From positions 806,001 to 870,000 of the forward strand of contig NZ_CP007264.1 in assembly GCF_000585495.1 (NCBI RefSeq): 64,000 nt of DNA, read 5' to 3'. The stretch is from Thermococcus nautili (GTDB lineage Archaea; Methanobacteriota_B; Thermococci; Thermococcales; Thermococcaceae). The position numbers and the translations under genes are program-made. Below are positions 1 through 64,000 of the stretch, in pieces (within the stretch, counting starts at the first letter, position 1; every line of letters begins with the position of its first letter). The notes below the pieces were generated by a model. That model was not told the DNA's origin and ran no database searches. It was given only the letters and a program-made list of their open reading frames with translations.

Positions 1-668
1 CTCGTGAGAAGGTTGTCCTTCAGGTTCATGAGGAACTTCATAACGGGCTCAAAACCGTTGTTCAGGATTAAGTACTCAAGTCCGTCCACGATTATGAAAG
101 TGTTCCCATCGGCACTTGAGAGCACTTTGTGAAGGAGAGGGGCAAGTTCCGTGGGTCTTACGGCATTTTCAGCCGGAACGTTGCTAATCCAGATATAAGG
201 AATACCATGCTCCTCGTACGGTTTTGGATGTCTCGTGATTGCAAGTAGCTGTCTTCCCTGAAGAAGAGGGAGTATCATAGAAGGCGCCACGAGCCCGGTT
301 ATGTATGCCCCGGGTTTTAAAAAGCTCGGTCCTTTGGTCACAACTTTTGGTTTCACTGCCCTGATTTGCTTTCTCATTTGAAACGCCGTCACGACAATTA
401 TTGTCATACCAACGGCAACCAAGATATCATCAAGAACCTTTGTGAGCTCCGTCTTGTATAGGTCATTAAAAACGTTCTCAAGATAGCCGAGCCAGAAGAT
501 AAATATTCCCAGAAAAACTCCCTTCAAGGTTCTCCTATCGACGTAGCCCGCCAGAACATCACGGAGCGAGTACGCTAACACAACGGCAGATGTAAGGGTA
601 GCGAAGGCAACAATCTCGGCGAGAAGCTTTATAGTCTGAAATTCCCCAGCCAATTCCAGTGCCCCCAT
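1..668 (-). CDS. DUF835-type membrane protein (partial, C terminus outside window)
   Basis: An open frame reads from an ATG at 668 down to base 1 without a stop, giving about 222 residues of a truncated protein. The first 100 residues contain three hydrophobic stretches (about 10-30, 45-62, 80-98). They are followed by a soluble domain with P-x-L-L-Q-G-R-Q and a T-F-I-I-V-D-G-L-E-Y strand. That order of membrane anchors and Walker-B-like strand is how I recognise the DUF835 proteins common in Thermococcales. Function is unknown; a sensory role is only a guess. No good SD precedes the ATG, so the start is moderately sure. The palindromic TATA box at 721-730 could serve it on the minus strand. 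Confidence 0.72.
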   Translation of the reverse strand, partial: MGALELAGEFQTIKLLAEIVAFATLTSAVVLAYSLRDVLAGYVDRRTLKGVFLGIFIFWLGYLENVFNDLYKTELTKVLDDILVAVGMTIIVVTAFQMRKQIRAVKPKVVTKGPSFLKPGAYITGLVAPSMILPLLQGRQLLAITRHPKPYEEHGIPYIWISNVPAENAVRPTELAPLLHKVLSSADGNTFIIVDGLEYLILNNGFEPVMKFLMNLKDNLLT

Positions 669-716
669 AATACTTGGGCCCCCGAACCTAATAACAGTTG
701 CGAACAGACAGGACCG

Positions 717-732
717 AAAAATTTATAAATAC
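717..732. promoter_or_regulatory. TATA promoter, tRNA-Lys (possibly bidirectional)
   Basis: A perfectly palindromic archaeal TATA element, ATTTATAAAT at 721-730, is preceded by a purine-rich BRE-like CCGAAAA. It lies about 30 bases before the tRNA-Lys 5' end, the expected distance. Because it is symmetric it could also drive the divergent DUF835 gene. Confidence 0.7.
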
Positions 733-758
733 ACTTCCCCTCTATGGTTTCGGGTCGT

Positions 759-836
759 GGGCCGGTAGCTTAGCCTGGTTAGAGCGGCGGACTCTTAATC
801 CGCAGGTCGGGGGTTCGAATCCCCCCCGGCCCGCCA
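759..836 (+). tRNA. tRNA-Lys (CTT)
   Basis: The acceptor stem GGGCCGG pairs with CCGGCCC, followed by discriminator G and an encoded CCA. The anticodon stem GCGGA/TCCGC carries the loop CTCTTAA, giving anticodon CTT, which reads AAG (lysine). The T arm GGGGG-TTCGAAT-CCCCC is canonical. There is no intron. The next gene starts only 71 bases downstream without an obvious promoter of its own, so co-transcription with the helicase is possible. Confidence 0.95.
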
Positions 837-878
837 AAACGCGTTTCTCCTCGGCGCGTTCTGAGAAGGAGCGCGTTT
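837..878 (+). other. Inverted repeat in leader of helicase gene
   Basis: AAACGCG (837-843) and CTCC (847-850) pair in order with GGAG (868-871) and CGCGTTT (872-878). This is an 11-bp stem with a 3-nt bulge between tRNA-Lys and the helicase start. It could be the tRNA processing or termination signal, or a structured leader of the helicase mRNA. The sequence shows only the pairing potential. Confidence 0.5.
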
Positions 879-907
879 GAAACTTCAGCGTTAAGGAGAC
901 TTGAAAA

Positions 908-2116
908 ATGAGTTTTAAGGAGCTTGGCTTATCTAAGGCCTCCGTTGAGGCCGTTGAGAGAAGGGGTTTCTCAGAACCCACAGACGTTCAGAGGGAAGTT
1001 ATACCGCTCATTCTCGACGGAAAGAGCGACGTCGTTGGCCAATCAAAGACCGGAAGCGGCAAAACTGCGGCCTTTGGTCTTCCAATCCTCGACCTTGTTG
1101 ATGAGAGTAGAAAGGAAGTCCAGGCGCTTATTCTAACGCCGACGAGGGAGCTGGCAATACAGGTAAGCGAGGAGCTTCGCTCACTCCGCGGGAAGCGGAA
1201 GATAGACATCTACGCAATCTACGGAGGTCAGCCCATAGGGCCCCAGATAAGGGCCCTTGAGAGGGCTCAAATCGTCGTTGGAACGCCCGGCAGGGTGCTC
1301 GACCACATAAGGCGCGGAACGCTTAGACTTGACTCGCTCCGCTTCTTCGTCCTCGACGAGGCCGACAGAATGCTTGATATGGGCTTTCAGGAGGACATTG
1401 AGGCAATCTTCCGGGCCACTCCGAGGGAAAAGCGCGTGATGATGTTCTCGGCGACGATGCCGATGGACGTTCTGCTGCTCGCCAAGAAGTACATGAAGAA
1501 CCCCGAAGTCGTCATCGTGAGCAGGGACGAGCTGGTTCCAGGCGAGGTCGAGCAGGAGTTCATAGAGGCCGTCCCGACGAGGCGCTACGGAATCCTCAAG
1601 AAAATCCTGAGCGAGGACTTCTACGGCATAATCTTCTGCCAGACGAAGGTGGAAACTCGGGAGCTGGCGGAGAGGCTCAGGAAGGACGGGTTTAGGGCCG
1701 AGGCCCTCAACGGGGACATGAGCCAGCCCTCAAGGGAGAGAACCTTCGGAAGGTTCAAGCGCGGGAAGACCGAGATTCTTGTGGCGACGGACGTTGCCGC
1801 GAGGGGACTTGACGTCCCGGAGATAAGCCACGTTGTCAACTACTCAATCCCCATGAACGCAGAGCAGTACATCCACAGGATTGGCAGAACAGGTAGAATG
1901 GGGAAGAAGGGGAAGGCCATAACCTTCATCGCGCCCGGTGAGCTCAGGAGACTCAGGTACATAGCGAGGCAGGCGGGAGTTGACGTCAGGAAGTCGGAGC
2001 TGAGCGAAGAACTTCCGAAGGAGTACCGGGAAATGGTTCGGCGCGACGAGCTTGAGAACGAATACAGGCACAGGTGGGGCAAGAAGAGGCCGAGGCAGAG
2101 GAGAAGGCGCTACTGA
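908..2116 (+). CDS. DEAD-box ATP-dependent RNA helicase
   Basis: 402 residues with the full DEAD-box motif set: Q-motif region (about 20-30), Walker A SKTGSGKT (46-53), PTREL (79-82 region), TPGR (126-129), DEAD (150-153), SAT (181-183), and in the second RecA lobe ARGLD and HRIGRTGR. A short basic tail (KKRPRQRRRR) ends the protein, probably for RNA binding. The family unwinds short RNA duplexes using ATP, in ribosome assembly or RNA turnover. The length is that of the two-lobed core with little extension. The ATG follows AAGGAGACTTGAAAA, a usable SD. It lies directly after tRNA-Lys and a leader hairpin. Confidence 0.95.
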   Translation: MSFKELGLSKASVEAVERRGFSEPTDVQREVIPLILDGKSDVVGQSKTGSGKTAAFGLPILDLVDESRKEVQALILTPTRELAIQVSEELRSLRGKRKIDIYAIYGGQPIGPQIRALERAQIVVGTPGRVLDHIRRGTLRLDSLRFFVLDEADRMLDMGFQEDIEAIFRATPREKRVMMFSATMPMDVLLLAKKYMKNPEVVIVSRDELVPGEVEQEFIEAVPTRRYGILKKILSEDFYGIIFCQTKVETRELAERLRKDGFRAEALNGDMSQPSRERTFGRFKRGKTEILVATDVAARGLDVPEISHVVNYSIPMNAEQYIHRIGRTGRMGKKGKAITFIAPGELRRLRYIARQAGVDVRKSELSEELPKEYREMVRRDELENEYRHRWGKKRPRQRRRRY

Positions 2117-2224
2117 GTCCACTTGGTCTCTGTTCTTTTATCTCCACACTTATTAACTCCACTCCATTGAGAATGTTGAATCAGAAAACGTGCTTTTCTA
2201 TGTTTGGTATTTGCTCACTGACCT

Positions 2225-2277
2225 CCTCCCCTGCTAGGGCGAGGGTTCGGTTTAACCCCTCACCGTTGGCGGGGAGG
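2225..2277 (-). ncRNA. Predicted TnpB right-end / omega-RNA structure
   Basis: On the tnpB strand CCTCCCC (2271-2277) pairs with GGGGAGG (2225-2231), enclosing a second stem GAGGG/CCCTC (2257-2261 with 2241-2245). It begins 12 bases past the tnpB stop. In characterised TnpB systems the omega-RNA spans the end of tnpB and the right end of the element, with the guide reading into flanking DNA. The position and nested pairing fit; RNA boundaries are not visible, and the 5' part may overlap the glycine-rich C-terminal codons. Confidence 0.5.
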
Positions 2278-2288
2278 TTTGAGGGGCC

Positions 2289-3560
2289 TCATTCAAACCC
2301 ACTAAAAAGCGGGCTCTCAGCCCCTCGGGGAGGGCCTTCCCCCCGGTTACCCCTACCTCCCGATAAGGCCGGAAGGCTCGGGGTTATGGTTTTTATAGCC
2401 TTCCTCAAAATATTAAACGCTCCAACCAAATCCGCGTTAAAGACAAGCCCCGTCGCGGGACACAAATAAAGACCACGAACAAAACGAGCCCCCTCGTGGG
2501 GCCTCCCGCAAACGGGACAAGTTTTCGAAGTGAAAGCCTCATCAACGAGCTCAACCTGAACACCATACTCCTCAGCAACTTCCGTCAAGCGTTTGATAAC
2601 GTAATTAAACCGCCAAACGCGAGAGAGGAGAAAATTCTGCTTTTTACCCCTATCAGAATTCCGAGCTATGCCCTTAGGATAGCCAATCACGATTTTAGAA
2701 ACGCCCAACTCGTAGAGTTTCCGGACAGTCTGCCTGACTGCTGTGTTAATGTAGTGTTTGGCCTGAAGTTTCGCCTTCTCGTGCATTCTCTTGAGTTTCC
2801 TACTCGTCTTGACCCCACTCTTGTTGAGTTTTGACTGGTAATCGGCAATCCTCTTCCTCCAGTAGAAGTCAATACTCTTTAGTGGTCTCCCGTTCACGAG
2901 AAAGCTTTCTCCATTCTCAACGTAAACGGCCATTAAATTGTTCACTCCTAAGTCAATGCCAGCCAAGAGGCTTCCTTTAGGTTGCCTTGGGATGCTCACC
3001 CATTCTTCGCCCTCAAGTTTCTCCCCAACAGTAAGGTTGACGTGAGCATACCACTTCCACCTAACAGGGTCGTAGGTTATCTCTAAGCGCCCCTGCCTGC
3101 CCTTCAGGTGAATTCTTCCTTTGAATTGGATTTCCAAGCGTTTGAATTCCCCAATGCCTTTGAGAATTAGTTTGTTGCCCTCAATCCTGTACTGGTCGTT
3201 CCGGAGGACGATTAAGGGTTTTCTCTTTCCGTCCTCCTTCAGGTAGTTTGGTAGTTTGGGTTTAAGCCAGTCTGGTAGTTCACCATTCCTCTTCTTCCGA
3301 AGGAGGGAGAAGAACGAACGCCAAGCTTCAGCGTTCTTCCTGCAAATTTGCTGGACTGTGGCTGAGCCAATTTCCCGTTTAAACTCTTCATAAACGGTTT
3401 TCTCTGTTGAATTAAAGTCTACGATTCGCTCTTGGAAGTATTGCCATTTTCTCAGGTAGTTTACTCGGTTCCATGCTTTGGCTCCAAGGTCGGCTAACTG
3501 GTGGAGGATTTTTGCTTGTTCTTTTGAGGGTTGGAGTTTTAGCGTTACCGTTCGCTTCAT
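2289..3560 (-). CDS. tnpB: TnpB-family RNA-guided endonuclease
   Basis: 423 residues: N-terminal OrfB helix-turn-helix/wedge region (about 1-190), then a RuvC-like domain with GIDLGVNN (catalytic Asp203) and a C-terminal NADLVGAFNI (Asp377). The usual RuvC-II glutamate position reads IVIGYPKG, with Gly293 instead of Glu. A glutamate appears at 341 in VDEAFTSKTCP. The zinc ribbon has C348, C351 and C367, but the fourth ligand is Thr370. The last 30 residues are glycine/proline rich and overlap right-end DNA. The family cuts DNA next to a target motif guided by an omega-RNA. The ATG has no SD; a TATA-like CTATTTTAAAGCC at 3587-3599 suggests a very short leader. Confidence 0.88.
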   Translation of the reverse strand: MKRTVTLKLQPSKEQAKILHQLADLGAKAWNRVNYLRKWQYFQERIVDFNSTEKTVYEEFKREIGSATVQQICRKNAEAWRSFFSLLRKKRNGELPDWLKPKLPNYLKEDGKRKPLIVLRNDQYRIEGNKLILKGIGEFKRLEIQFKGRIHLKGRQGRLEITYDPVRWKWYAHVNLTVGEKLEGEEWVSIPRQPKGSLLAGIDLGVNNLMAVYVENGESFLVNGRPLKSIDFYWRKRIADYQSKLNKSGVKTSRKLKRMHEKAKLQAKHYINTAVRQTVRKLYELGVSKIVIGYPKGIARNSDRGKKQNFLLSRVWRFNYVIKRLTEVAEEYGVQVELVDEAFTSKTCPVCGRPHEGARFVRGLYLCPATGLVFNADLVGAFNILRKAIKTITPSLPALSGGRGNRGEGPPRGAESPLFSGFE

Positions 3561-3637
3561 TTCAATGAATGGTATGGTTTTTAGGCTTTAAAATAGTTTG
3601 CTTTCCTGTTTAAAGACTGGTTGGTGGTTTACTGCAT

Positions 3638-3657
3638 CCCCGCCGTGAATGGCGAGG
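3638..3657 (-). repeat. Left-end hairpin of the tnpB element
   Basis: CCCCGCC (3638-3644), loop GTGAAT, GGCGAGG (3651-3657) form a stem with one G-T pair, about 80 bases upstream of the tnpB start. Subterminal hairpins of this size are the TnpA recognition sites of IS200/IS605 elements. Confidence 0.55.
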
Positions 3658-3725
3658 CTTTCGAGAGAAAAATGTAAATCACCACACGAGAACAGCCCCA
3701 ATGAGGGGAGATGACAAAAGGAGTT

Positions 3726-3812
3726 TGGCGCCGGGGCAGGGATTTGAACCCTGGCGGGCATGCGCCCACGGACTCTCCAGGCCCGCGCCTTCCCAGGCTA
3801 GGCTACCCCGGC
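3726..3812 (-). tRNA. tRNA-Ser (GGA)
   Basis: Read on the minus strand: acceptor GCCGGGG pairs with CCCCGGC, discriminator G, encoded CCA. The anticodon stem CGGGC/GTCCG holds the loop CTGGAGA, giving anticodon GGA (codon UCC). A long variable arm identifies a class II tRNA, consistent with serine. The total is 87 nt. It lies 12 bases downstream of the S10 stop codon on the same strand. Confidence 0.95.
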
Positions 3813-3824
3813 GCATAAAGGAAA

Positions 3825-4133
3825 TCAGGAGATGAGCTCAATCTCGATGGTGACATCCTCGGGAACGCGGATGCGCATAATCTGGCGCATGGCCCTCTCG
3901 TCGGCCTCAATGTCAACGAGCCTCTTGTGAACGCGAAGCTCCCAGCGGTCGAAGGTTGCTGAGCCCTCTCCGTCCGGGCTCTTCCTGGTGGTAATCCTTA
4001 TCCTCTTGGTCGGGAGCGGGATTGGACCGCTCATCCTAACGCCGGTCCTCTCGGCAATCTGCCTAATCTGGTCGGTGACTTCGTTGAGGGCCTTAATGTT
4101 GGTGCTCGCAAGCTTAATCCTCGCCTTCTGCAT
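3825..4133 (-). CDS. rpsJ: 30S ribosomal protein S10
   Basis: 102 residues beginning [12 protein letters not shown] with the S10 signatures [19 protein letters not shown] and [12 protein letters not shown]. It is a component of the head of the small ribosomal subunit. The ATG follows GGAGGGACGGAA, a strong SD with 7-nt spacing. It is 50 bases downstream of the EF-1alpha stop on the same strand and just before tRNA-Ser. The EF-1alpha/S10 pairing is the conserved archaeal arrangement (descendant of the str operon), so co-transcription from the EF-1alpha promoter is likely. Confidence 0.97.
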
Positions 4134-4183
4134 TTCCGTCCCTCCTAAAGTTTAGGAAGTAAAGGAAAGGTCAGAGAAGGCCT

Positions 4184-5470
4184 TCACTCGGCCTTCTGGA
4201 TGGAGATAACCATACCGGCGGCAACGGTCTGGCCCATGTCACGGATGGCGAACCTGCCGAGCTGCGGTATCTCCTTGACCGGCTCGATGACCATGGCCTT
4301 GGTCGGCCTGAGGATGACGATGGCGGAGTCACCGGTCTTGATGAACTGCGGGTTCTCCTCGAGGACGTTACCGGTCCTCGGGTCGAGCTTGGCGAGGAGC
4401 TGCTCGAACCTGACGGCGACCTGGGTGGTGTGGGCGTGGAGGACCGGGGTGTATCCGACGGTGATGGCGGTCGGGTGGTTGAGGACGATTATCTGGGCCT
4501 TGAAGGTGTCCTTCGGCCTGACGACGGTCGGCGGGTTGTTGGTGTGTCCGGCAACGTCACCGCGCTTTATGTCGTTCTTACCAACGCCACGGACGTTGAA
4601 TCCGATGTTGTCACCCGGGTAAGCTTCCTGCATGGGCTCGTGGTGCATCTCGATGGACTTAACCTCACCCTGGATGGGCTTGTGGAAGATGGTGCTGGCC
4701 GGCTCGAAGATGACGACGTCGCCAACGCGGAGGATACCGGTCTCGACACGGCCGACCGGAACGGTACCGACACCCTTGATGGAGTAGACGTCCTGAATCG
4801 GGATGCGGAGCGGCTTGTCGGTCGGCTTCGGCGGCTCGGGTATCTGGTCGAGGGCCTCGATGAGGGTCGGGCCGTTGTACCAGGGCATCTTGTCGCTCTT
4901 CTTGACGACGTTGTCGCCCTCCCAAGCGCTAATCGGGATGACCGGGAAGTCCTTGTAGCCGAGCATCTTGAGGAGCTTCTCGACCTGGGCCTTGACCTTC
5001 TCGAAGGCCTTCTGGTCGTAGTTGACCATGTCCATCTTGTTGATGGCGACTATGATGTGGCCGATACCGAGGGTCCTGGCAAGGAAGGCGTGCTCCTTGG
5101 TCTGGGGCATGACACCGTCGGTGGCGGCAACGATGAGAACGGCGGCGTCAGCCTGGCTGGCACCGGTAATCATGTTCTTAACGAAGTCCCTGTGACCGGG
5201 AGCGTCGATGATGGTGATGTACCTGTGCGGGGTCTCGAACTTGGTGTGAGCGACGTCAATGGTGATACCCCTCTCGCGCTCCTCCTTGAGCCTGTCCATG
5301 ACCCAAGCGAACTTGAAGGACTTACCCTTCTCACCCATCTCCTCGAACTTCTTGATAATCTGCTCCGGAATGTTCGCGGTGTCAAAGAGCAGCCTACCGA
5401 TGGTGGTGCTCTTTCCGTGGTCGACGTGGCCTATAAAGACGATGTTAACGTGCGGCTTCTCCTTCGGCAT
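4184..5470 (-). CDS. tuf: Translation elongation factor EF-1alpha
   Basis: GTPase that delivers aminoacyl-tRNA to the ribosomal A site. From the ATG at 5470 it is 428 residues with the G1 motif GHVDHGKS (14-21), DAPGH (G3), NKMD (G4), and two beta-barrel domains after residue 220. The frame opens two codons upstream at a TTG, but that TTG touches the SD (GGAGGTG), whereas the ATG at 5470 has 7-nt spacing, so I take the ATG. A TATA box at 5518-5527 drives it. Very biased codon use produces a long antisense frame over it that is not a gene. Confidence 0.97.
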
Positions 5471-5517
5471 TTTCAAACACCTCCAGTTTTTGGTCTAGTC
5501 TCGTTGACTAGGACGGC

Positions 5518-5532
5518 TTTTTAAATCTTTCG
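5518..5532 (-). promoter_or_regulatory. BRE/TATA promoter of EF-1alpha-S10
   Basis: On the minus strand CGAAAGATTTAAAAA combines a purine-rich BRE (5527-5532) with a TATA element (5518-5527). It stands about 50 bases ahead of the EF-1alpha ATG, leaving a leader of about 25 nt that contains the SD. Confidence 0.7.
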
Positions 5533-5590
5533 AACCTCGGTCCCCTCGGGCGGGGAACCCGCCGTTTACGGGGGGACCTCATGAGTTCCG
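5530..5590 (-). ncRNA. Candidate small structured RNA between EF-2 and EF-1alpha
   Basis: A GC-rich island in AT-rich intergenic DNA. An outer stem pairs 5539-5545 (GGTCCCC) with 5572-5578 (GGGGACC). An inner stem pairs GGCGGG (5549-5554) with CCCGCC (5558-5563) around a GAA loop. On the minus strand a TATA-like ACTTTTTAAACTC (5605-5617) lies about 25-30 bases upstream, which would start a transcript near 5585. GC-rich islands of this kind led to the hgc RNAs of Pyrococcus; membership in such a family is possible but unverified. Strand is inferred from the TATA only. Confidence 0.42.
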
Positions 5591-5663
5591 ACCCTAACTT
5601 GCGGGGCGAGTTTAAAAAGTTAACTAATCGCTATTGAACGCGGATTTGTTAAAATTGGGCCCC

Positions 5664-5683
5664 CCGTTCTCGGAGCGACGGGA
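5664..5683 (-). terminator. Possible terminator hairpin after EF-2
   Basis: CCCGT (5664-5668) pairs with ACGGG (5679-5683) around a 10-base loop. It lies about 80 bases past the EF-2 stop and is followed on the minus strand by GGGCCC and an AATTTTAAC tract. Archaeal termination mainly needs T tracts, so this is a weak call. Confidence 0.3.
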
Positions 5684-5761
5684 TTGGACTGAAGAAAAGA
5701 CCGGAATGTGAACCAAAGTCAAAATTCAAGAAAGGTGAAGAAACGAGAAGCCGGGACGGCT

Positions 5762-7960
5762 TCACTGCTGCGGGCAGACGTCCTTCTCGGTCGGCGGGTT
5801 CGGGTCGAGGCCCTTCCTCTGGCGTATCTGCCTGATGATGTTGACTGCCAGCTCGTTCGGGACGCGCTTGAATCCGGCGTGCTCGGTGCTCCAGAGGGCC
5901 CTTCCGCTGGTCGCTCCACGGATGGCTCCGGCGAATCCGAACATCTCGGCAACCGGGGCCTCGGCGATGATAATCATGACCTCGCCTTCCTGCCTCATGT
6001 CGATGAGCTGACCGCGCCTCTGGTTGATTTCCCTGCTGACGGCACCCATGTACTCGTAGGGAACGTTGATGATGACCTTCTGGTACGGCTCGTAGAGGAC
6101 CGGACCGGCCTTCATCATGGCGCAGTGGATGGCAGTCCTGATGGCCGGGTAAATCTGGGCCGGACCGCGGTGGACGTTGTCCTCGTGTATCTTGGCATCG
6201 TGGAGCCTGACGATGACCTTCATAACCGGCTCCTTGGCGAGCGGTCCCTCGTCCATCGCCATGTGGAATCCGTCAACCAGGAGGTCCATGACCTCGTTGA
6301 GGTACTGGATACCCTTGGTGTTGTCGAAGAACATGTTGCCGTTGTAGACGTCGACGATGCCCTTGGCCATCTCGTAGTCCATGCCGAGCTCGGCGAGCTT
6401 CTTGGCGACCGCCTTCGGGTCCTTCGGCCTGCCCTCGGGGATGATGCCCTCCTTGATGGCCTGGTAAATCTCGTCCGGCATCGGCTCGACTGTGATGTAG
6501 AACCTGTTGTGCTTGTTCGGGGACTTTCCTTCGACGATTGGGCTCTTCTTGGTGACGCTCTCGCGGTAGACAACTATCGGCGGGCTGACGTCAACGTCAA
6601 TCTTCCAGTCTTCCTTGAGCTTGACGAGCTTGACCTCGAGGTGGAGCTCACCCATACCGCTGAGGAGGTGCTGGCCGGTCTCCTCGTCAATCTTAACGTG
6701 GAGCGTCGGGTCCTCCTTGGCGAGCTGTCTAAGAGCCTCGATGAGCCTCGGGAGGTCCTTAACGTTCTTGGCCTCGATGGCGACGGTAACGACCGGCTCG
6801 CTGACGTAGTGGAGGGCTTCAAACGGCTCGATGGGTTCTTCAGCAACGGTCTCACCGGCCATGGCGTCCCTCAGACCGGTGACGGCGACGATGTTTCCAG
6901 CAGGAACGGCCTCCATGTTAATCCTCTCGGGACCCATGTAGATACCGACCTGCTGGATTCTGGCCTTCCTCTTGCTGTTGATGAGGTAAACTTCCTTACC
7001 GCTCTTGACGGTACCGCTCCAGACACGGCCGGTGGCAACTTCTCCAGCGTGCTTGTCAATGATTATCTTGGTGACGACCATGACCATCTTGCCCTTCGGG
7101 TCGCACTTGAGCATGGCCTGGCCGACCTCGCTGTTTATGTCGCCCTGCCAGAGGTGCGGAATCCTGTACTTCTGGGCCTCAAGCGGGTTCGGGAGGTGCC
7201 TGACGACCATATCGAGGACGACGACGTGGAGCGGGGCCTTCTGCCTGAGGGTCTTGAGGTCACCGGCGTTGGTGAGCTCGACGATGTCCTTGAAGGAAAC
7301 GCCGGTCTTCTTCATGTACGGAACGCTGAGGGCCCAGTTGTAGTAAGCGCTTCCGAAGGCGACGCTTCCATCTTCGACCTTGACCATCCACTGGCTCTTG
7401 AACTCCTCGGGGGCGTAGCGCTTGATGAGCCTGTTGACGTCGGTGATTATCTTGGCAAAGCGGTTGAGTATTTCGTTCGGGCCGAGCTTGAGCTCCTTGA
7501 TGAGACGGTCAACCTTGTTGATGAAGAGAACCGGCTTGACGTACTCGCGAAGGGCCTGCCTGAGAACGGTCTCGGTCTGGGGCATAACTCCTTCAACGGC
7601 GTCAACGACGATGATGGCACCGTCTATGGCACGCATGGCCCTGGTAACGTCACCACCAAAGTCAACGTGACCCGGGGTGTCGATGAGGTTGATGAGGTAG
7701 TCCTGACCCTCGTAGGTGTGAACCATCGAGACGTTGGCCGCGTTGATGGTGATACCCCTCGCCTGCTCCTGCTCGTCGAAGTCAAGGACGAGCTGCTTTC
7801 CGGCGAGCTCCTCGCTTATCATTCCGGCACCGGCGAGCAGGTTATCGCTCAGCGTGGTCTTACCGTGGTCAATGTGAGCGGCGATACCCATGTTCCTGAT
7901 TCTCTCAGGCTGGGTCATGAGCTCCTTAATCTTCGCAATCATCTCTTCCCTTCTTCCCAT
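5762..7960 (-). CDS. fusA: Translation elongation factor EF-2
   Basis: 732 residues, the usual archaeal EF-2 length, catalysing GTP-dependent ribosomal translocation. Visible are G1 AHIDHGKTT (about 28-36), the switch [16 protein letters not shown] (G3), NKVDR (G4), and in domain [14 protein letters not shown]. The His of that last motif is the residue converted to diphthamide in this family. The ATG follows GGTGGTG with a good spacing. A TATA/BRE pair lies at 8009-8022. The gene is upstream of EF-1alpha on the same strand but has its own promoter and a 290-base gap to the next start. Confidence 0.97.
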
Positions 7961-8008
7961 AACGCACCACCTTTGGATGAGCTTGTCGGCTTAACTTAAA
8001 AGGCTCGG

Positions 8009-8022
8009 TTATAAAGCTTTTC
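8009..8022 (-). promoter_or_regulatory. BRE/TATA promoter of EF-2
   Basis: The minus strand reads GAAAAGCTTTATAACC: BRE followed by TATA CTTTATAA, about 50 bases before the start codon, giving a leader of about 25 nt with the SD GGTGGTG. Confidence 0.65.
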
Positions 8023-8058
8023 CCGATTGGAAAATGGAACCGGGGAAGGGATTCAAAA

Positions 8059-9147
8059 CTACTTAAGCCTTTTGGAGACAAACATCCTGACCTTCTCCAC
8101 GAGGTCTCCTCTCGCGTAGACTCCCCAGCGCCAGTTGCTTTCCTTGGCCTCGACGAGCGCCCTGACAACCGGCGAGACCTCGCTCAGGCGTTTAATTTCC
8201 CCGTTGAACTCCACGAATGCGTTCCTCTCCTCAAACCTCGGCTTCTCGGGGTAGTCGAGCAACGCGAGGTGGCCGAACTCACTCTCCAGCTCTTTTCTCA
8301 GCTCCCCGATTGTCTCTTCATCGAGCTCCTTCCCGCTCCAGACGACGCGCTTGTACAGTCTTCTGTTCTCGATTGCACCGATGAGCTCGCGGACTTCCCT
8401 TCTCTCGCTCGCCCTCAACCTCGCCACGAGGTCAACCTCGTCCATTTTCCGGAGCTCCCCAAGCTCAACCCCTTCGAGCTCAACGGCCTTGCACAGCATC
8501 GCGCTCGCTATTCTAACGGTGTGGTGCTGGTAAACCGTCGGATACATCATGCTCCTCGATATCAGGAGGTTCTGACCGGCCATTATCCCCTTCTCGCCGA
8601 GAATTAGTCTCTCGCCGTCCCAGCGGAGGTTTCGTATAAGGCGCTCAAGGTCAACGAGTCCGTAGGCGACCCCGGTGTAGTAGGCGTCGCGCACAAGGTA
8701 GTCCATTCTATCGGCGTCTATGTCTCCGCTCACGAGCGGGTGCTTGAGAAGGCCAAGGAACTCCCCGAGCGAGAAGCGCTCCATCAGAACGTCGCCGATT
8801 TCGCCATGCCTTATGAGGAATCTCGTATTTTCCTCGTGCCTCGGGAAGAGGCATTCAAGGGTGTGACTGAACGGGTAGTGCCCGAGGTCGTGGAGCAGGG
8901 CCGCGTAAACCGCTTCCTCGTCAATCTCCGGGTTTCTTTCCCGTATAAGCCTCGCTATGTGGAAGGTCCCGAGTGAGTGCTCGAAGCGTGTGTGTCTGGC
9001 GGAGGGATAGACGAGGAAAGCCAAGCCGAGCTGGGTAATCCTCCTGAGCCTCTGGAACTCCGGCGTGTCAACCAGCTTTACCGCGAAGTCGTCGAGCTCT
9101 ATTCCGCCGTGTATCGGGTCGTGGACGAGCTTCATGTTAACCGCCAT
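8059..9147 (-). CDS. HD-domain phosphohydrolase (SAMHD1/dGTPase-like)
   Basis: 362 residues. The HD metal ligands are readable: RHTRFEHSLG (His57), HDLGH (His86-Asp87, His90) and the distal DIDADRMDY (Asp144/146). The DPIHG motif near the N terminus and the Y-P-S-x-R-H-T-R-F-E-H-S block place it with the YdhJ/SAMHD1-type HD proteins, which hydrolyse nucleotides or nucleotide second messengers; the substrate is unknown. Translation may start at the internal Met5 (9135), preceded by GGCGGTTAAC, because the first ATG has no SD. It stands alone between EF-2 and the ABC operon. Confidence 0.88.
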   Translation of the reverse strand: MAVNMKLVHDPIHGGIELDDFAVKLVDTPEFQRLRRITQLGLAFLVYPSARHTRFEHSLGTFHIARLIRERNPEIDEEAVYAALLHDLGHYPFSHTLECLFPRHEENTRFLIRHGEIGDVLMERFSLGEFLGLLKHPLVSGDIDADRMDYLVRDAYYTGVAYGLVDLERLIRNLRWDGERLILGEKGIMAGQNLLISRSMMYPTVYQHHTVRIASAMLCKAVELEGVELGELRKMDEVDLVARLRASERREVRELIGAIENRRLYKRVVWSGKELDEETIGELRKELESEFGHLALLDYPEKPRFEERNAFVEFNGEIKRLSEVSPVVRALVEAKESNWRWGVYARGDLVEKVRMFVSKRLK

Positions 9148-9189
9148 GGGGGAGTAAGAAAAAAGCTAATAAACCTAACCGCCCAAAAC

Positions 9190-9939
9190 TCAACCGTTGG
9201 CAGGGTGCGGACCCTCCTGCCCGGAAGGTGAGGGAGCCTCTGTGCTCCCTCCCCTCTTCCTTCTGATGTGCGGCTTGAACAGCCTCTCGACCTCTTCTTG
9301 AACCTCCTCGGCTTTTCCGCTCAGAACGAGCTTTCCGTTGCCTATCACGACGACCCAGTCAACGATGGGCATCAGAGGCTCCCAGATATGGCTTATGATT
9401 ACGAAGTTGGTCTTCCCCCTCATATCCTCGATGATTTCAATGACTTTTTCCATGCTGTCAAAGTCTATATTGGCGAGAGGCTCGTCGAGGAAGACTAGCT
9501 CCGGCTTTCCGATGAAGGCCTGCGCGAGGCTCAGTCTCTTCAGCATTCCCGAGGAGTAACCGCTTATGCGCTTATCAATAAAGGTCTTCACCTCAAAGAG
9601 CTCCGCCACGCGCTCAATTTCGTCCTCTCCGAAGCCCCTGCTCTCCGCAAAGAGGTTCAACCATTCCCGCCCGGTTGTAAACTGCGGAAAAGCCGGCGGG
9701 TCGTAGGCAACGCCGAAGCGGGTTTTAACCCTCCAGTTGTTCCAGGGACTTTCTCCGAACACCTTTATCTCTCCAGAGGTTGGCCTGTAGACCCCGGTGG
9801 CAAGCTTAAGAAAGGTGCTCTTTCCACCGCCGTTGGGTCCGAGTATCAGCGTTACTCCCTCCGGAATGCTAACCGTAACCCCGTCAAGTGCGTGGATGCT
9901 CCCGAAGTATTTCTTCAAATCCCTCGCCTCGATAATCAT
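9190..9939 (-). CDS. ABC transporter ATP-binding protein (exporter type)
   Basis: From the ATG at 9939, 249 residues: Walker A GPNGGGKS, a signature-like SSGMLKRLSLAQA (variant of LSGGQ), Walker B LVFLDEP and the H-loop IISH. It powers the ABC-2 permease encoded two genes upstream. The start overlaps the preceding stop as ATGA. An in-frame TTG upstream lies inside the SD and is rejected. The last dozen residues (ending SGQEGPHPANG) are encoded by a copy of the leader sequence found before the two small exported proteins (9206-9224). The natural C terminus may therefore have been replaced by read-through into a lost cassette. Confidence 0.92.
   Translation of the reverse strand: MIIEARDLKKYFGSIHALDGVTVSIPEGVTLILGPNGGGKSTFLKLATGVYRPTSGEIKVFGESPWNNWRVKTRFGVAYDPPAFPQFTTGREWLNLFAESRGFGEDEIERVAELFEVKTFIDKRISGYSSGMLKRLSLAQAFIGKPELVFLDEPLANIDFDSMEKVIEIIEDMRGKTNFVIISHIWEPLMPIVDWVVVIGNGKLVLSGKAEEVQEEVERLFKPHIRRKRGGSTEAPSPSGQEGPHPANG
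9206..9224 (-). repeat. Orphan copy of the cassette leader motif
   Basis: The 19 bases TGCGGACCCTCCTGCCCGG are identical to 14448-14466 and differ at one base from 12707-12725. At those two sites the motif is the leader and SD of a small exported protein. Here it lies inside the 3' end of the ABC ATPase gene with no small gene after it. It also forms an imperfect hairpin with GGCAGGGTGCG next to it. Confidence 0.75.
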
Positions 9940-10400
9940 TTCCTCCACCTCCAAATGACCAGGGCAAGGAGCAGTGCAAAAACGGTCCCTAGGCCGTAGA
10001 TTGCGTTCTGAACGTCCTTCGTCGGGTAATTCTTGATGAATCGGAAGGCGCAGGTCAACTTCCCGGTTCCGTTGTTGAGGACAAGGTAGTCCCCTTCACG
10101 TGGCAGGACGAACTGATAAGTCAGATGCCCGTAGATGTTCTCCCTGTTCACGAGCTCGCCCGTTATGATGTCGTACACCTCAACGACCCCGTTGCCGTTG
10201 CAGGACGCTTCCACGAGGGAGCTCGTTGGGGTGTACATGGTAACCATCATTATGTCCGTCACGTTTCCCTGCCTCTCTATTGGTTGAAGGAAAACTGGGC
10301 CAACGGAGCCGACTTTGTTCTCGTATGAGTGGTAAATCCCAATGGAGCCGATTGTGAGTATCAACAGGCCAAGGAGCAACACTGTGAGGAAGCGCCTCAT
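9936..10400 (-). CDS. Small membrane protein of the ABC operon, unknown function
   Basis: 154 residues. A hydrophobic N-terminal segment (about 4-24) and a C-terminal one (about 132-151, ending RWRK) flank an extracytoplasmic domain of about 105 residues with several NxT/NxS sequons and two cysteines. The anchor-domain-anchor design suggests an accessory subunit of the exporter. It overlaps both neighbours by 4 bases (ATGA), so the permease, this protein and the ATPase are translationally coupled. I do not recognise a named family. Confidence 0.8.
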   Translation of the reverse strand: MRRFLTVLLLGLLILTIGSIGIYHSYENKVGSVGPVFLQPIERQGNVTDIMMVTMYTPTSSLVEASCNGNGVVEVYDIITGELVNRENIYGHLTYQFVLPREGDYLVLNNGTGKLTCAFRFIKNYPTKDVQNAIYGLGTVFALLLALVIWRWRK

Positions 10401-11164
10401 ACCACATCCCTCCTCCTAATTAGAACCAGCGCGGCCCCGAGGAGGAGCAACGGGACTGCAATTCCCCAGCCAAGGTATTGGGCCGTGAAGGGAGTGAAGT
10501 CCGTGCTTCCGCATCTGTGAAGGGCGTAGGTGAAGAGTGCCGGGGGAATGCTCTCGAGTCCCAGGATTTTTGGTGCGTAGACTACGGTGAAGCCCACCAT
10601 AAAGGCCAGGAAGGCGTTTGGAGATGCCAGGGAAACAAAGGTTGCGACGGCGACGAGGTATAATATCAGGAAGAGCGCAATAATGAGGGCATCGCTCATG
10701 AATCCCGAGGTTACCTCCGGCAGGTAGCCGGCTATGCTGGCGTAGCTCGTTACCGTGACGTATGCAAAGGGGAGAAGAACCATGAGGACGCTGTAGACGA
10801 GTATTGAGAGCAACTTGACTCCAAAGATTTCGGTGTTGGAGTACGGAAGCGAGTAAATAGAACGCGCAACCCCGCTGTCCCGGTCGTAGCGGAAAGATAA
10901 AGCGCCAAGGAGTAGGGTAAGGAATCCGACCAGCGTCCATACATCTTCGAGGGACATCATTCCTAGGATTGCATGTAAAACCCCAGTAGATTTAGAAGGA
11001 CCAAACAGACTAATACTTATTCCAGATACAAAGCCCGCAGAATAATCAACGTCCATAATGGACTGTTTCATCGACATGCCAACGAGCACCAATCCCAAGA
11101 GAAAGAGGACGTCCTTTATAACGTCGTTAAACTCCCATTTCAGGAGTGTTTTAAGTCTACTCAT
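10397..11164 (-). CDS. ABC-2 type permease
   Basis: 255 residues from the ATG at 11164, preceded by GGGGGTGG; the upstream in-frame GTG lies inside that SD. About six hydrophobic segments (around 20-35, 75-95, 115-140, 160-185, 195-215, 230-250) and a basic end (RRRDVV) fit an ABC-2 family export permease. It partners the downstream ATPase. Substrate is unknown. Position directly after two cassettes for exported proteins suggests it exports them, protects against them, or places them at the surface. Confidence 0.85.
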   Translation of the reverse strand: MSRLKTLLKWEFNDVIKDVLFLLGLVLVGMSMKQSIMDVDYSAGFVSGISISLFGPSKSTGVLHAILGMMSLEDVWTLVGFLTLLLGALSFRYDRDSGVARSIYSLPYSNTEIFGVKLLSILVYSVLMVLLPFAYVTVTSYASIAGYLPEVTSGFMSDALIIALFLILYLVAVATFVSLASPNAFLAFMVGFTVVYAPKILGLESIPPALFTYALHRCGSTDFTPFTAQYLGWGIAVPLLLLGAALVLIRRRDVV

Positions 11165-11248
11165 TTTGTCCACCCCCTTGATTAAAATCTATCCCCATCC
11201 ATCTCCAGTAAATGCCATTGCCACCAAAGATTGATAGGAGGATGTTTT

Positions 11249-12307
11249 TCATTTTGGCCACCCAAAACTTCTTTTTAACACAACAAAGCTAAGGAAAACT
11301 ATCGATGTCCAAAATACATATTTCCAGATAGTCCTAGCCTTTGAAAAAGGAATTTCCTGGACTTTTTGGAACTCAGCGTTTGTATCATAGAAGACAAGCC
11401 CTGTAGGATACAAATAGTTGTTTTCCTGTTCGTTCTGTACCTTAAACTGGTAATATTCATCCGTAAACGATGCAAACGGAATTCCTATCGCCGCGAGGTC
11501 CGGAACGAGGGCCACTCCTACACTTCCGATGTTCAATACCAGTCCCGTTGAGGGGTCGTAGCGAAGGCTATCCGGGGTGACAGTTGTGAACTCAATCTTC
11601 CCGGGTATCTTAAACGGAGGGCCTATGACAGCCACCGTGACGATGGGAGGTTGAAAAAGCCCATAATAAGTTATCAACCCTCTTTGGTTGTCAGGGGATA
11701 CACTCTTTACTGTAGCACTCCAGTTGTACATAGGGAACGTTACGAGCGTAATGTTCGGTGAAACGTTTTCCATCCATATGAACGTGTGGCCATAAGGCGT
11801 CCCATTCATTCCAAAGACCATTCCATCCTTCTTCCGTATGCGATATTCCCCAAATATCCGTAGGGAACGAAGTTTGACTTTCACACTGACTTTTCCATCT
11901 GCTAAGACTCTTTTTGACGTCGAGATTACATCTGCGCTGTTCCAAAAGGCACTAATCTGGGTACCATTTTGAGCCTCAAACTTGATTGTCACGTTTTTAA
12001 GGTTAAGGAGGACACCCATGGTGAGGTATTCCCCCCTCTCCGTGAGTATCTTGAATTTTATGAGAGTATCATTGTGACAGTCCACCCAGTAATAAGTTCC
12101 ATTTCTGAAGTACAGAAGGGAAGCAGTAGTAACAAGTTCTGGCTTTATACCGCGGTTAACTTGACTTTCAATGTACGGGTTGTATCTTTTGGCGGTATAC
12201 TCAATGTAAACTCCAGGCTTAGCCCAGTAGGGAGTTGCTGTTGAAATCGGAAGTGTGAAAAGGAAGAGCATTATTGTGACAAGTGCAAATAGACAATGCT
12301 TTTTCAT
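11249..12307 (-). CDS. Exported protein with C-terminal anchor, cassette A large protein
   Basis: 352 residues. It has a signal peptide (KKHCLFALVTIMLFLFTLPIS, then TATPYWAKPG), a long beta-rich extracytoplasmic part with many N-glycosylation sequons, and a C-terminal membrane segment (about 325-345) ending in basic residues. It is a paralogue of the protein at 12966-14072: both have PYW-x-KPGVYIEY-x-A-x-RY-x-PYI after the signal, GHT, FPDLxAIG or similar, and TNAEFQKV near the anchor. SD GGAGGGA is 6 nt before the ATG. It lies 46 bases after the small cassette protein. No known family recognised. Confidence 0.85.
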   Translation of the reverse strand: MKKHCLFALVTIMLFLFTLPISTATPYWAKPGVYIEYTAKRYNPYIESQVNRGIKPELVTTASLLYFRNGTYYWVDCHNDTLIKFKILTERGEYLTMGVLLNLKNVTIKFEAQNGTQISAFWNSADVISTSKRVLADGKVSVKVKLRSLRIFGEYRIRKKDGMVFGMNGTPYGHTFIWMENVSPNITLVTFPMYNWSATVKSVSPDNQRGLITYYGLFQPPIVTVAVIGPPFKIPGKIEFTTVTPDSLRYDPSTGLVLNIGSVGVALVPDLAAIGIPFASFTDEYYQFKVQNEQENNYLYPTGLVFYDTNAEFQKVQEIPFSKARTIWKYVFWTSIVFLSFVVLKRSFGWPK

Positions 12308-12353
12308 CAGCGTCCCTCCTTATAGAAAAATTAGAAAATTTAAAAAGCAAGCT

Positions 12354-12704
12354 TCAGATGTACGGCCAGCCTGCAGTCGCTATATCTTCTTCGACTTCAG
12401 TAGCTCCAGAAAGAACGACAGTTATTGAAGTTATTGAGTCCCTATCAGGATACTTGTTGTAGTGGAAGTATGTATATCCTTTTTCCTTTCCTTTTTCAGT
12501 GAGTCCTCCATTTCCATACCTGTAAGTTATCTGGTAGTTGGTGTACGGGTGCTGGACATCGTACTTGACTCCCACCTCAGCGAGAGCCCAGCCATACTCG
12601 CCAGTACTTGTTTTATGGACCGAAGTAACAGCCCAAGTCGTCGCTGCCACGAGTCCGGTAGCCACTACCAAGAGTCCGAACAGTACGGCAACCAGCTTCT
12701 TCAT
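12354..12704 (-). CDS. Small exported protein, cassette A
   Basis: 116 residues with a clear signal peptide (MKKLVAVLFGLLVVATG) and a cysteine-free mature part. It shares with the copy at 14107-14445 the signal, a core YGWA-x-AEVGVKYDVQHPYTN followed by YQITYRYG, and the ending AGWPYI; the stretch between core and ending (about 70-110) has diverged. It is probably secreted or surface-bound and beta-rich. Conserved export signal with a variable middle is typical of diversifying secreted peptides, but no toxin or bacteriocin motif is certain. It has its own TATA and a hairpin leader. Confidence 0.85.
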   Translation of the reverse strand: MKKLVAVLFGLLVVATGLVAATTWAVTSVHKTSTGEYGWALAEVGVKYDVQHPYTNYQITYRYGNGGLTEKGKEKGYTYFHYNKYPDRDSITSITVVLSGATEVEEDIATAGWPYI

Positions 12705-12706
12705 GG

Positions 12707-12747
12707 TGTGGACCCTCCTGCCCGGGTACTATCTTGCCCCCGGGCAG
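12707..12747 (-). promoter_or_regulatory. Leader hairpin with adjacent SD, cassette A
   Basis: In the mRNA CTGCCCGGG (12739-12747) pairs perfectly with CCCGGGCAG (12718-12726) around a 12-nt loop. The 3' arm runs straight into the SD GGAGGG (12713-12718), 8 nt before the ATG. This arrangement could limit ribosome access. Cassette B has the same plan. Confidence 0.6.
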
Positions 12748-12764
12748 TGTTAACTATCGTCCAA

Positions 12765-12775
12765 CAATATTTAAG
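12765..12775 (-). promoter_or_regulatory. TATA box of cassette A
   Basis: CTTAAATATTG on the minus strand, about 25 bases before the predicted leader start. Cassette B has the nearly identical CTTAAATATCG at 14504-14514, so both cassettes have matched promoters. Confidence 0.55.
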
Positions 12776-12965
12776 TTTTACTTCGAACTTTTGTGAACAA
12801 TTATGAAAAACAATCGAAACTGGTCAAAATATCCACTAAAGATTTTCAAAGCTAGTTCACACTTTATTGTCAAATGAGAAAAGGTTCGGTAATAAAATTT
12901 TAAAATAAAATGGCAAACTCTCCATTTTAGTTTGAAAACTGTCGTTCCTTTCCACGCTCTGGCAA

Positions 12966-14072
12966 TCATCTGGATTTTCCCCCAATTATTCTTTTAACCC
13001 CAGTTAGTGCAAGGGCTCCAAGGGAGACCATGAACACATACTTCAGTTGAGAACTAGGACTTTCGAATTTAACTTCCTTGACCTTCTGGAACTCAGCGTT
13101 CGTCCCGTACAGTAGTAATCCGCTCCACGTTGAATAGTCCCTTTTTACCTGGTTGAGGTAGGCTCCCCGCTGGTCGTTGAAAAACCCGAAGATGACTCCT
13201 ATGGCCTGAAGGTCCGGAAAAGTGAACTCGGTTGGTGAATGTCCTATGATAATGCCCGAATTAGGGTCAAAGAGTACTGTGGAGGTGCTATTTGGGGAAA
13301 CGGTTCGCTCAAATATCTTGAATATTCTGCCAATTGACACTTCGATTGTGCCCCCTTTGGATTCGAGATTGAGTACCCCAACTGGAGGACCAAAAGTTCC
13401 ATAAGGTGTCCAGAAGCTTCTTTTCCATGAGCCTGTTTTTTGAATGTAATAACTAACGTTCCCAGGTTCAACTATAAAGGGGAGTGAGGGGTTCCAGTCT
13501 TCTGTGGCCTGGTACCACAGGCCGGTATGGCCGTAGAATTTACCGTTCAGGTCAAAAACTGCACTGTCATTAAGCCGGAGTTTATAGACTCCCGTTATGA
13601 CCGCACGTTTTGTAAATATCTTATACCAGACCATGTCCTCCGGGATGCTTGGGTCGTGAGGCGGTTCTATGATGACATCTGAGGTGCCGACGTCCCAGAA
13701 CTTGGGTGGTGTTGTGTTTTTCTTAACCAGTGTCAGTATAGAAACGTTGTTGAGCTCAATCCTAACTCCAATTGTGGCCAAGTTATTGCTTATTTCCAAT
13801 ACTCTGAACCTGATTTTAGTGTCGTTGAGTGTCAGAATCCTGAAAACCGTCCCGTTATACTCGTAAAAGATAACCGACGTGGCCTTCGAGATGTTGCTGA
13901 CATAGCCTTTACCGTTTAAGTACTGGATATATGGGTCATATCTTTCGGCAATGTATTCAATGTAAACTCCTGGCTTGACCCAGTAGGGGGCGGCGGTTAC
14001 TGCTTCCATTCCAGTCAAGATTAGTAGGAAAATCATAGTGACTCCAAGCAGATGATAGGTGTTGGGTTTCAT
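12966..14072 (-). CDS. Exported protein with C-terminal anchor, cassette B large protein
   Basis: 368 residues from the ATG at 14072. GGAGGTTG lies just upstream; a TTG five codons earlier is part of that SD. It has a signal peptide (about 1-28, ending AVTAAPYWVKPG), an extracytoplasmic domain rich in NxT/NxS sequons, and a C-terminal membrane segment (about 343-360) with basic end KRIIGGKSR. It is a paralogue of the cassette A large protein, with conserved N-terminal KPGVYIEY and C-terminal GTNAEFQKV blocks and a diverged middle. Function unknown; it likely acts with the small exported protein encoded just before it. Confidence 0.85.
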   Translation of the reverse strand: MKPNTYHLLGVTMIFLLILTGMEAVTAAPYWVKPGVYIEYIAERYDPYIQYLNGKGYVSNISKATSVIFYEYNGTVFRILTLNDTKIRFRVLEISNNLATIGVRIELNNVSILTLVKKNTTPPKFWDVGTSDVIIEPPHDPSIPEDMVWYKIFTKRAVITGVYKLRLNDSAVFDLNGKFYGHTGLWYQATEDWNPSLPFIVEPGNVSYYIQKTGSWKRSFWTPYGTFGPPVGVLNLESKGGTIEVSIGRIFKIFERTVSPNSTSTVLFDPNSGIIIGHSPTEFTFPDLQAIGVIFGFFNDQRGAYLNQVKRDYSTWSGLLLYGTNAEFQKVKEVKFESPSSQLKYVFMVSLGALALTGVKRIIGGKSR

Positions 14073-14106
14073 CGTTTCAACCTCCAAAAATTAAAGAATA
14101 GAGGGC

Positions 14107-14445
14107 TCAGATGTACGGCCAGCCAGCAGAAGCGTAGACCTTTTCCATCACGAAGCCCTCGCTATTCTTGACAACTGTCTCAACAGTGATTCCATTGGGA
14201 TCCCAGTACTTGTTAACGTTTGCTGTATATCCTGGCACAAGAAGGCCTCCAGTTCCATACCTGTAAGTTATCTGGTAGTTGGTGTACGGATGCTGGACGT
14301 CGTACTTAACTCCAACCTCTGCATAGGCCCAGCCGTAGTGTCCTTCGTTCCTTTGGTGCACTGCAGTAACTTCCCAGATGGTTGCTGCTGCAAATCCAGT
14401 AGCCACTACCAAGAGTCCAAACAGCAAGGCCACCAACTTCTTCAT
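14107..14445 (-). CDS. Small exported protein, cassette B
   Basis: 112 residues: signal peptide MKKLVALLFGLLVVATG, then a cysteine-free mature chain. It is nearly identical to cassette A in the signal and the central HPYTNYQITYRYG block, and it ends SAGWPYI. The segment between (about 68-105) is different in sequence and length. It is followed after 34 bases by the paired large protein. The start ATG has the SD GGAGGG at 8-nt spacing within a conserved leader. Confidence 0.85.
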   Translation of the reverse strand: MKKLVALLFGLLVVATGFAAATIWEVTAVHQRNEGHYGWAYAEVGVKYDVQHPYTNYQITYRYGTGGLLVPGYTANVNKYWDPNGITVETVVKNSEGFVMEKVYASAGWPYI

Positions 14446-14447
14446 AA

Positions 14448-14484
14448 TGCGGACCCTCCTGCCCGGGATTATGTCCTTCCGGGC
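14448..14484 (-). promoter_or_regulatory. Leader hairpin with adjacent SD, cassette B
   Basis: GCCCGG (14479-14484 on the minus strand) pairs with CCGGGC (14461-14466). As in cassette A the 3' arm abuts the SD (14454-14459). The 19-base core 14448-14466 is identical to the orphan copy at 9206-9224. Confidence 0.58.
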
Positions 14485-14503
14485 GATTATTGTTATGTCT
14501 AGC

Positions 14504-14514
14504 CGATATTTAAG
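14504..14514 (-). promoter_or_regulatory. TATA box of cassette B
   Basis: CTTAAATATCG on the minus strand at the same distance from the leader hairpin as in cassette A. From here to 14884 I see no gene: the stretch is AT-rich, with a short plus-strand frame that lacks coding character and a weak CCCGA/TCGGG hairpin near 14574-14590. Confidence 0.55.
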
Positions 14515-14884
14515 TCTTACTTAGAACCTTAGGATAAAATGCTGAAAAAAAACGAGCTTGGATAAAATATCCCGAAAAAAGCTCGGGAAGATGCCGTTTA
14601 TGTTTGACATTAATATTGCTAAAAAGCTATTAATCAGTAATAACTTTGCCATTTTCAAGTCACATCACATTTGGCTATCACGCACGTATTCGGTTAGTTT
14701 GGAGTACCAACTTCCCCACCATCAAAGAACTCCCAAGGCAGTACGTGTTTTGGTTATATCTCGGGACGTCCAGACGTGCAAGAGAAAAAGAGGGTGACGC
14801 TTCATAGTCCATCGAAGCTTTTTCCCGTTCTCGCGAATCACAGGGAGGAGAGATAAGGAGGGGTAAATAAATCCGAGCTCATGC

Positions 14885-15694
14885 TTAGCTCCACGTCTCG
14901 GCTATGACGTCGTGCTTGTGAATGCTCTCGTTGCTGATTACGCGCACGTGGATTTTGCCCCTAAACTTCTCCCGGGCCTTGGCGAAAATCTCGCGTGCAA
15001 CATCTTCAACGAACTTCGGGTTCGCGAACATGCCCTGCACAACCGCGTTCTCGTCAACCGTCTTCAGGAGCGTGTAGGTCGGGTGGCTGAAGGAGCTCTC
15101 GACAACGTCAATCATATCTTCGAGCGCTATCTCCTCGTCGAAGGCCGTCCTGACCTCGAGCTCGCCGATGGCGCGCTGTATGTGGGTCTTGCCGTTGTTG
15201 TTGGCCATCGCGTGCGGGCAGACCGTGTTCCCAATCACCTTGACGCGGAGGACCTTCTCAAAGGTGCCGTCCTCGTTCTTTATGACGCCGACCTCGACGT
15301 CGTAGGGCTCGTAGCTCGTCTTCCCGCTCGCCGGCGTTTCCCTGGGAATTATGAGGTGGGTCTTAATCCAGACCTCCGCCCTTCTGTGCGGGTGTTTGCT
15401 CTCAAGGCGCCTGATGACGGCTTTTCCAAGCTCCTCAAGCGAGCTGTGGGCCTCCCTAACCTCTTCCTCGACGGCCTCGCTCATGGCCTCGGTTATGCTC
15501 TCCACGAGCCTGCTCATGTGGATTCCCTTTTTCTCGGCCGGGACGTCTATCGTGACTTCAAAGAGCGGGAGGAACGTGTAGACCTTTCCCTTCCAGTTAA
15601 TCTTGGCGACGCTCCTGAGGTTGGTTATGCCGACGCGCCTGAGGGGTTCCCTAATCTCCGGAACTTCTTCCTGGGTCTCAATCACTTCTCTCAC
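14885..15694 (-). CDS. mptA: GTP cyclohydrolase MptA (GCYH-IV type)
   Basis: 269 residues matching the archaeal FolE2-related cyclohydrolase. Visible are the T-N-L-R-S near the N terminus, the metal/active-site segment [21 protein letters not shown], and [17 protein letters not shown]. The enzyme opens GTP to start tetrahydromethanopterin-type pterin synthesis; in Thermococcales the pterin may also feed other cofactors. The start is a GTG (15694), with a second GTG three codons later. TATA CTTTAAAAG at 15717-15726 lies about 26 bases ahead of the first GTG, so the mRNA may be leaderless. Confidence 0.93.
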
Positions 15695-15726
15695 CCGGGG
15701 TTGGCTTGAGAAAAGGTCTTTTAAAG

Positions 15727-16119
15727 TTAAGCCCGGAGCTCGTTCACCATGTAGTAAACGGTCCTCAGGGGAATGCCGAGGCGCTCGCTGATTTCCCGCA
15801 TTGGAACGCCCTTCCTGGCCAGCTCGCGGACGAGCTTCACCGTTTTTTCGTCGTACTTCCTCGGCCTTCCCCTGGGCCTGTTCTCGGGGACGAGCTCTAT
15901 ACCGAGCTGACCGAGGGCGTAGATGACCCTCTTGGAGACCTTTGGATAGAGGCTCGGCGGACAGCTTATCCTCTTCACGTTGGGCGCGTTCTCAAGGATT
16001 TTAACAACGACCTCCTTGGTGGGTCTTAAACTAACGTAGACCTCGGTGACGTCCTCGTCGAGCTCGGAAAGCTTCCGCAGAAGCTCGTCGTAGGTTTTGG
16101 CACTCACCCGAACCTTCAT
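15727..16119 (-). CDS. Helix-turn-helix protein with AT-hook-like linker (DUF1699-like)
   Basis: 130 residues. An N-terminal alpha/beta domain (1-88) is followed by RGRPRKY (about 93-99), an AT-hook-like basic motif. A C-terminal helix-turn-helix follows: [21 protein letters not shown]. It is probably a DNA-binding regulator; I associate the N domain with DUF1699 from general resemblance only. It is the last gene of the aIF1A-topo VI operon, 4 bases after DUF530, with SD GGTGAGG before the ATG. Confidence 0.75.
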
Positions 16120-16123
16120 GCCC

Positions 16124-17377
16124 TCACCCCTGCAGGAGGTCGAGGAAGCGCTTGGCCTTGTCGCTCTTCGGCATGAACTTCTCGAACTTCTTCAGCTCGC
16201 TCTCGCTGAACAGAACCTTGTGCAGGCCGGAAATCACGAACTTCTTTATGGCCTCCTCCAGCTCGGCCTCGTCAATTCCAAGGAGCTCCGCGACTTTTCC
16301 TTCGTCGTAGGGGCTCATGCCGTAGAGCAGAACCCCGCCGAGGAGGTAGTTGGGAATCGTTGTTATGTCCTTCCTCTTCCCGGTCAGCTGTTCCTCCATC
16401 TCGCACTTCCTTATGACGTAGATGCTCCCCTGCCCGGTCTTGAAGTCCTTCTCGTGCCTGAAGGGCAAATCGAGGATTGAGTAGTGGCAGTCGACGCAGA
16501 GCTTTATCCCCGGGAAGATGCCCAGGGTCTCGCGCTCCGTGGAAGAGGTGAGGAAGTAGTAGCGGAAGATGTCCAGGCCGAGCTTTTCGGCGCCGTTCTC
16601 GGGGTCGAGGGAGGCGTAGGCAAGTGCGAGGTTGTCAACGGTGTAGTGGTTGTTTATGAGAACCCCCCTCGTCTTCACGAACGTCAGAACGCGCCAGCGG
16701 AACCTTCTTCCGAAGCGCTTCCTGAGCTCCATCTCGATGTCGGCATCGGCCGGAAGGTCGAGGCGGGCCTTCTTCAGCCTGTTGTTCTCGAAGTACTCGA
16801 CCTCAATCCTTATGCTCTTCGTCCTGACGGTTCCCTTCTCGCGGAGCTTGCCCTTGATGAACTTGAAGGTTTCCCTGACCTCAATGCTCTCCTTGGCCAG
16901 AAGCCTGAGCACGTCGCCGGAGTAGGCGAGGTGTGGAAGAACTTCAAGCCTGCCGAGCTTCACGGGCTTCTCAACGGCCCTGACCTTCTCAAAGTTCTCC
17001 TTCGTTATGGCATCTACCGGAATCTCCTTCCTGCCGAGCTTGAAGGTGTAGTTGGCCGAGAGCAGAGCTAAGGCCATCTTGTGGGCGGTTATAGCGGAGC
17101 GGAGTCTCTCAAGGGCCAAAGCCCTGTTGTGCTTCTTCCTGTAAATCCACTGGAGGTGGGGGTCCTTGTTCTTCTTGTCCATGAAGCGGACGGACGGAGC
17201 CGTTTCCCCAACGCGCCTCTCAAGCTCGTCCTGGAGGTCGTTCAGAAGGGAAACGTTGCGCTGGAGGGTGTAGGCTAACCTGGCCGGCTCGAAGTTCTCG
17301 AAGAGCTCGCCCAGGTCTATCCCGATATCGTCGAGTATCTTGTTGACCTGGGCGACGAGCTCTTCAGTCGTCGTCAT
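16124..17377 (-). CDS. DUF530 family protein
   Basis: 417 residues, a soluble protein conserved in Euryarchaeota with no assigned activity. It has a helical N-terminal half with a coiled-coil-like stretch (30-60), a basic central region, and one Cys pair region (LCVDCHYS and RKCEME) that might bind metal. A C-terminal segment ([23 protein letters not shown]) is winged-helix-like. It overlaps the Top6A stop by 4 bases, so it is translated with the topoisomerase and may be functionally linked to it. Confidence 0.82.
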
Positions 17378-18528
17378 GGCAGCAAATCACCGTTGTTTAT
17401 CTTTTCTGGCAAATACTCCTTGGCGACGAACTCGAGGGACTTATTAGCTAAGGCCTGCTGTTCAATCCTGACGCCCCACTTGAGGGCCATCTTGAGCTGT
17501 CTCTGCCACTCCTTGTTCTGGAACCAGGGGTACTCCATCTCCTCAAGGATCCTCTTGTAGTCGCCCGTCGGGCCACCTTTCTTGTTGGGCGGGATTCCCT
17601 TGAGCTTCTCGGTGACGTTCTCTAAACCATAGCGCTTTATGTCGTCCATCGTCATGCCCACGAACCTCGCCTCGGGCGTTGCCAGCTTGTCGCTGAGGTA
17701 AGCGAGGTTTATCGAGCCCTGCTTTATGGTGGAGTAGATGTACCAACCGTAGGGGTCGCCATCGGTGAAGACGATGATTGGCAGGCCTTCTTCGTAGTGG
17801 AGCCTGTGGATAAGCCTTCTAACGCCACGCGAGGCCTGTCCCTGCGTCGCTATGATTAGGGCCTTCTCCTTCTTCGGGAACTTTTCCTCGATGAGACGGT
17901 CGGCCATAGCGGCGGTCTCGACAACGAGGGCGTAGTCAACGTTTATCTCCGGGAACTGAATGTGCTCCACCGTTCCAGGAACCGCCCAGCCGCCGCTTCC
18001 GAGCTTGCTCGCGTTGAACTCGTCCTCACCGTCGCGAATCACTATGTCGCCGTAGATGTAACCGCGCCTGTCCGCTGTGATGTGCATCTCCTCACGCAGG
18101 ACTCCGAGCATTCTCTCAAGGTCTTCTATGATGGGGTCGCTCTCGCGCTGGTCCTCGAAGGTGTTCTCCTTCGTTCCAGGAATCGTGTGCTTGTTGGCGT
18201 AGTAGGCTTCACGAAGGCTCGCGTGCTTGCCCTCGGCGACGAGCCTCTTCACGTAGGCCATTATGAGTAAGGTTTGCATGAACTTTCTTGCGTGAGCCAC
18301 GTTGAGGAAGTAACGCCTTGAGAGCTTGTCGCCCATCTTGATTAGCCTGCTCTTCTCGTCGAAGTAGACGTTGTTGAGTCCGCGCGTTGGTATATCGAAG
18401 TAGGGATTCTTACCGGCCTTGATAGCCTCAAGGACGCTCCTTCCGTACTCTTCGAGCTTGCTCAAGACCTTCTTGGGGTCGTAGGAGAACTTCTCCTTGG
18501 GCCTCTCGCGCTTTATTGCTTTAGGCAT
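17374..18528 (-). CDS. top6A: DNA topoisomerase VI subunit A
   Basis: 384 residues, Spo11-like catalytic subunit that cleaves both DNA strands. The winged-helix domain carries the catalytic tyrosine region [11 protein letters not shown] (Tyr109/110). The Toprim domain shows the acidic [14 protein letters not shown] motif. The ATG has the SD GGAGGTGA and overlaps the end of top6B by 8 bases, so the A2B2 subunits are made together. Length matches the family. Confidence 0.97.
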
Positions 18529-20224
18529 TCTCGCTCACCTCCGGGGCGGCACCCTCTGAAACGGCCTCCTTCGAGGCAAAGTGGCTCTCAATGAAGTTGA
18601 GGAAGTACTCCCTAATCTTCTCCTCCGGCTCGCCGGTCAGTATGCTTAAAGCCCTCGCTATCTCGGGCACGTACTTCTCGAAGGTCTTCTTCCTCTTGAC
18701 CTGGTAAAGCCTTCTGTGCTTTCCGCTGAGGTAGGTCTGCAGCCTTCTCGCCGCGTCCATTATGGCCAGGCGAATCTCGTTGTAGATGTCCTCGTCGTTG
18801 GCTATGCTCTGCTTTCCGGTTCCGGTGTAGGGGACGTGGACTGAAACGACGTTAATCATGAGCACGAGCGGGGTTCTGTCGAGGTCGTCAACGCGGTAGC
18901 GCTTCCAGTCTATCGAACGGGCCGCCTGAGTGGTCACACACGAGCCGGCATCGAATAGGAGCGGAACGCGGTTCGCGTAGCGGAGGAGCTCAAAACCGCT
19001 CGGTATCTCACCGCCGTAGGCAAGGCCGACCTCGACCTGGAAGGGGATTCCGCCCGAGTAGACCTTCGGCGGTCTCGTTACGGCCGTTACGAACTCCGGC
19101 TTGAGGATTCCCTTCAAACCCTTCTCAATGTTCTCCTCGCCTATGGGCCTGAGGCCGTGCGTCGGCGGAGCGAGGAACTTCATGTACTTGAAGGCCTCGA
19201 CTATCTCTTCAGCCTCGTGCCAGGTGAGCTTTTCAGGCGGCTTCTCCATCATCTTCGCGACCTGCTTGACGACCTTGGTGTAGCCCTTGAAAGAACGGAG
19301 AACGGCCTTGACTTCGCCCTTCATGAGCCTCTCGTAGAGCCCTTCCTGAACCTTCTTGTCCTCGACCGTCTTGATGAGCCTCAGCGCCGCTATGTACTCG
19401 ACGAGCTCGTCAACCTTCTTGTCGCTTATCCTCGAGAATTCTCCAACGAGGAAGCGCCTCACCGTTGTTCTCTTCGTCTTCTTGGCCATCCTGTAAACGT
19501 CGTCCGTCAGGACGCCCTTCGGGTGGGGCTTCATCTCAACCGGCGGTTCCGGAATCTCGTCGCTCGAGCGCGGGAAGACGATTAGCCTTCCGTCGGGCTC
19601 GATGAGCTCGATGTGGGCGTGTGGATTGGCTATCGCGGTGAGCTTGAGGTACCAGTAAACGCCCTGCTTCGAGCGGATGTATTTAACGTTCTTAACCTCG
19701 AGCTCTATCCTCGTCCCGTGCCAGCCGTCCGGGTTCGGGTGCTTCTCCTTTTTGACGATTTTACCCTCGTTTCTGTCGACGTCTATCTTCACCCAGGCCT
19801 CTATTATCTCGTCTCCCGTTGAAGTAATCACGCGGGTCGCCTTACCGCTCGTAATCTGGGCGAACATCACAGCACCGCTTATACCGATACCCTGCTGGCC
19901 CCTGCTCTGTATGTTCCTGTGGGCCTTCGTTCCGGCCAGCATCTTTCCAAATACGTGGGTTATGTACTTCTCCGGGATTCCCGGGCCGTTGTCCTCAACG
20001 ACAACCTTGTAGTGCTCCCTCCCGAGTTCCTCAATCTCGACCCTTATGTAGGGCGGAATTCCAGCCTCCTCACAGGCGTCGAGCGAGTTCGTCACCGCCT
20101 CGTGGACGAGCGTTGTAAGCGAGCGGACTTTTCCAGTGTAGCCGAGCATTGCCGCGTTTCGCCTGAAGAACTCGCTGACGCTCTGAATTTTGAACTCCTT
20201 AAAGAGCTGACTCGCCTCGGCCAT
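18521..20224 (-). CDS. top6B: DNA topoisomerase VI subunit B
   Basis: 567 residues from the ATG at 20224. GHKL ATPase domain with [14 protein letters not shown] (N box), DNGPGIP (G1) and [10 protein letters not shown] (G3/lid), then H2TH, transducer and C-terminal segments. It uses ATP to clamp and pass a DNA duplex through the break made by Top6A. Two close starts are possible: 20230, which overlaps the previous stop as ATGA, and 20224, 7 nt from GGAGGAGG. An in-frame TTG further upstream lies in the SD. Confidence 0.96.
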
Positions 20225-20226
20225 CG

Positions 20227-20931
20227 TCATTCCTCCTCCCAATCCTCAAGCTCGGGCCCGCCCTCAAGGGCCTCGTAGTAGGCGGAGCTTTCGAGCTCCA
20301 AATCCTTCTTGCGCCTTTCGAGGTAGCGGTAAACGACGCCGTGGGGCGAGCCCTTGGCGAGCTTTTCTATAGCCGTTCTTGCCACCTCTACCTGAATCGG
20401 GTTGCCGATAATCGCGACGGTCTTTCCGTAAACGCTAACGTCAGCGCCACTCATCTCCTCAATAATCTCCCTCGTCCTTCCCTTCCGCCCGATGATTCTA
20501 CCCCTGACCCTCGGCAGGGCGTTCTTCTCGTTCCCAACCACGATGTCGGTGAGGTTGACAACCTCGAGGATTTCACCCTCGTTGAAGAGCCTGAAGGCCC
20601 TCTCGGGGGAGAAACCCCTGCCTATGGCCAAAACCACGTCCCTCGCCTTCCAGACGGCAAGGGGGTCCTTGGTCTTCTTCGTGGCGGTGATGAAAACTTC
20701 TCCCGTCTCGCTGTCGACCTCTATCTTGGTTCCGGTGCGCTCCTCGATTTCCTTCTTGGTCTTGCCCTTCTTGCCTATGAGGACCGCTATCCTCTCCTTT
20801 GGAATCCTCACAAACTCTTCCTGCTCGCCCTCGGCCACGTAGTCAATCTCGCCGAACTCGGGTTCTTCAATCGGTTTTCCATCCTTATCAACGCGCTCGT
20901 ACTTCTTCAGGAGTCTCTCAAACTCGTCCAT
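20227..20931 (-). CDS. KH-domain protein, archaeal Dim2/Pno1-like
   Basis: 234 residues from the ATG at 20931 (SD GAGGTGAG). It has two KH domains: the first with IAVLIGKKGKTKKEIEE (GxxG loop), the second with RGRIIGRKGRTREIIEEMSGA. An acidic tail ends in EDWEEE. Archaeal Dim2 homologues bind the 3' end of 16S rRNA and aIF2alpha during small-subunit maturation. Its place right after Rio1, the kinase of the same maturation step, supports this. It is spaced 4 bases from rio1 and overlaps the top6B start region. Confidence 0.9.
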   Translation of the reverse strand: MDEFERLLKKYERVDKDGKPIEEPEFGEIDYVAEGEQEEFVRIPKERIAVLIGKKGKTKKEIEERTGTKIEVDSETGEVFITATKKTKDPLAVWKARDVVLAIGRGFSPERAFRLFNEGEILEVVNLTDIVVGNEKNALPRVRGRIIGRKGRTREIIEEMSGADVSVYGKTVAIIGNPIQVEVARTAIEKLAKGSPHGVVYRYLERRKKDLELESSAYYEALEGGPELEDWEEE

Positions 20932-20935
20932 GCTC

Positions 20936-21712
20936 TCACCTCTCAATCAGCTCGCGGAGCTTCACCTCGTAGTCCTCAACCTCAACCCCCTTCCTCGCGA
21001 AGTAGCTTGTAACGTTCCTCAGGTCGCGCTTTAAAAGCTCGACGCTCATGCGGTTCCTCCTGACGGTGGCCTGCGACCAGTCTATGACCACCGGCCCGTC
21101 CCAGAGCAGGACGTTGTACTCGCTCAAATCGCCGTGAACCATGTCACCGCGCTTCCAGAGCCTCTCGATGACGCCGATTAGGTAATCGTAGAGCTCCTCA
21201 AAGTCACTCCTCTCAAGCTCCCTCTCAACGTCCTTCAGCCTTGGAGCGGGCATCTCATCGCCAATGAACTCCATTACCAGGACGTTGTTGCGGAAGATTA
21301 CCGGTTCGGGAACGCGAACCGCGTACTTTATCGCCCTCTGGAGGTTCTTAAACTCCCTCCGAGTCCAGACGAAGACGAGCTTCCGCATGTCCTTCGGCAG
21401 GTAGCCGATGCGGGGGTCAGCGGCTAAGTACTCCCATATCCTCCTGAACTCGGTGGTGTACGTCCTGTAAATCTTCACCGCTATCTTATTGCCCTCGGCA
21501 TCAACTCCCGCGAAGACGTTTGCTTCCTTGCCGGTGCTTATTACGCCGTAGAGCTCCTCAATTTTACCGCGCCGGTGGAGGTAGGCCAGGGTTTCTTTCG
21601 TCGTCCTGTCGAAGACCTCGTTGGCTATCTTGTAGAGCTCGCTGTCCTTCTCCCGCTTATCCCTGAGGCCCAGTATCTCCTCGACTTCCCGCTCAATGGC
21701 TTCCTCGCGCAT
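20936..21712 (-). CDS. rio1: RIO1-type serine protein kinase
   Basis: 258 residues with the RIO signature STGKEANVF (P-loop-like), ion-pair Lys in AVKIYRT, hinge VMEFIG, catalytic loop HGDLSEYNVLLW and metal-binding VIDWSQA. RIO1 acts as ATPase/kinase in late 40S/30S maturation. It sits 16 bases after aIF1A and 4 bases before the Dim2-like gene, forming a small-subunit assembly group. Confidence 0.96.
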   Translation of the reverse strand: MREEAIEREVEEILGLRDKREKDSELYKIANEVFDRTTKETLAYLHRRGKIEELYGVISTGKEANVFAGVDAEGNKIAVKIYRTYTTEFRRIWEYLAADPRIGYLPKDMRKLVFVWTRREFKNLQRAIKYAVRVPEPVIFRNNVLVMEFIGDEMPAPRLKDVERELERSDFEELYDYLIGVIERLWKRGDMVHGDLSEYNVLLWDGPVVIDWSQATVRRNRMSVELLKRDLRNVTSYFARKGVEVEDYEVKLRELIER

Positions 21713-21728
21713 CTCCCATCACTCGGAA

Positions 21729-22091
21729 TCAGAACAACAGCTCCCCGCCTGTGAGGAAGTCCTGGCTTATCTTGCCCTTCCTGAGGAGCCAGTCCACCTG
21801 GGTTCTCGTGTAGCGGTAAACTATGTCCCCGCGCTCGTCGGTCTGAACGGGCCAGGGCTGGACGATGACGACGTCGCCAACGCGCATCCACATCCTTCTC
21901 CTGAGCTTACCCGGAATCCTGCATCTCCTTATCTTGCCGTCCTCGCAGCGGACGTCCATCCATCCGGCGCCGAGGGCCTGCTCTATAACTCCGAAGAGCT
22001 GTCCCTGGCTCCTGTCCGGGAGGGGAACGCGAATAACCTCATCACCCTCCACCTGCCTGTTCTTTTTACCTTTTCCACCCTTGTACGCCAT
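21729..22091 (-). CDS. Translation initiation factor aIF1A
   Basis: 120 residues from the ATG at 22091: basic start [11 protein letters not shown], then an OB fold with [49 protein letters not shown]. It binds the ribosomal A site and helps scanning/initiator tRNA placement. A longer frame upstream to 22154 is rejected because it would cross the TATA GCTTATAAGG at 22121-22131; SD GGGGGTGAT fits the later ATG. It is first in a seven-gene operon running to 15727. Confidence 0.95.
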
Positions 22092-22120
22092 GAGCATCAC
22101 CCCCAACCGCTCTGCGTGAG

Positions 22121-22131
22121 CCCTTATAAGC
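22121..22131 (-). promoter_or_regulatory. TATA box of aIF1A-topo VI operon
   Basis: GCTTATAAGG on the minus strand, about 35 bases ahead of the aIF1A ATG, giving a very short leader. It is the only clear promoter seen for the seven genes downstream. Confidence 0.55.
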
Positions 22132-22228
22132 TTACCCCTGCAAAAATTCTCCAAGTGGCCTTTAGTCCCAAACTTTTAAAATTTTTGCAACGGGATTACC
22201 CAGACTTGTCCACCATAGGAACATTAAA

Positions 22229-22238
22229 GTTTAAAAAC
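22229..22238 (+). promoter_or_regulatory. TATA box of metal ABC operon
   Basis: GTTTAAAAAC about 30 bases before the ATG at 22267. The flanking 22150-22225 AT-rich stretch separates it from the divergent aIF1A promoter and could hold a metal-dependent operator, though no clear palindrome was found. Confidence 0.5.
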
Positions 22239-22266
22239 GGACCGAAATACTTGGAGTGGGATTGAT

Positions 22267-23061
22267 ATGACCGCGGTGGAAGCCGAAAACCTGACGATAC
22301 TCTACGAGGGCAAACCTGCTTTGAGCGACGTGACGTTCAGGTTAGACGAGGGTAAAACCCTGCTCCTCCTCGGCCCGAACGGTGCGGGAAAAACGACGCT
22401 CCTCAAGACGATAGCCTGCTTCCACCGCGAATACCGGGGAAAGCTCCTCGTCTTTGGAAGGGACCCCTGCGACGCGAGGCATCTGATAGGCTACGTCCCC
22501 CAGAGCAGTTCCCTCAACGAGCGCGTTCCCCTAACGGCCCTCGAAGTTGTCGCGATGGGCGGGCTCTACAGGAGGGGCTTCGTCCACTTCAAGATTTCAG
22601 AGGAAATTCTAAGAAAGGCGGAGGAGGTTCTAACCTTTGTCGGCCTCGGGCACGTCAAGGACAGGCTCTTCCGCGAGCTTTCTGGGGGGCAGAAGCAGAG
22701 GGTTCTGCTCGCGAGGGCTTTAATGAGCGACCCCAAGCTGCTCCTCCTTGACGAGCCACTCTCGGCGTTGGACCCGAGCGCGAGGGCAGAGGTAACGAAC
22801 GTCCTCAGCAAGATAAAATCCGAGAAGAACGTCACGATGATAATAACGACCCACGACATAAACCCGCTCCTTGAGATAGGCGACCTCGTGATGCTGATTA
22901 ACAAGAGGCTGATAGCCTTTGGAAGACCGGAGGAAGTCCTCACCGACGGCGTCATCAAGTCCGTCTACGGCCCGCTGGCGAAGGTAATCCCCGTCGGCGG
23001 AAAGCTCTACTGCATAACCGGCGACTTCCACCTCCACAGGGACAGGGGGGGTGGGCTGTGA
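22267..23061 (+). CDS. Metal (Zn/Mn-type) ABC transporter ATPase
   Basis: 264 residues: Walker A GPNGAGKTT (about 39-47), Q-loop GYVPQ, signature LSGGQKQR, Walker B LLLLDEP, H-loop TTHD. The order and the MGGLYRRGF segment resemble ZnuC/MntB-like subunits. It couples ATP hydrolysis to import by the ZnuB-type permease encoded next (GTGA overlap). A solute-binding protein gene is not found nearby. TATA and start agree with a short leader. Confidence 0.92.
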   Translation: MTAVEAENLTILYEGKPALSDVTFRLDEGKTLLLLGPNGAGKTTLLKTIACFHREYRGKLLVFGRDPCDARHLIGYVPQSSSLNERVPLTALEVVAMGGLYRRGFVHFKISEEILRKAEEVLTFVGLGHVKDRLFRELSGGQKQRVLLARALMSDPKLLLLDEPLSALDPSARAEVTNVLSKIKSEKNVTMIITTHDINPLLEIGDLVMLINKRLIAFGRPEEVLTDGVIKSVYGPLAKVIPVGGKLYCITGDFHLHRDRGGGL

Positions 23062-23879
23062 TTCCGGAGTTCATACTGAGGGCAATCCTGGCGAGCATAA
23101 TGGTCAGCGTCCTCCTCGGTCTGCTGAGTCCGTTGATAAATACCAAGGGCCTGGCTTTCCTCACCCACGCGCTCTTTCACGCCCTCCTCCTTGGAGCCGT
23201 CCTCGGGATGATTCTCGCGCTCCTCTTCAACAGCTACGCCCTCGTAACCCTTATCGCGCTCGTAGTGACGATTGCAATCGTCCTAATCATAGCCCAGCTC
23301 GAAAAGCTCGGCTTCACCCCGGATTCGGCCGTAGGAATAGTGGCGAGCTTCGTTGCCGGACTTACCGTTCTCGGCTTCGGAATCCTTTACAAGGTTATGG
23401 CGAGCAGGCCGTATTTTCCGCTTACCGAGAACATCGTGTCCTACCTGACCGGCGACATCTTTCTCATAACGCTCCAAGACCTAGCCGTTCTCATCCTCGG
23501 CGGTGCGCTCATCTTCTTCGTCCTCCTCTTCCTCTACCGCGACTTCCTCTACCTCAGCTTCGACCCGGAGGGAATGGAGAGCTACGGCGGGAACGCGAGG
23601 GCCTACCTCATGATTCTCTACGTCCTCGTGGGCGCTATCGGTGCCCTAATCGTCCAGACCGTCGGCCTGATAACCCTCCAGGTCGTTGCCGTCCTGCCCG
23701 GCGCGATAGCGCTGATGGTGAGCTCGGATTTGAGGAAGGTCCTCGCGGTGAGCCTGCTTTTAACCCTCACCGTCCAGCTCTCGTCGGTGGTTTTGGCTTA
23801 CTTCACGGCAATCCCGCCGAGCGGTATAGCGACCATAATGCTGGGCCTAATCTACGGCGCGCTCCTCTTCCGGAGGTGA
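23058..23879 (+). CDS. Metal ABC transporter permease (ZnuB family)
   Basis: 273 residues, about eight or nine membrane segments. Family features include the early LSPLINTKGLAFLTHALFHA segment and the late QVVAVLPGAIALMVSSDLRKVL. It forms the channel for zinc/manganese-type cations; the ion cannot be told from sequence. The GTG start overlaps the ATPase stop (GTGA), so translation is coupled. Confidence 0.93.
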   Translation: MIPEFILRAILASIMVSVLLGLLSPLINTKGLAFLTHALFHALLLGAVLGMILALLFNSYALVTLIALVVTIAIVLIIAQLEKLGFTPDSAVGIVASFVAGLTVLGFGILYKVMASRPYFPLTENIVSYLTGDIFLITLQDLAVLILGGALIFFVLLFLYRDFLYLSFDPEGMESYGGNARAYLMILYVLVGAIGALIVQTVGLITLQVVAVLPGAIALMVSSDLRKVLAVSLLLTLTVQLSSVVLAYFTAIPPSGIATIMLGLIYGALLFRR

Positions 23880-23883
23880 AACC

Positions 23884-24582
23884 TTGGGACGGAAGATAGC
23901 GGGCATCGACGAGGCTGGCAGGGGGCCGGTGATAGGCCCGATGGTCATCACGGCTATAGTCGTTGACGAGGAGAACCTGCCGGGGCTTGAGGAGCTAGGA
24001 GTTAAGGACTCGAAGAAGCTGACGCCGAAGAGGCGCGAAAAGCTTTTCAACGAGATTCTAAGCCTTGCGGACGATTACGTCGTTCTGGTCCTCTCGCCAG
24101 AGGAAATAAGCTCCCGCGAGGGAACGCTCAACGAGTTCGAGGTCGAGAACTTCGCGAAAGCCCTGAACTCCCTGAAGGTTAAGCCCGACGTGATTTATGC
24201 CGATGCCGCCGACGTTGACGAGGAGCGCTTTGGGAGGGAGCTGAAGGAGAGGTTGAGCTTTGAAGCCGAAATCATAGCGAAGCATCGAGCCGACGCGCTC
24301 TTTCCGGTGGTTTCCGCCGCTTCAATCGTCGCAAAAGTAACCCGCGACAGGGAAATCGAGAAGCTGAAGGCAGAATACGGCGAAATCGGGAGTGGCTATC
24401 CGAGCGACCCGAGGACGAGGGCGTTTCTTGAAAATTACTACAGGGAGCATGGTGCCTTCCCGCCGATTGTGCGGAGGGGGTGGAAGACGCTGAAGAAGAT
24501 TGAAGAGAGGCTCAGGGCTGAGATGGAAACCAAAAAATCAAAGAAAGGCCAGCTCAGTCTTGAGGACTTTCTGAGGAGATAG
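23884..24582 (+). CDS. rnhB: Ribonuclease HII
   Basis: 232 residues. The active-site block GIDEAGRGPVIGP gives Asp9 and Glu10, with further acidic residues in YADAADVD and AKHRADALFPVVSAASI. It removes RNA from RNA-DNA hybrids and single ribonucleotides. The C terminus GQLSLEDFLRR fits a PCNA-interacting peptide (QxxLxxF). The start is a TTG after a strong GGAGGTGA, 4 bases past the permease stop. Its 3' end overlaps the convergent GT39-like gene by 29 bases. Confidence 0.96.
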   Translation: MGRKIAGIDEAGRGPVIGPMVITAIVVDEENLPGLEELGVKDSKKLTPKRREKLFNEILSLADDYVVLVLSPEEISSREGTLNEFEVENFAKALNSLKVKPDVIYADAADVDEERFGRELKERLSFEAEIIAKHRADALFPVVSAASIVAKVTRDREIEKLKAEYGEIGSGYPSDPRTRAFLENYYREHGAFPPIVRRGWKTLKKIEERLRAEMETKKSKKGQLSLEDFLRR

Positions 24583-25969
24583 ATTTCTCGGAGCCAAGCT
24601 TTTGGAAGGCCCAGTCCTTGAACTCCTTCAGCTTCTCCCAGTAGAAGTCCAGGGAGCTTCTGAAGGCCTCCCACCTGAGGAGCTCGTTCAGCGCGACGCC
24701 CATGACGACCGAAGCGGGCGGAACGAGAACCGTTGCGTAGAAGCTGAACTGCGTCTTCCCGCCGAGGGCGTACTGGAGGGCGAAGAGGCCGATGGTGCTC
24801 CAGAAGACCATGAAGGGCGCAAGGATTCCCGGCTTTCTCCTGTGAAGCCAGGGCATCGCGAAGATTAGAACTACCATGCCGAGCAGAAGAACCGGGTCGG
24901 TGCTCGCGAAGACGTTGGGGTTGAAGTGGAAGGGAAAGGCCCTGTAGTTGACGAACCACTGCCAGAAGGGCGAGGTGTTCGGGTTCGGGCCCTTGTAGCT
25001 GAGGTGCCATCTAAAGCTTCCAAGGAACTCCCTGAGCCAGGGAATGAAGCCTATCGCCTTTATTATGGGGAGCTCCGGGAGCAGGAAAACGATGCCAGGA
25101 ATTACCACGACGATTGAGAAGAACCTTACGAAGGACTTTTCCCTCCTGAGCGCCCTCCACAGGAGGACCGGCCAGCCGAAGGCACCGCTGAGCTTCGTTG
25201 CCCCGGCGAGGCCCAGGGATATTGAAGAGCCGAGCTCCATTTCGTAGGCCAGGGCGAAGACGAACAGCGCGACGAAAAACGCCACATGGATGTCGAGCAT
25301 TGCCGCGACAGAGGTTGCCTGAAGCGTCGGGTCTGCAACCACGAAGGCGAGCGCTATGAGCGACGCGAGGTAGCTTTTGCTTATCCTGTAAGCGGCGAGA
25401 ACGACGAGGAGCTCTATGAGGGCGAACTCGATTATACCCGGGAGGCGCCAGCTGATTGGCCTGTCCCCGAGCAGAACCATGCCCAGCATTATGAAGTCCT
25501 TTCCGAGGAAGGGGTGCTCCGTGTTGAGATAGTTCTGTATGTTCTCTTTGTCAGGATACCTGAAGCCTGGAACGATGTAGTAGCTCCCATCGGGCAGTTG
25601 GGTCGAGAGCTTTTCAAGGAAATCTCGATACTCCCCCTTGGGAATCTCGTAGTAGACACCGGGAAAGTTGTAGTACTCGATTCTAAGCCTCACACCACTG
25701 AAGGCCGCGATAGCATCGGCCGTGCTCAGGTACTTGAACTTGTCGCTCTCGTTTGCGAAGATGACGTTGACACCGTAGGTGCCGTTGAACTCGTAGGTAA
25801 CGTTGACTCCGAGAAGGTGAAGGACGTTTCTGCTCGCGGGCACGTACCAGACCTCGTCGCCGATGTAGTCGTTGAGGCCTGGCTGAGAAGCGAAGTGATA
25901 GGCGAACCACACGGTACCGACCATCGTTAGGGCAACGATGAGCGCAAAAGCGGCCCTCTTCCAGTCCAT
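24554..25969 (-). CDS. Membrane glycosyltransferase, GT39/PMT-like
   Basis: 471 residues from the ATG at 25969. A first membrane helix (5-25) is followed by YIGDEVWYVPASRN; an acidic pair in this first loop is the catalytic feature of dolichyl-phosphate-dependent mannosyltransferases. Another ten or so membrane segments follow, with WRLPG and EHPFLGK typical of the PMT superfamily, and a cytosolic C-terminal tail. It probably transfers a sugar from a lipid carrier at the outer face of the membrane. The upstream GTG (25978) is less likely. The promoter TTAAAAACG near 26000-26012 is shared with the divergent gene. Confidence 0.85.
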   Translation of the reverse strand: MDWKRAAFALIVALTMVGTVWFAYHFASQPGLNDYIGDEVWYVPASRNVLHLLGVNVTYEFNGTYGVNVIFANESDKFKYLSTADAIAAFSGVRLRIEYYNFPGVYYEIPKGEYRDFLEKLSTQLPDGSYYIVPGFRYPDKENIQNYLNTEHPFLGKDFIMLGMVLLGDRPISWRLPGIIEFALIELLVVLAAYRISKSYLASLIALAFVVADPTLQATSVAAMLDIHVAFFVALFVFALAYEMELGSSISLGLAGATKLSGAFGWPVLLWRALRREKSFVRFFSIVVVIPGIVFLLPELPIIKAIGFIPWLREFLGSFRWHLSYKGPNPNTSPFWQWFVNYRAFPFHFNPNVFASTDPVLLLGMVVLIFAMPWLHRRKPGILAPFMVFWSTIGLFALQYALGGKTQFSFYATVLVPPASVVMGVALNELLRWEAFRSSLDFYWEKLKEFKDWAFQKLGSEKSISSESPQD

Positions 25970-25999
25970 TATTAACACCGCTCAAATTAAGCGGGCAAC

Positions 26000-26012
26000 G
26001 TTTTTAAGCCTC
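26000..26012. promoter_or_regulatory. Shared divergent TATA region
   Basis: The stretch CGTTTTTAAGCC reads as a TATA element on both strands. It lies about 25 bases before the ATG at 26030 (leaderless on the plus strand) and about 35 before the ATG at 25969 on the minus strand. Confidence 0.45.
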
Positions 26013-26029
26013 TCCCCTTAGGCGAGAAC

Positions 26030-27181
26030 ATGTTGGCGGAAATCACCGAGGAAAAAGTCAGGGAGGCAATGGAGCTCATAAAGCGCGGTTTCGACGAGAA
26101 GAAGCTCCGCGCGAGGCTCGGCAAGAATTGGGAGCTGATAGCGGAGATAGCGAGGGCGAGGATTAAGGCTAAAGACAAGTTCTCGCGCGACGACCTGTGG
26201 ATGGACCTTGAAGGCCTCCGCTACGCCACCCACGAGGTGGTTGCTAAATATCGCGCCGAGCGCCTGAAAGAGTTCGGAGTCCGGAGCATCGCCGACGTCT
26301 CCTGCGGAATCGGAATCCAGCTCATCTTCTACGCGATGAAGGTCGAGAAAGCTTATGGAATAGACATAGACCCGCTCAAGATAGAGTTCGCGAGGAGGAA
26401 TGCCGAGCGCTATGGAGTTACCAACATCGAGTTCATAAACGCCGACTCTCTGGCCCCGGAGACCGTGGAGAAAATAGACGCAGAGGTAATATTCTCGGAC
26501 CCGGCCCGGCCCCCGGAAATGCCCGAGAGGAGGCTTGAGGATTTGCTCCCAAGCCCGCTGGAAATCTACAACGCCTACAAAGCCAAAACAGACGCGTTCA
26601 TATTCGATTTGCCCCCCCAGATGAGGCGCGAGAGGGTTCCATGGAAGGGCGAGTTCGAGTACGTTGATTTGCACGGCCACCTCAACAGGCTGACCTTCTA
26701 CACCGAACCTCTCGCGAAAGCCGAGAGGAGCGCCGTAATCCTTCCGGCGGGAGTCAGACTTGAGAGCGACCCGAACCTTGAGAAGGTCGTCGAGTGGACT
26801 GAAAAGCCCGGCCAGTACCTCTACGAGATTCCGCAGGCCGTTGATTATGCCGATTTGCTCAATGAGCTCTTCCACAGGCTCGATGGCAACGCAAAGATGC
26901 TCCTTCGCGAGAAGAGGCGCGTTTTAGCTACGGGCGACGAGCCGATTAAGAGTCCCTACCTCAAGAGGACGTATTCAGTCGTCGCGGTTCTGCCGTTCCA
27001 TCCGGTCAGGATTAACGACCTCCTGAGGAGAGAGGGCTTTGGAAGGGCGACGCTGAAGATGAGCGTCCCGCAGGAGGAGTACTGGCGGATAAGGCGGAAG
27101 ATAGAGGCCGGCCTGAAGGGTGATAGGCGGGCCTTCGTCTTCAAGGTCGGGGAGAAAGCAGTCATAGCCGAGGCGCTATAG
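26030..27181 (+). CDS. Class I SAM-dependent methyltransferase with THUMP-like domain
   Basis: 383 residues. An N-terminal helical part is followed by the SAM-binding motif [10 protein letters not shown] (about 89-98), [15 protein letters not shown], and [13 protein letters not shown], which takes the place of the usual motif IV. A C-terminal THUMP-like region of about 90 residues ends the protein. This combination is found in archaeal and bacterial proteins of uncertain RNA substrate. The ATG has no SD and sits one TATA distance downstream, so the mRNA is likely leaderless. Confidence 0.86.
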
Positions 27182-27370
27182 CTCCTCTATCCTCGCGTTC
27201 CTAATCTTCTTCGAGCCTATTCTCAGCCCTTTGAAATAGTTAACGTATTCCTCAGGGAGAAAAGAGTCGAGGTTCGTTGACTTCAGTCGTTTTTTCTTCC
27301 TTCTGGGCTTCTCATCGGATTTTATCCTGGGCTTCACGTCCCCGATGAACTCGTCAAGCTTCCTGTTCAT
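27176..27370 (-). CDS. Small basic hypothetical protein
   Basis: 64 residues from the ATG at 27370 (SD GGTGGGCGG). It is very basic in the middle ([12 protein letters not shown]) with an ending [13 protein letters not shown]. It may bind nucleic acid; no family recognised. A longer frame to 27424 would start upstream of the TATA-like CCTTTATACAAC (27398-27409), so the shorter form is chosen. It overlaps the end of the convergent methyltransferase by 6 bases. Confidence 0.65.
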
Positions 27371-27489
27371 CCGCCCACCCACCGAAGATTGAAGCCGTTG
27401 TATAAAGGCTTTTCCCTGGTTCAACCTTCTTAGGAAAGCTTTTAACTTCCGGGGTTTATCAGGGGAGAGAGTAAGGGCGGGTGGTTGCC

Positions 27490-29298
27490 ATGTGTGGAAT
27501 CATAGGCTACATCGGTGACAGAAAAGCCTGTGAAGTAATCGTCAAGGGCCTCAAAAGGCTCGAATACCGCGGTTACGATTCTGTTGGCGTTGTAACTGAG
27601 GAAAACGGGAAGCTGTACATCAAGAAGGGAGTTGGAAGCGTTGACGAGGTCACGGAGAGGTTAAAGCTCCTCGATATGCCCGGAAAGCGCGGTGTCGGGC
27701 ACACCCGCTGGGCGACGCACGGCGTTCCGAACGATATTAACGCTCACCCCCAGAAAGACTGCACGGGAAAGATAGCGCTCGTTCACAACGGCATAATCGA
27801 GAACTTCGCGGAGCTGAAGAAGGAGCTGGTTGAGAAGGGTCACACCTTTGAGAGCGACACGGACACGGAGGTTATAGCCCATTTGATAGAGGAGGAGCTG
27901 AAATCGAGCGAGAACTTTGAGGAAGCCCTCCGGAAAGCTCTCCTTAAGCTTAAGGGTTCCTTTGCCCTCGGAATCGTCTACACGGAGGAACCGGACAGAC
28001 TCTACTTCGTCAGGAACGAGAGCCCTCTCGTGCTCGGAATCGGCGAGGGCGAGAACTTCGCGGCGAGCGACGTCCCGGCTTTTCTCGAATACACAAACAG
28101 GGTCGTCTTCCTCGACGACATGGAGTATGCGGTCGTTACGAAGGAATCGTGGGTCGTGAAGAGGCTCGAAACCGGCGAGGAAGTCGAGAAGGAGGTCAAG
28201 ACGATAGACTGGACGCTTGAGATGGCCGAGAAAGCCGGCTTCGAGCACTTCATGCTCAAGGAGATATTTGAACAGCCGAGGGTTCTGAGGGATGCCATTC
28301 ACGGGAACGCGAAGGTAATCGGAGATGTCGCAAGGGAGATAGCGGATTACGAGAAAATCTTCATCGTAGCGATGGGAACCTCCTATCACGCCGGCCTCGT
28401 CGGCAAATACCTCCTCCAGAGGCTGGCGAAGAAGGTTCCAATCGTCGAAGACGCCAGCGAGTTCCGCTACGAGTTCGAGGATTTAATTGACGAGAACTCC
28501 CTCGTCATAGCGATAACCCAGAGCGGTGAGACAGCGGACACGCTTGCCGCTATGAAGCTCGCGAAGAGGAAGGGGGCGAAGGTTTTAGCCATAGTCAACG
28601 TGGTCGGCAGCATGGCGACGAGGATAGCCGATTTAACGCTCTACACCCACGCAGGGCCGGAAATAGGCGTCGCGGCGACGAAGACCTACACGACACAGCT
28701 CGCGGTTCTCACGATGCTCGCCATCGAACTGGCCAGAACCCTCGGAACGGCCGATGAGGAATATCTCAAAGAACTTGAGGAAAACCTGAGGAGAGTCCCA
28801 GACCTCATCGAGGATATCTTGAACCTGAACGAACCGCTCAGGGAGCTCGCAGAGGGTCTGAAGGACAGGGAGAACTTCTTCTACATAGGCAGGGGAATAG
28901 GCGTTCCGACAGCCCTTGAAGGTGCCCTAAAGCTCAAGGAGATAAGCTACATCCACGCCGAGGGATTGAGTGCCGGCGAGCTCAAGCACGGGCCGTTGGC
29001 GTTGATTGAGGACGGAGTCCCGGTCGTGGCGATAGCGCCGAAAGGGAGGACCTTCGACAAGATGCTGGGCAACATAGAGGAAGCAAAGGCGAGGGGGGCG
29101 CACATAATAGCCCTTGGCTCCTCCGAAAGGTTGCGCGAGGTCTCGGATGCGTTCATTGAAATGCCAGACCTTGATGAAATCCTGACTCCGATTCCCTACA
29201 TCGTCCCGCTCCAGCTTCTGGCTTATCACCTTGCCGTGCTGAGGGGCAACGACCCCGACAAGCCGAGGAACCTTGCCAAATCCGTTACGGTTGAATGA
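27490..29298 (+). CDS. glmS: Glutamine-fructose-6-phosphate aminotransferase (isomerizing)
   Basis: 602 residues. It starts MCGIIGYIG, so the processed N-terminal Cys is the glutaminase nucleophile; RGYDSVG and HTRWATHG are glutaminase motifs. Two SIS domains follow ([16 protein letters not shown]) and the C terminus is KSVTVE. It makes glucosamine-6-phosphate for UDP-GlcNAc, used in glycoprotein glycans, matching the next gene, AglB. I choose the ATG at 27490 because a GTG three codons upstream would hide the Cys. Confidence 0.97.
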
Positions 29299-29308
29299 GG
29301 TGGTGTGA

Positions 29309-32296
29309 ATGAAGACAGACGTTAAAGAAAAAAGGAAACGTAAGGGAGCCAAAGCCGAGCTCTCCAAGTTTTACGTCCTTTTCAGGGAGTACGGGTTGCC
29401 GATTATAGTGCTCCTCTTCGCGTACGTTGGCTACAAGATAAGGGCAGTCACGTCGAGCTACAAGACGTTCCTTGACCCGGACACCTTCTTCCACTTCGAG
29501 ATGTACAAACTGGCAATCCACGAGTGGATTCCCAAGTATTACGCCTACGCCGAGCCCCCGATGGGCATAAAGGCCAGCGGTTACCTGGCGCTCTACACGA
29601 TGCAGGCGCTCTTCTACAAGATAACCCACGCCCTCTTTGGCTGGAGCGAGCTCCAGGCCTTCAAGGTCTGGCCACCGTTCGTCGGCGCGATGATAGTCAT
29701 AGCCGTCTTCCTCGTCGGCAGGAAGCTCCACTCAAACTGGGCCGGCTTCTGGGGAGCAGGCTTAATGATGGGCTTCTACGGGGCGATAACAAAGACCTAC
29801 TCCGGAAACAACCGTGGTGAAGGACCCTTCATGATGTTCTTCCTCTTCGCGTTCTACTTCCTGCTCGTTTACCTCGACGAAAAGGACTGGAACTGGAAGA
29901 AAATAGCCGGTGCGGCCGCATTCCTCATACTCAGCCCGATTTACATGGGAGTCTGGACCGGCAGTCCGCTCGGCGTCATGATTTTCCTCGCAACCGGTGC
30001 AATAGTCCCGGTCGTGTTCTTCGCATTCGGAAAGATAAAAGAGCTCAGGCGCTTCGTCTTCGAGTACTACCCGATACTTGGCGTCTCGATAGTCCTCGGA
30101 CTCATCGGGGCCCACGTTGGGTTCGTTGGAATAAAGAACTTCCTAATCTTCTCCCTTGAGGTTCTCTTCGCGATGGTGGCCCTTGCCGTGGTCATGCTCT
30201 ACGGCGAGAGGGTTGGCCTCAACTACTCTGACCTGGCGCACAGGCTCGGAACCGTTATCGGCGTCTCGATAGCGGGATTCCTTGCGATATACGCCTACTT
30301 CGGAAAGGACCTCTTCAACTTCCTCAAAGCGGCGACGCGCTCAACCCCGCTCTACCAAACTGTTGCTGAGCTCCAGGGTCTCAGCTGGAGCCAGGTCATC
30401 AAGACCTTCAGCCTCAAACCCGTTTACAGGAACGGTATCGTCGTCAAGGGCGACAGTATAATATTCCTCCTCTCAATAGCCGGCCTCGTCGTCCTCCTCT
30501 GGAGGTTCTACAGACACGTTAAGGAAGGGAGCTACGAGCTCTACAAGGACTTCATGCCGATATTCTACTACTTTGGCGTCCTCTACCTCTTCCAGCAGGC
30601 CGTCAGGTTCTCTTTCCAGGCCTCTGGCGCGGTCATACTCCTCGCGGGCATAGCCCTCGGTGAGGCCTTCATCTTCGTGGAGAACATGAAGGACACGACC
30701 ACAACGAAGGCCCTCTACGCGCTCTTCCTGGTGCTGATTCTCTTCCCAATGCCATACATAAGCGCCGACTATTCCTACACCAATCAGAAAGTTATGATGA
30801 ACAGCTACCGCACCATAAATCCCGAAATGCCCGGTAGCGTTCCCGAGGCGTGGACCGACGCCCTTCTCTGGCTCAGAAACAACAGTGACCCCTACGCGAC
30901 CGTCCTCAGCTGGTGGGACTACGGCTACTGGGAGGAGTCGAGCCTGCTCAGCCACAGGAGGGCCGTCAGCGACGGTGGTCACGGCTACGACAGGAGGTAC
31001 ATAATAGCGAAGTTCTTCTCGCACTACGACGCGAAGGGCGAGGTCGACCTTGAGGCCTGGGAGGACAAGTACGTCATAACCTTCCTCGACCCCTTCGACG
31101 GTCAGAGCGACTTCGGCAAGTTCGGCGCCATTGCCTACCTTGGAGGTGCGATAACTCACGGCGAGAGCTTTGGAATGTTCGGCTACGTCCCAGCCCAGAA
31201 CATCCTCATCCAGAACAACACCGTCTACGTCAACCTCGGCAACAACCAGTACATAAAGCCCAAGATGACCATTGACCTCGTCAACGGGCACTTCTACAAG
31301 GCCAACGGAAGCGCCTCGCCCTACGTGCTTTACGTCGTTCCTTACAAGACCTCCAACAACCAGGTTTACCCCGTTGGAATCCTCGCCTACGAGAAGATAG
31401 CCTTCAGCAACTACGTGAGGCTCGCCCTTCACCTCCCGTACTCGATTAACGAGTGGGACGCCCAGAAGCTCTTCGCCAACTTCAAGCTCGTCTACACCGG
31501 CTACAACGGCTACCTCAAGAGGCAGGGAATCTACGACCCGAGCGTCAGGGTCTACGAGTTCACCCCCTTCGCGATATACCGGATGGACTTCCTCCAGAAC
31601 GGAACATGGAAGCCGTTCTACAGCACCATGGCAGGCGGAAAGCTCCCGCTTGGAAACCAGACGCTCAGGCTCTGGATTTCGGCCTTTGGAAGGGACGTCA
31701 AGAACGGCACCATAATCTTCGAGGCCTACAACGGAACCAAGCTCATCGAGAGGAAAGTGGTTGCGGAGAACGTCTACGTCAACCGCCTCAACGAGACGCC
31801 GGTTGAGGTTCACCTCTACGTGCCCAACGCCACCAAGTACCGCTTCCTCCTCATCCAGGACGGCCCCGTCGGCGTTACGAACGGCCCGGTCTACGTTGAC
31901 GGAAAGCTCGCGAATCCAAGCTGGGTCATCGCCCCAGGCCAGAGCGGAACGATTAAGCTCACCGAGGCCTTCGACAGGAACTACACCAACGTTGAGTTCA
32001 CCCTCAGGGGCGTCGTCTACTACTACATAGCCCCCAACGGGCCGGACATCTACAAGCCGGACTTCTACCTCGAACCGCACATGGACATCGTGGGCTACAT
32101 CCCGGTGAAGACCATCCCGAGCGTCAAGAAAGGCGACAACGTAATCACCGGAAAGGCCAGCGTTCCCGCGGACTTCATTGATAGCTACATAAACGAGCTC
32201 AAGAAGAAGTACGGCGACAAGGTCGTCATCGTCAGCAAGAGGATTGAGCCGATATTCATCGCCAAGAAGACCTACGTCCTCTGGGAGGGGAGCTGA
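29309..32296 (+). CDS. aglB: Dolichyl-phosphate oligosaccharide-protein glycotransferase AglB (STT3)
   Basis: 995 residues. An N-terminal membrane helix and the first-loop DPDTFFHF (acidic 56-58) are followed by about 12 more helices to residue 500. The WWDYGYW signature lies near 534, and a long beta-rich extracytoplasmic C-terminal domain completes it. The enzyme transfers lipid-linked glycan to Asn in NxS/T, relevant to the many sequons in the exported proteins at 11-14 kb. It lies 10 bases after glmS with SD GAGGTGG. Its last 25 bases overlap the convergent methyltransferase. Confidence 0.96.
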   Translation: MKTDVKEKRKRKGAKAELSKFYVLFREYGLPIIVLLFAYVGYKIRAVTSSYKTFLDPDTFFHFEMYKLAIHEWIPKYYAYAEPPMGIKASGYLALYTMQALFYKITHALFGWSELQAFKVWPPFVGAMIVIAVFLVGRKLHSNWAGFWGAGLMMGFYGAITKTYSGNNRGEGPFMMFFLFAFYFLLVYLDEKDWNWKKIAGAAAFLILSPIYMGVWTGSPLGVMIFLATGAIVPVVFFAFGKIKELRRFVFEYYPILGVSIVLGLIGAHVGFVGIKNFLIFSLEVLFAMVALAVVMLYGERVGLNYSDLAHRLGTVIGVSIAGFLAIYAYFGKDLFNFLKAATRSTPLYQTVAELQGLSWSQVIKTFSLKPVYRNGIVVKGDSIIFLLSIAGLVVLLWRFYRHVKEGSYELYKDFMPIFYYFGVLYLFQQAVRFSFQASGAVILLAGIALGEAFIFVENMKDTTTTKALYALFLVLILFPMPYISADYSYTNQKVMMNSYRTINPEMPGSVPEAWTDALLWLRNNSDPYATVLSWWDYGYWEESSLLSHRRAVSDGGHGYDRRYIIAKFFSHYDAKGEVDLEAWEDKYVITFLDPFDGQSDFGKFGAIAYLGGAITHGESFGMFGYVPAQNILIQNNTVYVNLGNNQYIKPKMTIDLVNGHFYKANGSASPYVLYVVPYKTSNNQVYPVGILAYEKIAFSNYVRLALHLPYSINEWDAQKLFANFKLVYTGYNGYLKRQGIYDPSVRVYEFTPFAIYRMDFLQNGTWKPFYSTMAGGKLPLGNQTLRLWISAFGRDVKNGTIIFEAYNGTKLIERKVVAENVYVNRLNETPVEVHLYVPNATKYRFLLIQDGPVGVTNGPVYVDGKLANPSWVIAPGQSGTIKLTEAFDRNYTNVEFTLRGVVYYYIAPNGPDIYKPDFYLEPHMDIVGYIPVKTIPSVKKGDNVITGKASVPADFIDSYINELKKKYGDKVVIVSKRIEPIFIAKKTYVLWEGS

Positions 32297-32961
32297 GCTT
32301 TCTCCCCTCTAACAGCTATGAAGGCTCCAAAGCTTTTGCATTTTTTGTAACACTTTTTATCCACTTTCTCCGCGAGGCCAAGGAACGGCCAGAACGAGGG
32401 GAAGAATATCACCCCGGCGCTCTCGACGTTCTCGAAGCCGGCGTTTCCTAGGAGGTTCTCAAGTTCCTTTGGCGTGTAGAAGCGCGCGTAACGGTAGGCG
32501 GTTTCAACGAAAATGCTCTTCAACCTCTTGAACAGGAACCAGAGACTCCGCCCGTTCATCGTTCCGATTAGGACTTCCCCTCCCGGCTTCAGGACGCGGT
32601 GGATTTCCCTTAAAACCCTCTCCGGCTCGTGAATGAACTCGAACATCGTGACGCTGAGAACGAGGTCAAAGCTCTCATCGGGAAAGGGAAGCGAGTAGGC
32701 GTTGCCCTTGATGCAGTTAAGGCCCTTCGAGCGCGCTATTCTGAGCATCCCCTCGCTCGCGTCGAGGCCGATTACGTCGAAGCCCCGCCTTTTGAGCTCG
32801 AGCGTGTAGTTGCCCGTTCCGCAGCCGAGGTCAAGGGCTTTGCCAGACCTGGTTTTGAGCATCGAGAAGACGAGCCACTTCTCGGTTCTGTCAACGTATT
32901 GACCAGTCCTCGTCCTGTACCAGTCGTCGTAGCGGTGGGCTATCTTATCAAAGTACTCCAT
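32272..32961 (-). CDS. Class I SAM-dependent methyltransferase (UbiE/COQ5-like)
   Basis: 229 residues from the ATG at 32961. Motif I ALDLGCGTGNYTLEL (about 42-56), motif II VIGLDASEGML, then LPFPDESFDLVLSVTMFEF and HRVLKPGGEVLIGT. Such proteins methylate small molecules or lipids; substrate unknown. The ATG overlaps the stop of the MTH1187 gene (TGATG), so the upstream extension of the frame is not used. The C terminus is read through DNA antisense to aglB. Confidence 0.88.
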   Translation of the reverse strand: MEYFDKIAHRYDDWYRTRTGQYVDRTEKWLVFSMLKTRSGKALDLGCGTGNYTLELKRRGFDVIGLDASEGMLRIARSKGLNCIKGNAYSLPFPDESFDLVLSVTMFEFIHEPERVLREIHRVLKPGGEVLIGTMNGRSLWFLFKRLKSIFVETAYRYARFYTPKELENLLGNAGFENVESAGVIFFPSFWPFLGLAEKVDKKCYKKCKSFGAFIAVRGEKAQLPSQRT

Positions 32962-33242
32962 CAAAGCTTCACCTTGCCCTCGATGGTGAGTTCCTTGTCG
33001 GTTCTGTCGTCTATCCTCAGGCTTATAACCACGCGCTTCGCTCCAGCCTTCAAAATCGCCTCGTGGCACTTCTTCACCAGCTCAAGGATTTCGTCTATTG
33101 AGCCCTCAACGACGGTTCCCATCGGGCAGAGCTGGTATTTGAGCCCGCTCTCCTCGATTACTTTGATAACGGGTTTAAGGTACTCGCCGACGCTCGGGCT
33201 TCCAGTTCCGAGGTGAAAGATGCAGAGCTCCGCGACGGCCAT
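32961..33242 (-). CDS. MTH1187-family thiamine-binding-like protein
   Basis: 93 residues: AVAELCIFHLGTGSPSVGEYL, VVEGSIDEILELVKKCHEA, RVVISLRIDDRTD. This is the DUF77/MTH1187 ferredoxin-like fold; some members bind thiamine. It is the middle gene of a three-gene operon with one-base stop/start overlaps on both sides (TGATG), between a ubiquitin-like protein and a methyltransferase. Confidence 0.88.
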   Translation of the reverse strand: MAVAELCIFHLGTGSPSVGEYLKPVIKVIEESGLKYQLCPMGTVVEGSIDEILELVKKCHEAILKAGAKRVVISLRIDDRTDKELTIEGKVKL

Positions 33243-33523
33243 CAGCCACCACCCGCCGGCGGGAAGATGTGCACCTCATCATCGTCCTTGAGTTCGGTGT
33301 CGAGGCCGTTCAGGTGGAGAACGTTGTGACCGTTCACGAGAATCATGCCGTCTATCGGCTTGTTCGGCCCAACGCGCGGACTCTCAAGGAGCTCCTTTTT
33401 AATCTCGGGGCTGTAGTGTTCGGCAAGGTAATCTATGAGCTCTCTAACAGTTCTGACCCCACGAACCTCAATCTCCTTCTTTCCAATGAGCTCGCGAAAC
33501 GTAGCGTAGAACCTCACCCTCAT
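33242..33523 (-). CDS. MoaD/ThiS-family ubiquitin-like protein (SAMP-like)
   Basis: 93 residues from the ATG at 33523: beta-grasp start MRVRFYATFRELIG, ending DEVHIFPPAGGG with a terminal Gly-Gly. In this family the C-terminal glycine is adenylated by an E1-like enzyme and carries sulfur for molybdopterin/tungstopterin or tRNA thiolation, or is joined to proteins as a SAMP. Tungstopterin is needed by the AOR enzyme at 42-44 kb, though a link is not shown. The GTG three codons upstream is within the SD region and is not used. Confidence 0.92.
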   Translation of the reverse strand: MRVRFYATFRELIGKKEIEVRGVRTVRELIDYLAEHYSPEIKKELLESPRVGPNKPIDGMILVNGHNVLHLNGLDTELKDDDEVHIFPPAGGG

Positions 33524-33595
33524 TAGACACACCTAAGGTTAATGGATGGAAACCCTTAAAGCGATTTCCACTTACTATTTTAAGGTGGCGAGAAA

Positions 33596-34339
33596 GTGCT
33601 GAACGTAGAGCCCGGAGAATATTACTCAATCGTTGATAAGCTGTTTGCATCGAGGATAGTTGAGGCAGTTGAACCACTCGGTGCAAGCGTTGAGAGAATT
33701 GATGCTAAAATCAGGCACGAGGGAAGGGTTCTCTTCTTGAGCTTCGAGGTGGAGGTTGTCCAGCACAGCCTCGCCGGGATAGTGGACATGGAAACCGTTA
33801 TCCAGGGAATCGTTGAGAAACTCATTCAGGAAGCCAACTCATCCTTTGGAAAGCTCTACGGGGTTGCGTTTGCCCTCGAGTCCCTTAAGGTCAGGGAAAA
33901 CGTGCCGAGGGGAACCGAAAAAACCGAAGTCAAGCTCGTGGTCAGCGGACCGCCCGAACTGGAGGATTCCCTTCGCAGGCTCGGGAGGGGTTTAATGATA
34001 ACCCTGAAGGACTGGGGAGTGCCCCTCTCATCCCTAACCGTAACAACGGACCTCGTTTCTCCAAAAGTTGTCTCCATCGTCCTCAGGCTCACCAAGAAAA
34101 TGAGCGAGGCCGAGAAGGATACCCTTAGGGACGCCGTTGAGGCCAAGGCCAGAAACTACGCAAAGGCGCTCCTGCCCGAAGACCTTGAGGTTCAGGTCAA
34201 GGTTCTCGACCCGAGCGACAGGAACATCGCCCAGGTTATGAAGCGCGCAAAGGATATAGAGAAGGAAATAGAGATGCTAACGCAGGACGAGGAACTCAGA
34301 AAGCTCATGGAAGCTTTAGGTAAGTCTCCCTCGCCCTGA
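33596..34339 (+). CDS. Hypothetical protein, Thermococcales type
   Basis: 247 residues starting at a GTG after AAGGTGGCG. A soluble alpha/beta protein without cysteines: an N-terminal part (1-110) with VEVVQHSLAGIVDMETVIQG, a central beta segment, and a C-terminal helical stretch (about 205-240, DRNIAQVMKRAKDIEKEIEM) likely forming a coiled coil. I do not recognise the family. It overlaps the convergent adenylate kinase gene by 35 bases. Confidence 0.78.
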   Translation: MLNVEPGEYYSIVDKLFASRIVEAVEPLGASVERIDAKIRHEGRVLFLSFEVEVVQHSLAGIVDMETVIQGIVEKLIQEANSSFGKLYGVAFALESLKVRENVPRGTEKTEVKLVVSGPPELEDSLRRLGRGLMITLKDWGVPLSSLTVTTDLVSPKVVSIVLRLTKKMSEAEKDTLRDAVEAKARNYAKALLPEDLEVQVKVLDPSDRNIAQVMKRAKDIEKEIEMLTQDEELRKLMEALGKSPSP

Positions 34340-34976
34340 TGTAGTCGAGCAACGGCTGAATCCTCTTCCAGACCTCCTCAACGCTTCCGTCACCGTCAAC
34401 CCTCACGTATATCCCCTTGTTGCGGTAGAACTTTATTATCGGCTCCATGTTCTTCGTGTAGATTCTGTACCTCCGCTCGACAACCTCACGCCTGTCATCC
34501 CGCCTCTGAATCAGCTCCGAGCCGCAGACGTCGCAGATTCCGGGCTTTTTGGGTGGGTTGTATTTAACGTGGTAAACCGCGCCACAGTTCGGGCAGATTC
34601 TCCTCCCGCTTATCCTCTCGACGCTGGTTTCGAGGTCTATGAAAATCTCAAGGGCCAGGTCAAGCCTTATCCCGTGGTCGTATAGGTAGCTCTCCAAGGC
34701 TAAGACCTGCTCGGGCGTCCTCGGATAGCCGTCGAGGATGAAGTTCTCCCTCTGACGCCTCAGCTTGGAGATTATGAGGGTGTTCACAATCGTGTCCGGA
34801 ATCAACTCACCCCTGCTCAGGTAGGCTTCCATCTCCTTTCCAATCGGCGTTCCGCGCTCTATTTCGCGCCTTATCAGGTCGCCCGAAGAAATATACGTCA
34901 GCCCGTAGCGCTCCACTATCCTGTGGGAGTGCGTGCTCTTTCCGCTTCCAGGAGGGCCGAAAATCAGAATGTTCAC
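34305..34976 (-). CDS. adk: Adenylate kinase (zinc LID type)
   Basis: 223 residues: P-loop GPPGSGKST (7-15), SSGDLIR, ILDGYPRTPEQ. The LID domain has a four-cysteine zinc site (C128, C131, C148, C151), then RRDDRREVVERR. It interconverts ATP + AMP and 2 ADP. Zinc-bearing LID forms are usual in thermophiles. The start is a GTG following GGTGGTG. It is divergent from the DUF2258 gene. Confidence 0.96.
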   Translation of the reverse strand: MNILIFGPPGSGKSTHSHRIVERYGLTYISSGDLIRREIERGTPIGKEMEAYLSRGELIPDTIVNTLIISKLRRQRENFILDGYPRTPEQVLALESYLYDHGIRLDLALEIFIDLETSVERISGRRICPNCGAVYHVKYNPPKKPGICDVCGSELIQRRDDRREVVERRYRIYTKNMEPIIKFYRNKGIYVRVDGDGSVEEVWKRIQPLLDYIRARETYLKLP

Positions 34977-35033
34977 CGCGCACCACCATTAAACATTTAT
35001 GCACACGAGTTGAATAAACTTTTGGTGGTGGCC

Positions 35034-35480
35034 GTGAAGCTGAGCACCGGTTACGTCCGCGCGAGCGGTTACGCCCACAAGGTAAGGCGCGTTCTGTTCG
35101 CTCTCGCCAGAAAGAAGGTCGAGCCCAAGGAGATTATCCGTGCCTCGGCCGAACTCAACCAGAGGATTTTCGAGGAGTTCCAGAGGCTCAACGTCTCGAA
35201 GGAGGACGTTGTGAGGATTACCGTCGAGTTCCGAATCAAGGACGGCTCGATAGTCTGGGACTACGACTCGCTCAGGATTGAGGTCTACAGGAAAGGCGAG
35301 GAAGAGAGACTCGCGAAGGCGATGGAGGAAGTGGAGGAGCGCGAGAGAGAACTGGAGGAGAAGATTAAGGCCATCGAAGAGGTCGCCCTCAACCTCAAGA
35401 AGCTCAGCGACGAGCTAATCGAGAGGATTGAGGAGCTCAAGCAGGAGCACACCTCACTCAAGCTCAGGGAAGAGGTATAG
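35034..35480 (+). CDS. DUF2258-type protein
   Basis: 148 residues from the GTG at 35034 (SD GGTGGTG); a longer frame reaching 34923 would run into the divergent adk gene and is rejected. It begins [21 protein letters not shown] and ends in a long charged coiled coil (about 85-145) rich in Glu, Lys and Arg. Matches my memory of DUF2258, an archaeal family of unknown function. Its 3' end overlaps trmY by 17 bases, convergent. Confidence 0.78.
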
Positions 35481-36069
35481 AGTCGAGGAAGATGTTGACG
35501 TAGGCAACGACGTGCGAAGCAAGGTAGCTCTTTTTCCCGACGCTCACCTTTTCCGCTATTCCCTCCAAGAATGCCTCGTCCTCCCGGCTCAGCCCCTCGT
35601 GGTCGCCGAGGACAAAGGCGACGTTCCCCCCGAAGGAAACCCTCTCTATCGGCTTTCCCTCCTCGTGAAGGTAGTAGAGCCTTGAGTTCTTGAGCGTCAG
35701 CCGGATAACGTCTTCAAAGGTTCTGTTACTCACGTAGAGGCCGGGGTAAACCTCAACCTCCTTCCCGGGCTCCTTCAGTCCCTCACCGGCCTTGAGGGCT
35801 TTCATTATCAGCTTCGCCGTGCTCCTCTCGTCGGGATTGAGGCGGACCTTAAGCTGGGGCCCCTCGAAGCGTATGGCCTTCGGCGGGTTCGGCGGACCGT
35901 AGAGGAGGAGCCAGACGCGGACATTTTTCCGGAAGCCGTGCGAGAGCAGAAAAGCGGAGTTTAGAAACCGGCAGAGGACGTCTATCCTCCCGCTTGTGCC
36001 GGGTAAATCGCTCAGCTTGAAGTCGGGGCTCGTTCTGGCCTTGTTGGCCTTGATTATGAAGGTTCTCAA
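35464..36069 (-). CDS. trmY: tRNA (pseudouridine(54)-N1)-methyltransferase TrmY
   Basis: 201 residues of the SPOUT class: start [19 protein letters not shown], basic [24 protein letters not shown], and the knot region [16 protein letters not shown] with a C-terminal [15 protein letters not shown]. It makes N1-methylpseudouridine at position 54 of archaeal tRNAs. It lies 1 base after the DUF2095 gene. Confidence 0.93.
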
Positions 36070-36070
36070 C

Positions 36071-36451
36071 TCACCCCCTCCCGTGCCTCTCGTACCAGCC
36101 CCACTCCTTCTTCGGCCCGAAGGCCCTCACGCCTTTCTTCGCGAGCGTTATCCTCAGTTCTTTCGCAATCTCGGGCGTTATCTCGCCCCTGCTCTCCATC
36201 CAGTTGATTATCTCCAAAGCCTCTTCGTCGGTCTCGCATCTCCGGAGGAAGTCTATGACCGTCGGCTCGTAGCCGGCAAAGCTCCTCGGCTCGGCCTCCT
36301 GCTCCCCTTCCTCCTCGTCGGCCCTGAAGGCCTCTATCGGAACCCCACCTTCCTCGAGCTCCTTCGCGAGGGCAGGGAAGCGCTTCTCAAACTCCTCCTT
36401 ATCGTACTCCTGCCACGCGAAGTCGTCAACTGGTCTCTTCTTCCGCTCCAT
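36071..36451 (-). CDS. DUF2095-type protein
   Basis: 126 residues from the ATG at 36451 (preceded by CGGTGTGCCT). An acidic middle (EEEGEQEAE) separates a charged N-terminal part from a helical C-terminal domain with a tryptophan-rich end ([11 protein letters not shown]). Recognised as DUF2095 from general appearance; no function known. The promoter at 36478-36488 is shared with the divergent DUF123 gene. Confidence 0.76.
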
Positions 36452-36477
36452 AGGCACACCGATTGGGTTACGGCAGT

Positions 36478-36488
36478 GGGCTTATAAA
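36478..36488. promoter_or_regulatory. Shared palindromic TATA box
   Basis: GCTTATAAACC reads as a TATA element in both directions. It is centred about 26 bases before the ATG at 36510 and about 32 before the ATG at 36451. Both mRNAs would then have almost no leader. Confidence 0.5.
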
Positions 36489-36509
36489 CCCCACCCCGAA
36501 GGGGAGAGC

Positions 36510-36947
36510 ATGAAGGGTTCCTACTTTCTCGTCATAAGGCTCGAGGAAGAGAAGAGGATTCGCACGAAGGGGAAATCCTTCGAGCTCAAACCGGGTTACT
36601 ACGTTTACGTCGGCTCGGCCATGAACTCCCTTGAAAAGCGCGTCGCGAGGCACTTCCGGCGGGAGAAAAAGCTACACTGGCACATTGACTACCTCCTCAA
36701 GGAGGCCGAGCTCCTGCGGGCCTACCTCATCCCGAGCGAGGTGAAGCTGGAGGAGGAACTCTCTCGCGAGGTTTCCAAGTTTGGGGAGCCGGTTCCGGGC
36801 TTTGGAGCTGGTGATGTTAAGGTGAGCACAAACCTCTACCGCTTTGAGGACGAGCCGGACGAAGTCCTGAGGGGAATTCTCGATAAGCTCGGACTGGGCT
36901 GGAAAATCGTTAAAAGCGAAGACGACATAGGAAAAATACGGTGGTAA
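36510..36947 (+). CDS. DUF123 / GIY-YIG-like nuclease protein
   Basis: 145 residues. The GIY-YIG-type motif appears as GYYVYVGSAM (about 28-37), followed by ARHFRREKKLHWHIDYLL, the DUF123 signature with paired His residues. DUF123 domains occur alone or fused to endonuclease III and are presumed nucleases; activity of the stand-alone form is unproven. It is the first gene of a run with DUF104, PIN and GGGP synthase. Confidence 0.86.
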   Translation: MKGSYFLVIRLEEEKRIRTKGKSFELKPGYYVYVGSAMNSLEKRVARHFRREKKLHWHIDYLLKEAELLRAYLIPSEVKLEEELSREVSKFGEPVPGFGAGDVKVSTNLYRFEDEPDEVLRGILDKLGLGWKIVKSEDDIGKIRW

Positions 36948-36948
36948 T

Positions 36949-37149
36949 ATGACAGTCATTGAGGCCGTCTACGACGGCGAGACTTTCAGGCCCCTGAGAA
37001 AGGTAAACCTCCCAAAGGGGGCGAAGGTCAAGGTAATCGTCGGCGAGACGATATGGGACTTACTTGAGGAGATTGAGGGAATTCCCGTTGATGCAAACGT
37101 CGAGGAAGTGCTCGAAGATGTCAGGGGACGAAAGAGGGTTCGTTATTGA
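36949..37149 (+). CDS. Antitoxin, DUF104 type
   Basis: 66 residues: MTVIEAVYDGETFRPLRKVN with LPKGAKVKVIV, the small beta domain typical of DUF104/AF2212 antitoxins, then a helical tail that would wrap the toxin. It starts 1 base after DUF123 and overlaps the PIN toxin gene by 32 bases. Such proteins neutralise PIN ribonucleases. Confidence 0.88.
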   Translation: MTVIEAVYDGETFRPLRKVNLPKGAKVKVIVGETIWDLLEEIEGIPVDANVEEVLEDVRGRKRVRY

Positions 37150-37600
37150 CACTAACGTCATAGTCGGAGCGTTCTTTTACAAAAGGAACTATCCCCAGAT
37201 TAGAAACAAACAAGCGGTGCTCAAAAAATGCAGATTGATACTCGACTTGGTGAAAGGGAAAAACGTCGCAATCCCACGAGTGGCAGTTGTTGAGGTCATA
37301 AGCGTTGTAAAAAGGATAAGCGGGGATACAAGTCTCGCCATCAGGCTTGGAAACGCCGTCGAGGCATCATTTGAGGTAGTGTCCGAGGAGGAAATCTATG
37401 GAATCGCCAAGGAAACTGCTTCCTTCGTTGCGCCTTCTGGATTCGATACTTATTTTCTTGCCCTGGCACTAACGAAGGGATACAGCCTAATAACACGTGA
37501 TAAAGCCCTTTGTTCGCATTCAAAGGATTTAAACGTTCCCTGTCTTCTCATTGATGAATCTACCGATGACAACATGATTAAAGAATTCTTGGAGGTGTGA
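37118..37600 (+). CDS. PIN-domain toxin (VapC-like)
   Basis: 160 residues from the ATG at 37118. PIN acidic residues are readable: FVIDTNVIV (Asp), VVEVIS (Glu), GFDTYFLALAL (Asp) and ITRDKAL (Asp). An RNA nuclease toxin of the VapBC class, paired with the DUF104 antitoxin. Upstream in-frame starts are deep inside the antitoxin gene and lack an SD. The stop is followed after 2 bases by the GGGP synthase start, whose SD lies inside the end of this gene. Confidence 0.88.
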   Translation: MSGDERGFVIDTNVIVGAFFYKRNYPQIRNKQAVLKKCRLILDLVKGKNVAIPRVAVVEVISVVKRISGDTSLAIRLGNAVEASFEVVSEEEIYGIAKETASFVAPSGFDTYFLALALTKGYSLITRDKALCSHSKDLNVPCLLIDESTDDNMIKEFLEV

Positions 37601-37602
37601 AC

Positions 37603-38361
37603 ATGCTCGAAATAGGCAAAGTCGAGCGCTACATTCACGAGAAGCTGAAGAAGGAGAAACTCCACTTCGTTCTACTCGACCCGGACGACGTTTCGCCGGA
37701 AACGGCTGGAAAGATAGCGGAGATGAGCGAAAGCATTGGCGTTGACGCGATAATGGTTGGAGGCTCGACCGGGGCCGAGGGAGACGTTCTCGACAACGTT
37801 GTCAAGGCTATAAAAGACTCCTCCAGCCTGCCAGTAATCCTCTTTCCCGGCTCGCACGGCGGGATAAGCAGGTACGCCGACGCGATATTCTTTATGAGCC
37901 TCCTCAACTCGAGGAACCCCTTCTTCATAACCGGCTCTCAAGCTTTGGGAGCCTTCACCGTCAAGCGCTACGGAATAGAACCGATTCCGATGGCTTACCT
38001 GATAGTCGAGCCCGGTGAAACTGTGGGCTGGGTTGGGGATGCAAAGCCGATACCGAGGCACAAGCCGAAGATTGCCGCCGCTTACGCTTTGGCCGGCCAG
38101 TACCTCGGCATGCGCCTCGTTTACCTCGAGGCGGGTAGCGGCGCGCCGCAGCCGGTTCCGCCGGAGATGATTGCCCTCGTTAGGAAGGTCATAGACGTTC
38201 CCCTCATCGTCGGCGGCGGCATAAGGACCGGGGAGCAGGCGAGGAGGGCAGTTGAAGCCGGGGCAGACATCATCGTTACCGGAACGGCGATAGAAAAAGC
38301 CGGCTCAATCGAGAAAGCAAGGGAAAAGCTTGAGGAGCTGAATGCAGGGATAAAGGGATAA
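37603..38361 (+). CDS. Geranylgeranylglyceryl phosphate synthase
   Basis: 252 residues, TIM-barrel prenyltransferase making the first ether bond of archaeal lipids from GGPP and glycerol-1-phosphate. Motifs include LLDPDD, MVGGSTGAEGDVLD, LFPGSHGGIS, YLEAGSGAP and IVGGGIRTGEQ. The ATG at 37603 follows GGAGGTG; the preceding GTG overlaps the toxin stop. It seems to be co-transcribed with the toxin-antitoxin genes. Confidence 0.96.
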   Translation: MLEIGKVERYIHEKLKKEKLHFVLLDPDDVSPETAGKIAEMSESIGVDAIMVGGSTGAEGDVLDNVVKAIKDSSSLPVILFPGSHGGISRYADAIFFMSLLNSRNPFFITGSQALGAFTVKRYGIEPIPMAYLIVEPGETVGWVGDAKPIPRHKPKIAAAYALAGQYLGMRLVYLEAGSGAPQPVPPEMIALVRKVIDVPLIVGGGIRTGEQARRAVEAGADIIVTGTAIEKAGSIEKAREKLEELNAGIKG

Positions 38362-38517
38362 CGGCCTTCCAGGGGTTCACGTTTTGGCTTCCGCTTTTTT
38401 CTCAGTCCTTTTGACGGTTGAACCACAACCCTTTTTACTTCCCACCCAGACCAGCCCGCGGGGGTTCTAAGAAGGTCTCCGGAGGTGGTACTGTTATGGT
38501 GGCGAGAGGTGAGGACG

Positions 38518-39708
38518 ATGACGGTGGTAAGGAGTGCAGTGGGGACTTCAAGGACGTTCAGGGGCAAGCTCAGGGACGCGTTTCTGCTGTCGTTTCCGGC
38601 CCTGTTCCTGTGCCTGATATTTGACTTCGTCGGCGGTGCTGTTCTCGGTAAGAACTGGGGCACGGTAATGAGCTACTTCCCGATTCTGGTCTTTATAATG
38701 CCCGGCCTCATGGATTTGAGGGGCAACATCTTCTCGGCCCTCGCGTCCCGCTTCACGACCAAGCTCAACCTCGGTCTCATCGATAGCGTTCGTGACCCGG
38801 AGGTGACCACTCAGATAGTCATGGCAATCCTCAGCAGTAAGATTCCCCTCATCGTGCTCTGGGTTGTCGGCCTGTTCCTCGTCCATAACTTTGTTCAGGA
38901 CGTGGTAGTCCTGCTCATGGTTGTTGCGTCGGCGATATTCATTGGAGTTATCCTTGGCTATGGAACCGCCCTGATTACGATAATCCCCTTCAAGAAAGGC
39001 TACGACCCAGATTTAATCGCGGCACCGCTCATAAGCTCAATAGCGGACCTGATAACGATGCCGACGATGGTCTACTTCGCGCTCCTCTACCTCCACCACG
39101 AGCGGGCGTTCTACGCGCTGTCCTTCACAATGCTCGCCCTGCTCGTGCTCTTGGCACTAAAAGCCCGGTTTAAGGGGGAGCACAGGCGCGCCTTCGGAGA
39201 GCTGGCGGCGATAATCGGCGCGATGGCGCTCATAGAGACCGTAACCGGAGGTCTGCTCGTAACCTATGAGAAAATAATCAACGCGGTAATCATCGTCAGC
39301 GTCATGTGGCCGAGCGTGAACGACAGCATGGGCAACTTCGGCTCGATAATAGCGGCGAAGGTCTCAACCAAGATTCACCTTGAGGGCGTTGAGGCAGTCA
39401 AGAGTAGAGAAACGCTCTACGACTTTCTCTCGCTCCTAATCCTCGCGCCGATAATCGGCTACCTGACGAACCTTATCTCGACGTGGGTGGTGGTTCACTA
39501 CATCCACAGGCCCGCGAGAATCCTCTGGAACTTCGTGCTCGGCTTCCCGGCGATAATACTCGTGGCGATGCTCATTGGACTCGTCGTGGCGATACTGGCC
39601 GACAAGTACAACTGGGACCCGGACAACGTGGCGATTCCGGTCGTCACGACGCTCAGCGACGTCATAGGAACGATGTTCCTCGTCTGGGTGGCGCTGAGTG
39701 CAATATGA
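38518..39708 (+). CDS. MgtE/SLC41-type divalent cation transporter
   Basis: 396 residues from the ATG at 38518 (SD GAGGTGAGG). About ten membrane helices form two homologous halves: the motif PGLMDLRGNIFSALASRF in the first matches WPSVNDSMGNFGSIIAAK in the second, the MgtE transmembrane repeat. There is no cytosolic CBS gate domain, as in eukaryotic SLC41 forms. It probably moves Mg2+ or a similar ion. The region 38362-38517 has a strong SD for an out-of-frame ATG at 38495. Confidence 0.88.
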   Translation: MTVVRSAVGTSRTFRGKLRDAFLLSFPALFLCLIFDFVGGAVLGKNWGTVMSYFPILVFIMPGLMDLRGNIFSALASRFTTKLNLGLIDSVRDPEVTTQIVMAILSSKIPLIVLWVVGLFLVHNFVQDVVVLLMVVASAIFIGVILGYGTALITIIPFKKGYDPDLIAAPLISSIADLITMPTMVYFALLYLHHERAFYALSFTMLALLVLLALKARFKGEHRRAFGELAAIIGAMALIETVTGGLLVTYEKIINAVIIVSVMWPSVNDSMGNFGSIIAAKVSTKIHLEGVEAVKSRETLYDFLSLLILAPIIGYLTNLISTWVVVHYIHRPARILWNFVLGFPAIILVAMLIGLVVAILADKYNWDPDNVAIPVVTTLSDVIGTMFLVWVALSAI

Positions 39709-39714
39709 AAAAAG

Positions 39715-39948
39715 TCAAGCCTCGGAGAGCACCTTGAAGGAAAGCTTTCCGTCCTTCACAATTTTTCTGAGCTCCTGAATGAGTTTCCTATCGCCAACGA
39801 GCTCCATTCTGACTTCGGACATACCGGTCGCGTCGGGAGGAAGGAAGTGTATGTCCTTAATCCTGCCACCGACCTTTGAGAGAAGACGACCAAGAATGCT
39901 CCCTCTTTCCTTGTAGGGGAGCCTCATGTTAACTTCGAGGATTTGCAT
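39715..39948 (-). CDS. Small ACT-like protein
   Basis: 77 residues from the ATG at 39948 (SD GGTGATGG). Pattern MQILEVNMRLPYKERGSILGRLLSKVGGRIKDI is a beta-helix-beta start like ACT or NIL ligand-binding domains. No partner domain is present, so the role (amino acid or metal sensing) is a guess. TATA GGTTTTATAGGAC at 39980-39992. Confidence 0.68.
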   Translation of the reverse strand: MQILEVNMRLPYKERGSILGRLLSKVGGRIKDIHFLPPDATGMSEVRMELVGDRKLIQELRKIVKDGKLSFKVLSEA

Positions 39949-40096
39949 ACCCATCACCGTTTTATTCTTTGAAAGAAGTCCTATAAAACCTTTTTCATGA
40001 GCGGGGATTATCGGCCTTCGTCAAAAATATTCCCGACAGTTATCGAACTTCGTTAGATTTTTATCTCAGCGCTTCTACATTCCTCTGGTGATTGCC

Positions 40097-40942
40097 ATGA
40101 GGGCCTTCATTTCTCTCGACCTTGAAGGGCTGCCCTATATCGTCAGCAGGGAGAACCTCTTCGTAAAGGGCGCCCTCTACGCGGAAGCGAGGAAGATAGC
40201 GACCGAGGTTGTAAGGGTCGTCGCTGAGACGCTCCACCATGAGCTCGGGGTTGACGAGGTCGTCATAGCGGACAGCCACGGCCCGATGGTTAACATCCTC
40301 GTGGACGAAACGCCGGACTACGTCAGGCTCGTCCGGGGCTTTCCGAGGCCGCTGAGCATGGTCGCCGGGGCGAAGGGCTCGGACTTCGCAATCTTCCTCG
40401 GCTACCACGCCAAGGCCGGAACCGGCCACGCTACGTTCGACCACACCTACAGCGGTGCAACCGTTGACAGGCTTGAGATAAACGGCGTCGAGGTCAGCGA
40501 GACCCTTTTGAACGCCTACCTGCTCGGCGAGTGGAACGTTCCGGTTGCGATGGTCGCCGGAGACAAAGCGCTGATAGAAACGGACGTGAAGACTCACCTC
40601 CCCTGGGCGGTCGGTGTTCCCCTGAAGGAGAGCCTTGGTAGGTACTCGGCAGTGAGCCCCGGAATGGAAGGGATAAAGAAGCTCCTCCGCGAAGGAACCG
40701 TTGAAGCCTTCAGGCGCGTCGAGCGCGGTGAGGTTAGGCCACTGAAAACCGAGAGGCCGGTTGAGGTCAAGCTCCGCTTCCTCAACAGCGCCTACGCGGA
40801 AGTCGCCGAGCTACTGCCCTTCGTCGAGAGGCTCGACGGGAAGACCGTTCGCTTCGAGGCGGGAAGCGTTGAAGAGGCCTACAAGACCTTTGAAGTTCTC
40901 ATCCTTGCGGCCGCGGGGGTCAGCTCGATAGTGAACCGCTAA
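40097..40942 (+). CDS. M55-family D-aminopeptidase (DppA-like)
   Basis: 281 residues from the ATG at 40097 (SD GGTGATT). Zinc-ligand motifs of the M55 family are visible: FISLDLEGLP (Asp, Glu), IADSHGPM, and LGYHAKAGTGHATFDHTYSG with the His residues. The family hydrolyses D-amino-acid peptides as a self-compartmentalised decamer. The gene ends 31 bases before the H/ACA RNA. Confidence 0.9.
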   Translation: MRAFISLDLEGLPYIVSRENLFVKGALYAEARKIATEVVRVVAETLHHELGVDEVVIADSHGPMVNILVDETPDYVRLVRGFPRPLSMVAGAKGSDFAIFLGYHAKAGTGHATFDHTYSGATVDRLEINGVEVSETLLNAYLLGEWNVPVAMVAGDKALIETDVKTHLPWAVGVPLKESLGRYSAVSPGMEGIKKLLREGTVEAFRRVERGEVRPLKTERPVEVKLRFLNSAYAEVAELLPFVERLDGKTVRFEAGSVEEAYKTFEVLILAAAGVSSIVNR

Positions 40943-40943
40943 C

Positions 40944-40952
40944 GATTTAAGA
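40944..40952 (+). promoter_or_regulatory. TATA box of the H/ACA RNA
   Basis: GATTTAAGA about 25-29 bases before the RNA 5' end at 40973; the spacing fits an independent transcript. Confidence 0.45.
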
Positions 40953-40972
40953 GGAAGTCCTCAACTTAAGTC

Positions 40973-41044
40973 GCCCCCGGGAAACCGCGGGGGATGAGCG
41001 CCTCGGCGAGCCGTGAGTCCCCTTCGCTCCCCGGGGGCACAACC
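40973..41044 (+). ncRNA. H/ACA guide sRNA for 16S rRNA pseudouridylation
   Basis: Basal stem GCCCCCGGG (40973-40981) pairs perfectly with CCCGGGGGC (41030-41038), followed at once by the ACA box (41039-41041). An upper stem GGGGA/TCCCC carries UGA...GUGA elements as in archaeal K-turns. The last upper-stem base lies 16 nt from ACA, as the family requires. The pocket strands AAACCGC and CGCTC are complementary to GCGGUUU and GAGCG, the highly conserved 16S stretch around GAGCxUGCGGUUU. The pocket matches my memory of the Pyrococcus furiosus Pf9 guide RNA. Not in any reading frame. Confidence 0.88.
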
Positions 41045-42100
41045 ACAAACTTCGCCTGCGCGAAGTTTGACCAAGGTCGGTAGCTCCTTATTTCAGAGTT
41101 AACTTTTGAGGGATTTTTCTCGTCAGTTGGCAGTTTTGAGTGGGAGAACTTATGACGCTACTTCTTGGTGTGAAGGGTTTAACTTTAAACCGACGCCCGA
41201 AGGGCGTCAAAAGAGAGTAAACCCTTTCAGAGGGTTATTTTGACTGGTTCTCTCCTAGAAAGCTCGATTTTCCCAGTAAAATCCGCTCTATTTGAGCCTT
41301 TGAGCGAGAGCTACTAACTTTTGGTGAAGCTTTTTTCAAAAGCTTCCTTCGCAAGCGCTGGCGGAGAAACTTTTCTTGTGAAAAGTTTCATCAAAAGCCG
41401 GCATGATTTTAAAAGGGTTCATTTTCAGGCAGGTTTGCTCTTAAATTTGCTATTCTCAAGCGTGTTTCTTCCATTAGCGCACTTCGGGCGCTGTTTTAAA
41501 TTAAACACCTTTCCCAAGAGCCCTTATTAAAGCAAGCTCAAAACCAACGGGTTACTTGGGAAGGCATGCACTCTATCCTTGCCCCCCTGTGAGGGTTTAA
41601 CACTTTTGGTCAAGCTTTTCCCAAAAGCTTGCTTGCGAGTGTTCAATTCTTTAAACGGCGTCCTTCGGACGCCAATAGCAAAGTTGGAACTGCTTGAAAA
41701 GCCTTGTTTGGTGTTAAACCCGCTCTAAACTTGCACTCGGCCAGTGCACGACTGACTTTTTGCCTATGAGTAAGAAGGACACTCTTTGGTCAAGCTTTGT
41801 TAAAGCTTGTTCGTCTGCGCGAAGTTTCATCAAAGTTTGTGATTCCTTTTGAAAAGGCAGATTTGGGAAGTTTTGGCTTCTTTAAACCCAAAATTCCTTT
41901 TCCGGGGCAGATGTCAGAGATTCGCTCTAGGGGCGTACTTTTAAAGTGGGCTAACACCGCATCGGTTGCATTTTAAAGTGAGCTCAGGGTTCCAATGAAA
42001 CTCAGACAAACAAAATTCCCAACACAATGTACATGAAAGTTCGCTCAAGTTAACGAATGGACTTAACTCCCCCAGTTTTGTCAAATGTACCCCTTTTCGA
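41045..42100. repeat. Gene-free region with dispersed hairpin repeats
   Basis: About 1 kb without a convincing gene. A degenerate unit, ACTTTTGGTCAAGC followed by a self-complementary AAGCTTTT/AAAAGCTT hairpin, recurs near 41317-41347, 41600-41632 and 41779-41809. Companion elements of the type AAGTTTCATCAAAG recur at 41384-41397 and 41822-41835, with related hairpins at 41047-41068 and 41368-41389. Other inverted repeats include GACGCCC-GAA-GGGCGTC (41192-41208) inside AAGGGTTTA/TAAACCCTT arms, and GGCGTCC-TTC-GGACGCC (near 41657-41673). Base composition is AT-richer than neighbours. Function unknown. Confidence 0.6.
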
Positions 42101-42102
42101 AG

Positions 42103-42112
42103 CCCTTATATT
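42103..42112 (+). promoter_or_regulatory. TATA box of AOR-family gene
   Basis: CCTTATATTC about 40 bases before the ATG at 42146; the leader would hold the SD GAGGTGG. Confidence 0.5.
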
Positions 42113-42145
42113 CTCCTTCCCGAAAAATCTTCGAGGTGGTATCGT

Positions 42146-44047
42146 ATGGAAGCCAAGGGTGGCTATTGGGGAAAGATTCTGAGGGTCAACCTGACGACAG
42201 GAGAGATTAAGGTCGAACCCCTTCCAGAGGAGTTCCCGAGGAAATACCTCGGCGGCGTTGGATTTGGAACGAGACTTCTCTACGACGAAGTTCCCGCGAA
42301 GGCAGACCCGCTCGGACCCGAGAACAAGATGATTATAACCCCTGGTCTCTTCGTTGGCACCGGAATCGGAACCGGTTCCAAGACGGCGTTCAACTTCAAG
42401 AGCCCGCTCACCGGCGGTTACGGCCGTTCGATGGCTGGCGCCAAGATGGGTGAGGAGCTCAAGAAAGCCGGTTACGACGTTCTCATAATCGAGGGGCAGA
42501 GCGAGGAGCCCGTTCTTCTCTACATCAAGGATGATGAGGTCAAGCTCGTTCCGGCTAACGAGTACTGGGGCCTCACCACCGGCGAGGCGAGAAAGAAGGC
42601 CAAGGAGGAGTATCCGGGCTTTGCGACCGCCTTCATCGGTCCGGCCGGCGAGAACCTCAGCCTCATCGCGACGATAGACACCGATGAGAGGCAGGCCGGT
42701 AGGGGCGGTCCAGGTGCAGTTCTCGGAAGCAAGAAGCTCAAGGGAATCGTCGTCAAGGGAACTAAGAAGATACCGATTGCCGAGCCCGAGAAGCTCCGCG
42801 AGCTCATAAAGAAGTGGGCAATGATATTCAAGGACCACCCAGCGACCAAGGCCGACATGGATTACGGAAGCGGTGAGTTCCTCGACTGGATGAACAGGGA
42901 GAGGGGAACCTTCCCGACCAGGAACTGGCAGATGGGCTTCTTCAAGAAGGCATACGAGAAGGCCAAGGAGGAGGGCAGGGAGCACATCTACATCGACCCC
43001 TACTACTGGGCACCCAAGTACCGCGCCGGCAGGAGGCCGTGCCCGCTCTGTAACAAGCCGTGCAGCCAGTACGTTAAGGTCGAGAGCGAGAAGTGGGGCA
43101 CCTTTATGACCGACGGTCCGGAGTACGAGACCCTCTACTCCTTCGGCGGAGCCCTTGAGCTCGACGACTTCGAGACCGTTGCCTACCTCAACTACCTCGC
43201 CGACGAGCTTGGACTCGACACCATCTCAGCCGGTGTAACAATCGCCTGGGCCATGGAGGCCTACGAGAGGGGCCTCCTCACCAAGGAAGAGGCGGACGGC
43301 CTTGAGCTGACCTTCGGCAACGGCGAGGCGGCGGTTGAGGCGCTCAAGAAGATGGCCTACCGCGAGGGCAACCTCGGAAAGCTTCTCGCCGACGGTGTCA
43401 AGAGGGCCAGCGAGAGGCTCGGCAGGGGAAGCGAGAAGTTCGCGCTCCACGTCAAGGGCATGGAGCCACCTGCCTACGACGTCCGTGGTATAAAGGGAAT
43501 GGCACTTGCCTTCGCGGTCAACGTCCGCGGCGCCGACCACCTCACCAGCGGTGCCTACGGAACCGAGCTCGTCGGCAAGTGGTGGAAGTTCGAGGGTGTT
43601 GACAGGACCAAGGGCGAGAACAAGGGCTTTGAGATTGCCTTCCACGAGAACCTCATGGCAATCTACGACGCCACCGGCGTCTGTAAGTTCTCAAGGCACA
43701 TGTACTTCCTTGAGGGCTTCCCGGAGCTCGTTGAGGCCGTCACCGGCATGAACATCGGAGAGGCCGAGCTGATGGTCATCGGCGAGAGGATAATGAACAT
43801 CGCTCGCGCCTTCAACGTCCGCGAGGGCTTCACCAGGAAGGACGACACCCTGCCTTACAGGATTATGTGGGAGCCGATTCCGGAGGGACCGAGCAAGGGC
43901 CTCCACGTCCCGCCCTGGGAGCTCGATAGGATGCTCGACGAGTACTACCAGGCTCGCGGATGGAGCAGGGACGGAATCCCGACCAAGGCCAAGCTCATGG
44001 CCCTCGACCTGCCGGACATCGCGGACGACATCGGAGCGGGAATCTGA
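42146..44047 (+). CDS. Tungsten-dependent aldehyde:ferredoxin oxidoreductase family enzyme
   Basis: 633 residues, homologous throughout to AOR: N-terminal GYWGKILRVNLTTGEIKVE, YLGGVGFGTRLLY, KSPLTGGYGRSM. Fe-S ligands are CPLCNKPC (about 294-301) with a distal Cys in ATGVCKFSRH. Pterin-binding segments include DELGLDTISAG and DATGVC, and the ending RGWSRDGIP is typical. The enzyme oxidises an aldehyde to an acid, reducing ferredoxin, with bis-tungstopterin. Which paralogue (AOR, FOR, WOR4, WOR5) cannot be fixed by eye. Strong codon bias suggests high expression. Confidence 0.92.
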   Translation: MEAKGGYWGKILRVNLTTGEIKVEPLPEEFPRKYLGGVGFGTRLLYDEVPAKADPLGPENKMIITPGLFVGTGIGTGSKTAFNFKSPLTGGYGRSMAGAKMGEELKKAGYDVLIIEGQSEEPVLLYIKDDEVKLVPANEYWGLTTGEARKKAKEEYPGFATAFIGPAGENLSLIATIDTDERQAGRGGPGAVLGSKKLKGIVVKGTKKIPIAEPEKLRELIKKWAMIFKDHPATKADMDYGSGEFLDWMNRERGTFPTRNWQMGFFKKAYEKAKEEGREHIYIDPYYWAPKYRAGRRPCPLCNKPCSQYVKVESEKWGTFMTDGPEYETLYSFGGALELDDFETVAYLNYLADELGLDTISAGVTIAWAMEAYERGLLTKEEADGLELTFGNGEAAVEALKKMAYREGNLGKLLADGVKRASERLGRGSEKFALHVKGMEPPAYDVRGIKGMALAFAVNVRGADHLTSGAYGTELVGKWWKFEGVDRTKGENKGFEIAFHENLMAIYDATGVCKFSRHMYFLEGFPELVEAVTGMNIGEAELMVIGERIMNIARAFNVREGFTRKDDTLPYRIMWEPIPEGPSKGLHVPPWELDRMLDEYYQARGWSRDGIPTKAKLMALDLPDIADDIGAGI

Positions 44048-44090
44048 AGGTTTTTATCCCTCCCCCTCTTATTCTCCTCCGGTGGGGGAA

Positions 44091-44264
44091 ATGGACGAGA
44101 AGCTCAAGGCCTGCAAGAACTGTCGCTGGTTCGGGCCGATTGATTCCTACTTCCTGACCTACGGGATGTGCCGGAAGCACATGAAGACCGTTCACATGAA
44201 CTTCGTGTGTGAGGATTGGGAGCCGTTATGGGGGACGCAGGAAGAAAAGAAAGGAGAGGAGTAG
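44091..44264 (+). CDS. Small four-cysteine protein after the AOR gene
   Basis: 57 residues from the ATG at 44091 (SD GGTGGGGG). Cysteines appear as CKNC (10 and 13), then MCRKH and VCEDWEP, a spacing suitable for one metal or Fe-S site. It is 43 bases after the AOR gene. A ferredoxin-like or zinc accessory role is possible; no family recognised. The stop is inside a perfect palindrome at 44263-44282. Confidence 0.75.
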   Translation: MDEKLKACKNCRWFGPIDSYFLTYGMCRKHMKTVHMNFVCEDWEPLWGTQEEKKGEE

Positions 44265-44282
44265 TATAACCACGGTTATACT
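44263..44282. terminator. Palindrome between convergent genes
   Basis: AGTATAACC (44263-44271) and GGTTATACT (44274-44282) are perfect inverted repeats with a 2-base centre. It lies between the ends of convergent genes (44264 and 44295), so a bidirectional transcription end signal is the simplest reading; a protein site is also possible. Confidence 0.5.
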
Positions 44283-44294
44283 AATGGGGATTAT

Positions 44295-45140
44295 TCACCG
44301 CTTGAACACCCTAACGTCAACGACAACGTGCCAGACGCCGGGGGCATAGCGCTTGATAATTAGCTCGTTGAGCTTCTCGGCCTCGTAGCCGTGTTCCCTT
44401 GCTATCCTCCTGAAGGTCGCGAAGGGCTCTTCTGGCATTAACCTCTCAGGCACGGTGTTGTGGTAATGAACAATCGCCTCGTCCTTCGCTATGCTCAGAG
44501 CTTTCGGTATGAATTCGGCAGTTTTTACAACGTAGCCCATCAGAACCCTATCGGCTATGTTTTCAGCGGGAAAATCGCGGTTATCGATGTTGTAGGGCGT
44601 CATTAAGTCCTGGACGTTGTTGAGCCAGATGCTCTCGACCAGGAAGCGGAAGGTGTAGGGGTCCTTCTCAATCGCTATAACCCTCGCCCCCTTGTGGACG
44701 GCCATCGGGAGGCTCAGATGGCCTATTCCCGCGAACATGTCAACGACCAGCTCGCCCGGTCTCGCTACTTCCGCCATTCTGACGCGCTCCTTGACGTTGG
44801 CCGGCGAGAACATGATTTTGGCAACGTCGAGCTTGTATTTGACGCCGTTCTCAACGTGAACGGTAACGGTGTCCCCGCCGTAGAGAACCTCGTAGTCCGG
44901 CTTCCGGGTTTCGCCGTGTATGTGGCCCTTCCTGAGGACGGTTTTCACGCCCAGAACTTCCGCGTAAACCTCGGCTATCCTGTGTTTGTAGGGCTCAAGC
45001 TCCGGCCGGAGGGGCAGAATAAGGACGTCGCCAATCTGGACCCAGTGCTTGGGGAGCAAATTAACCAGCCCGGCCGGAAGCTCCTTCGAGAGTATCTCCC
45101 GTATGCGGGGTTTTATGACCTGGGTTCGCTTCGCTCTCAT
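44295..45140 (-). CDS. taw2: tRNA wyosine aminocarboxypropyltransferase Taw2
   Basis: 281 residues closely matching archaeal Taw2/TYW2: RKGHIHGETRKPDYEVLYG, YKLDVAKIMFSPANVKERVRM, SAM site VVDMFAGIGHLSLP (motif I), VIAIEKDPYTF, and YHNTVPERLM. It transfers the aminocarboxypropyl group of SAM to 4-demethylwyosine at position 37 of tRNA-Phe. TATA region 45172-45183 is shared with the divergent gene. Confidence 0.93.
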   Translation of the reverse strand: MRAKRTQVIKPRIREILSKELPAGLVNLLPKHWVQIGDVLILPLRPELEPYKHRIAEVYAEVLGVKTVLRKGHIHGETRKPDYEVLYGGDTVTVHVENGVKYKLDVAKIMFSPANVKERVRMAEVARPGELVVDMFAGIGHLSLPMAVHKGARVIAIEKDPYTFRFLVESIWLNNVQDLMTPYNIDNRDFPAENIADRVLMGYVVKTAEFIPKALSIAKDEAIVHYHNTVPERLMPEEPFATFRRIAREHGYEAEKLNELIIKRYAPGVWHVVVDVRVFKR

Positions 45141-45220
45141 CTTGGTCCCTTCGTCAAAAAGCGATAGGAAAGCCTTAAAAACTTAAAGGACGGATTTAGG
45201 GTGAGAACCATCGGAGGTCG

Positions 45221-45565
45221 ATGAACGATATGGAGGACGAGCCCCCGAATAGTGGGCTGTTTTCGAGGCTGTTTGGCCGTAAGGAGGAGGCACTTCTTGA
45301 GCAGAGGCTGAGCGAAGAGGCGTATGAAGACTACCGCAGGCTTCTCATGCGCGCCAGGCCCGAGGTGGACGGCTCGAAGCTGACGGTTCGCCTCGCTGAT
45401 GGGGTTGTCGAGCTCGACAGAGGCGTCCTGAGGGTTAAGGCCCGGGACAAGAGGTCGGCCGAGAAGATTTTGAGGAACCTTCACCACTACGAGCAGCCCC
45501 CGAGCATCTGGCCGGCCTACGGGCTCAGCTATTCGATTAAGAGGAAGAGGCGCATGGTTCTCTAA
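45221..45565 (+). CDS. Hypothetical protein
   Basis: 114 residues. Acidic N-terminal third with LFSRLFGRKEEALLEQRLSEEAYEDYRRLL, then a small beta-rich part and a basic end (SIKRKRRMVL). No family recognised. SD GGAGGTCG stands close to the ATG at 45221; Met4 (45230) is an equally good start. The next element downstream is the box C/D RNA. Confidence 0.7.
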   Translation: MNDMEDEPPNSGLFSRLFGRKEEALLEQRLSEEAYEDYRRLLMRARPEVDGSKLTVRLADGVVELDRGVLRVKARDKRSAEKILRNLHHYEQPPSIWPAYGLSYSIKRKRRMVL

Positions 45566-45574
45566 CCAACGGAA

Positions 45575-45584
45575 GCTTTAAATT
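45575..45584 (+). promoter_or_regulatory. TATA box of the C/D box sRNA
   Basis: GCTTTAAATT, about 25 bases before the predicted RNA start at 45604. Confidence 0.5.
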
Positions 45585-45603
45585 CTTCCCTTCTACCTTC
45601 CTT

Positions 45604-45660
45604 CGCGGATGACGACCCTTGCCCAGTCTGAACTGTGATGACGTCGGTATTAGCTGACGC
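45604..45660 (+). ncRNA. Box C/D guide sRNA
   Basis: In order: a short terminal stem GCG/CGC, a slightly deviant C box CGGATGA (45606-45612), a 15-nt guide, D' CTGA (45628-45631), a 3-nt spacer, C' GTGATGA (45635-45641), a 12-nt guide and D CTGA (45654-45657). Guide and spacer lengths are canonical for archaeal C/D sRNAs that direct 2'-O-methylation. The D guide would pair with CTAATACCGACG and the D' guide with ACTGGGCAAGGGTCG; targets not identified. Confidence 0.82.
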
Positions 45661-45711
45661 AGGGGCGGGGAGGTTCGCGGGCCGATGAACCGCCCACCGG
45701 AGGGAAGAGAA

Positions 45712-46350
45712 GTGGGAAACAACGGAAGCGCTGAAAACGACGGGCTGATAGAGTTCTACGCGAGCGAGGCTTTAACCTGTCCGAGGAGGATATACTTCCG
45801 CCTGAAGGGCTACCCTCCGAGGTGGCCCGAGAACGTCAAGGTTAGGCTTAATCAGGGCGTTAAAACCCACGAGGTTCTCGGGCAGATTCTTAGCAAACGC
45901 TTCGGCTTCGAGCTTGAGAGACATCTCGTCCTGCGCTCAAGGAAGCTCGGTTTCGAGATTCACGGGAGAATAGATGCGTTTCGCGAGTTCCCCATCGAGA
46001 TTAAGGGGAAGACGAGCCTCCCGAAGGTTCCTTACGACTACCATTTGGCTCAGCTCAACGTCTACCTGCGGTGGGCCGAGGCGGAATACGGATACCTATA
46101 TTATATCAAACTCCACGACGAGCCGACGAAGATAATCGGCAAGCTCGATATGTCGAACTTTCCGGTGATAAAGGGCCCGAACTTCAGGGCCTTTGAGATT
46201 CCCTACGACGGCAAGCTCTTCAAGGAAACGCTAAGGCACTTCTATTCGGTCAAAAAGGCCTACGAGAAAGGGAAACCCCCCGAGGGCTGGAGGAGCTATG
46301 CCTGTAAGTTCTGTCCCTACCGCTACCTCTGCTATCCCGGGGACGAGTGA
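45712..46350 (+). CDS. Stand-alone Cas4/RecB-like nuclease
   Basis: 212 residues from the GTG at 45712 (SD GGAGGGA at 6 nt; the ATG at 45685 has a poor SD and is next to the sRNA). PD-(D/E)XK core: HGRIDAFREFPIEIKGK gives Asp and Glu-x-Lys, and YDYHLAQLNVYLRW is motif QxxxY. Cys in ALTCPRR and CKFCPYRYLCYP would hold a 4Fe-4S cluster as in Cas4. No CRISPR array or cas gene is in the window, so it likely serves DNA repair or is a solo Cas4-like gene. Confidence 0.86.
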   Translation: MGNNGSAENDGLIEFYASEALTCPRRIYFRLKGYPPRWPENVKVRLNQGVKTHEVLGQILSKRFGFELERHLVLRSRKLGFEIHGRIDAFREFPIEIKGKTSLPKVPYDYHLAQLNVYLRWAEAEYGYLYYIKLHDEPTKIIGKLDMSNFPVIKGPNFRAFEIPYDGKLFKETLRHFYSVKKAYEKGKPPEGWRSYACKFCPYRYLCYPGDE

Positions 46351-46352
46351 GT

Positions 46353-46408
46353 TTTGTGGTTGGTAATCACAAAGTTCTGGCCAATCTTTGGGGTTGGTAA
46401 CCGCAAAG
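46353..46408. terminator. Two tandem hairpins sharing a loop, between convergent genes
   Basis: TTTGTG/CACAAA (46353-46358 with 46368-46373) and CTTTG/CAAAG (46386-46390 with 46404-46408) both enclose GGTTGGTAA. They fill the 58-base gap between convergent stops, so a duplicated bidirectional terminator is likely. Confidence 0.5.
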
Positions 46409-47284
46409 CTACTCCTTTTTCACAACCCACCTGAGCCCGTTATCAACCACCGCCTCAATGAGCCCGCGGTTGTAGAGTTCAGCTACAAGGGCCCGGAGGG
46501 GCACGAGGTCCAGGGCGAGCTTTTGCGGGGTAATCTCGACGCGGTAGTTGCCCATTATCCCGAGCGCGAGCTCTTCAACGGTCATCGGCTTCCGAAGGAA
46601 CTCAATGGCGAGCTTTTCAACTTCTTCCAGGCGATTGAGGTTGAATTCGAGCGTTTCAACGGCTTCGTCGCCCTTCACGGGCCTTCCGTGCGAGGGAATG
46701 AGCATGTAGCCTTTCTCGGCGAGGCCCCTGAGCGTTGTGAGGGACTCCCTGAAAAGGGCCCAATCCACGAGGTATGGAACGCCGACCGCACCGATGAGCC
46801 TTTCGCCGAAGAAGGAGTCTCCCGCGTAGAGCAGGCCGTTTTCCTCATCGAGGAACCCGGTCATTCCCGGGGAGTGGCCGTTCAGCTTTAAGGCCTTCAG
46901 TCCGAAAAACTCATCACCCCACTCGAAGACCGCGTGAACTTTCACTTCACCGGCAGAGTACGCCAGAAAACCCCTCGGTACCCTCGAACCGAAGGTCAGG
47001 ATTTCCCTGTTGAGGGGGCTCTCAGCTATGGAAAACTCGAATCGGTGAACGAAAAGGGGAGCGTCGAGCTTCGAAGAAACGGCCACGTGGTCTGCATGGC
47101 CGTGCGTCACGAGCTGGGCTTTGAGGGGAAGGCCGAGCTTCCGCAATTCTCGCCTGATGTCCTTGTGTCTCCCGCTTCCGTGGCCAGGGTCAACGAGAAC
47201 AGCCCCTTCATCGACGACCCGAATGAGAGTTGACGGACTTCCGGGATAAAGGTAAGCAGAATCGCCGAGTTTTCTCAACGCCAT
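46409..47284 (-). CDS. MBL-fold metallo-hydrolase
   Basis: 291 residues from the ATG at 47284 (SD GGTGGT). Metal motif THGHADH (HxHxDH), later GHSPGMTGF, AGDSFFG and IPSHGRPV supply the remaining ligands. A C-terminal winged-helix-like region (about 215-290) follows, as in LACTB2-like and related hydrolases that act on thioesters or RNA. Substrate unknown. Confidence 0.9.
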   Translation of the reverse strand: MALRKLGDSAYLYPGSPSTLIRVVDEGAVLVDPGHGSGRHKDIRRELRKLGLPLKAQLVTHGHADHVAVSSKLDAPLFVHRFEFSIAESPLNREILTFGSRVPRGFLAYSAGEVKVHAVFEWGDEFFGLKALKLNGHSPGMTGFLDEENGLLYAGDSFFGERLIGAVGVPYLVDWALFRESLTTLRGLAEKGYMLIPSHGRPVKGDEAVETLEFNLNRLEEVEKLAIEFLRKPMTVEELALGIMGNYRVEITPQKLALDLVPLRALVAELYNRGLIEAVVDNGLRWVVKKE

Positions 47285-47353
47285 ACTACCACCGAAGAAG
47301 TTAGGGACCAATCAATAAAAGGCTTTGGAAGGAATGGAAGGAAAGGAAAGGTA

Positions 47354-47533
47354 TCAAACGTGCCTGGCGTAAAGGGTCTTCCTTCCCTCGGCCTTGGCCC
47401 TCTTGACGGCCTTCTCGACGAGGGCCTTGAGCTCCTCCTCAAGGGCGTCGTAGAACTCCGGGCTGACCCTCATCTCGGGGTCGAGGTTCTTAACGAGCTC
47501 CTTAACCTTGGACTTAACAAGCATCTCAGCCAT
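47354..47533 (-). CDS. Small histone-fold-like protein (DUF1931-type)
   Basis: 59 residues from the ATG at 47533 (SD GGAGGTG, 7 nt). MAEMLVKSKVKELVKNLDPEMRVS followed by EFYDALEEELKALVEKAVKRAKAEGRKTLYARHV has the helix pattern of an archaeal histone-fold half with a terminal R-K-T-L segment. It is shorter than classic HMf histones (about 67) and its first helix is different. DNA binding is plausible. TATA CCTTTATAACTTT at 47584-47596 may act on both strands. Confidence 0.75.
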   Translation of the reverse strand: MAEMLVKSKVKELVKNLDPEMRVSPEFYDALEEELKALVEKAVKRAKAEGRKTLYARHV

Positions 47534-47628
47534 TTTACACACCTCCTTATCTGGCCTTTGAGGCCGTCCTTAGTTCATCGTTCCCCTTTATAACTTTTCT
47601 CCTCCGAGAGTGCCTGGAAAAACGGAAA

Positions 47629-47638
47629 AGGTTAAATT
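47629..47638 (+). promoter_or_regulatory. TATA box of cDPG operon
   Basis: GGTTAAATTA about 35 bases before the chosen ATG at 47670, favouring that start over the earlier in-frame one at 47610. Confidence 0.45.
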
Positions 47639-47669
47639 AACCCGAGGTAATCGGATGTGGGGTGAAGAG

Positions 47670-48971
47670 ATGAGGAGGCTCGCCCTAATCGACGGCGAGC
47701 ACTACCCGCCCGTGACGAGGTGGGCGATTGAAAAACTCGGCGACGTGTGCTGTGCGGTCTTCCTCGGGGGTAGTGAGAAGATAGGTCCGCCCGAGAAGCT
47801 CGCGGAAGAGCTTGGGGTAAGGCTTTACGTTGACGATGACCCGATGAAAGCCCTTGAACTGGCGCTTTTAGAGAACGAGGTTGACGAGGTCGTTGACCTG
47901 AGCGACGAGCCCGTCGTCGATTACAGCGCGAGGTTTCGGATAGCGTCCATCTGCCTGCGCAATGGAGTTACCTACAGGGGAGCCGACTTCGAGTTCAGGC
48001 CCGGGGAACTCATAAGGCCAAAGAAGCCGACCATAAGCGTCCTCGGCCTCGGAAAGCGCGTCGGAAAGACGGCAATAGGGGGCTTCGTCGCGAGGGTTCT
48101 GAAGGAGAGGTACCGTCCCGTGGTTGTCACGATGGGCAGGGGCGGGCCGGAGAGGCCGGAGCTCATAGACGGCGAGAGGGAAGAGCTGACGCCCGAGAAC
48201 CTTCTAAAACTCGCGGAGATGGGCAAGCACGCCGCTTCGGACCACTACGAGGATGCACTCGTCGCTGGAGTGACGACCATCGGATGCCGGCGCTGTGGGG
48301 GAGGAATGGCGGGCTTTCCGTTCTTCCACGTCGTCCACGAGGGAATAAAGCTCGCCGAGGGACTTCCACACGATATCATCATAGCCGAGGGAAGCGGGGC
48401 AACGATTCCGCCGGTTTTGGCGGACGGCTACATCACCGTCCTCAGCGCCCTCCAGCCGAGGGAAACCGTTGAGGGCTTCTTCGGGCCCTTCAGGATTGGT
48501 CTGGCGGATATAGCAGTAATCACCATGGCGGACGTTGAGCCCCGGAAGGCCGAGGAGTTCCGGAACTTCGTGAGAAGGGTTAATCCCAACGCTGACGTCC
48601 ACTTGGTCAGGTTCACACCGAAACCGCTCGGCGAGGTCTCGGGGAAGAGGGTTGCGCTCTTCACAACATCGTGGAAGGCGATTGAGAGGGCCGTTGGGGA
48701 TATCGAGAGCCTCGGTGCCGAGGTTGTCTTCGCCAGTGGAAACCTCTCGAAGAGGCCCCCACTTGAGGGTGACCTCGCGGAACTCGGAAGAAAAGCGGGA
48801 GTTGATGCAGTCCTCGTTGAGCTGAAAGCCGCGGCGGTTGACGTCGTGACGAGGTGGGCCCTTGAGAGGGGCATCAAGGTAATCTACCTCGCCAACGAGC
48901 CGGTCAACGTGGACGGCAAGGACCTGAGGAAGGCAGTTCTGGAGCTCGCCAGGAAGGTGATGGGGAGATGA
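47670..48971 (+). CDS. cpgS: Cyclic 2,3-diphosphoglycerate synthetase
   Basis: 433 residues. An N-terminal Rossmann-like part (1-115) is followed by a P-loop GLGKRVGKT (126-134) and [15 protein letters not shown], with [11 protein letters not shown] further on. It closes 2,3-diphosphoglycerate to the cyclic form with ATP; the product is a compatible solute and thermoprotectant known from hyperthermophilic methanogens. The start 47670 has SD GGGGTGA. It overlaps the kinase gene next to it by ATGA, so the two steps are encoded together. Confidence 0.93.
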
Positions 48972-49825
48972 TAATCGTCACGGACCCCGAGAGAAGGGTT
49001 CAACTGCCGTTTTCGCGCGGAATCCTCACGCGCTCTATAACCCTGGCCGGGGTGGATGTGGGTATAGCCTACATAATCGCGAGTGAGGTTCAGAGGGAGC
49101 TCGTGGAGAAGAGGAAGCGCGTTGTGAGCACTGACGAGATAAGGGAGCTCACCTACCGGAAGCTCATCGAGCACGGGCTCAAGAAGGAAGCAGAGCGCTA
49201 CCTCTTCTGGCGCGAATTCAGGAGGAAAAAGGTTCCGCTCGTCGTCCTCCTCGGGGGCGTTACCGGCGTCGGAAAGTCCACGATAGCGACGGAATTGGCC
49301 TTCAGGCTCTCGATAAGGACGATAATCGGCACCGACACCGTTCGCGAGGTCATGAGGAAGATAATCGCGAGGGAGCTTCTGCCCGATTTGCACGCCTCAT
49401 CGTTTTTGGCATGGCGCGAGCTGAAGGCCAACAGCCTCATAGAGGGGTTCGAAAATCAGGTTAGGCACGTTTCTGTGGGCGTTAAGGCCGTCCTCGACAG
49501 GGTTCAGCGCGAGGGCTTCAACGCTATAATCGAGGGCATTCACCTCGTCCCGGGGTTCATAGAGGCCAACGGAAACGCCTTCATGTACATCCTGACGGTG
49601 AGCGACAGGAAGGCTCTGGAGGCCCACTTCTACGAGCGCTCGCGCTACAGCAAGAGGCCGGCCGAGTACTACCTCGAGCACCTCGACGAGATTCTCTGGC
49701 TTCAGGAGTACATAGTCAGAAGGGCCAAGGAGCACGGGGTAAGGGTCATAGAGAACGTCGAGCTCGAAAAAACCGTGAACGAAATAATGGAGGACCTCAT
49801 GGAGCGCCTCCGCGAGAGCCTTTGA
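48968..49825 (+). CDS. pgk2: 2-phosphoglycerate kinase
   Basis: 285 residues. An N-terminal ATP-cone-like domain (about 1-85) precedes a kinase core with Walker [11 protein letters not shown] (96-105), [12 protein letters not shown] and EGIHLVPGF. It makes 2,3-diphosphoglycerate from 2-phosphoglycerate, the substrate of the synthetase encoded immediately upstream. The 3' end overlaps the convergent phosphoesterase by 29 bases. Confidence 0.93.
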
Positions 49826-51311
49826 GCTTCCACACCCCGAGGAGCCTCCGGCTCCCCCACGTCGCCTGAACCTCGAAGGCTATCACCATGCACGGGTAGA
49901 CGTCTATAACGTTGAAGCTGTTTCCAAAGGGGTTCCTGTGGAGCTCCCAGCTGACCGAGCCGGCGTTTATGACGATTGTGTTTTCTACGCGAACTGCAAA
50001 GGCGTTGCCCCCGTGCCCGGTCAGGACGAGCTCAGCTCCCTTCCCGGTCAGGAGCTTCAGCACGTCGCCCGCGTCCTCAAGGAACCCGCGCTCCCTGCTC
50101 CTTGGTATCGGAACGACGTTGTGGTGCATGAAAACGACCCGAAAGTTCTCGGCGTTGTCCAGCTCCTCCGCCAGCTTTCTCTGGCCGAACCTCCCCACGA
50201 CGCCTATCTCTGTCTCGTACTGCGGCGTTGAGACGGGGATAAATGTGAATCCGTCGAAGGAGAGCGTCTCCGGTTCGCCGAAGTACTCTGAAAAGAGCTC
50301 GTAGCCGAGGTAGGTCATGTCGCTGTGGCCGGGGACGACGAGCTTTGGCCTCTCAATCCTATCCCAGAGCTCCCTGGCCCTCTCAAAGTTCCGCTCAATG
50401 CCCATGTCAACGACGTCTCCGTTGTGGACGACGATGTCGGGCTTCAGCTTCTCATTTATCAGGTTCACCACGTTCTCGAGCACCTTCCTCCTGAAGTAAA
50501 CCCTGTCCGAGACCTTGCTCTCGCTGAGCTGGACTATCCTTAGGAGCCTTCTCCCCCTGGGGACGAAGAGCTTTGGCTTAACCGGCCTGTGCTGAGCTTT
50601 AACCTCCTCGCCCGTGACGCGCCGTATCGTGACTTCCACTTTGCCGTCGTCGTGTATCGTAACGATGTTGTAGCTGTTCACGTCACCACGCCTCGTCTTC
50701 CGGCAGGAGGTGCAGCCGGCGTTGTCAACAACCAAGTCCTCGACGCGGTAAACGTTGGGAACGTGCTTGTGACCGCAGAGGTAGAGCGTGACATCGTTCC
50801 TGAGAAGCAAATCGAGAACGTCACCAGCGTTGAAGAGGACGTTTCTCTCGCGTCCGGTGTTCGGGAGCGGGACGAGGTGGTGGTGCGCGGCCACTATCTT
50901 GATTCTCCTGTCGGAGTACTCCTCAAGCTTCTTTTTCAGCCAGCGGAACTTGTGCTTCCCGATTCTGCCGTCGCTTAAATCCGGAATCGTCGAGTCCACC
51001 CAGATTAGGACGCCGTCCCTGAACTCGTAGACGCCGTTGAGCGGGCCGATGAATTCTTCGAAGAGGTCGTAGCCGACGTTCCTGACGTCGTGGTTGCCCG
51101 GAACGACGACGAGGGGCTTCTGAATCTTCTTGAGCTCGTACTCGGCCCTCTCGTACTCCTCACGCAGGCCGTTGTTGGTGACGTCTCCTGTGTGGACGAC
51201 GAAGTCAAAGTTCAGCCTGTTCACCTCGTTGGCTATCAGGTCATAGGCGTAGCCCTTGTAGGCACTCTCACCGGTTATGTGGGTGTCGCTTATGTGGGCA
51301 ATCCTTATCAT
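49797..51311 (-). CDS. Tandem calcineurin-like metallophosphoesterase
   Basis: 504 residues with two phosphoesterase domains. The first (1-215) has complete metal motifs: SDTH, GDVTNNG, GNHD, AAHHH and GHKH. The second (about 260-480) keeps NGDVVD and FMHHN but has SESKVSD instead of SDxH, PGHSD instead of GNHD, and GHGG instead of GHxH. That domain is probably catalytically weak or dead and may bind substrate or regulate. Substrate unknown; nucleotides, phosphodiesters or RNA are all possible. Confidence 0.88.
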
Positions 51312-51317
51312 GGCACA

Positions 51318-51725
51318 TCACTCCGCCGCTATGGCGGTTTCAAGCTTTCTCCTGCTCGCACTCAGCAAATCGCTGAGGCTGAATATCCCGACGATTTTCC
51401 GGTTCTCGCTCACGAGCATGTGCTTTATGCCCTTCTTGGCCATTATGTCGAGAACCTCGCGAAGCGGGGTGTTGGCGTCTACCGTAACGAGCTCCCGCGT
51501 CATTATCTCCCGAACCGGTGTCGTGTTGGGCTTCCCCGGAATCACAACGCGCCGTATGACGTCGGTTTTCGTGAAGAAGCCCACGACCTCATTGTTCTCC
51601 ACAACGACGAGCGAGCCTATGTCGAACTCCATCATGACCTCACAGGCCCGCTTTACCGTATCTTCCGGCGAAACGCCAATGAGTTTCCGCGTCATGTAAA
51701 CCCTAATCGGGGCGTTCTCGTCCAT
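51318..51725 (-). CDS. CBS-domain protein
   Basis: 135 residues from the ATG at 51725 (SD GGGGTGATGG). Two CBS motifs make one Bateman module: RVYMTRKLIGVSPEDTVKRACEVM with VGFFTKTDVIRRV, and REIMTRELVTVDANTPLREVLDIM with VGIFSLSDLL. It binds adenine nucleotides and senses energy state in known families. It is 4 bases after the amidotransferase gene on the same strand. Confidence 0.92.
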   Translation of the reverse strand: MDENAPIRVYMTRKLIGVSPEDTVKRACEVMMEFDIGSLVVVENNEVVGFFTKTDVIRRVVIPGKPNTTPVREIMTRELVTVDANTPLREVLDIMAKKGIKHMLVSENRKIVGIFSLSDLLSASRRKLETAIAAE

Positions 51726-51729
51726 ACCA

Positions 51730-52515
51730 TCACCCCAGGGGAAGGCGTTCGATTCCACCGGGCGTTATTAGAAGCGCGGTGCCATTTGGAATGTTCTTCC
51801 AATCCGCTTTGTGGTGGAGCTCAAGGGTCGAGCTCGCAACCGCAAAAACGTCGCCGTCGAGCTCAATCAGCCTCGCGTAGTCCCGGTGAAGGTCGTTCTT
51901 CCAGTAATCGTCGGTCATGTATGCCGTCACGAAGGCCCTCCAGCCCCCGTCGGGAAGGAGGAAGAGCGTGGCCGTGTTGAAGGTTGTCTTCGCCAGCGAA
52001 GCCCCGAGTGAGTAGTGCTTCAGGAGTTCTTCCTTTTCAGGCCTCTGAAGGGCCCTGCACAGGTAGGCTGAAAAGGCGTAGCTGTCCGAGGTGTCCCTCA
52101 GGTCCTCTCCCTCGAACTCCGCCAGCTCGATAATCTTTTCCTTGTCGAGGTCGCCGTTGTGGAGGAACCAGAAGGAAAAACCGCGCCTCGTGGAGAAGGC
52201 AAAGGGCTGGACGTTGAAGAGCCCGAGCGAGCCCTGGGAAGACGCTCTCGCGTGGGTGAGGAGAACTGCGTTATCGCTTTCCCGAAGGAGCCCAACGAGC
52301 CCTGAGAACCCCTTCCCATCCTCAAAGACTGCCCTCGCCGAGCGGTAGTGATGAACGCTTCCATCACTCAGGAGGACGTAGCCCCAGCCGTCGCGGTGCT
52401 GGCTCTTTCCGCTCCTTCTCGCGCGGTAGGGGTCGTTCTCGGCGGACTTCATGAACGCCCTGGCGAGGGGCTCAATCCCCTCCCCCGGCCCCATGGCAAA
52501 GAGTATCCTGCACAC
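51730..52515 (-). CDS. Class II glutamine amidotransferase-like protein
   Basis: 261 residues from the GTG at 52515 (SD GAGGTGG). This start exposes Cys2 (MCRILFAMG) as N-terminal nucleophile. The motif HRDGWGYV, HARASSQGS and FLHNGDL correspond to the glutaminase-like fold. There is no synthetase domain, so it belongs to the YafJ/DUG3-like group that hydrolyses gamma-glutamyl bonds. Earlier in-frame starts would bury the Cys. Confidence 0.87.
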   Translation of the reverse strand: MCRILFAMGPGEGIEPLARAFMKSAENDPYRARRSGKSQHRDGWGYVLLSDGSVHHYRSARAVFEDGKGFSGLVGLLRESDNAVLLTHARASSQGSLGLFNVQPFAFSTRRGFSFWFLHNGDLDKEKIIELAEFEGEDLRDTSDSYAFSAYLCRALQRPEKEELLKHYSLGASLAKTTFNTATLFLLPDGGWRAFVTAYMTDDYWKNDLHRDYARLIELDGDVFAVASSTLELHHKADWKNIPNGTALLITPGGIERLPLG

Positions 52516-52593
52516 GGTGTCCACCTCAATCATCTACGTCCCCAAACCCCAAAAGCTTTTAGGTGGCCTTACCAACGGGGAAAAGGTGAGGGG

Positions 52594-53457
52594 ATGGAGC
52601 GCGCGATTCTCAACGTTATGTCTCGGATTGGCCTCCACAGGAAGCTCTACGAGAGGAACGAGGAAGCGGTAAAGCAACACCTGATAGGCGAGATAATGAC
52701 GGCCCTCGGCTGGGACTGGAACAACCCAGAGGAGGTCAGGCCCGAGGAGAGGACCGAGGACGGGAGGGCCGACTACGCGCTCCTCCTCAACGGCGAGATT
52801 GTGGCTTTCCTTGAGGCGAAGAACCTTTCGGTGAACGTAATAAAGCGCGACGAACCGCTTCGCCAGCTCGCCCGCTACTGCTTCAGCAGGGGCGTCCGCT
52901 ACGGAATCCTCACCAACGGCGCCAAGTGGGTGGTTGCCAAGGCATTTGCAGAGGGAACCTCGCTCAGGGACAGGATTCTCTTCACGGTGGATTTGGAGGA
53001 GGAACCCCTTGAGCGGGTGCTCGTAAAGCTCTCCCTGCTCTCCAAGGACAGGATAGGGAAATTGGAGCGCCTTGCCACGCTTCTCAACGCCTTTGAAATA
53101 GCTTACAAGAGCCTGCTCAACGAGGGGTTCGACGAAGAAACCCTGCTGAACTACCTCCGCGCGAGGGGCAAACCCTCTATAGTGCCCGTGGACAAGCTGT
53201 CGGGCGTTGAGGTTCCGAAGGCAGTCTACGTTCACGAAAACGGCTGGAGGCCCCTGCCCCTCGGCGACAGGAGCCTTAAAGGAGCCCTCCTGGCGGTTCT
53301 CGACTACCTTGAGGGAAGGTCAAGCGGGGAAAAGCGGGAAGAGGTTAGGAAGGCCAAGAAACTGCTCGCCGGGATGGAACTTCCGCCCGAGAAGGTCGTT
53401 CTCCTCCTCCGCGAGATAGAGAAGGACGAGGGAATAAAGATTGGGGTGGAAGTCTAA
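52594..53457 (+). CDS. Stand-alone HsdR_N-like nuclease domain protein
   Basis: 287 residues from the ATG at 52594 (SD AAGGTGAGG). Its N-terminal half resembles the nuclease domain of type I restriction R subunits: GEIMTALGWDW, RADYALLL (Asp) and VAFLEAKNL (Glu-x-Lys), then QLARYCFSRGVRYGILTNG. There is no helicase domain and no methylase or specificity gene nearby. The C-terminal half is unassigned and helical. The role may be DNA repair or defence; not settled. Confidence 0.85.
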   Translation: MERAILNVMSRIGLHRKLYERNEEAVKQHLIGEIMTALGWDWNNPEEVRPEERTEDGRADYALLLNGEIVAFLEAKNLSVNVIKRDEPLRQLARYCFSRGVRYGILTNGAKWVVAKAFAEGTSLRDRILFTVDLEEEPLERVLVKLSLLSKDRIGKLERLATLLNAFEIAYKSLLNEGFDEETLLNYLRARGKPSIVPVDKLSGVEVPKAVYVHENGWRPLPLGDRSLKGALLAVLDYLEGRSSGEKREEVRKAKKLLAGMELPPEKVVLLLREIEKDEGIKIGVEV

Positions 53458-54428
53458 ACGACCTTCCACAGCTCGTCGCTCTCGGGTCTCCACGCGGGCC
53501 TCTCTTCGTTCTCCTCGACTATGACGCGCTTCTCCTCGGCTAAAAACTCCCCTATGATGCTCGCGGTTATGCCGTGGCTCAAAAGCTCCTCGACGGTCTT
53601 TTTAGCATAATCCCTCGGAACCGAGGTGAGGAGGACGCCAGAGCTTATCAGGCCGAGCGGGTTCAGGTGGAGGTAGTTGCAGAGGGTTTTCGTCTCCTCG
53701 CGGATTGGAATCCTCTCGGCGTAAACCCTGAAGCCAAGACCCGAGGCATCGGCCATCTCGTGGAGGCCGTTGAGCACTCCGCCCTCGGTCGGGTCGTGCA
53801 TCGCATTGGCGACCTTCCTGAGAATCCTCGCCTCGGGAAGAACGCTCAGGTACTCGATGAGAGACGATGCCCGCTCAAGGAACTCCTCCCCGAGTATGGG
53901 GGCGAGCCTTTCCCTGAGCTCCTCCGCGATTATGGCGGTTCCCTCGATTCCGGCCCACTTCGTCATGATTATTGCATCCCCCGGCCTCGCCCCATCGGGC
54001 CTGACGAGCCTCTCGGCCTCGCCAAGCATTGTTCCAACCACTATGGGCCTGTCGAGGCCCAGGGTTACCTCCGTGTGCCCGCCGACGACCGCAACACCGA
54101 GCTTTTCGGCCTCGCGCGAGATTTCGTCGATTATCTCGCTTAAAAGTCCCTCGTTCGCGTTCTCTGGAAGGAGCACCGTCGTTAGAAACCACCTCGGCTC
54201 CGCGCCCATAACCGCCACGTCGTTCGCGTTAACGTGGACTGCATAAAAGCCGATTCTCTTCGTTGCCCCGGTTATCGGGTCGCTGGATGCAACGAGAGTT
54301 CCCTCGACGTTTAAGGCTGTCCCGTCTATCCCCGTTCCCGGGCCGACGATGACACCTTTACCCTTAGATGGAAGCCTTGAGAGAACGAGCTTCTCAAGGA
54401 GTTCCGGCGGGAGTTTTCCGGGCTTCAT
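53454..54428 (-). CDS. AIR synthase-related (PurM/HypE-like) protein
   Basis: 324 residues: GPGTGIDGTA, SSDPITGATKRIGFYAVHVNANDVAVMGAEPRW, VGGHTEVT, and MHDPTEGGVLNGLHEMA define the PurM fold with an ATP site. It lacks the C-terminal cysteine of HypE that receives the carbamoyl group, so hydrogenase maturation is not indicated. The reaction is unknown. It shares 4 bases with the convergent nuclease gene. Confidence 0.88.
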   Translation of the reverse strand: MKPGKLPPELLEKLVLSRLPSKGKGVIVGPGTGIDGTALNVEGTLVASSDPITGATKRIGFYAVHVNANDVAVMGAEPRWFLTTVLLPENANEGLLSEIIDEISREAEKLGVAVVGGHTEVTLGLDRPIVVGTMLGEAERLVRPDGARPGDAIIMTKWAGIEGTAIIAEELRERLAPILGEEFLERASSLIEYLSVLPEARILRKVANAMHDPTEGGVLNGLHEMADASGLGFRVYAERIPIREETKTLCNYLHLNPLGLISSGVLLTSVPRDYAKKTVEELLSHGITASIIGEFLAEEKRVIVEENEERPAWRPESDELWKVV

Positions 54429-54468
54429 ACAACCACCAAGGAAAGTTGGAGGAGGAAAAGAAAAGCCT

Positions 54469-56238
54469 TTAGGTGTAGTAGTACTCGCCCCTCTCCTTCT
54501 GCTCCCTGTCCTTTACGGAGCCCTCCTTGTTGGCCCTCGGCCTTCCTGTGTCGGGGTCGCGCCTGAAGGTTATGCCCACCGATGCCAGGAAGCGGTTCAT
54601 CCCCTCGCGCATACCCATCGGCTTGCTCGCCCTTCCGAACTTGCCGGGCTGGCCCTCAAAGACTATCAGCCTGTCGCTCAGGTAGTCAACCATCATGACG
54701 TCGTGCTCGACTATAAGCGCGGTCTTCTCGTTCTTGGCCATGAGCGAGCGGATTGCCTTCGAAACCGCCAGCCTCTGCTCGACGTCGAGATGCGCTGAGG
54801 GCTCGTCGAGGAGGTACAGGTCGGCATCGCGGAGCAGGCAGGCCACGATGGCAACGCGCTGGAGCTCACCGCCGGAGAGGTCGTTGACGTTCTTGTCGTA
54901 GAGCTCTGGAATTCCGAGCGGGTTGAGGAGCTCGCTCTTGTAGAAACTGCTCATGAGCTTGCTCGCGTCAATCTTGCTGAGGAGCTCGTAAACCGTTCCG
55001 TCGTAGTCGGTTTTTATGTACTGGGGCTTGTACGAGACGGTGAGGGACCAGTCTATCTCGCCCTCCGTCGGCTTCTCGACTCCCGCGAGCATCTTCACGA
55101 AGGTTGTCTTACCGATTCCGTTCGGGCCGACGATTCCGACGACCTCGCCGATGTAGAGCTCGCCACCCTCAGCCTCAAGCCTGAAGGAGCCGTAGTCCTT
55201 AACGAGACTCGGATACTCGACGAGGATTTCTCCCTCCTGGCTCTTGCGCTCGCTCTTCTTGCTGAAGTTTATCTCGTAGGGCCTGAACCTGACGTTCTCG
55301 TCCCTCAAATAGCCTCTGAGGAACTCGTTTATGCCGTTTCTCGTTGACTTGGGCTGTGAAAAGATACCGTAGGCACCGGGCTTACCGTAAACGACGTGAA
55401 TTATGTCGCTCATGTAGTCGAGGATAGCGAGGTCGTGCTCGACCGCCAGAACGTTCTTGCCCGACTCGGCGAGCTTCCTTATGATTTTCGCAATCCTGAG
55501 CCTCTGCCTTATGTCGAGGTAGCTCGACGGCTCATCGAAGAAGTAGAACTCCGCGTTTCTCAGGAGGGCCGCGGCTATGGCAACGCGCTGAAGCTCACCG
55601 CCCGAGAGATGCCTTATGTCTCTATCGAGAACGTTTTCGAGCTCAAGCTCCTTAACAACCTCGTCGAACCTTCCGCTCTCGTCGGCCTTCCTGAGCAGGT
55701 CGCGGACCTTTCCCTTAACGGCCTTGGGAATCAGGTCAACGTACTGGGGCTTCACGACGGGTCGAATCTCCCCGTTCTTCAGCCTCTCAAAGTACGTCTG
55801 GAGCTCGTTTCCTCGGAAGGCCTTAATCACGTTATCCCAGGAGTCGTTGTCGCCGCAGAGGTTCGGCAGGAGCTGGCCGGAAAGGATTTTGACGGCCGTC
55901 GTCTTACCGGTTCCGTTGGGACCGAGGATTCCAACGACCATGCCCTCTTTGACAACCGGGAGGCGGTAGAGGACGAAGCCGTTGATTCCGTAGCGGTGGA
56001 CGCAGTCCTCGTCAAGTTGCTCCGGCAGGTTGACTATCGTTATCGCGTTGAAGGGGCACTTGTGAACGCAGATTCCACAGCCGGTACAGCTGGCCTCCTG
56101 TATGACCGGCCTGTAGTTTTCTTCGTCTATGATTATCGCCTCACCGCCCATTCGGTTGACCGGGCAGACTCGCTCGCAGAGGAAGTGACCGCACTTGTCA
56201 GGGTTGCACTTGTCGTAGTCGATGACCGCGATTCTCAT
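54469..56238 (-). CDS. Ribosome recycling factor ABCE1 (Rli1)
   Basis: 589 residues from the ATG at 56238 (SD GGTGGTGA). N-terminal Fe-S domain: CNPDKCGHFLCERVCP and CTGCGICVHKCPF supply eight cysteines for two 4Fe-4S clusters. Two ATPase domains follow: GPNGTGKTT with LSGGELQR and FDEPSSYLD, then GPNGIGKTT with LSGGELQR and LDEPSAHLD. It splits 70S ribosomes after termination. TATA CCCTTTAAAATCC at 56268-56280. Confidence 0.97.
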   Translation of the reverse strand: MRIAVIDYDKCNPDKCGHFLCERVCPVNRMGGEAIIIDEENYRPVIQEASCTGCGICVHKCPFNAITIVNLPEQLDEDCVHRYGINGFVLYRLPVVKEGMVVGILGPNGTGKTTAVKILSGQLLPNLCGDNDSWDNVIKAFRGNELQTYFERLKNGEIRPVVKPQYVDLIPKAVKGKVRDLLRKADESGRFDEVVKELELENVLDRDIRHLSGGELQRVAIAAALLRNAEFYFFDEPSSYLDIRQRLRIAKIIRKLAESGKNVLAVEHDLAILDYMSDIIHVVYGKPGAYGIFSQPKSTRNGINEFLRGYLRDENVRFRPYEINFSKKSERKSQEGEILVEYPSLVKDYGSFRLEAEGGELYIGEVVGIVGPNGIGKTTFVKMLAGVEKPTEGEIDWSLTVSYKPQYIKTDYDGTVYELLSKIDASKLMSSFYKSELLNPLGIPELYDKNVNDLSGGELQRVAIVACLLRDADLYLLDEPSAHLDVEQRLAVSKAIRSLMAKNEKTALIVEHDVMMVDYLSDRLIVFEGQPGKFGRASKPMGMREGMNRFLASVGITFRRDPDTGRPRANKEGSVKDREQKERGEYYYT

Positions 56239-56383
56239 CTTCACCACCGGGCTAAGCTGAGGGCGAGGATTTTAAAGGGTTGCGGGATAGAGCATTGAGG
56301 ATGCATATGCAGGCTCTAATCTCACTCCACGCGGAGGCCGAGAGGCTCTGCTGATGTTTCCCTTTATTTCTCCGGGAAAATTC

Positions 56384-57532
56384 CTAAAGGGCAGGAGCGA
56401 CCCGGTCGAGGTTGAATTTCTTGACGGCCTCCCTAAGGAGGGGGTCTTCAATCCAGTACTTCCTTTCAGACGAGCGAATAAAACCGGCTTTTTCAAGGGT
56501 TTCAAGGTACTTATAGATGTGCTGAACCCTTGTAGGTGCTAAACCCAGAATTTTAAGCCTCCTGTAGATTTCCGCCCCACGGAGGGCGCTCGGATATGCC
56601 TCGGCCAGAACCCTGAGAACGCCGATATAAACCCTACTGTTGTAGACGTTCAGAAAAGCCTCTATGTCCTTTCTCCACTCCTCAAGCGCATACCTCCTGC
56701 TTTCCTCAAGGGCCACTGGGAGGGCTTCTTCTGGGCTTTTTCCTGTTCTCATGAGGTTAACCGCCGTAATGCCGTAGTGAGAGATAAACCCGGGAACTCC
56801 CCCCAGCTCTTCAACGGCTCTTGAGAGCTCCAGCTCGTTCGTTACCTTTATTCCGTAGCTTCTGAAGCCTTCGAGGAGATATCCCCTACCCTCCTCGATG
56901 CTCCACCGTGGAAGGGTGAAGATTTCCGCCGAGCGCATGAAGTTTGGCTTTTCGGCGCCCGGGTTTAGATACTCGACCAGCATACCCGGCATTGAGCCCG
57001 TGAAAACGAGAGAGATGTTTGGATAACTGTCTGTTATCTCCTGCAGTAGCCCCCTGAAGTCAAGATTCTTCAGCCTGGCCAGAACCTGGGCTTCGTCGAA
57101 TATCAAAACACCCAACTCGGCATTCTGGGACAAAACCCGGACCAGCGTTGAAAAGTCCCTGCTGAACTCCTCAATGCTGGTCTTTCTTACCTCAACGCTC
57201 ACCCCCCGAAATGATATTTTGTAGCTTTTGCTCGTCGTTATCATCTTGAGGGACGTCCTCTTGGGTTCTATGTCGGCTATTGATATCGCCCGAGAGCCTA
57301 TGAAGCGAGAAAAGTTGAAATAAACGTAATGGTAACCCCTCTTTCGCCTCAGTTTTTCTGCCATTACACTAACCACACTTGTTTTCCCGACCCTCCTCGG
57401 GCCGAGGAGAACCGCGGTGTTCCCCCGTAACACTGCGCCAAGGATGTCCTCAACGGCTTTTCTATGGCCCTTTCCCCAGAGACATTCCTCCTCCATAACC
57501 GGCCTCGTCCTGAAGAAATTTTTACATACCAT
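56384..57532 (-). CDS. Archaeal STAND-type ATPase (PF01637-like)
   Basis: 382 residues: P-loop LLGPRRVGKTSVVSVM (about 43-58), Walker B VLIFDEAQ, sensor SLVFTGSMPGML, then PRWSIEEGRGYLLEGF typical of the archaeal ATPase family. A C-terminal winged helix (about 305-380, RGAEIYRRLKILGLAPTRVQ) ends it. Such proteins are often numerous in Thermococcales and their role is unknown; the winged helix may bind DNA. A striking inverted repeat covers its promoter. Met13 (57496) is an alternative start. Confidence 0.85.
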   Translation of the reverse strand: MVCKNFFRTRPVMEEECLWGKGHRKAVEDILGAVLRGNTAVLLGPRRVGKTSVVSVMAEKLRRKRGYHYVYFNFSRFIGSRAISIADIEPKRTSLKMITTSKSYKISFRGVSVEVRKTSIEEFSRDFSTLVRVLSQNAELGVLIFDEAQVLARLKNLDFRGLLQEITDSYPNISLVFTGSMPGMLVEYLNPGAEKPNFMRSAEIFTLPRWSIEEGRGYLLEGFRSYGIKVTNELELSRAVEELGGVPGFISHYGITAVNLMRTGKSPEEALPVALEESRRYALEEWRKDIEAFLNVYNSRVYIGVLRVLAEAYPSALRGAEIYRRLKILGLAPTRVQHIYKYLETLEKAGFIRSSERKYWIEDPLLREAVKKFNLDRVAPAL

Positions 57533-57534
57533 GA

Positions 57535-57577
57535 AATTTACACCCCGTGTAAATTACATGCCGTGTAAATTTAAAGG
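57535..57577 (-). promoter_or_regulatory. Operator palindrome and TATA of the ATPase gene
   Basis: AATTTACAC (57535-57543) and GTGTAAATT (57547-57555) form a perfect 9-bp inverted repeat around CCC. The arm with its flank recurs as CCGTGTAAATTT at 57561-57572, 16 bases away. TATA CTTTAAATT (57569-57577) overlaps the third arm, and the palindrome falls on the expected transcription start. This suggests a repressor site, perhaps for the ATPase itself. Confidence 0.62.
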
Positions 57578-57593
57578 TTCCCCTCAAACGAAC

Positions 57594-58193
57594 TCATGAG
57601 AGTGCCCCTAACCTCACCCTACCCCTCGTCCTTTCCCGCAAAAGCTCCATCAGTCCCTCGGCCTCGCCCTTCCTTACCTCAACGGTGAAGGTAACGTTAT
57701 TGGAGTAGTCCTCGCCCACGACCCTCGCGCCGGCCTTCTCTATGGTTTCTCTGACCGTGTGGAACAGGCTGTAGGGGAAGGTAACCTGAAAGCGCTCCGT
57801 TTCGTAAACCTCAACGATTCCCGCGTTCTCAATAGCGAGACTCGCGGCCTCGCTGTAGGCCTTTACCAGACCACCGTAGCCGAGCTTTATCCCGCCGAAG
57901 TAGCGCGTGACCACGACGACCACGTTGCTCAGGCCTTTGTTCTGAATCACCTTCAGGACGGACTTTCCGGCGCTCCCCTTCGGCTCGCCGTCGTCATCGT
58001 AGCGAACCGCGAAGTTCCGCCCGTCGTTTATAACGTAGGCCGAGACGTTGTGGTTAGCGTCGCTGTGATGGGCCTTGATTTTTGTGATGAAGGCCTTGGC
58101 TTCCTCCTCGTTTTTAGCGGGCGAGGCGTAGCCTATGAAGACGGACTTCTTCACAACGAGTCGGGCCGTGCCTGGTCCTTTTAGGGTCTTCAT
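57594..58193 (-). CDS. YigZ/IMPACT family protein
   Basis: 199 residues. The UPF0029 N-terminal domain shows KSVFIGYASP, SDANHNVSAYVI, RYDDDGEPKGSAGKSVL and VVVTRYFGGIKLGYGGLVKAYSEAA. A ferredoxin-like C-terminal domain follows (RGRVRLG end). Related eukaryotic IMPACT proteins regulate translation via GCN1; the archaeal role is unknown. Begins 1 base after the HAD gene with SD GGAGG. Confidence 0.92.
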   Translation of the reverse strand: MKTLKGPGTARLVVKKSVFIGYASPAKNEEEAKAFITKIKAHHSDANHNVSAYVINDGRNFAVRYDDDGEPKGSAGKSVLKVIQNKGLSNVVVVVTRYFGGIKLGYGGLVKAYSEAASLAIENAGIVEVYETERFQVTFPYSLFHTVRETIEKAGARVVGEDYSNNVTFTVEVRKGEAEGLMELLRERTRGRVRLGALS

Positions 58194-58194
58194 G

Positions 58195-58641
58195 CTACCT
58201 CCTCAGAGTCGCTATTAGCTTCTTCTCGTTGAGGAGCATCTCTATCACATCCCTAACGTCCGTGACGACTACATCGCTCGCGAGGAGCGCATCAACGCTC
58301 CCCCCTTCCCGCCCAATCACGCAGAAGGCCAGTTCCGCCTTCTCAAGCATGGCAACGTCGTTGTTCCCGTTACCCACCGCGACGTAAGGTGCGTAGCCTT
58401 CGGCAATCTCGGCCTTTTCGGCACCGCTTGAGACCCTCTCGATTCTAACGGGCAACCCTCTGAATTCCTCCTCTAAGGTCCCAAAGGTGTCCGCGCTGAG
58501 AACGACCACGGTGTAGCGGTCGGCGAGCTTTGCGAGGAGCTCCTTAACGTCTTCTGGAACCTTTCCCTCAACACCGAGCGTTCCGTTCAGGTCGAAGAGA
58601 ACCGCCCCAAACTCAAGCTTTCCGTAGCCGGGTATTTCCAC
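58195..58641 (-). CDS. HAD-superfamily phosphatase, soluble P-type ATPase-like
   Basis: 148 residues from a GTG (SD GGGTGG). Motif I FDLNGTLG: the first Asp is the nucleophile and the +2 residue is Asn, resembling the D-x-T of P-type ATPases rather than the D-x-D of phosphatases. Motif II VVLSAD, Lys in KAEIAE, motif IV VGNGNNDVAML. No membrane segments. Similar small archaeal proteins are described as soluble P-type-ATPase-like phosphatases; substrate unknown. Confidence 0.85.
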   Translation of the reverse strand: MEIPGYGKLEFGAVLFDLNGTLGVEGKVPEDVKELLAKLADRYTVVVLSADTFGTLEEEFRGLPVRIERVSSGAEKAEIAEGYAPYVAVGNGNNDVAMLEKAELAFCVIGREGGSVDALLASDVVVTDVRDVIEMLLNEKKLIATLRR

Positions 58642-58744
58642 AGTACCACCCTTCCGGGGTTAAGTGCAAAGTTTTTAAAGGATTGGCTCCAAATTGCTCC
58701 GATACATAACCAACGAGTTAAAGCATAACTCCGGGGGATAAGAA

Positions 58745-59560
58745 ATGAACCCACTCCTCTCGAGGCTTCGCGACAAAGAAGTCCTCGTCAGGCTCAACGC
58801 CTTCATCCTCAGCTACTTCGGATGGATAGCGTTTGGCGTTTTATACGGGTACATCGGCAGGTGGAGCGTTGACATCACCCGTGACTTTTTAAAGCTCCCC
58901 CTAACCTCCAAATCCCTAGTTCTCGGGCTTCTTGACTATACCCGCTCACTCGTCCCCCTTTACACGACACTTCGGTGGGTGTACTACTTTGGATTCGCAG
59001 GGTCAATAGGGTTTATGGTGCTTTACGTTCTTCTCTATCTGCGCGACCTGCAGACGTCAGACGAGCTCCTCGCAAGGTACCTGATGGCATACGCAGGCGC
59101 CGGAACGATTTACCTTCTCGTCCACATTCACGCCCCTCACTACGTTTACCACATTCCAGGTTACTCGATGGAGAACACCCTCCTCACGAGACAGGAGTTC
59201 GTATTGCCTTCACTGCACAACACCTTCGCCGCCATAAACATCATAACAATCTGGAAGTACAGAAAGCGCCTTGGAGGAAAAGTGCTGATAGGGATAAACA
59301 CTTTAATTCCCTTTGCGACAGTCTTCCTCGGCCACCATTGGATATACGATGTCCTCACGGGTTTCCTTCTTGCGTGGGCAGTTTCCCGCGTAACGGACGG
59401 ATGGGCGGTAAGGATTCCCCAGAGCCTCTACCGTCTTGAGCTTAAGTCCCTCGGCGCCCTTACCATGTTCAACTTCGTCCTAGCAACGCTGATGCTCCTT
59501 ATAGCCCTCGACCCCCAGAAGTGGCTGATGGTAATCCGGAGCATCCTCGGCCAGCCCTGA
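58745..59560 (+). CDS. PAP2-family membrane phosphatase
   Basis: 271 residues with about six membrane helices. PAP2 motifs are visible: PSLHNTFAA (motif 2 with catalytic His) and FLGHHWIYDVLTG (motif 3). It probably dephosphorylates or exchanges head groups of a lipid such as prenyl diphosphate or phospho-lipid at the outer face. SD GGGGGAT before the ATG. It ends 39 bases ahead of tRNA-Thr, which has its own TATA box. Confidence 0.86.
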   Translation: MNPLLSRLRDKEVLVRLNAFILSYFGWIAFGVLYGYIGRWSVDITRDFLKLPLTSKSLVLGLLDYTRSLVPLYTTLRWVYYFGFAGSIGFMVLYVLLYLRDLQTSDELLARYLMAYAGAGTIYLLVHIHAPHYVYHIPGYSMENTLLTRQEFVLPSLHNTFAAINIITIWKYRKRLGGKVLIGINTLIPFATVFLGHHWIYDVLTGFLLAWAVSRVTDGWAVRIPQSLYRLELKSLGALTMFNFVLATLMLLIALDPQKWLMVIRSILGQP

Positions 59561-59565
59561 GAAAA

Positions 59566-59576
59566 GCTTATAAATC
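59566..59576 (+). promoter_or_regulatory. TATA box of tRNA-Thr
   Basis: AAGCTTATAAATC lies about 28 bases before the tRNA 5' end, just past the PAP2 stop. Confidence 0.6.
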
Positions 59577-59599
59577 CCGGGCCTGTTCCTTAGAACGGT

Positions 59600-59676
59600 G
59601 CCGGGGTAGCCTAGCTCGGCAGGGCGGGGGACTCGTAATCCCCAGGTCCCGGGTTCAAATCCCGGTCCCGGCTCCA
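59600..59676 (+). tRNA. tRNA-Thr (CGT)
   Basis: Acceptor GCCGGGG pairs with TCCCGGC (one G-T), discriminator T, encoded CCA. Anticodon stem GGGGA/TCCCC with loop CTCGTAA gives anticodon CGT (codon ACG). T arm CCGGG-TTCAAAT-CCCGG. The CCA abuts the stop codon of the convergent membrane protein gene. Confidence 0.95.
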
Positions 59677-60093
59677 TCATTTTACAAGAATTCCGCGCTC
59701 TATGGTAACCGTCGCTTCTGCGGGCTTGTCAGATAGTATCACGAGGTAGAACTGACCGTCTTTGGGGCTTCTCCAAACCCTCTTAATGTTCATAACGTCC
59801 TGGGCATAGAGATAGCACAGGGCCCTTCCACCCGCCTCCAACTTTGCAAGACCTGTAGAGTCGGTTATGCAAACCGTAACGGGCTCAGAAGAGGAAACGT
59901 CCAGGGAAAGGGTCAGGAAGCCACCTGAAATGGAAAAGTAATAAAGGGAGTTGGGGCTCAGGGTCACGTGGTAGGTGGCGCTCGAGCCAGTAGCCACTAC
60001 GAAGCCGATGAACACCACTGCCACCACTGAGAACGCGAAGACCATCGCTAAGAGCCGCTTGTTGCCCCTCGCACCCCTCGTCACGTTGAACAT
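59677..60093 (-). CDS. Membrane-anchored extracytoplasmic protein, unknown
   Basis: 138 residues. A basic start (TRGARGNKR) is followed by one membrane helix (about 14-35) and an extracytoplasmic beta-rich domain with two cysteines (VTVCITDSTG, ALCYLYA) that may form a disulfide. Arrangement of strands (LYYFSISGGFLTLSLDVS, GQFYLVILSD) resembles pre-peptidase C-terminal-like domains. No family is certain. TATA GGTTTATAAGG at 60130-60140. Confidence 0.78.
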   Translation of the reverse strand: MFNVTRGARGNKRLLAMVFAFSVVAVVFIGFVVATGSSATYHVTLSPNSLYYFSISGGFLTLSLDVSSSEPVTVCITDSTGLAKLEAGGRALCYLYAQDVMNIKRVWRSPKDGQFYLVILSDKPAEATVTIERGILVK

Positions 60094-60231
60094 TCCACTG
60101 CCACCATTGGATATTTCACAATAACCCCTTATAAACCTTGAAGTTTAAACAATCCAAAACCACGGAGTGGTTACAAAGAAGGGCTGGAAACACACAAAAT
60201 TGGAAGGAATCCAAAAAGTCACCGAAAGAAC

Positions 60232-61083
60232 TTAGAGGTCGAGCCTTCTGAGGGCGTTTTTCGCCTTCCTCTCAAAGTCTTCCTTGTCCTGATACTCCCA
60301 GTAGTGCTCGGAACTTGGAAATTCTCCAGCCTTGACCTCCCGGTTGTACTGACTCAGGGCCTCCAAGATAATCCCACCCAGCTCGGCGTAGCGCTTGGCG
60401 AAGGGAGGCGAGCTTTCGTAAATTCCAAGGAGGTCGTGCCAGACCAGAACCTGACCGTCAACGTATGGGCCTGCGCCAATTCCTATCGTCGGAATCGAGA
60501 CCTCCTCAGTTACGAGCTTCGCAACATCGGCCAAAACGAACTCCAGAACGACCGCAAAGGCTCCGGCCCGCTCAAGGGCTTTCGCATCGCGCAGGATTTC
60601 CTCGATTTCCTCCTCCGTCTCGCCCGTGATTCTGTAGCCACCGAGCCTTAGATAGCGCTGGGGGGTTAGTCCGGTGTGGCCCATAACCGGAATTCCCATC
60701 CTTACGAGCTTCCTGACGAGCTTCTCGTGGTCGGCACCGCCTTCAATCTTCACCGCATCGGCTCCGGCCTGAATAAGCCGAACGGCGTTCTTAACACCCT
60801 CCTCGACGCTGACCTCGTAGCTGGAGAAGGGCATGTCAGCTAAAACGAGCGCCCGCTTGACGGCCCTTGCAACGGCCCTCGTATGGAAAACCATCTGCTC
60901 CATAGTCACGTTGAGCGTATTGTTATCGCCGTAAACGACCATTCCGAGGGAATCGCCGACGAAAACGATGTCAATTCCCGCCTTATCCGCCAGGAGCGCC
61001 GAGGGGTAATCGTATGCCGTCACCATCGTGATTTTCTCCTTCCCCTTCATCTCGCGGATTTTCTTCGGCGTTACCTCCCTCAT
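60232..61083 (-). CDS. panB: 3-methyl-2-oxobutanoate hydroxymethyltransferase
   Basis: 283 residues: [52 protein letters not shown] and [22 protein letters not shown] are classic PanB motifs. It makes ketopantoate for coenzyme A using methylene-tetrahydropterin. Metal binding by the Asp in VGDS. It diverges from the VapBC pair; a palindrome lies between them. A small AACCAC-GGA-GTGGTT hairpin is found downstream at about 60159-60173. Confidence 0.95.
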
Positions 61084-61132
61084 ACCACCACCTGCCTTCG
61101 TTTCGACGGCGGTCTAATTAACGGTTTCGATA

Positions 61133-61154
61133 GGGTTATATACCGACGTCGGTA
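61133..61154 (+). promoter_or_regulatory. TATA plus 14-bp operator palindrome of vapBC
   Basis: TATA GTTATATACC (61133-61142) runs directly into the perfect palindrome TACCGACGTCGGTA (61141-61154), between TATA and expected transcript start. Ribbon-helix-helix antitoxins bind such palindromes to repress their own operon. Confidence 0.65.
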
Positions 61155-61173
61155 GTTACCTACAGGTGGTGGC

Positions 61174-61434
61174 ATGGGCAGGGTAAAGACGAGCGTTTAC
61201 GTCGATGAGGAGCTCTGGAAGGAGTTCAAGGAGCTGGCCCTTCGGGAGGGGAGCGAGGTCAGCAGACTGCTGGAGGAGGCTCTGATGAACTACCTCATAA
61301 ACGAGGTTTTGAAGGACGTTGACGACTCCGAGGTTCCCCTGTGGTTCGAGCCACTCGACGTTGGTGGCGAGAGCAGTGAAAAGCTCCTGAGGGAGATGAG
61401 GGATGAGCACGAGGAGCGTTTACTTGGACAGTAG
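61174..61434 (+). CDS. vapB: VapB antitoxin, ribbon-helix-helix type
   Basis: 86 residues: RVKTSVYVDEELWKEFKELALREGSEVSRLLEEAL is a CopG/RHH DNA-binding domain, followed by an acidic flexible tail that would bind the toxin. SD GGTGGTGGC. It overlaps the PIN gene by 32 bases. Confidence 0.9.
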   Translation: MGRVKTSVYVDEELWKEFKELALREGSEVSRLLEEALMNYLINEVLKDVDDSEVPLWFEPLDVGGESSEKLLREMRDEHEERLLGQ

Positions 61435-61867
61435 CGCAATCTTGAAGAGGTATCTGAACGAAAACGGAAGTGACCTCGTGAAGAAAGCCTTCAGGGACGC
61501 CTACAGGGGTGAGGTGAAGCTGGCCTTCAGCTTCTGGAACATAGGCGAGGTAATTGGGATATTCGACAAAAAGCTGAGGAGGGGCCAGCTCACCGAGGAG
61601 GAGTTCAACTTCCTGAAGAGGGGCTTCCTTGCGGAGGTAAAGCGGTTCACGAGACTGGGTGTCCTTGAGGTCGTTCCCGTCCATTCCCTGCTCCTCGCCG
61701 ATGCGTGGGAGCTGATTGAGAGGTATCACATTTATCAGGCAGACGCCTTGCAAATAGTTTCGGCGAAGTATGTAAAGGCCGATGCCTTTTACACCGCAGA
61801 TAAGAGGCTTCACGAGGTAGCCCTTAAAGAGGGCCTGAACTCAATTCTCGTGGGGGTGAGAGAATGA
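61403..61867 (+). CDS. vapC: VapC toxin, PIN domain
   Basis: 154 residues. PIN acidic residues: [12 protein letters not shown] (Asp), [11 protein letters not shown] (Glu), [11 protein letters not shown] (Asp), FYTADKRL (Asp). RNase toxin paired with the upstream RHH antitoxin. The last codon region overlaps the archease start as ATGA, so it is coupled to the RNA-processing genes downstream. Confidence 0.9.
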
Positions 61868-62292
61868 GGACCTGGGAGCACTACGAGCACACGGCAGACA
61901 TAGGCGTTCGCGGTTACGGCTCAACGCTGGAGGAGGCCTTTGAGGCTGTGGCGCTGGGCCTGTTTGACGTGATGGTGGACGTGAGGAAGGTCGAGCCGAG
62001 GGAGTGTCGCGAGATTGAGGTAGAGGAAGAGGACCTGGAGGCCCTCCTGTACAGCTTCCTTGAGGAACTCCTGGTGCTCCACGACATGGAGGGACTGGTC
62101 TTCGGCGACGTCAGGGTCAGGATAGAGAAGACAGAGAACGGCTACCGCCTTAAAGCGAAGGCCTGTGGAGAGGTTCTCGACTACGAGAAGCACGAGCCGA
62201 AAGAGGAAGTTAAGGCGATAACCTATCACGACATGAGGATTGAGAAACTGCCGGACGGGCGCTGGATGGCGCAGTTCGTTCCCGACCTGTGA
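61864..62292 (+). CDS. Archease
   Basis: 142 residues: [55 protein letters not shown] and [17 protein letters not shown], the full archease pattern with metal-binding Asp and His. Archease activates RtcB RNA ligase, and in Pyrococcus abyssi it changes the specificity of the neighbouring tRNA m5C methyltransferase. Both partners are encoded here within 2 kb. Confidence 0.95.
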
Positions 62293-62301
62293 GGTGGTCA
62301 G

Positions 62302-63237
62302 ATGAGCGCGAGGGACGTTATTAAGGAAACCAATCCCCCATTTTACGAGCGCTACTCAAAGCTCGACGATTCGGACGAGTTCTGGGAGTTCATAGTTAAA
62401 CCCCTCAGGCAGAGCATCAGGGTGAACACGCTCAAGGCACCGCTGGAGGTTGTTGTTGGGAGACTCGAAGAGGAGTTTGAGCTCGAGCCGATTCCCTGGG
62501 TCAGGGAGGGGTTCTTCATCAACGTTGACAACCTCGCGAAGGTTCCGGAGCACGGCTTGGGCTTAATCTTCGGCCAGGAAGCCAGCTCGATGATTCCGCC
62601 GGTGGTTCTCGAGCCGAGGCCGGGGGAGCTCGTCCTCGACATGGCCGCCGCGCCGGGCTCGAAGACCGGCCAGATAGCCCAGTACATGGAGAACGAGGGG
62701 TGCATAATAGCCAACGACCCCAACAGGGACAGGGCCAACGTTCTGATAGCGAACCTCAACAGAATGGGGGTTCTGATAGCGAGGGTGACGACGAGGGACG
62801 GGGCCAAATTCGCGCGCTTCGAGAATACCTTCGACAGGGTTCTATTAGATGCACCGTGCTCCTCTGTCGGAATGATACGAAAGAGCTGGCGCTTCCTGAG
62901 GGAGTGGCGTGAGAAGGCCGTCGTCAAGTACATGAACATTCAGAAGAGGCTTATCTTGGCCGGTTACAAGGCGCTGAAGCCCGGAGGGGTCATGGTATAT
63001 TCGACCTGTACCATAGACCCGCTGGAGAACGAGGAGGTCGTTGACTACCTCCTGAGGAAGACCGACGCGAGGCTTGAAAAGATAGACCTGCCCGTGAAGA
63101 CGAGCGAGCCCGTCCTCGAGTGGGAGGGGAAGACCTACTCGGACGAGCTGAAAAAGGCCCTGCGCATACACCCGAACGACAACGACACCGAGGCCTTCTT
63201 CATAGCGAAGATAGTCAAGCCGGGTGATGGGGAATGA
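62302..63237 (+). CDS. tRNA cytosine-5 methyltransferase (RsmB/NSUN family)
   Basis: 311 residues. RNA-binding start, GQEASSMIPPVVLEPRPGELVLDMAAAPGSKTGQIA (SAM motif I), DPNRDR, DAPCSSVGMIRK (motif IV with Cys) and VYSTCTIDPLENEEVV (motif VI with catalytic Cys). It is the orthologue of the archease-controlled P. abyssi enzyme by context. SD GAGGTGGTC, 9 bases after archease. It lacks the C-terminal PUA-like domain, which is encoded by the next gene. Confidence 0.93.
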   Translation: MSARDVIKETNPPFYERYSKLDDSDEFWEFIVKPLRQSIRVNTLKAPLEVVVGRLEEEFELEPIPWVREGFFINVDNLAKVPEHGLGLIFGQEASSMIPPVVLEPRPGELVLDMAAAPGSKTGQIAQYMENEGCIIANDPNRDRANVLIANLNRMGVLIARVTTRDGAKFARFENTFDRVLLDAPCSSVGMIRKSWRFLREWREKAVVKYMNIQKRLILAGYKALKPGGVMVYSTCTIDPLENEEVVDYLLRKTDARLEKIDLPVKTSEPVLEWEGKTYSDELKKALRIHPNDNDTEAFFIAKIVKPGDGE

Positions 63238-63674
63238 GCAACCCGAGGGACGAGATTGGGAAAACCGGCGATGCCGAGCTCGTTAAAAGGCTCCTTATCG
63301 AGAACTACGGTTATGCTCCAGAGCTAATCTACGAAATCCGGGGCAACCACAGCAAGGTCTACGCCTACAAGCCTTGTCAGTTGAAGATAAGCGACACCGG
63401 CAGGAGGGGAATCTACTTCGGCAGGATAGAGAGCGACGGGATAAGGCTGACGATTGAGGGTGCCTTCCTCGTCGGACCGAAGGCGACGAAGAACGTCGTC
63501 GAGCTGGACGACGAGCGGGCGAGGCGCTATTTGGCCGGGGAGAGCGTGGAAGTTGACGCGCCGGACGGCTGGGTGCTCCTCAAATGGCGCTCCTACTACC
63601 TCGGTTCGGCCAAGGCCAAGAACGGGAGGTTGCTCAACTACGTCCCGAAGGAGAGGAGGTTAAGGATTGAGTAA
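63234..63674 (+). CDS. PUA-like RNA-binding protein (RsmF C-terminal type)
   Basis: 146 residues. The ending PDGWVLLKWRSYYLGSAKAKNGRLLNYVPKERRL matches the PUA-like domain found at the C terminus of RsmF/NOP methyltransferases (consensus G-x-L-x-x-G-x-x-L-G-x-x-K-x-x-x-G-R-L-K-N). It is a separate gene, overlapping the methyltransferase stop by ATGA, so it may be a split-off RNA-binding subunit. Confidence 0.78.
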   Translation: MSNPRDEIGKTGDAELVKRLLIENYGYAPELIYEIRGNHSKVYAYKPCQLKISDTGRRGIYFGRIESDGIRLTIEGAFLVGPKATKNVVELDDERARRYLAGESVEVDAPDGWVLLKWRSYYLGSAKAKNGRLLNYVPKERRLRIE

Positions 63675-63692
63675 CATTTCCGTTCCTCGAAA

Positions 63693-63702
63693 GCTTAAAA
63701 TA
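63693..63702 (+). promoter_or_regulatory. TATA box of rtcB
   Basis: GCTTAAAATA about 38 bases before the ATG at 63736, so rtcB has its own promoter besides possible read-through from the archease operon. Confidence 0.45.
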
Positions 63703-63735
63703 AATCTTAGGCCCACCTAAGGAGGGGGTGAGAGG

Positions 63736-64000
63736 ATGGTTCCGCTGAAGAGGATTGACAAAATCCGCTGGGAGATTCCGAAGTTCGACAAGAGAATGCG
63801 CGTTCCGGGCAGGGTTTACGCTGACGACCAGCTCATCGAGAAGATGCGGCAGGACAGGACGCTGGAGCAGGCCGCCAACGTTGCCATGCTACCCGGCATC
63901 TACAAGTACTCCATAGTGATGCCCGATGGGCATCAGGGCTACGGCTTCCCGATTGGAGGCGTCGCGGCGTTCGACGTGAAGGAGGGCGTAATAAGCCCCG
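63736..64000 (+). CDS. rtcB: RNA-splicing ligase RtcB (partial, 5' end)
   Basis: The first 88 codons from an ATG with [49 protein letters not shown] and [10 protein letters not shown] are typical of RtcB, with the first manganese ligand region in the last motif. It ligates 2',3'-cyclic phosphate to 5'-OH ends, joining tRNA exons. The coding region continues beyond the window. Neighbourhood with archease, its activator, is conserved. Confidence 0.94.

What the first reader, a model, noticed from the sequence alone, without database searches (positions are those of the whole stretch)
41045..42100. One kilobase of gene-free DNA with repeated hairpin modules
In a gene-dense genome this stretch has no plausible gene but at least three copies of a TTTGGTCAAGC-type hairpin unit, related AAGTTTCATCAAAG pieces and several perfect GC hairpins in AT-rich arms. 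It may be a set of small RNAs, a protein-binding chromosome site, decayed mobile DNA, or a long leader or trailer of flanking genes.
Basis: seen in the sequence. Interest (0 to 1): 0.6.

Follow-up and report, generated by a model that had tools for sequence, protein, structure and literature searches.

The report
Palindrome arrays at tRNA 3' ends
This gene-free kilobase is one copy of an apparently undescribed family of modular, palindrome-rich DNA repeats that start almost exactly where tRNAs and other stable RNAs end in Thermococcus archaea, and these arrays mark places where the chromosomes of these species have been broken and rejoined.

Summary
Window 41045-41853 is a mosaic of fixed-length, dyad-symmetric modules (A 270 bp, B 235 bp, truncated C, remnant D) joined by short hairpins, starting 3 bp after the H/ACA RNA Pab160. 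The genome (size and a primer match fit T. nautili) has over 20 such arrays; about 22 tRNA-type 3' ends and the C/D RNA sR47 carry one. A tRNA-CCA-hairpin pattern occurs in 58 of 61 genomes of the genus, never in its reversed control; eight Pyrococcus genomes lack the hairpin-box site.

Between species about 91% identical, mostly the same tRNAs stay occupied, but modules swap and downstream synteny breaks: 30/48 comparisons with arrays in both genomes, 19/67 without (p=0.0003); upstream synteny is kept equally. Arrays lie at both published T. onnurineus/T. sp. 4557 inversions. The homologous block of a published laboratory inversion between two T. nautili tRNA-Gly genes runs into the array. 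The window array itself is split by a rearrangement in a relative.

Best reading: a repeat family of probable mobile origin, anchored at RNA 3' ends, supplying homology for Thermococcus chromosome shuffling. How it inserts, and whether it causes or merely tolerates breakage, is unproven. No paper describing it was found.

The parts
40973..41041 (+). Pab160 H/ACA guide RNA gene; the array begins 3 bp after its 3' end
   Evidence: Rfam RF02796, 93 bits, gathering score 47.4
41045..41069 (.). terminal hairpin ACAAACTTCGCCTGCGCGAAGTTTG, the end type that follows CCA of several tRNAs
   Evidence: exact position; same end after tRNAs
41063..41332 (.). module A, 270 bp from box AAGTTTGACCAA to inverted box TTGGTGAAGCTT; core stem 41192-41208
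   Evidence: 72-80% identical copies at ten sites of the genome
41327..41345 (.). hairpin AAGCTTTTTTCAAAAGCTT at the right end of module A
41353..41366 (.). AAGCGCTGGCGGAG, fragment of the CAGCCC...GCTGGCGG end type (C module end)
41367..41388 (.). hairpin AAACTTTTCTTGTGAAAAGTTT at the left end of module B
41383..41617 (.). module B, 235 bp from box to inverted box; core stem 41476-41492
   Evidence: 83% copy at G000:10504-10641, 79-87% copies in G005
41612..41630 (.). hairpin AAGCTTTTCCCAAAAGCTT at the right end of module B
41631..41797 (.). truncated module C; core stem 41657-41673, right box 41786-41797
   Evidence: 89% copy at G000:10898-11048
41792..41808 (.). hairpin AAGCTTTGTTAAAGCTT at the right end of C
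41814..41853 (.). half hairpin, box and start of a D module (GTGATTCC); the rest of D is unrecognisable
   Evidence: fused to the 41045 hairpin in G065
42026..42145 (+). conserved leader of the AOR gene, not part of the array
   Evidence: shared with G049, G033, G036, which lack or differ in the array

Best explanation
The stretch is one array of a dispersed, modular, dyad-symmetric repeat family of Thermococcus, probably of mobile origin. Shown: arrays begin almost exactly at the mature 3' ends of tRNA genes and of two guide RNAs; modules have fixed length and nested inverted symmetry; arrays turn over between close species while the tRNA and its upstream side stay put; arrays are junctions at which downstream flanks have been exchanged. 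Inferred: ectopic recombination between arrays, with or without the adjacent tRNA, by homologous recombination or by the low-specificity integrase reaction of Cossu et al. 2017, joins one array-bearing locus to another and produces inversions. Not shown: how new arrays get to RNA 3' ends, and whether the arrays cause breakage or only tolerate it.
For: 58 of 61 genus genomes have tRNA-CCA-hairpin, reversed control 0. Junction tables. Fixed unit length. Symmetry z about 5 for A and D. Downstream synteny lost 30/48 with arrays in both genomes versus 19/67 without, p=0.0003; upstream no difference. Partner swaps Lys/Pro to Gly/Pro, Val-cac flank to Lys, Thr flank to Val. Window array split by a rearrangement in G036 and collapsed hairpin-to-hairpin in G065. 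Arrays at the endpoints of both published inversions, with flank exchange across them. The two tRNA-Gly genes of the published laboratory inversion share 175 bp with one mismatch, about 135 bp of it array. Eight Pyrococcus genomes without the hairpin-box site, and Thermococcus is reported to shuffle in a different mode from Pyrococcus (PMC2718504).
Against: Synteny is also lost in 19/67 comparisons without an array. 4557 Gly-tcc, a published endpoint, has no array. Three of the four laboratory inversions in T. nautili were between other paralogs, not tRNAs. Present homology between arrays is often only 70-87%, over short runs. Arrays sit where insertions and breaks are tolerated, so association is not causation. 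Comparisons are not independent, and the species names of the genomes are inferred from lengths.
Confidence: 0.55

Rival explanations
1. Active non-autonomous mobile element: the modules are cassettes moved by an unidentified enzyme that targets the 3' ends of stable RNA genes through the transcription complex or the RNA itself; recombination is a by-product.
For: Same placement after unrelated RNAs (tRNAs, H/ACA, C/D), so not DNA-sequence targeting. Presence/absence at Pab160. Array content changes between conserved flanks at Val-tac, Val-gac and Leu-tag. Spacer motifs after CCA recur at different tRNAs.
Against: No enzyme, no autonomous copy, no plasmid or phage copy, no Y1 transposase in this genome, no target duplication seen, no near-identical recent copies apart from the tRNA-Gly pair. 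Recombination between existing arrays can explain turnover.
Confidence: 0.35
2. RNA-level role: the first hairpin acts as a terminator or 3'-processing signal for the upstream RNA gene.
For: Hairpin is 1-9 nt after CCA in sense orientation; stems are compensated; occupied tRNAs mostly have no gene close downstream.
Against: About half of the tRNAs lack it, including in the same genome. Whole arrays of several hundred bp are not explained. No G-T over A-C bias in inner stems (3 against 2 of 121). Module consensus fold has little covariation. Three different end structures substitute for each other at one tRNA.
Confidence: 0.12
3. Chromatin or SMC site: arrays are bound by nucleoid proteins such as TrmBL2 or histones and organise the chromosome.
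For: AT-rich, dyad-symmetric, fixed length near 270 bp, dispersed at 20-odd sites. From memory, a 2025 study reports SMC stalling by TrmBL2 at tens of loci with special DNA structure in T. kodakarensis; not in the library.
Against: Nothing measured here; fast turnover and absence from Pyrococcus, G003 and G042 argue against an essential role.
Confidence: 0.1
4. Inert leftovers: an old repeat that survives only where insertions and chromosome breaks are harmless, downstream of isolated RNA genes, so that arrays mark tolerated breakpoints without promoting them.
For: Occupied tRNAs tend to have no gene close downstream.
Against: Length and dyad symmetry are kept at about 75% identity; partner swaps join array to array.
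Confidence: 0.2

Closest known systems
Bacterial interspersed mosaic elements (REP/BIME) and other intergenic palindromic repeats
   Same: Mosaic of short palindromic units in non-coding DNA at 3' sides of genes, dispersed, no coding capacity
   Different: Units are 235-270 bp with nested symmetry, anchored at the mature 3' end of tRNA and guide RNAs, archaeal; no REP-type Y1 transposase in the genome
[quoted passage not shown]
   Same: Short, non-coding, terminal inverted repeats, multiple copies, presence/absence differences between species
   Different: No parent transposon, no target duplication seen, arrays of different module types, RNA-3'-end placement
tRNA-associated chromosome inversions of Thermococcus catalysed by Int-pTN3 (Cossu et al. 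2017, PMC5495485)
   Same: Same tRNA loci as endpoints; the homologous block downstream of the tRNA-Gly genes is part of an array
   Different: That work assigns homology to tRNAs and other paralogs; in the passages read here it does not describe a repeat family behind the tRNAs
tRNA-targeting retrotransposons of Dictyostelium (TRE5-A, TRE3)
   Same: tRNA genes as safe havens in a compact genome, targeting independent of tRNA sequence
   Different: TREs encode their own enzymes, insert tens of bp away and are retroelements; no enzyme or RNA intermediate is shown here

Membership tests
MITE | Terminal inverted repeats and small fixed size | tested here: met
   Inward boxes with hairpins at both ends, 260-277 or about 235 bp
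MITE | Target-site duplication | tested here: inconclusive
   No empty/filled pair with both flanks alignable; at Pab160 only the left edge is exact
MITE | Ends shared with an autonomous transposon | tested here: inconclusive
   No plasmid or phage copy; the array loci of the own genome have no shared neighbouring gene besides the RNA gene, but no genome-wide search for a parent element was possible
REP/BIME (RAYT-mobilised) or IS200/IS605 derivative | Y1 (HUH) transposase available in the genome | tested here: not met
   PF01797 absent from own genome and 46 of 61 genus genomes
REP/BIME | Mosaic of palindromic units in extragenic DNA | tested here: met
   Modules A-D in varying order
Known RNA family (Rfam) | Covariance-model match inside the array | tested here: not met
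   Only Pab160, tRNAs and sR47 next to arrays
Intrinsic terminator or processing signal | Effect on RNA 3' ends | not testable with these tools
   No RNA data in reach; wobble test shows no strand bias
Remnant of a tRNA-integrated plasmid or virus | Plasmid/virus sequence and att repeat at the locus | tested here: not met
   No plasmid/phage match; real integrations move the array together with a 40-47 bp tRNA fragment
Chromatin/SMC roadblock site | Binding of TrmBL2, SMC or histone | not testable with these tools
   No ChIP data in reach

The most novel reading that the evidence does not exclude
A new class of mobile DNA in archaea: protein-free, dyad-symmetric cassettes that insert precisely at the mature 3' ends of stable RNA genes by recognising the RNA 3' end or its transcription complex rather than a DNA sequence, and that thereby drive chromosome shuffling in the genus.
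Probability: 0.25. Interest if true: 0.85.

Novelty: new variant of a known kind. Interest (0 to 1): 0.62.

Why it matters
Thermococcus chromosomes rearrange so fast that close species barely align. The literature says this could not be attributed to specific mobile elements and contrasts with few repeats (PMC2718504), or assigns it to a plasmid integrase (PMC5495485). A genus-wide repeat family sitting at the tRNA endpoints, absent from the Pyrococcus genomes tested, gives a concrete homologous substrate and makes the question testable by deletion. The precise placement at RNA 3' ends also raises the question of how a protein-free element finds them.

Tried and rejected
(1) Insertion sequence or gene fragment: no plasmid or phage match, no transposase in the array. 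(2) Known RNA family: none inside the array. (3) IS200/IS605-type mobilisation: enzyme absent from this genome. (4) One large folded RNA: consensus folding of aligned modules gave little covariation, so the symmetry is read as DNA-level. (5) The 69-aa and 59-aa ORFs in the stretch lie across module borders and were not pursued. (6) Synteny loss where only one genome is occupied (12/14) was dropped as evidence after three apparently empty tRNAs proved to be occupied by integrated elements; the first figure of 42/62 includes these. (7) TrmBL2/SMC link: the key paper is not in the library. (8) The genome contigs pattern scan returned many unrelated bacteria with hairpins behind tRNAs, so the looser pattern is not specific outside the family; the stricter pattern with reversed control was used instead.

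Full report
WHAT IS THERE. The stretch lies between the M55 D-aminopeptidase gene (40088-40942) and an aldehyde ferredoxin oxidoreductase (AOR) gene (42146-44047). It has no convincing gene and is AT-richer than its surroundings. Rfam finds the Pab160 H/ACA RNA at 40973-41041, and the repeat region starts 3 bp after it. Complete modules are bounded by two inward copies of a box AAGYTTSAYCAA, each attached to a small hairpin. Module A runs 41063-41332, B 41383-41617, a truncated C follows to 41797, and a D remnant lies at 41814-41853. A, B and C each have a central GC stem. As single-stranded DNA, 41045-41350 folds 5.5 SD better than shuffles.

A REPEAT FAMILY. Searching the whole genome with 41000-42150 gave 36 matches at about 20 sites. 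The box occurs 58 times in the genome and its reversed control never. Across fetched loci the distance between inward boxes is mostly 260-277 bp (types A, D) or 233-237 bp (type B), although copies are often only about 75% identical. A and D modules carry dyad symmetry well beyond the core (median z about 5, still 4.7-4.8 with the core removed); B is weaker (1.9).

ANCHORED AT RNA 3' ENDS. Arrays begin 1-9 nt after the CCA of tRNAs, and also after Pab160 and after the C/D RNA sR47. Three end types exist: (G)AAACTT..AAGTTTCATCAA, ACAAACTTCGC..GCGAAGTTTGACCAA, and CAGCCC..GCTGGCGG. In this genome 16 tRNA-type 3' ends carry a hairpin end (one of them is a displaced tRNA-His fragment, see below) and six more (Pro-tgg, Met, Ile, Pro-cgg, Leu-gag, Arg-cct) the third or a degenerate type; RF00005 finds 44 tRNAs and misses intron-containing ones. 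At least three arrays (L016, L018, L260) touch no known RNA gene, and that of L012 lies about 100 bp from tRNA-Gln. A pattern of tRNA 3' end, CCA and hairpin is found in 58 of 61 genomes of the genus, 0 in the reversed control. With the box added it is found in 71 of 115 genomes of the class, all in one family. Hairpin plus box is absent from eight genomes of genus g9, which I identify as Pyrococcus because their lengths equal those I know for P. abyssi, P. horikoshii, P. yayanosii and others (the identification is my inference).

DYNAMICS AT THE WINDOW LOCUS. In G033, G049 and G060 the same gene order is present but Pab160 is followed directly by about 200 bp leading to AOR, with no array. 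In G065, the closest relative by AOR identity, modules A-B-C are missing and the two outer hairpins are fused into one. In G036 the array is split: Pab160 with A and B sits at 1.61 Mb, while AOR sits at 2.15 Mb behind tRNA-Gly(ccc) followed by other modules. None of 29 further Pab160 loci looked at, in the same genus and others, has an array at this place.

DYNAMICS GENOME-WIDE. I compared the 3' flanks of orthologous tRNAs in the own genome, G036 and G049. Occupancy is 19, 16 and 20 of 43 loci, mostly at the same tRNAs, but the module behind a given tRNA differs (Leu-caa: A, C, D). Where both genomes carry an array, downstream synteny (array masked) is lost in 30/48 comparisons against 19/67 without arrays (Fisher p=0.0003); upstream synteny is lost in 5/48 against 9/67. 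Comparisons are not independent (three genomes, three pairs per locus); a per-locus count that still includes the one-occupied loci gives 17 of 21 against 8 of 22, p=0.005. Specific partner swaps were traced between own and G036: Pro-cgg faces Lys-ttt in one and Gly-tcc in the other; DNA behind Val-cac in own lies behind Lys-ttt in G036; DNA behind Thr-ggt in own lies behind Val-cac in G036. At Val-tac, Val-gac and Leu-tag both outer flanks are conserved but the array content has changed.

LINK TO PUBLISHED INVERSIONS. Cossu et al. 2017 (PMC5495485) located two inversions between T. onnurineus and T. sp. 4557 at tRNA pairs (Leu/Thr, Leu/Gly) and could not recombine Leu with Thr because the tRNAs are too dissimilar. 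G013 and G038 have exactly the lengths I know for these two species (inference), and tRNA spacings match the inversion sizes. At the corresponding tRNAs I find arrays or array remnants behind 4557 Leu-caa, Pro/Thr and Leu-tag, and behind the T. onnurineus Leu-caa, Pro, Gly-tcc and Leu-tag tRNAs; 4557 Gly-tcc has none. Unique DNA behind the 4557 Leu-caa array lies behind the T. onnurineus Pro array, and DNA behind 4557 Leu-tag lies behind T. onnurineus Gly-tcc. The 4557 Leu-caa and Pro/Thr arrays are 87% identical over 87 bp. The same paper reports a laboratory inversion in T. nautili between two tRNA-Gly genes. The published primer upstream of one of them matches this genome (it is also conserved in G036 and G049), and the two tRNA-Gly genes here differ at two tRNA positions and then share 175 bp with one mismatch, about 135 bp of it beyond the CCA. 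The own genome's size fits T. nautili 30-1 (inference from memory).

MECHANISM. Shown: placement, modularity, turnover, breakpoint association. Inferred: arrays act as dispersed homology for ectopic recombination, by RadA or by a low-specificity integrase such as Int-pTN3. Unknown: how arrays colonise new RNA 3' ends. An RNA-level role is less likely: inner stem positions show 3 G-T and 2 A-C mismatches among 121 pairs, so no strand preference. A Y1 transposase is not needed. Integrated elements at tRNA-His (own) and at Arg-ccg and Arg-tct (G036) appear to have carried the tRNA 3' fragment plus array away from the tRNA (40-47 bp near-identity), which explains some apparently empty tRNAs.

KNOWN OR NEW. 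No paper naming such a family was found in nine searches of an open-access library; the T. gammatolerans genome paper says shuffling differs from Pyrococcus and could not be attributed to specific mobile elements, and the T. kodakarensis primary-transcriptome paper does not contain the word 'repeat'. Subscription papers were not searchable, so an earlier description is possible. Structurally it resembles MITEs and BIMEs but fails or leaves open key membership tests, so I call it a new variant of a known kind.

Noticed in passing
G000:C1 about 1017088-1042473 (L024, L250): A 47-bp tRNA-His 3' fragment followed by an array lies about 25 kb from the intact tRNA-His, which suggests an integrated plasmid or virus that displaced the array.
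   Followed up: partly
G036:C1 33966-55336 and 1385935-1402892 (L287, L289, L315, L307): Two similar tRNA-Arg fragment/intact pairs, 17-21 kb apart, probably integrated elements at Arg-ccg and Arg-tct.
   Followed up: partly
window 2289-3560 (-): TnpB-like ORF (OrfB_IS605, Cas12f1-like TNB domain) just 3' of tRNA-Ser(gga), in a genome without a Y1 transposase.
   Followed up: partly
L009, L012, L018, L022: A second short GC-rich repeat (GGGGGCTCCGCCCCC and CTGTACTCTCAAACCCC-like) recurs inside or beside arrays.
   Followed up: no
G003, G042, G007, G034: Thermococcus genomes with no or few arrays; natural controls for a breakpoint test.
   Followed up: no
window 5494-5589 (-) and 45605-45660 (+): SscA RNA and a Pyrococcus-type C/D guide RNA (Rfam); no array match lies near either.
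   Followed up: no
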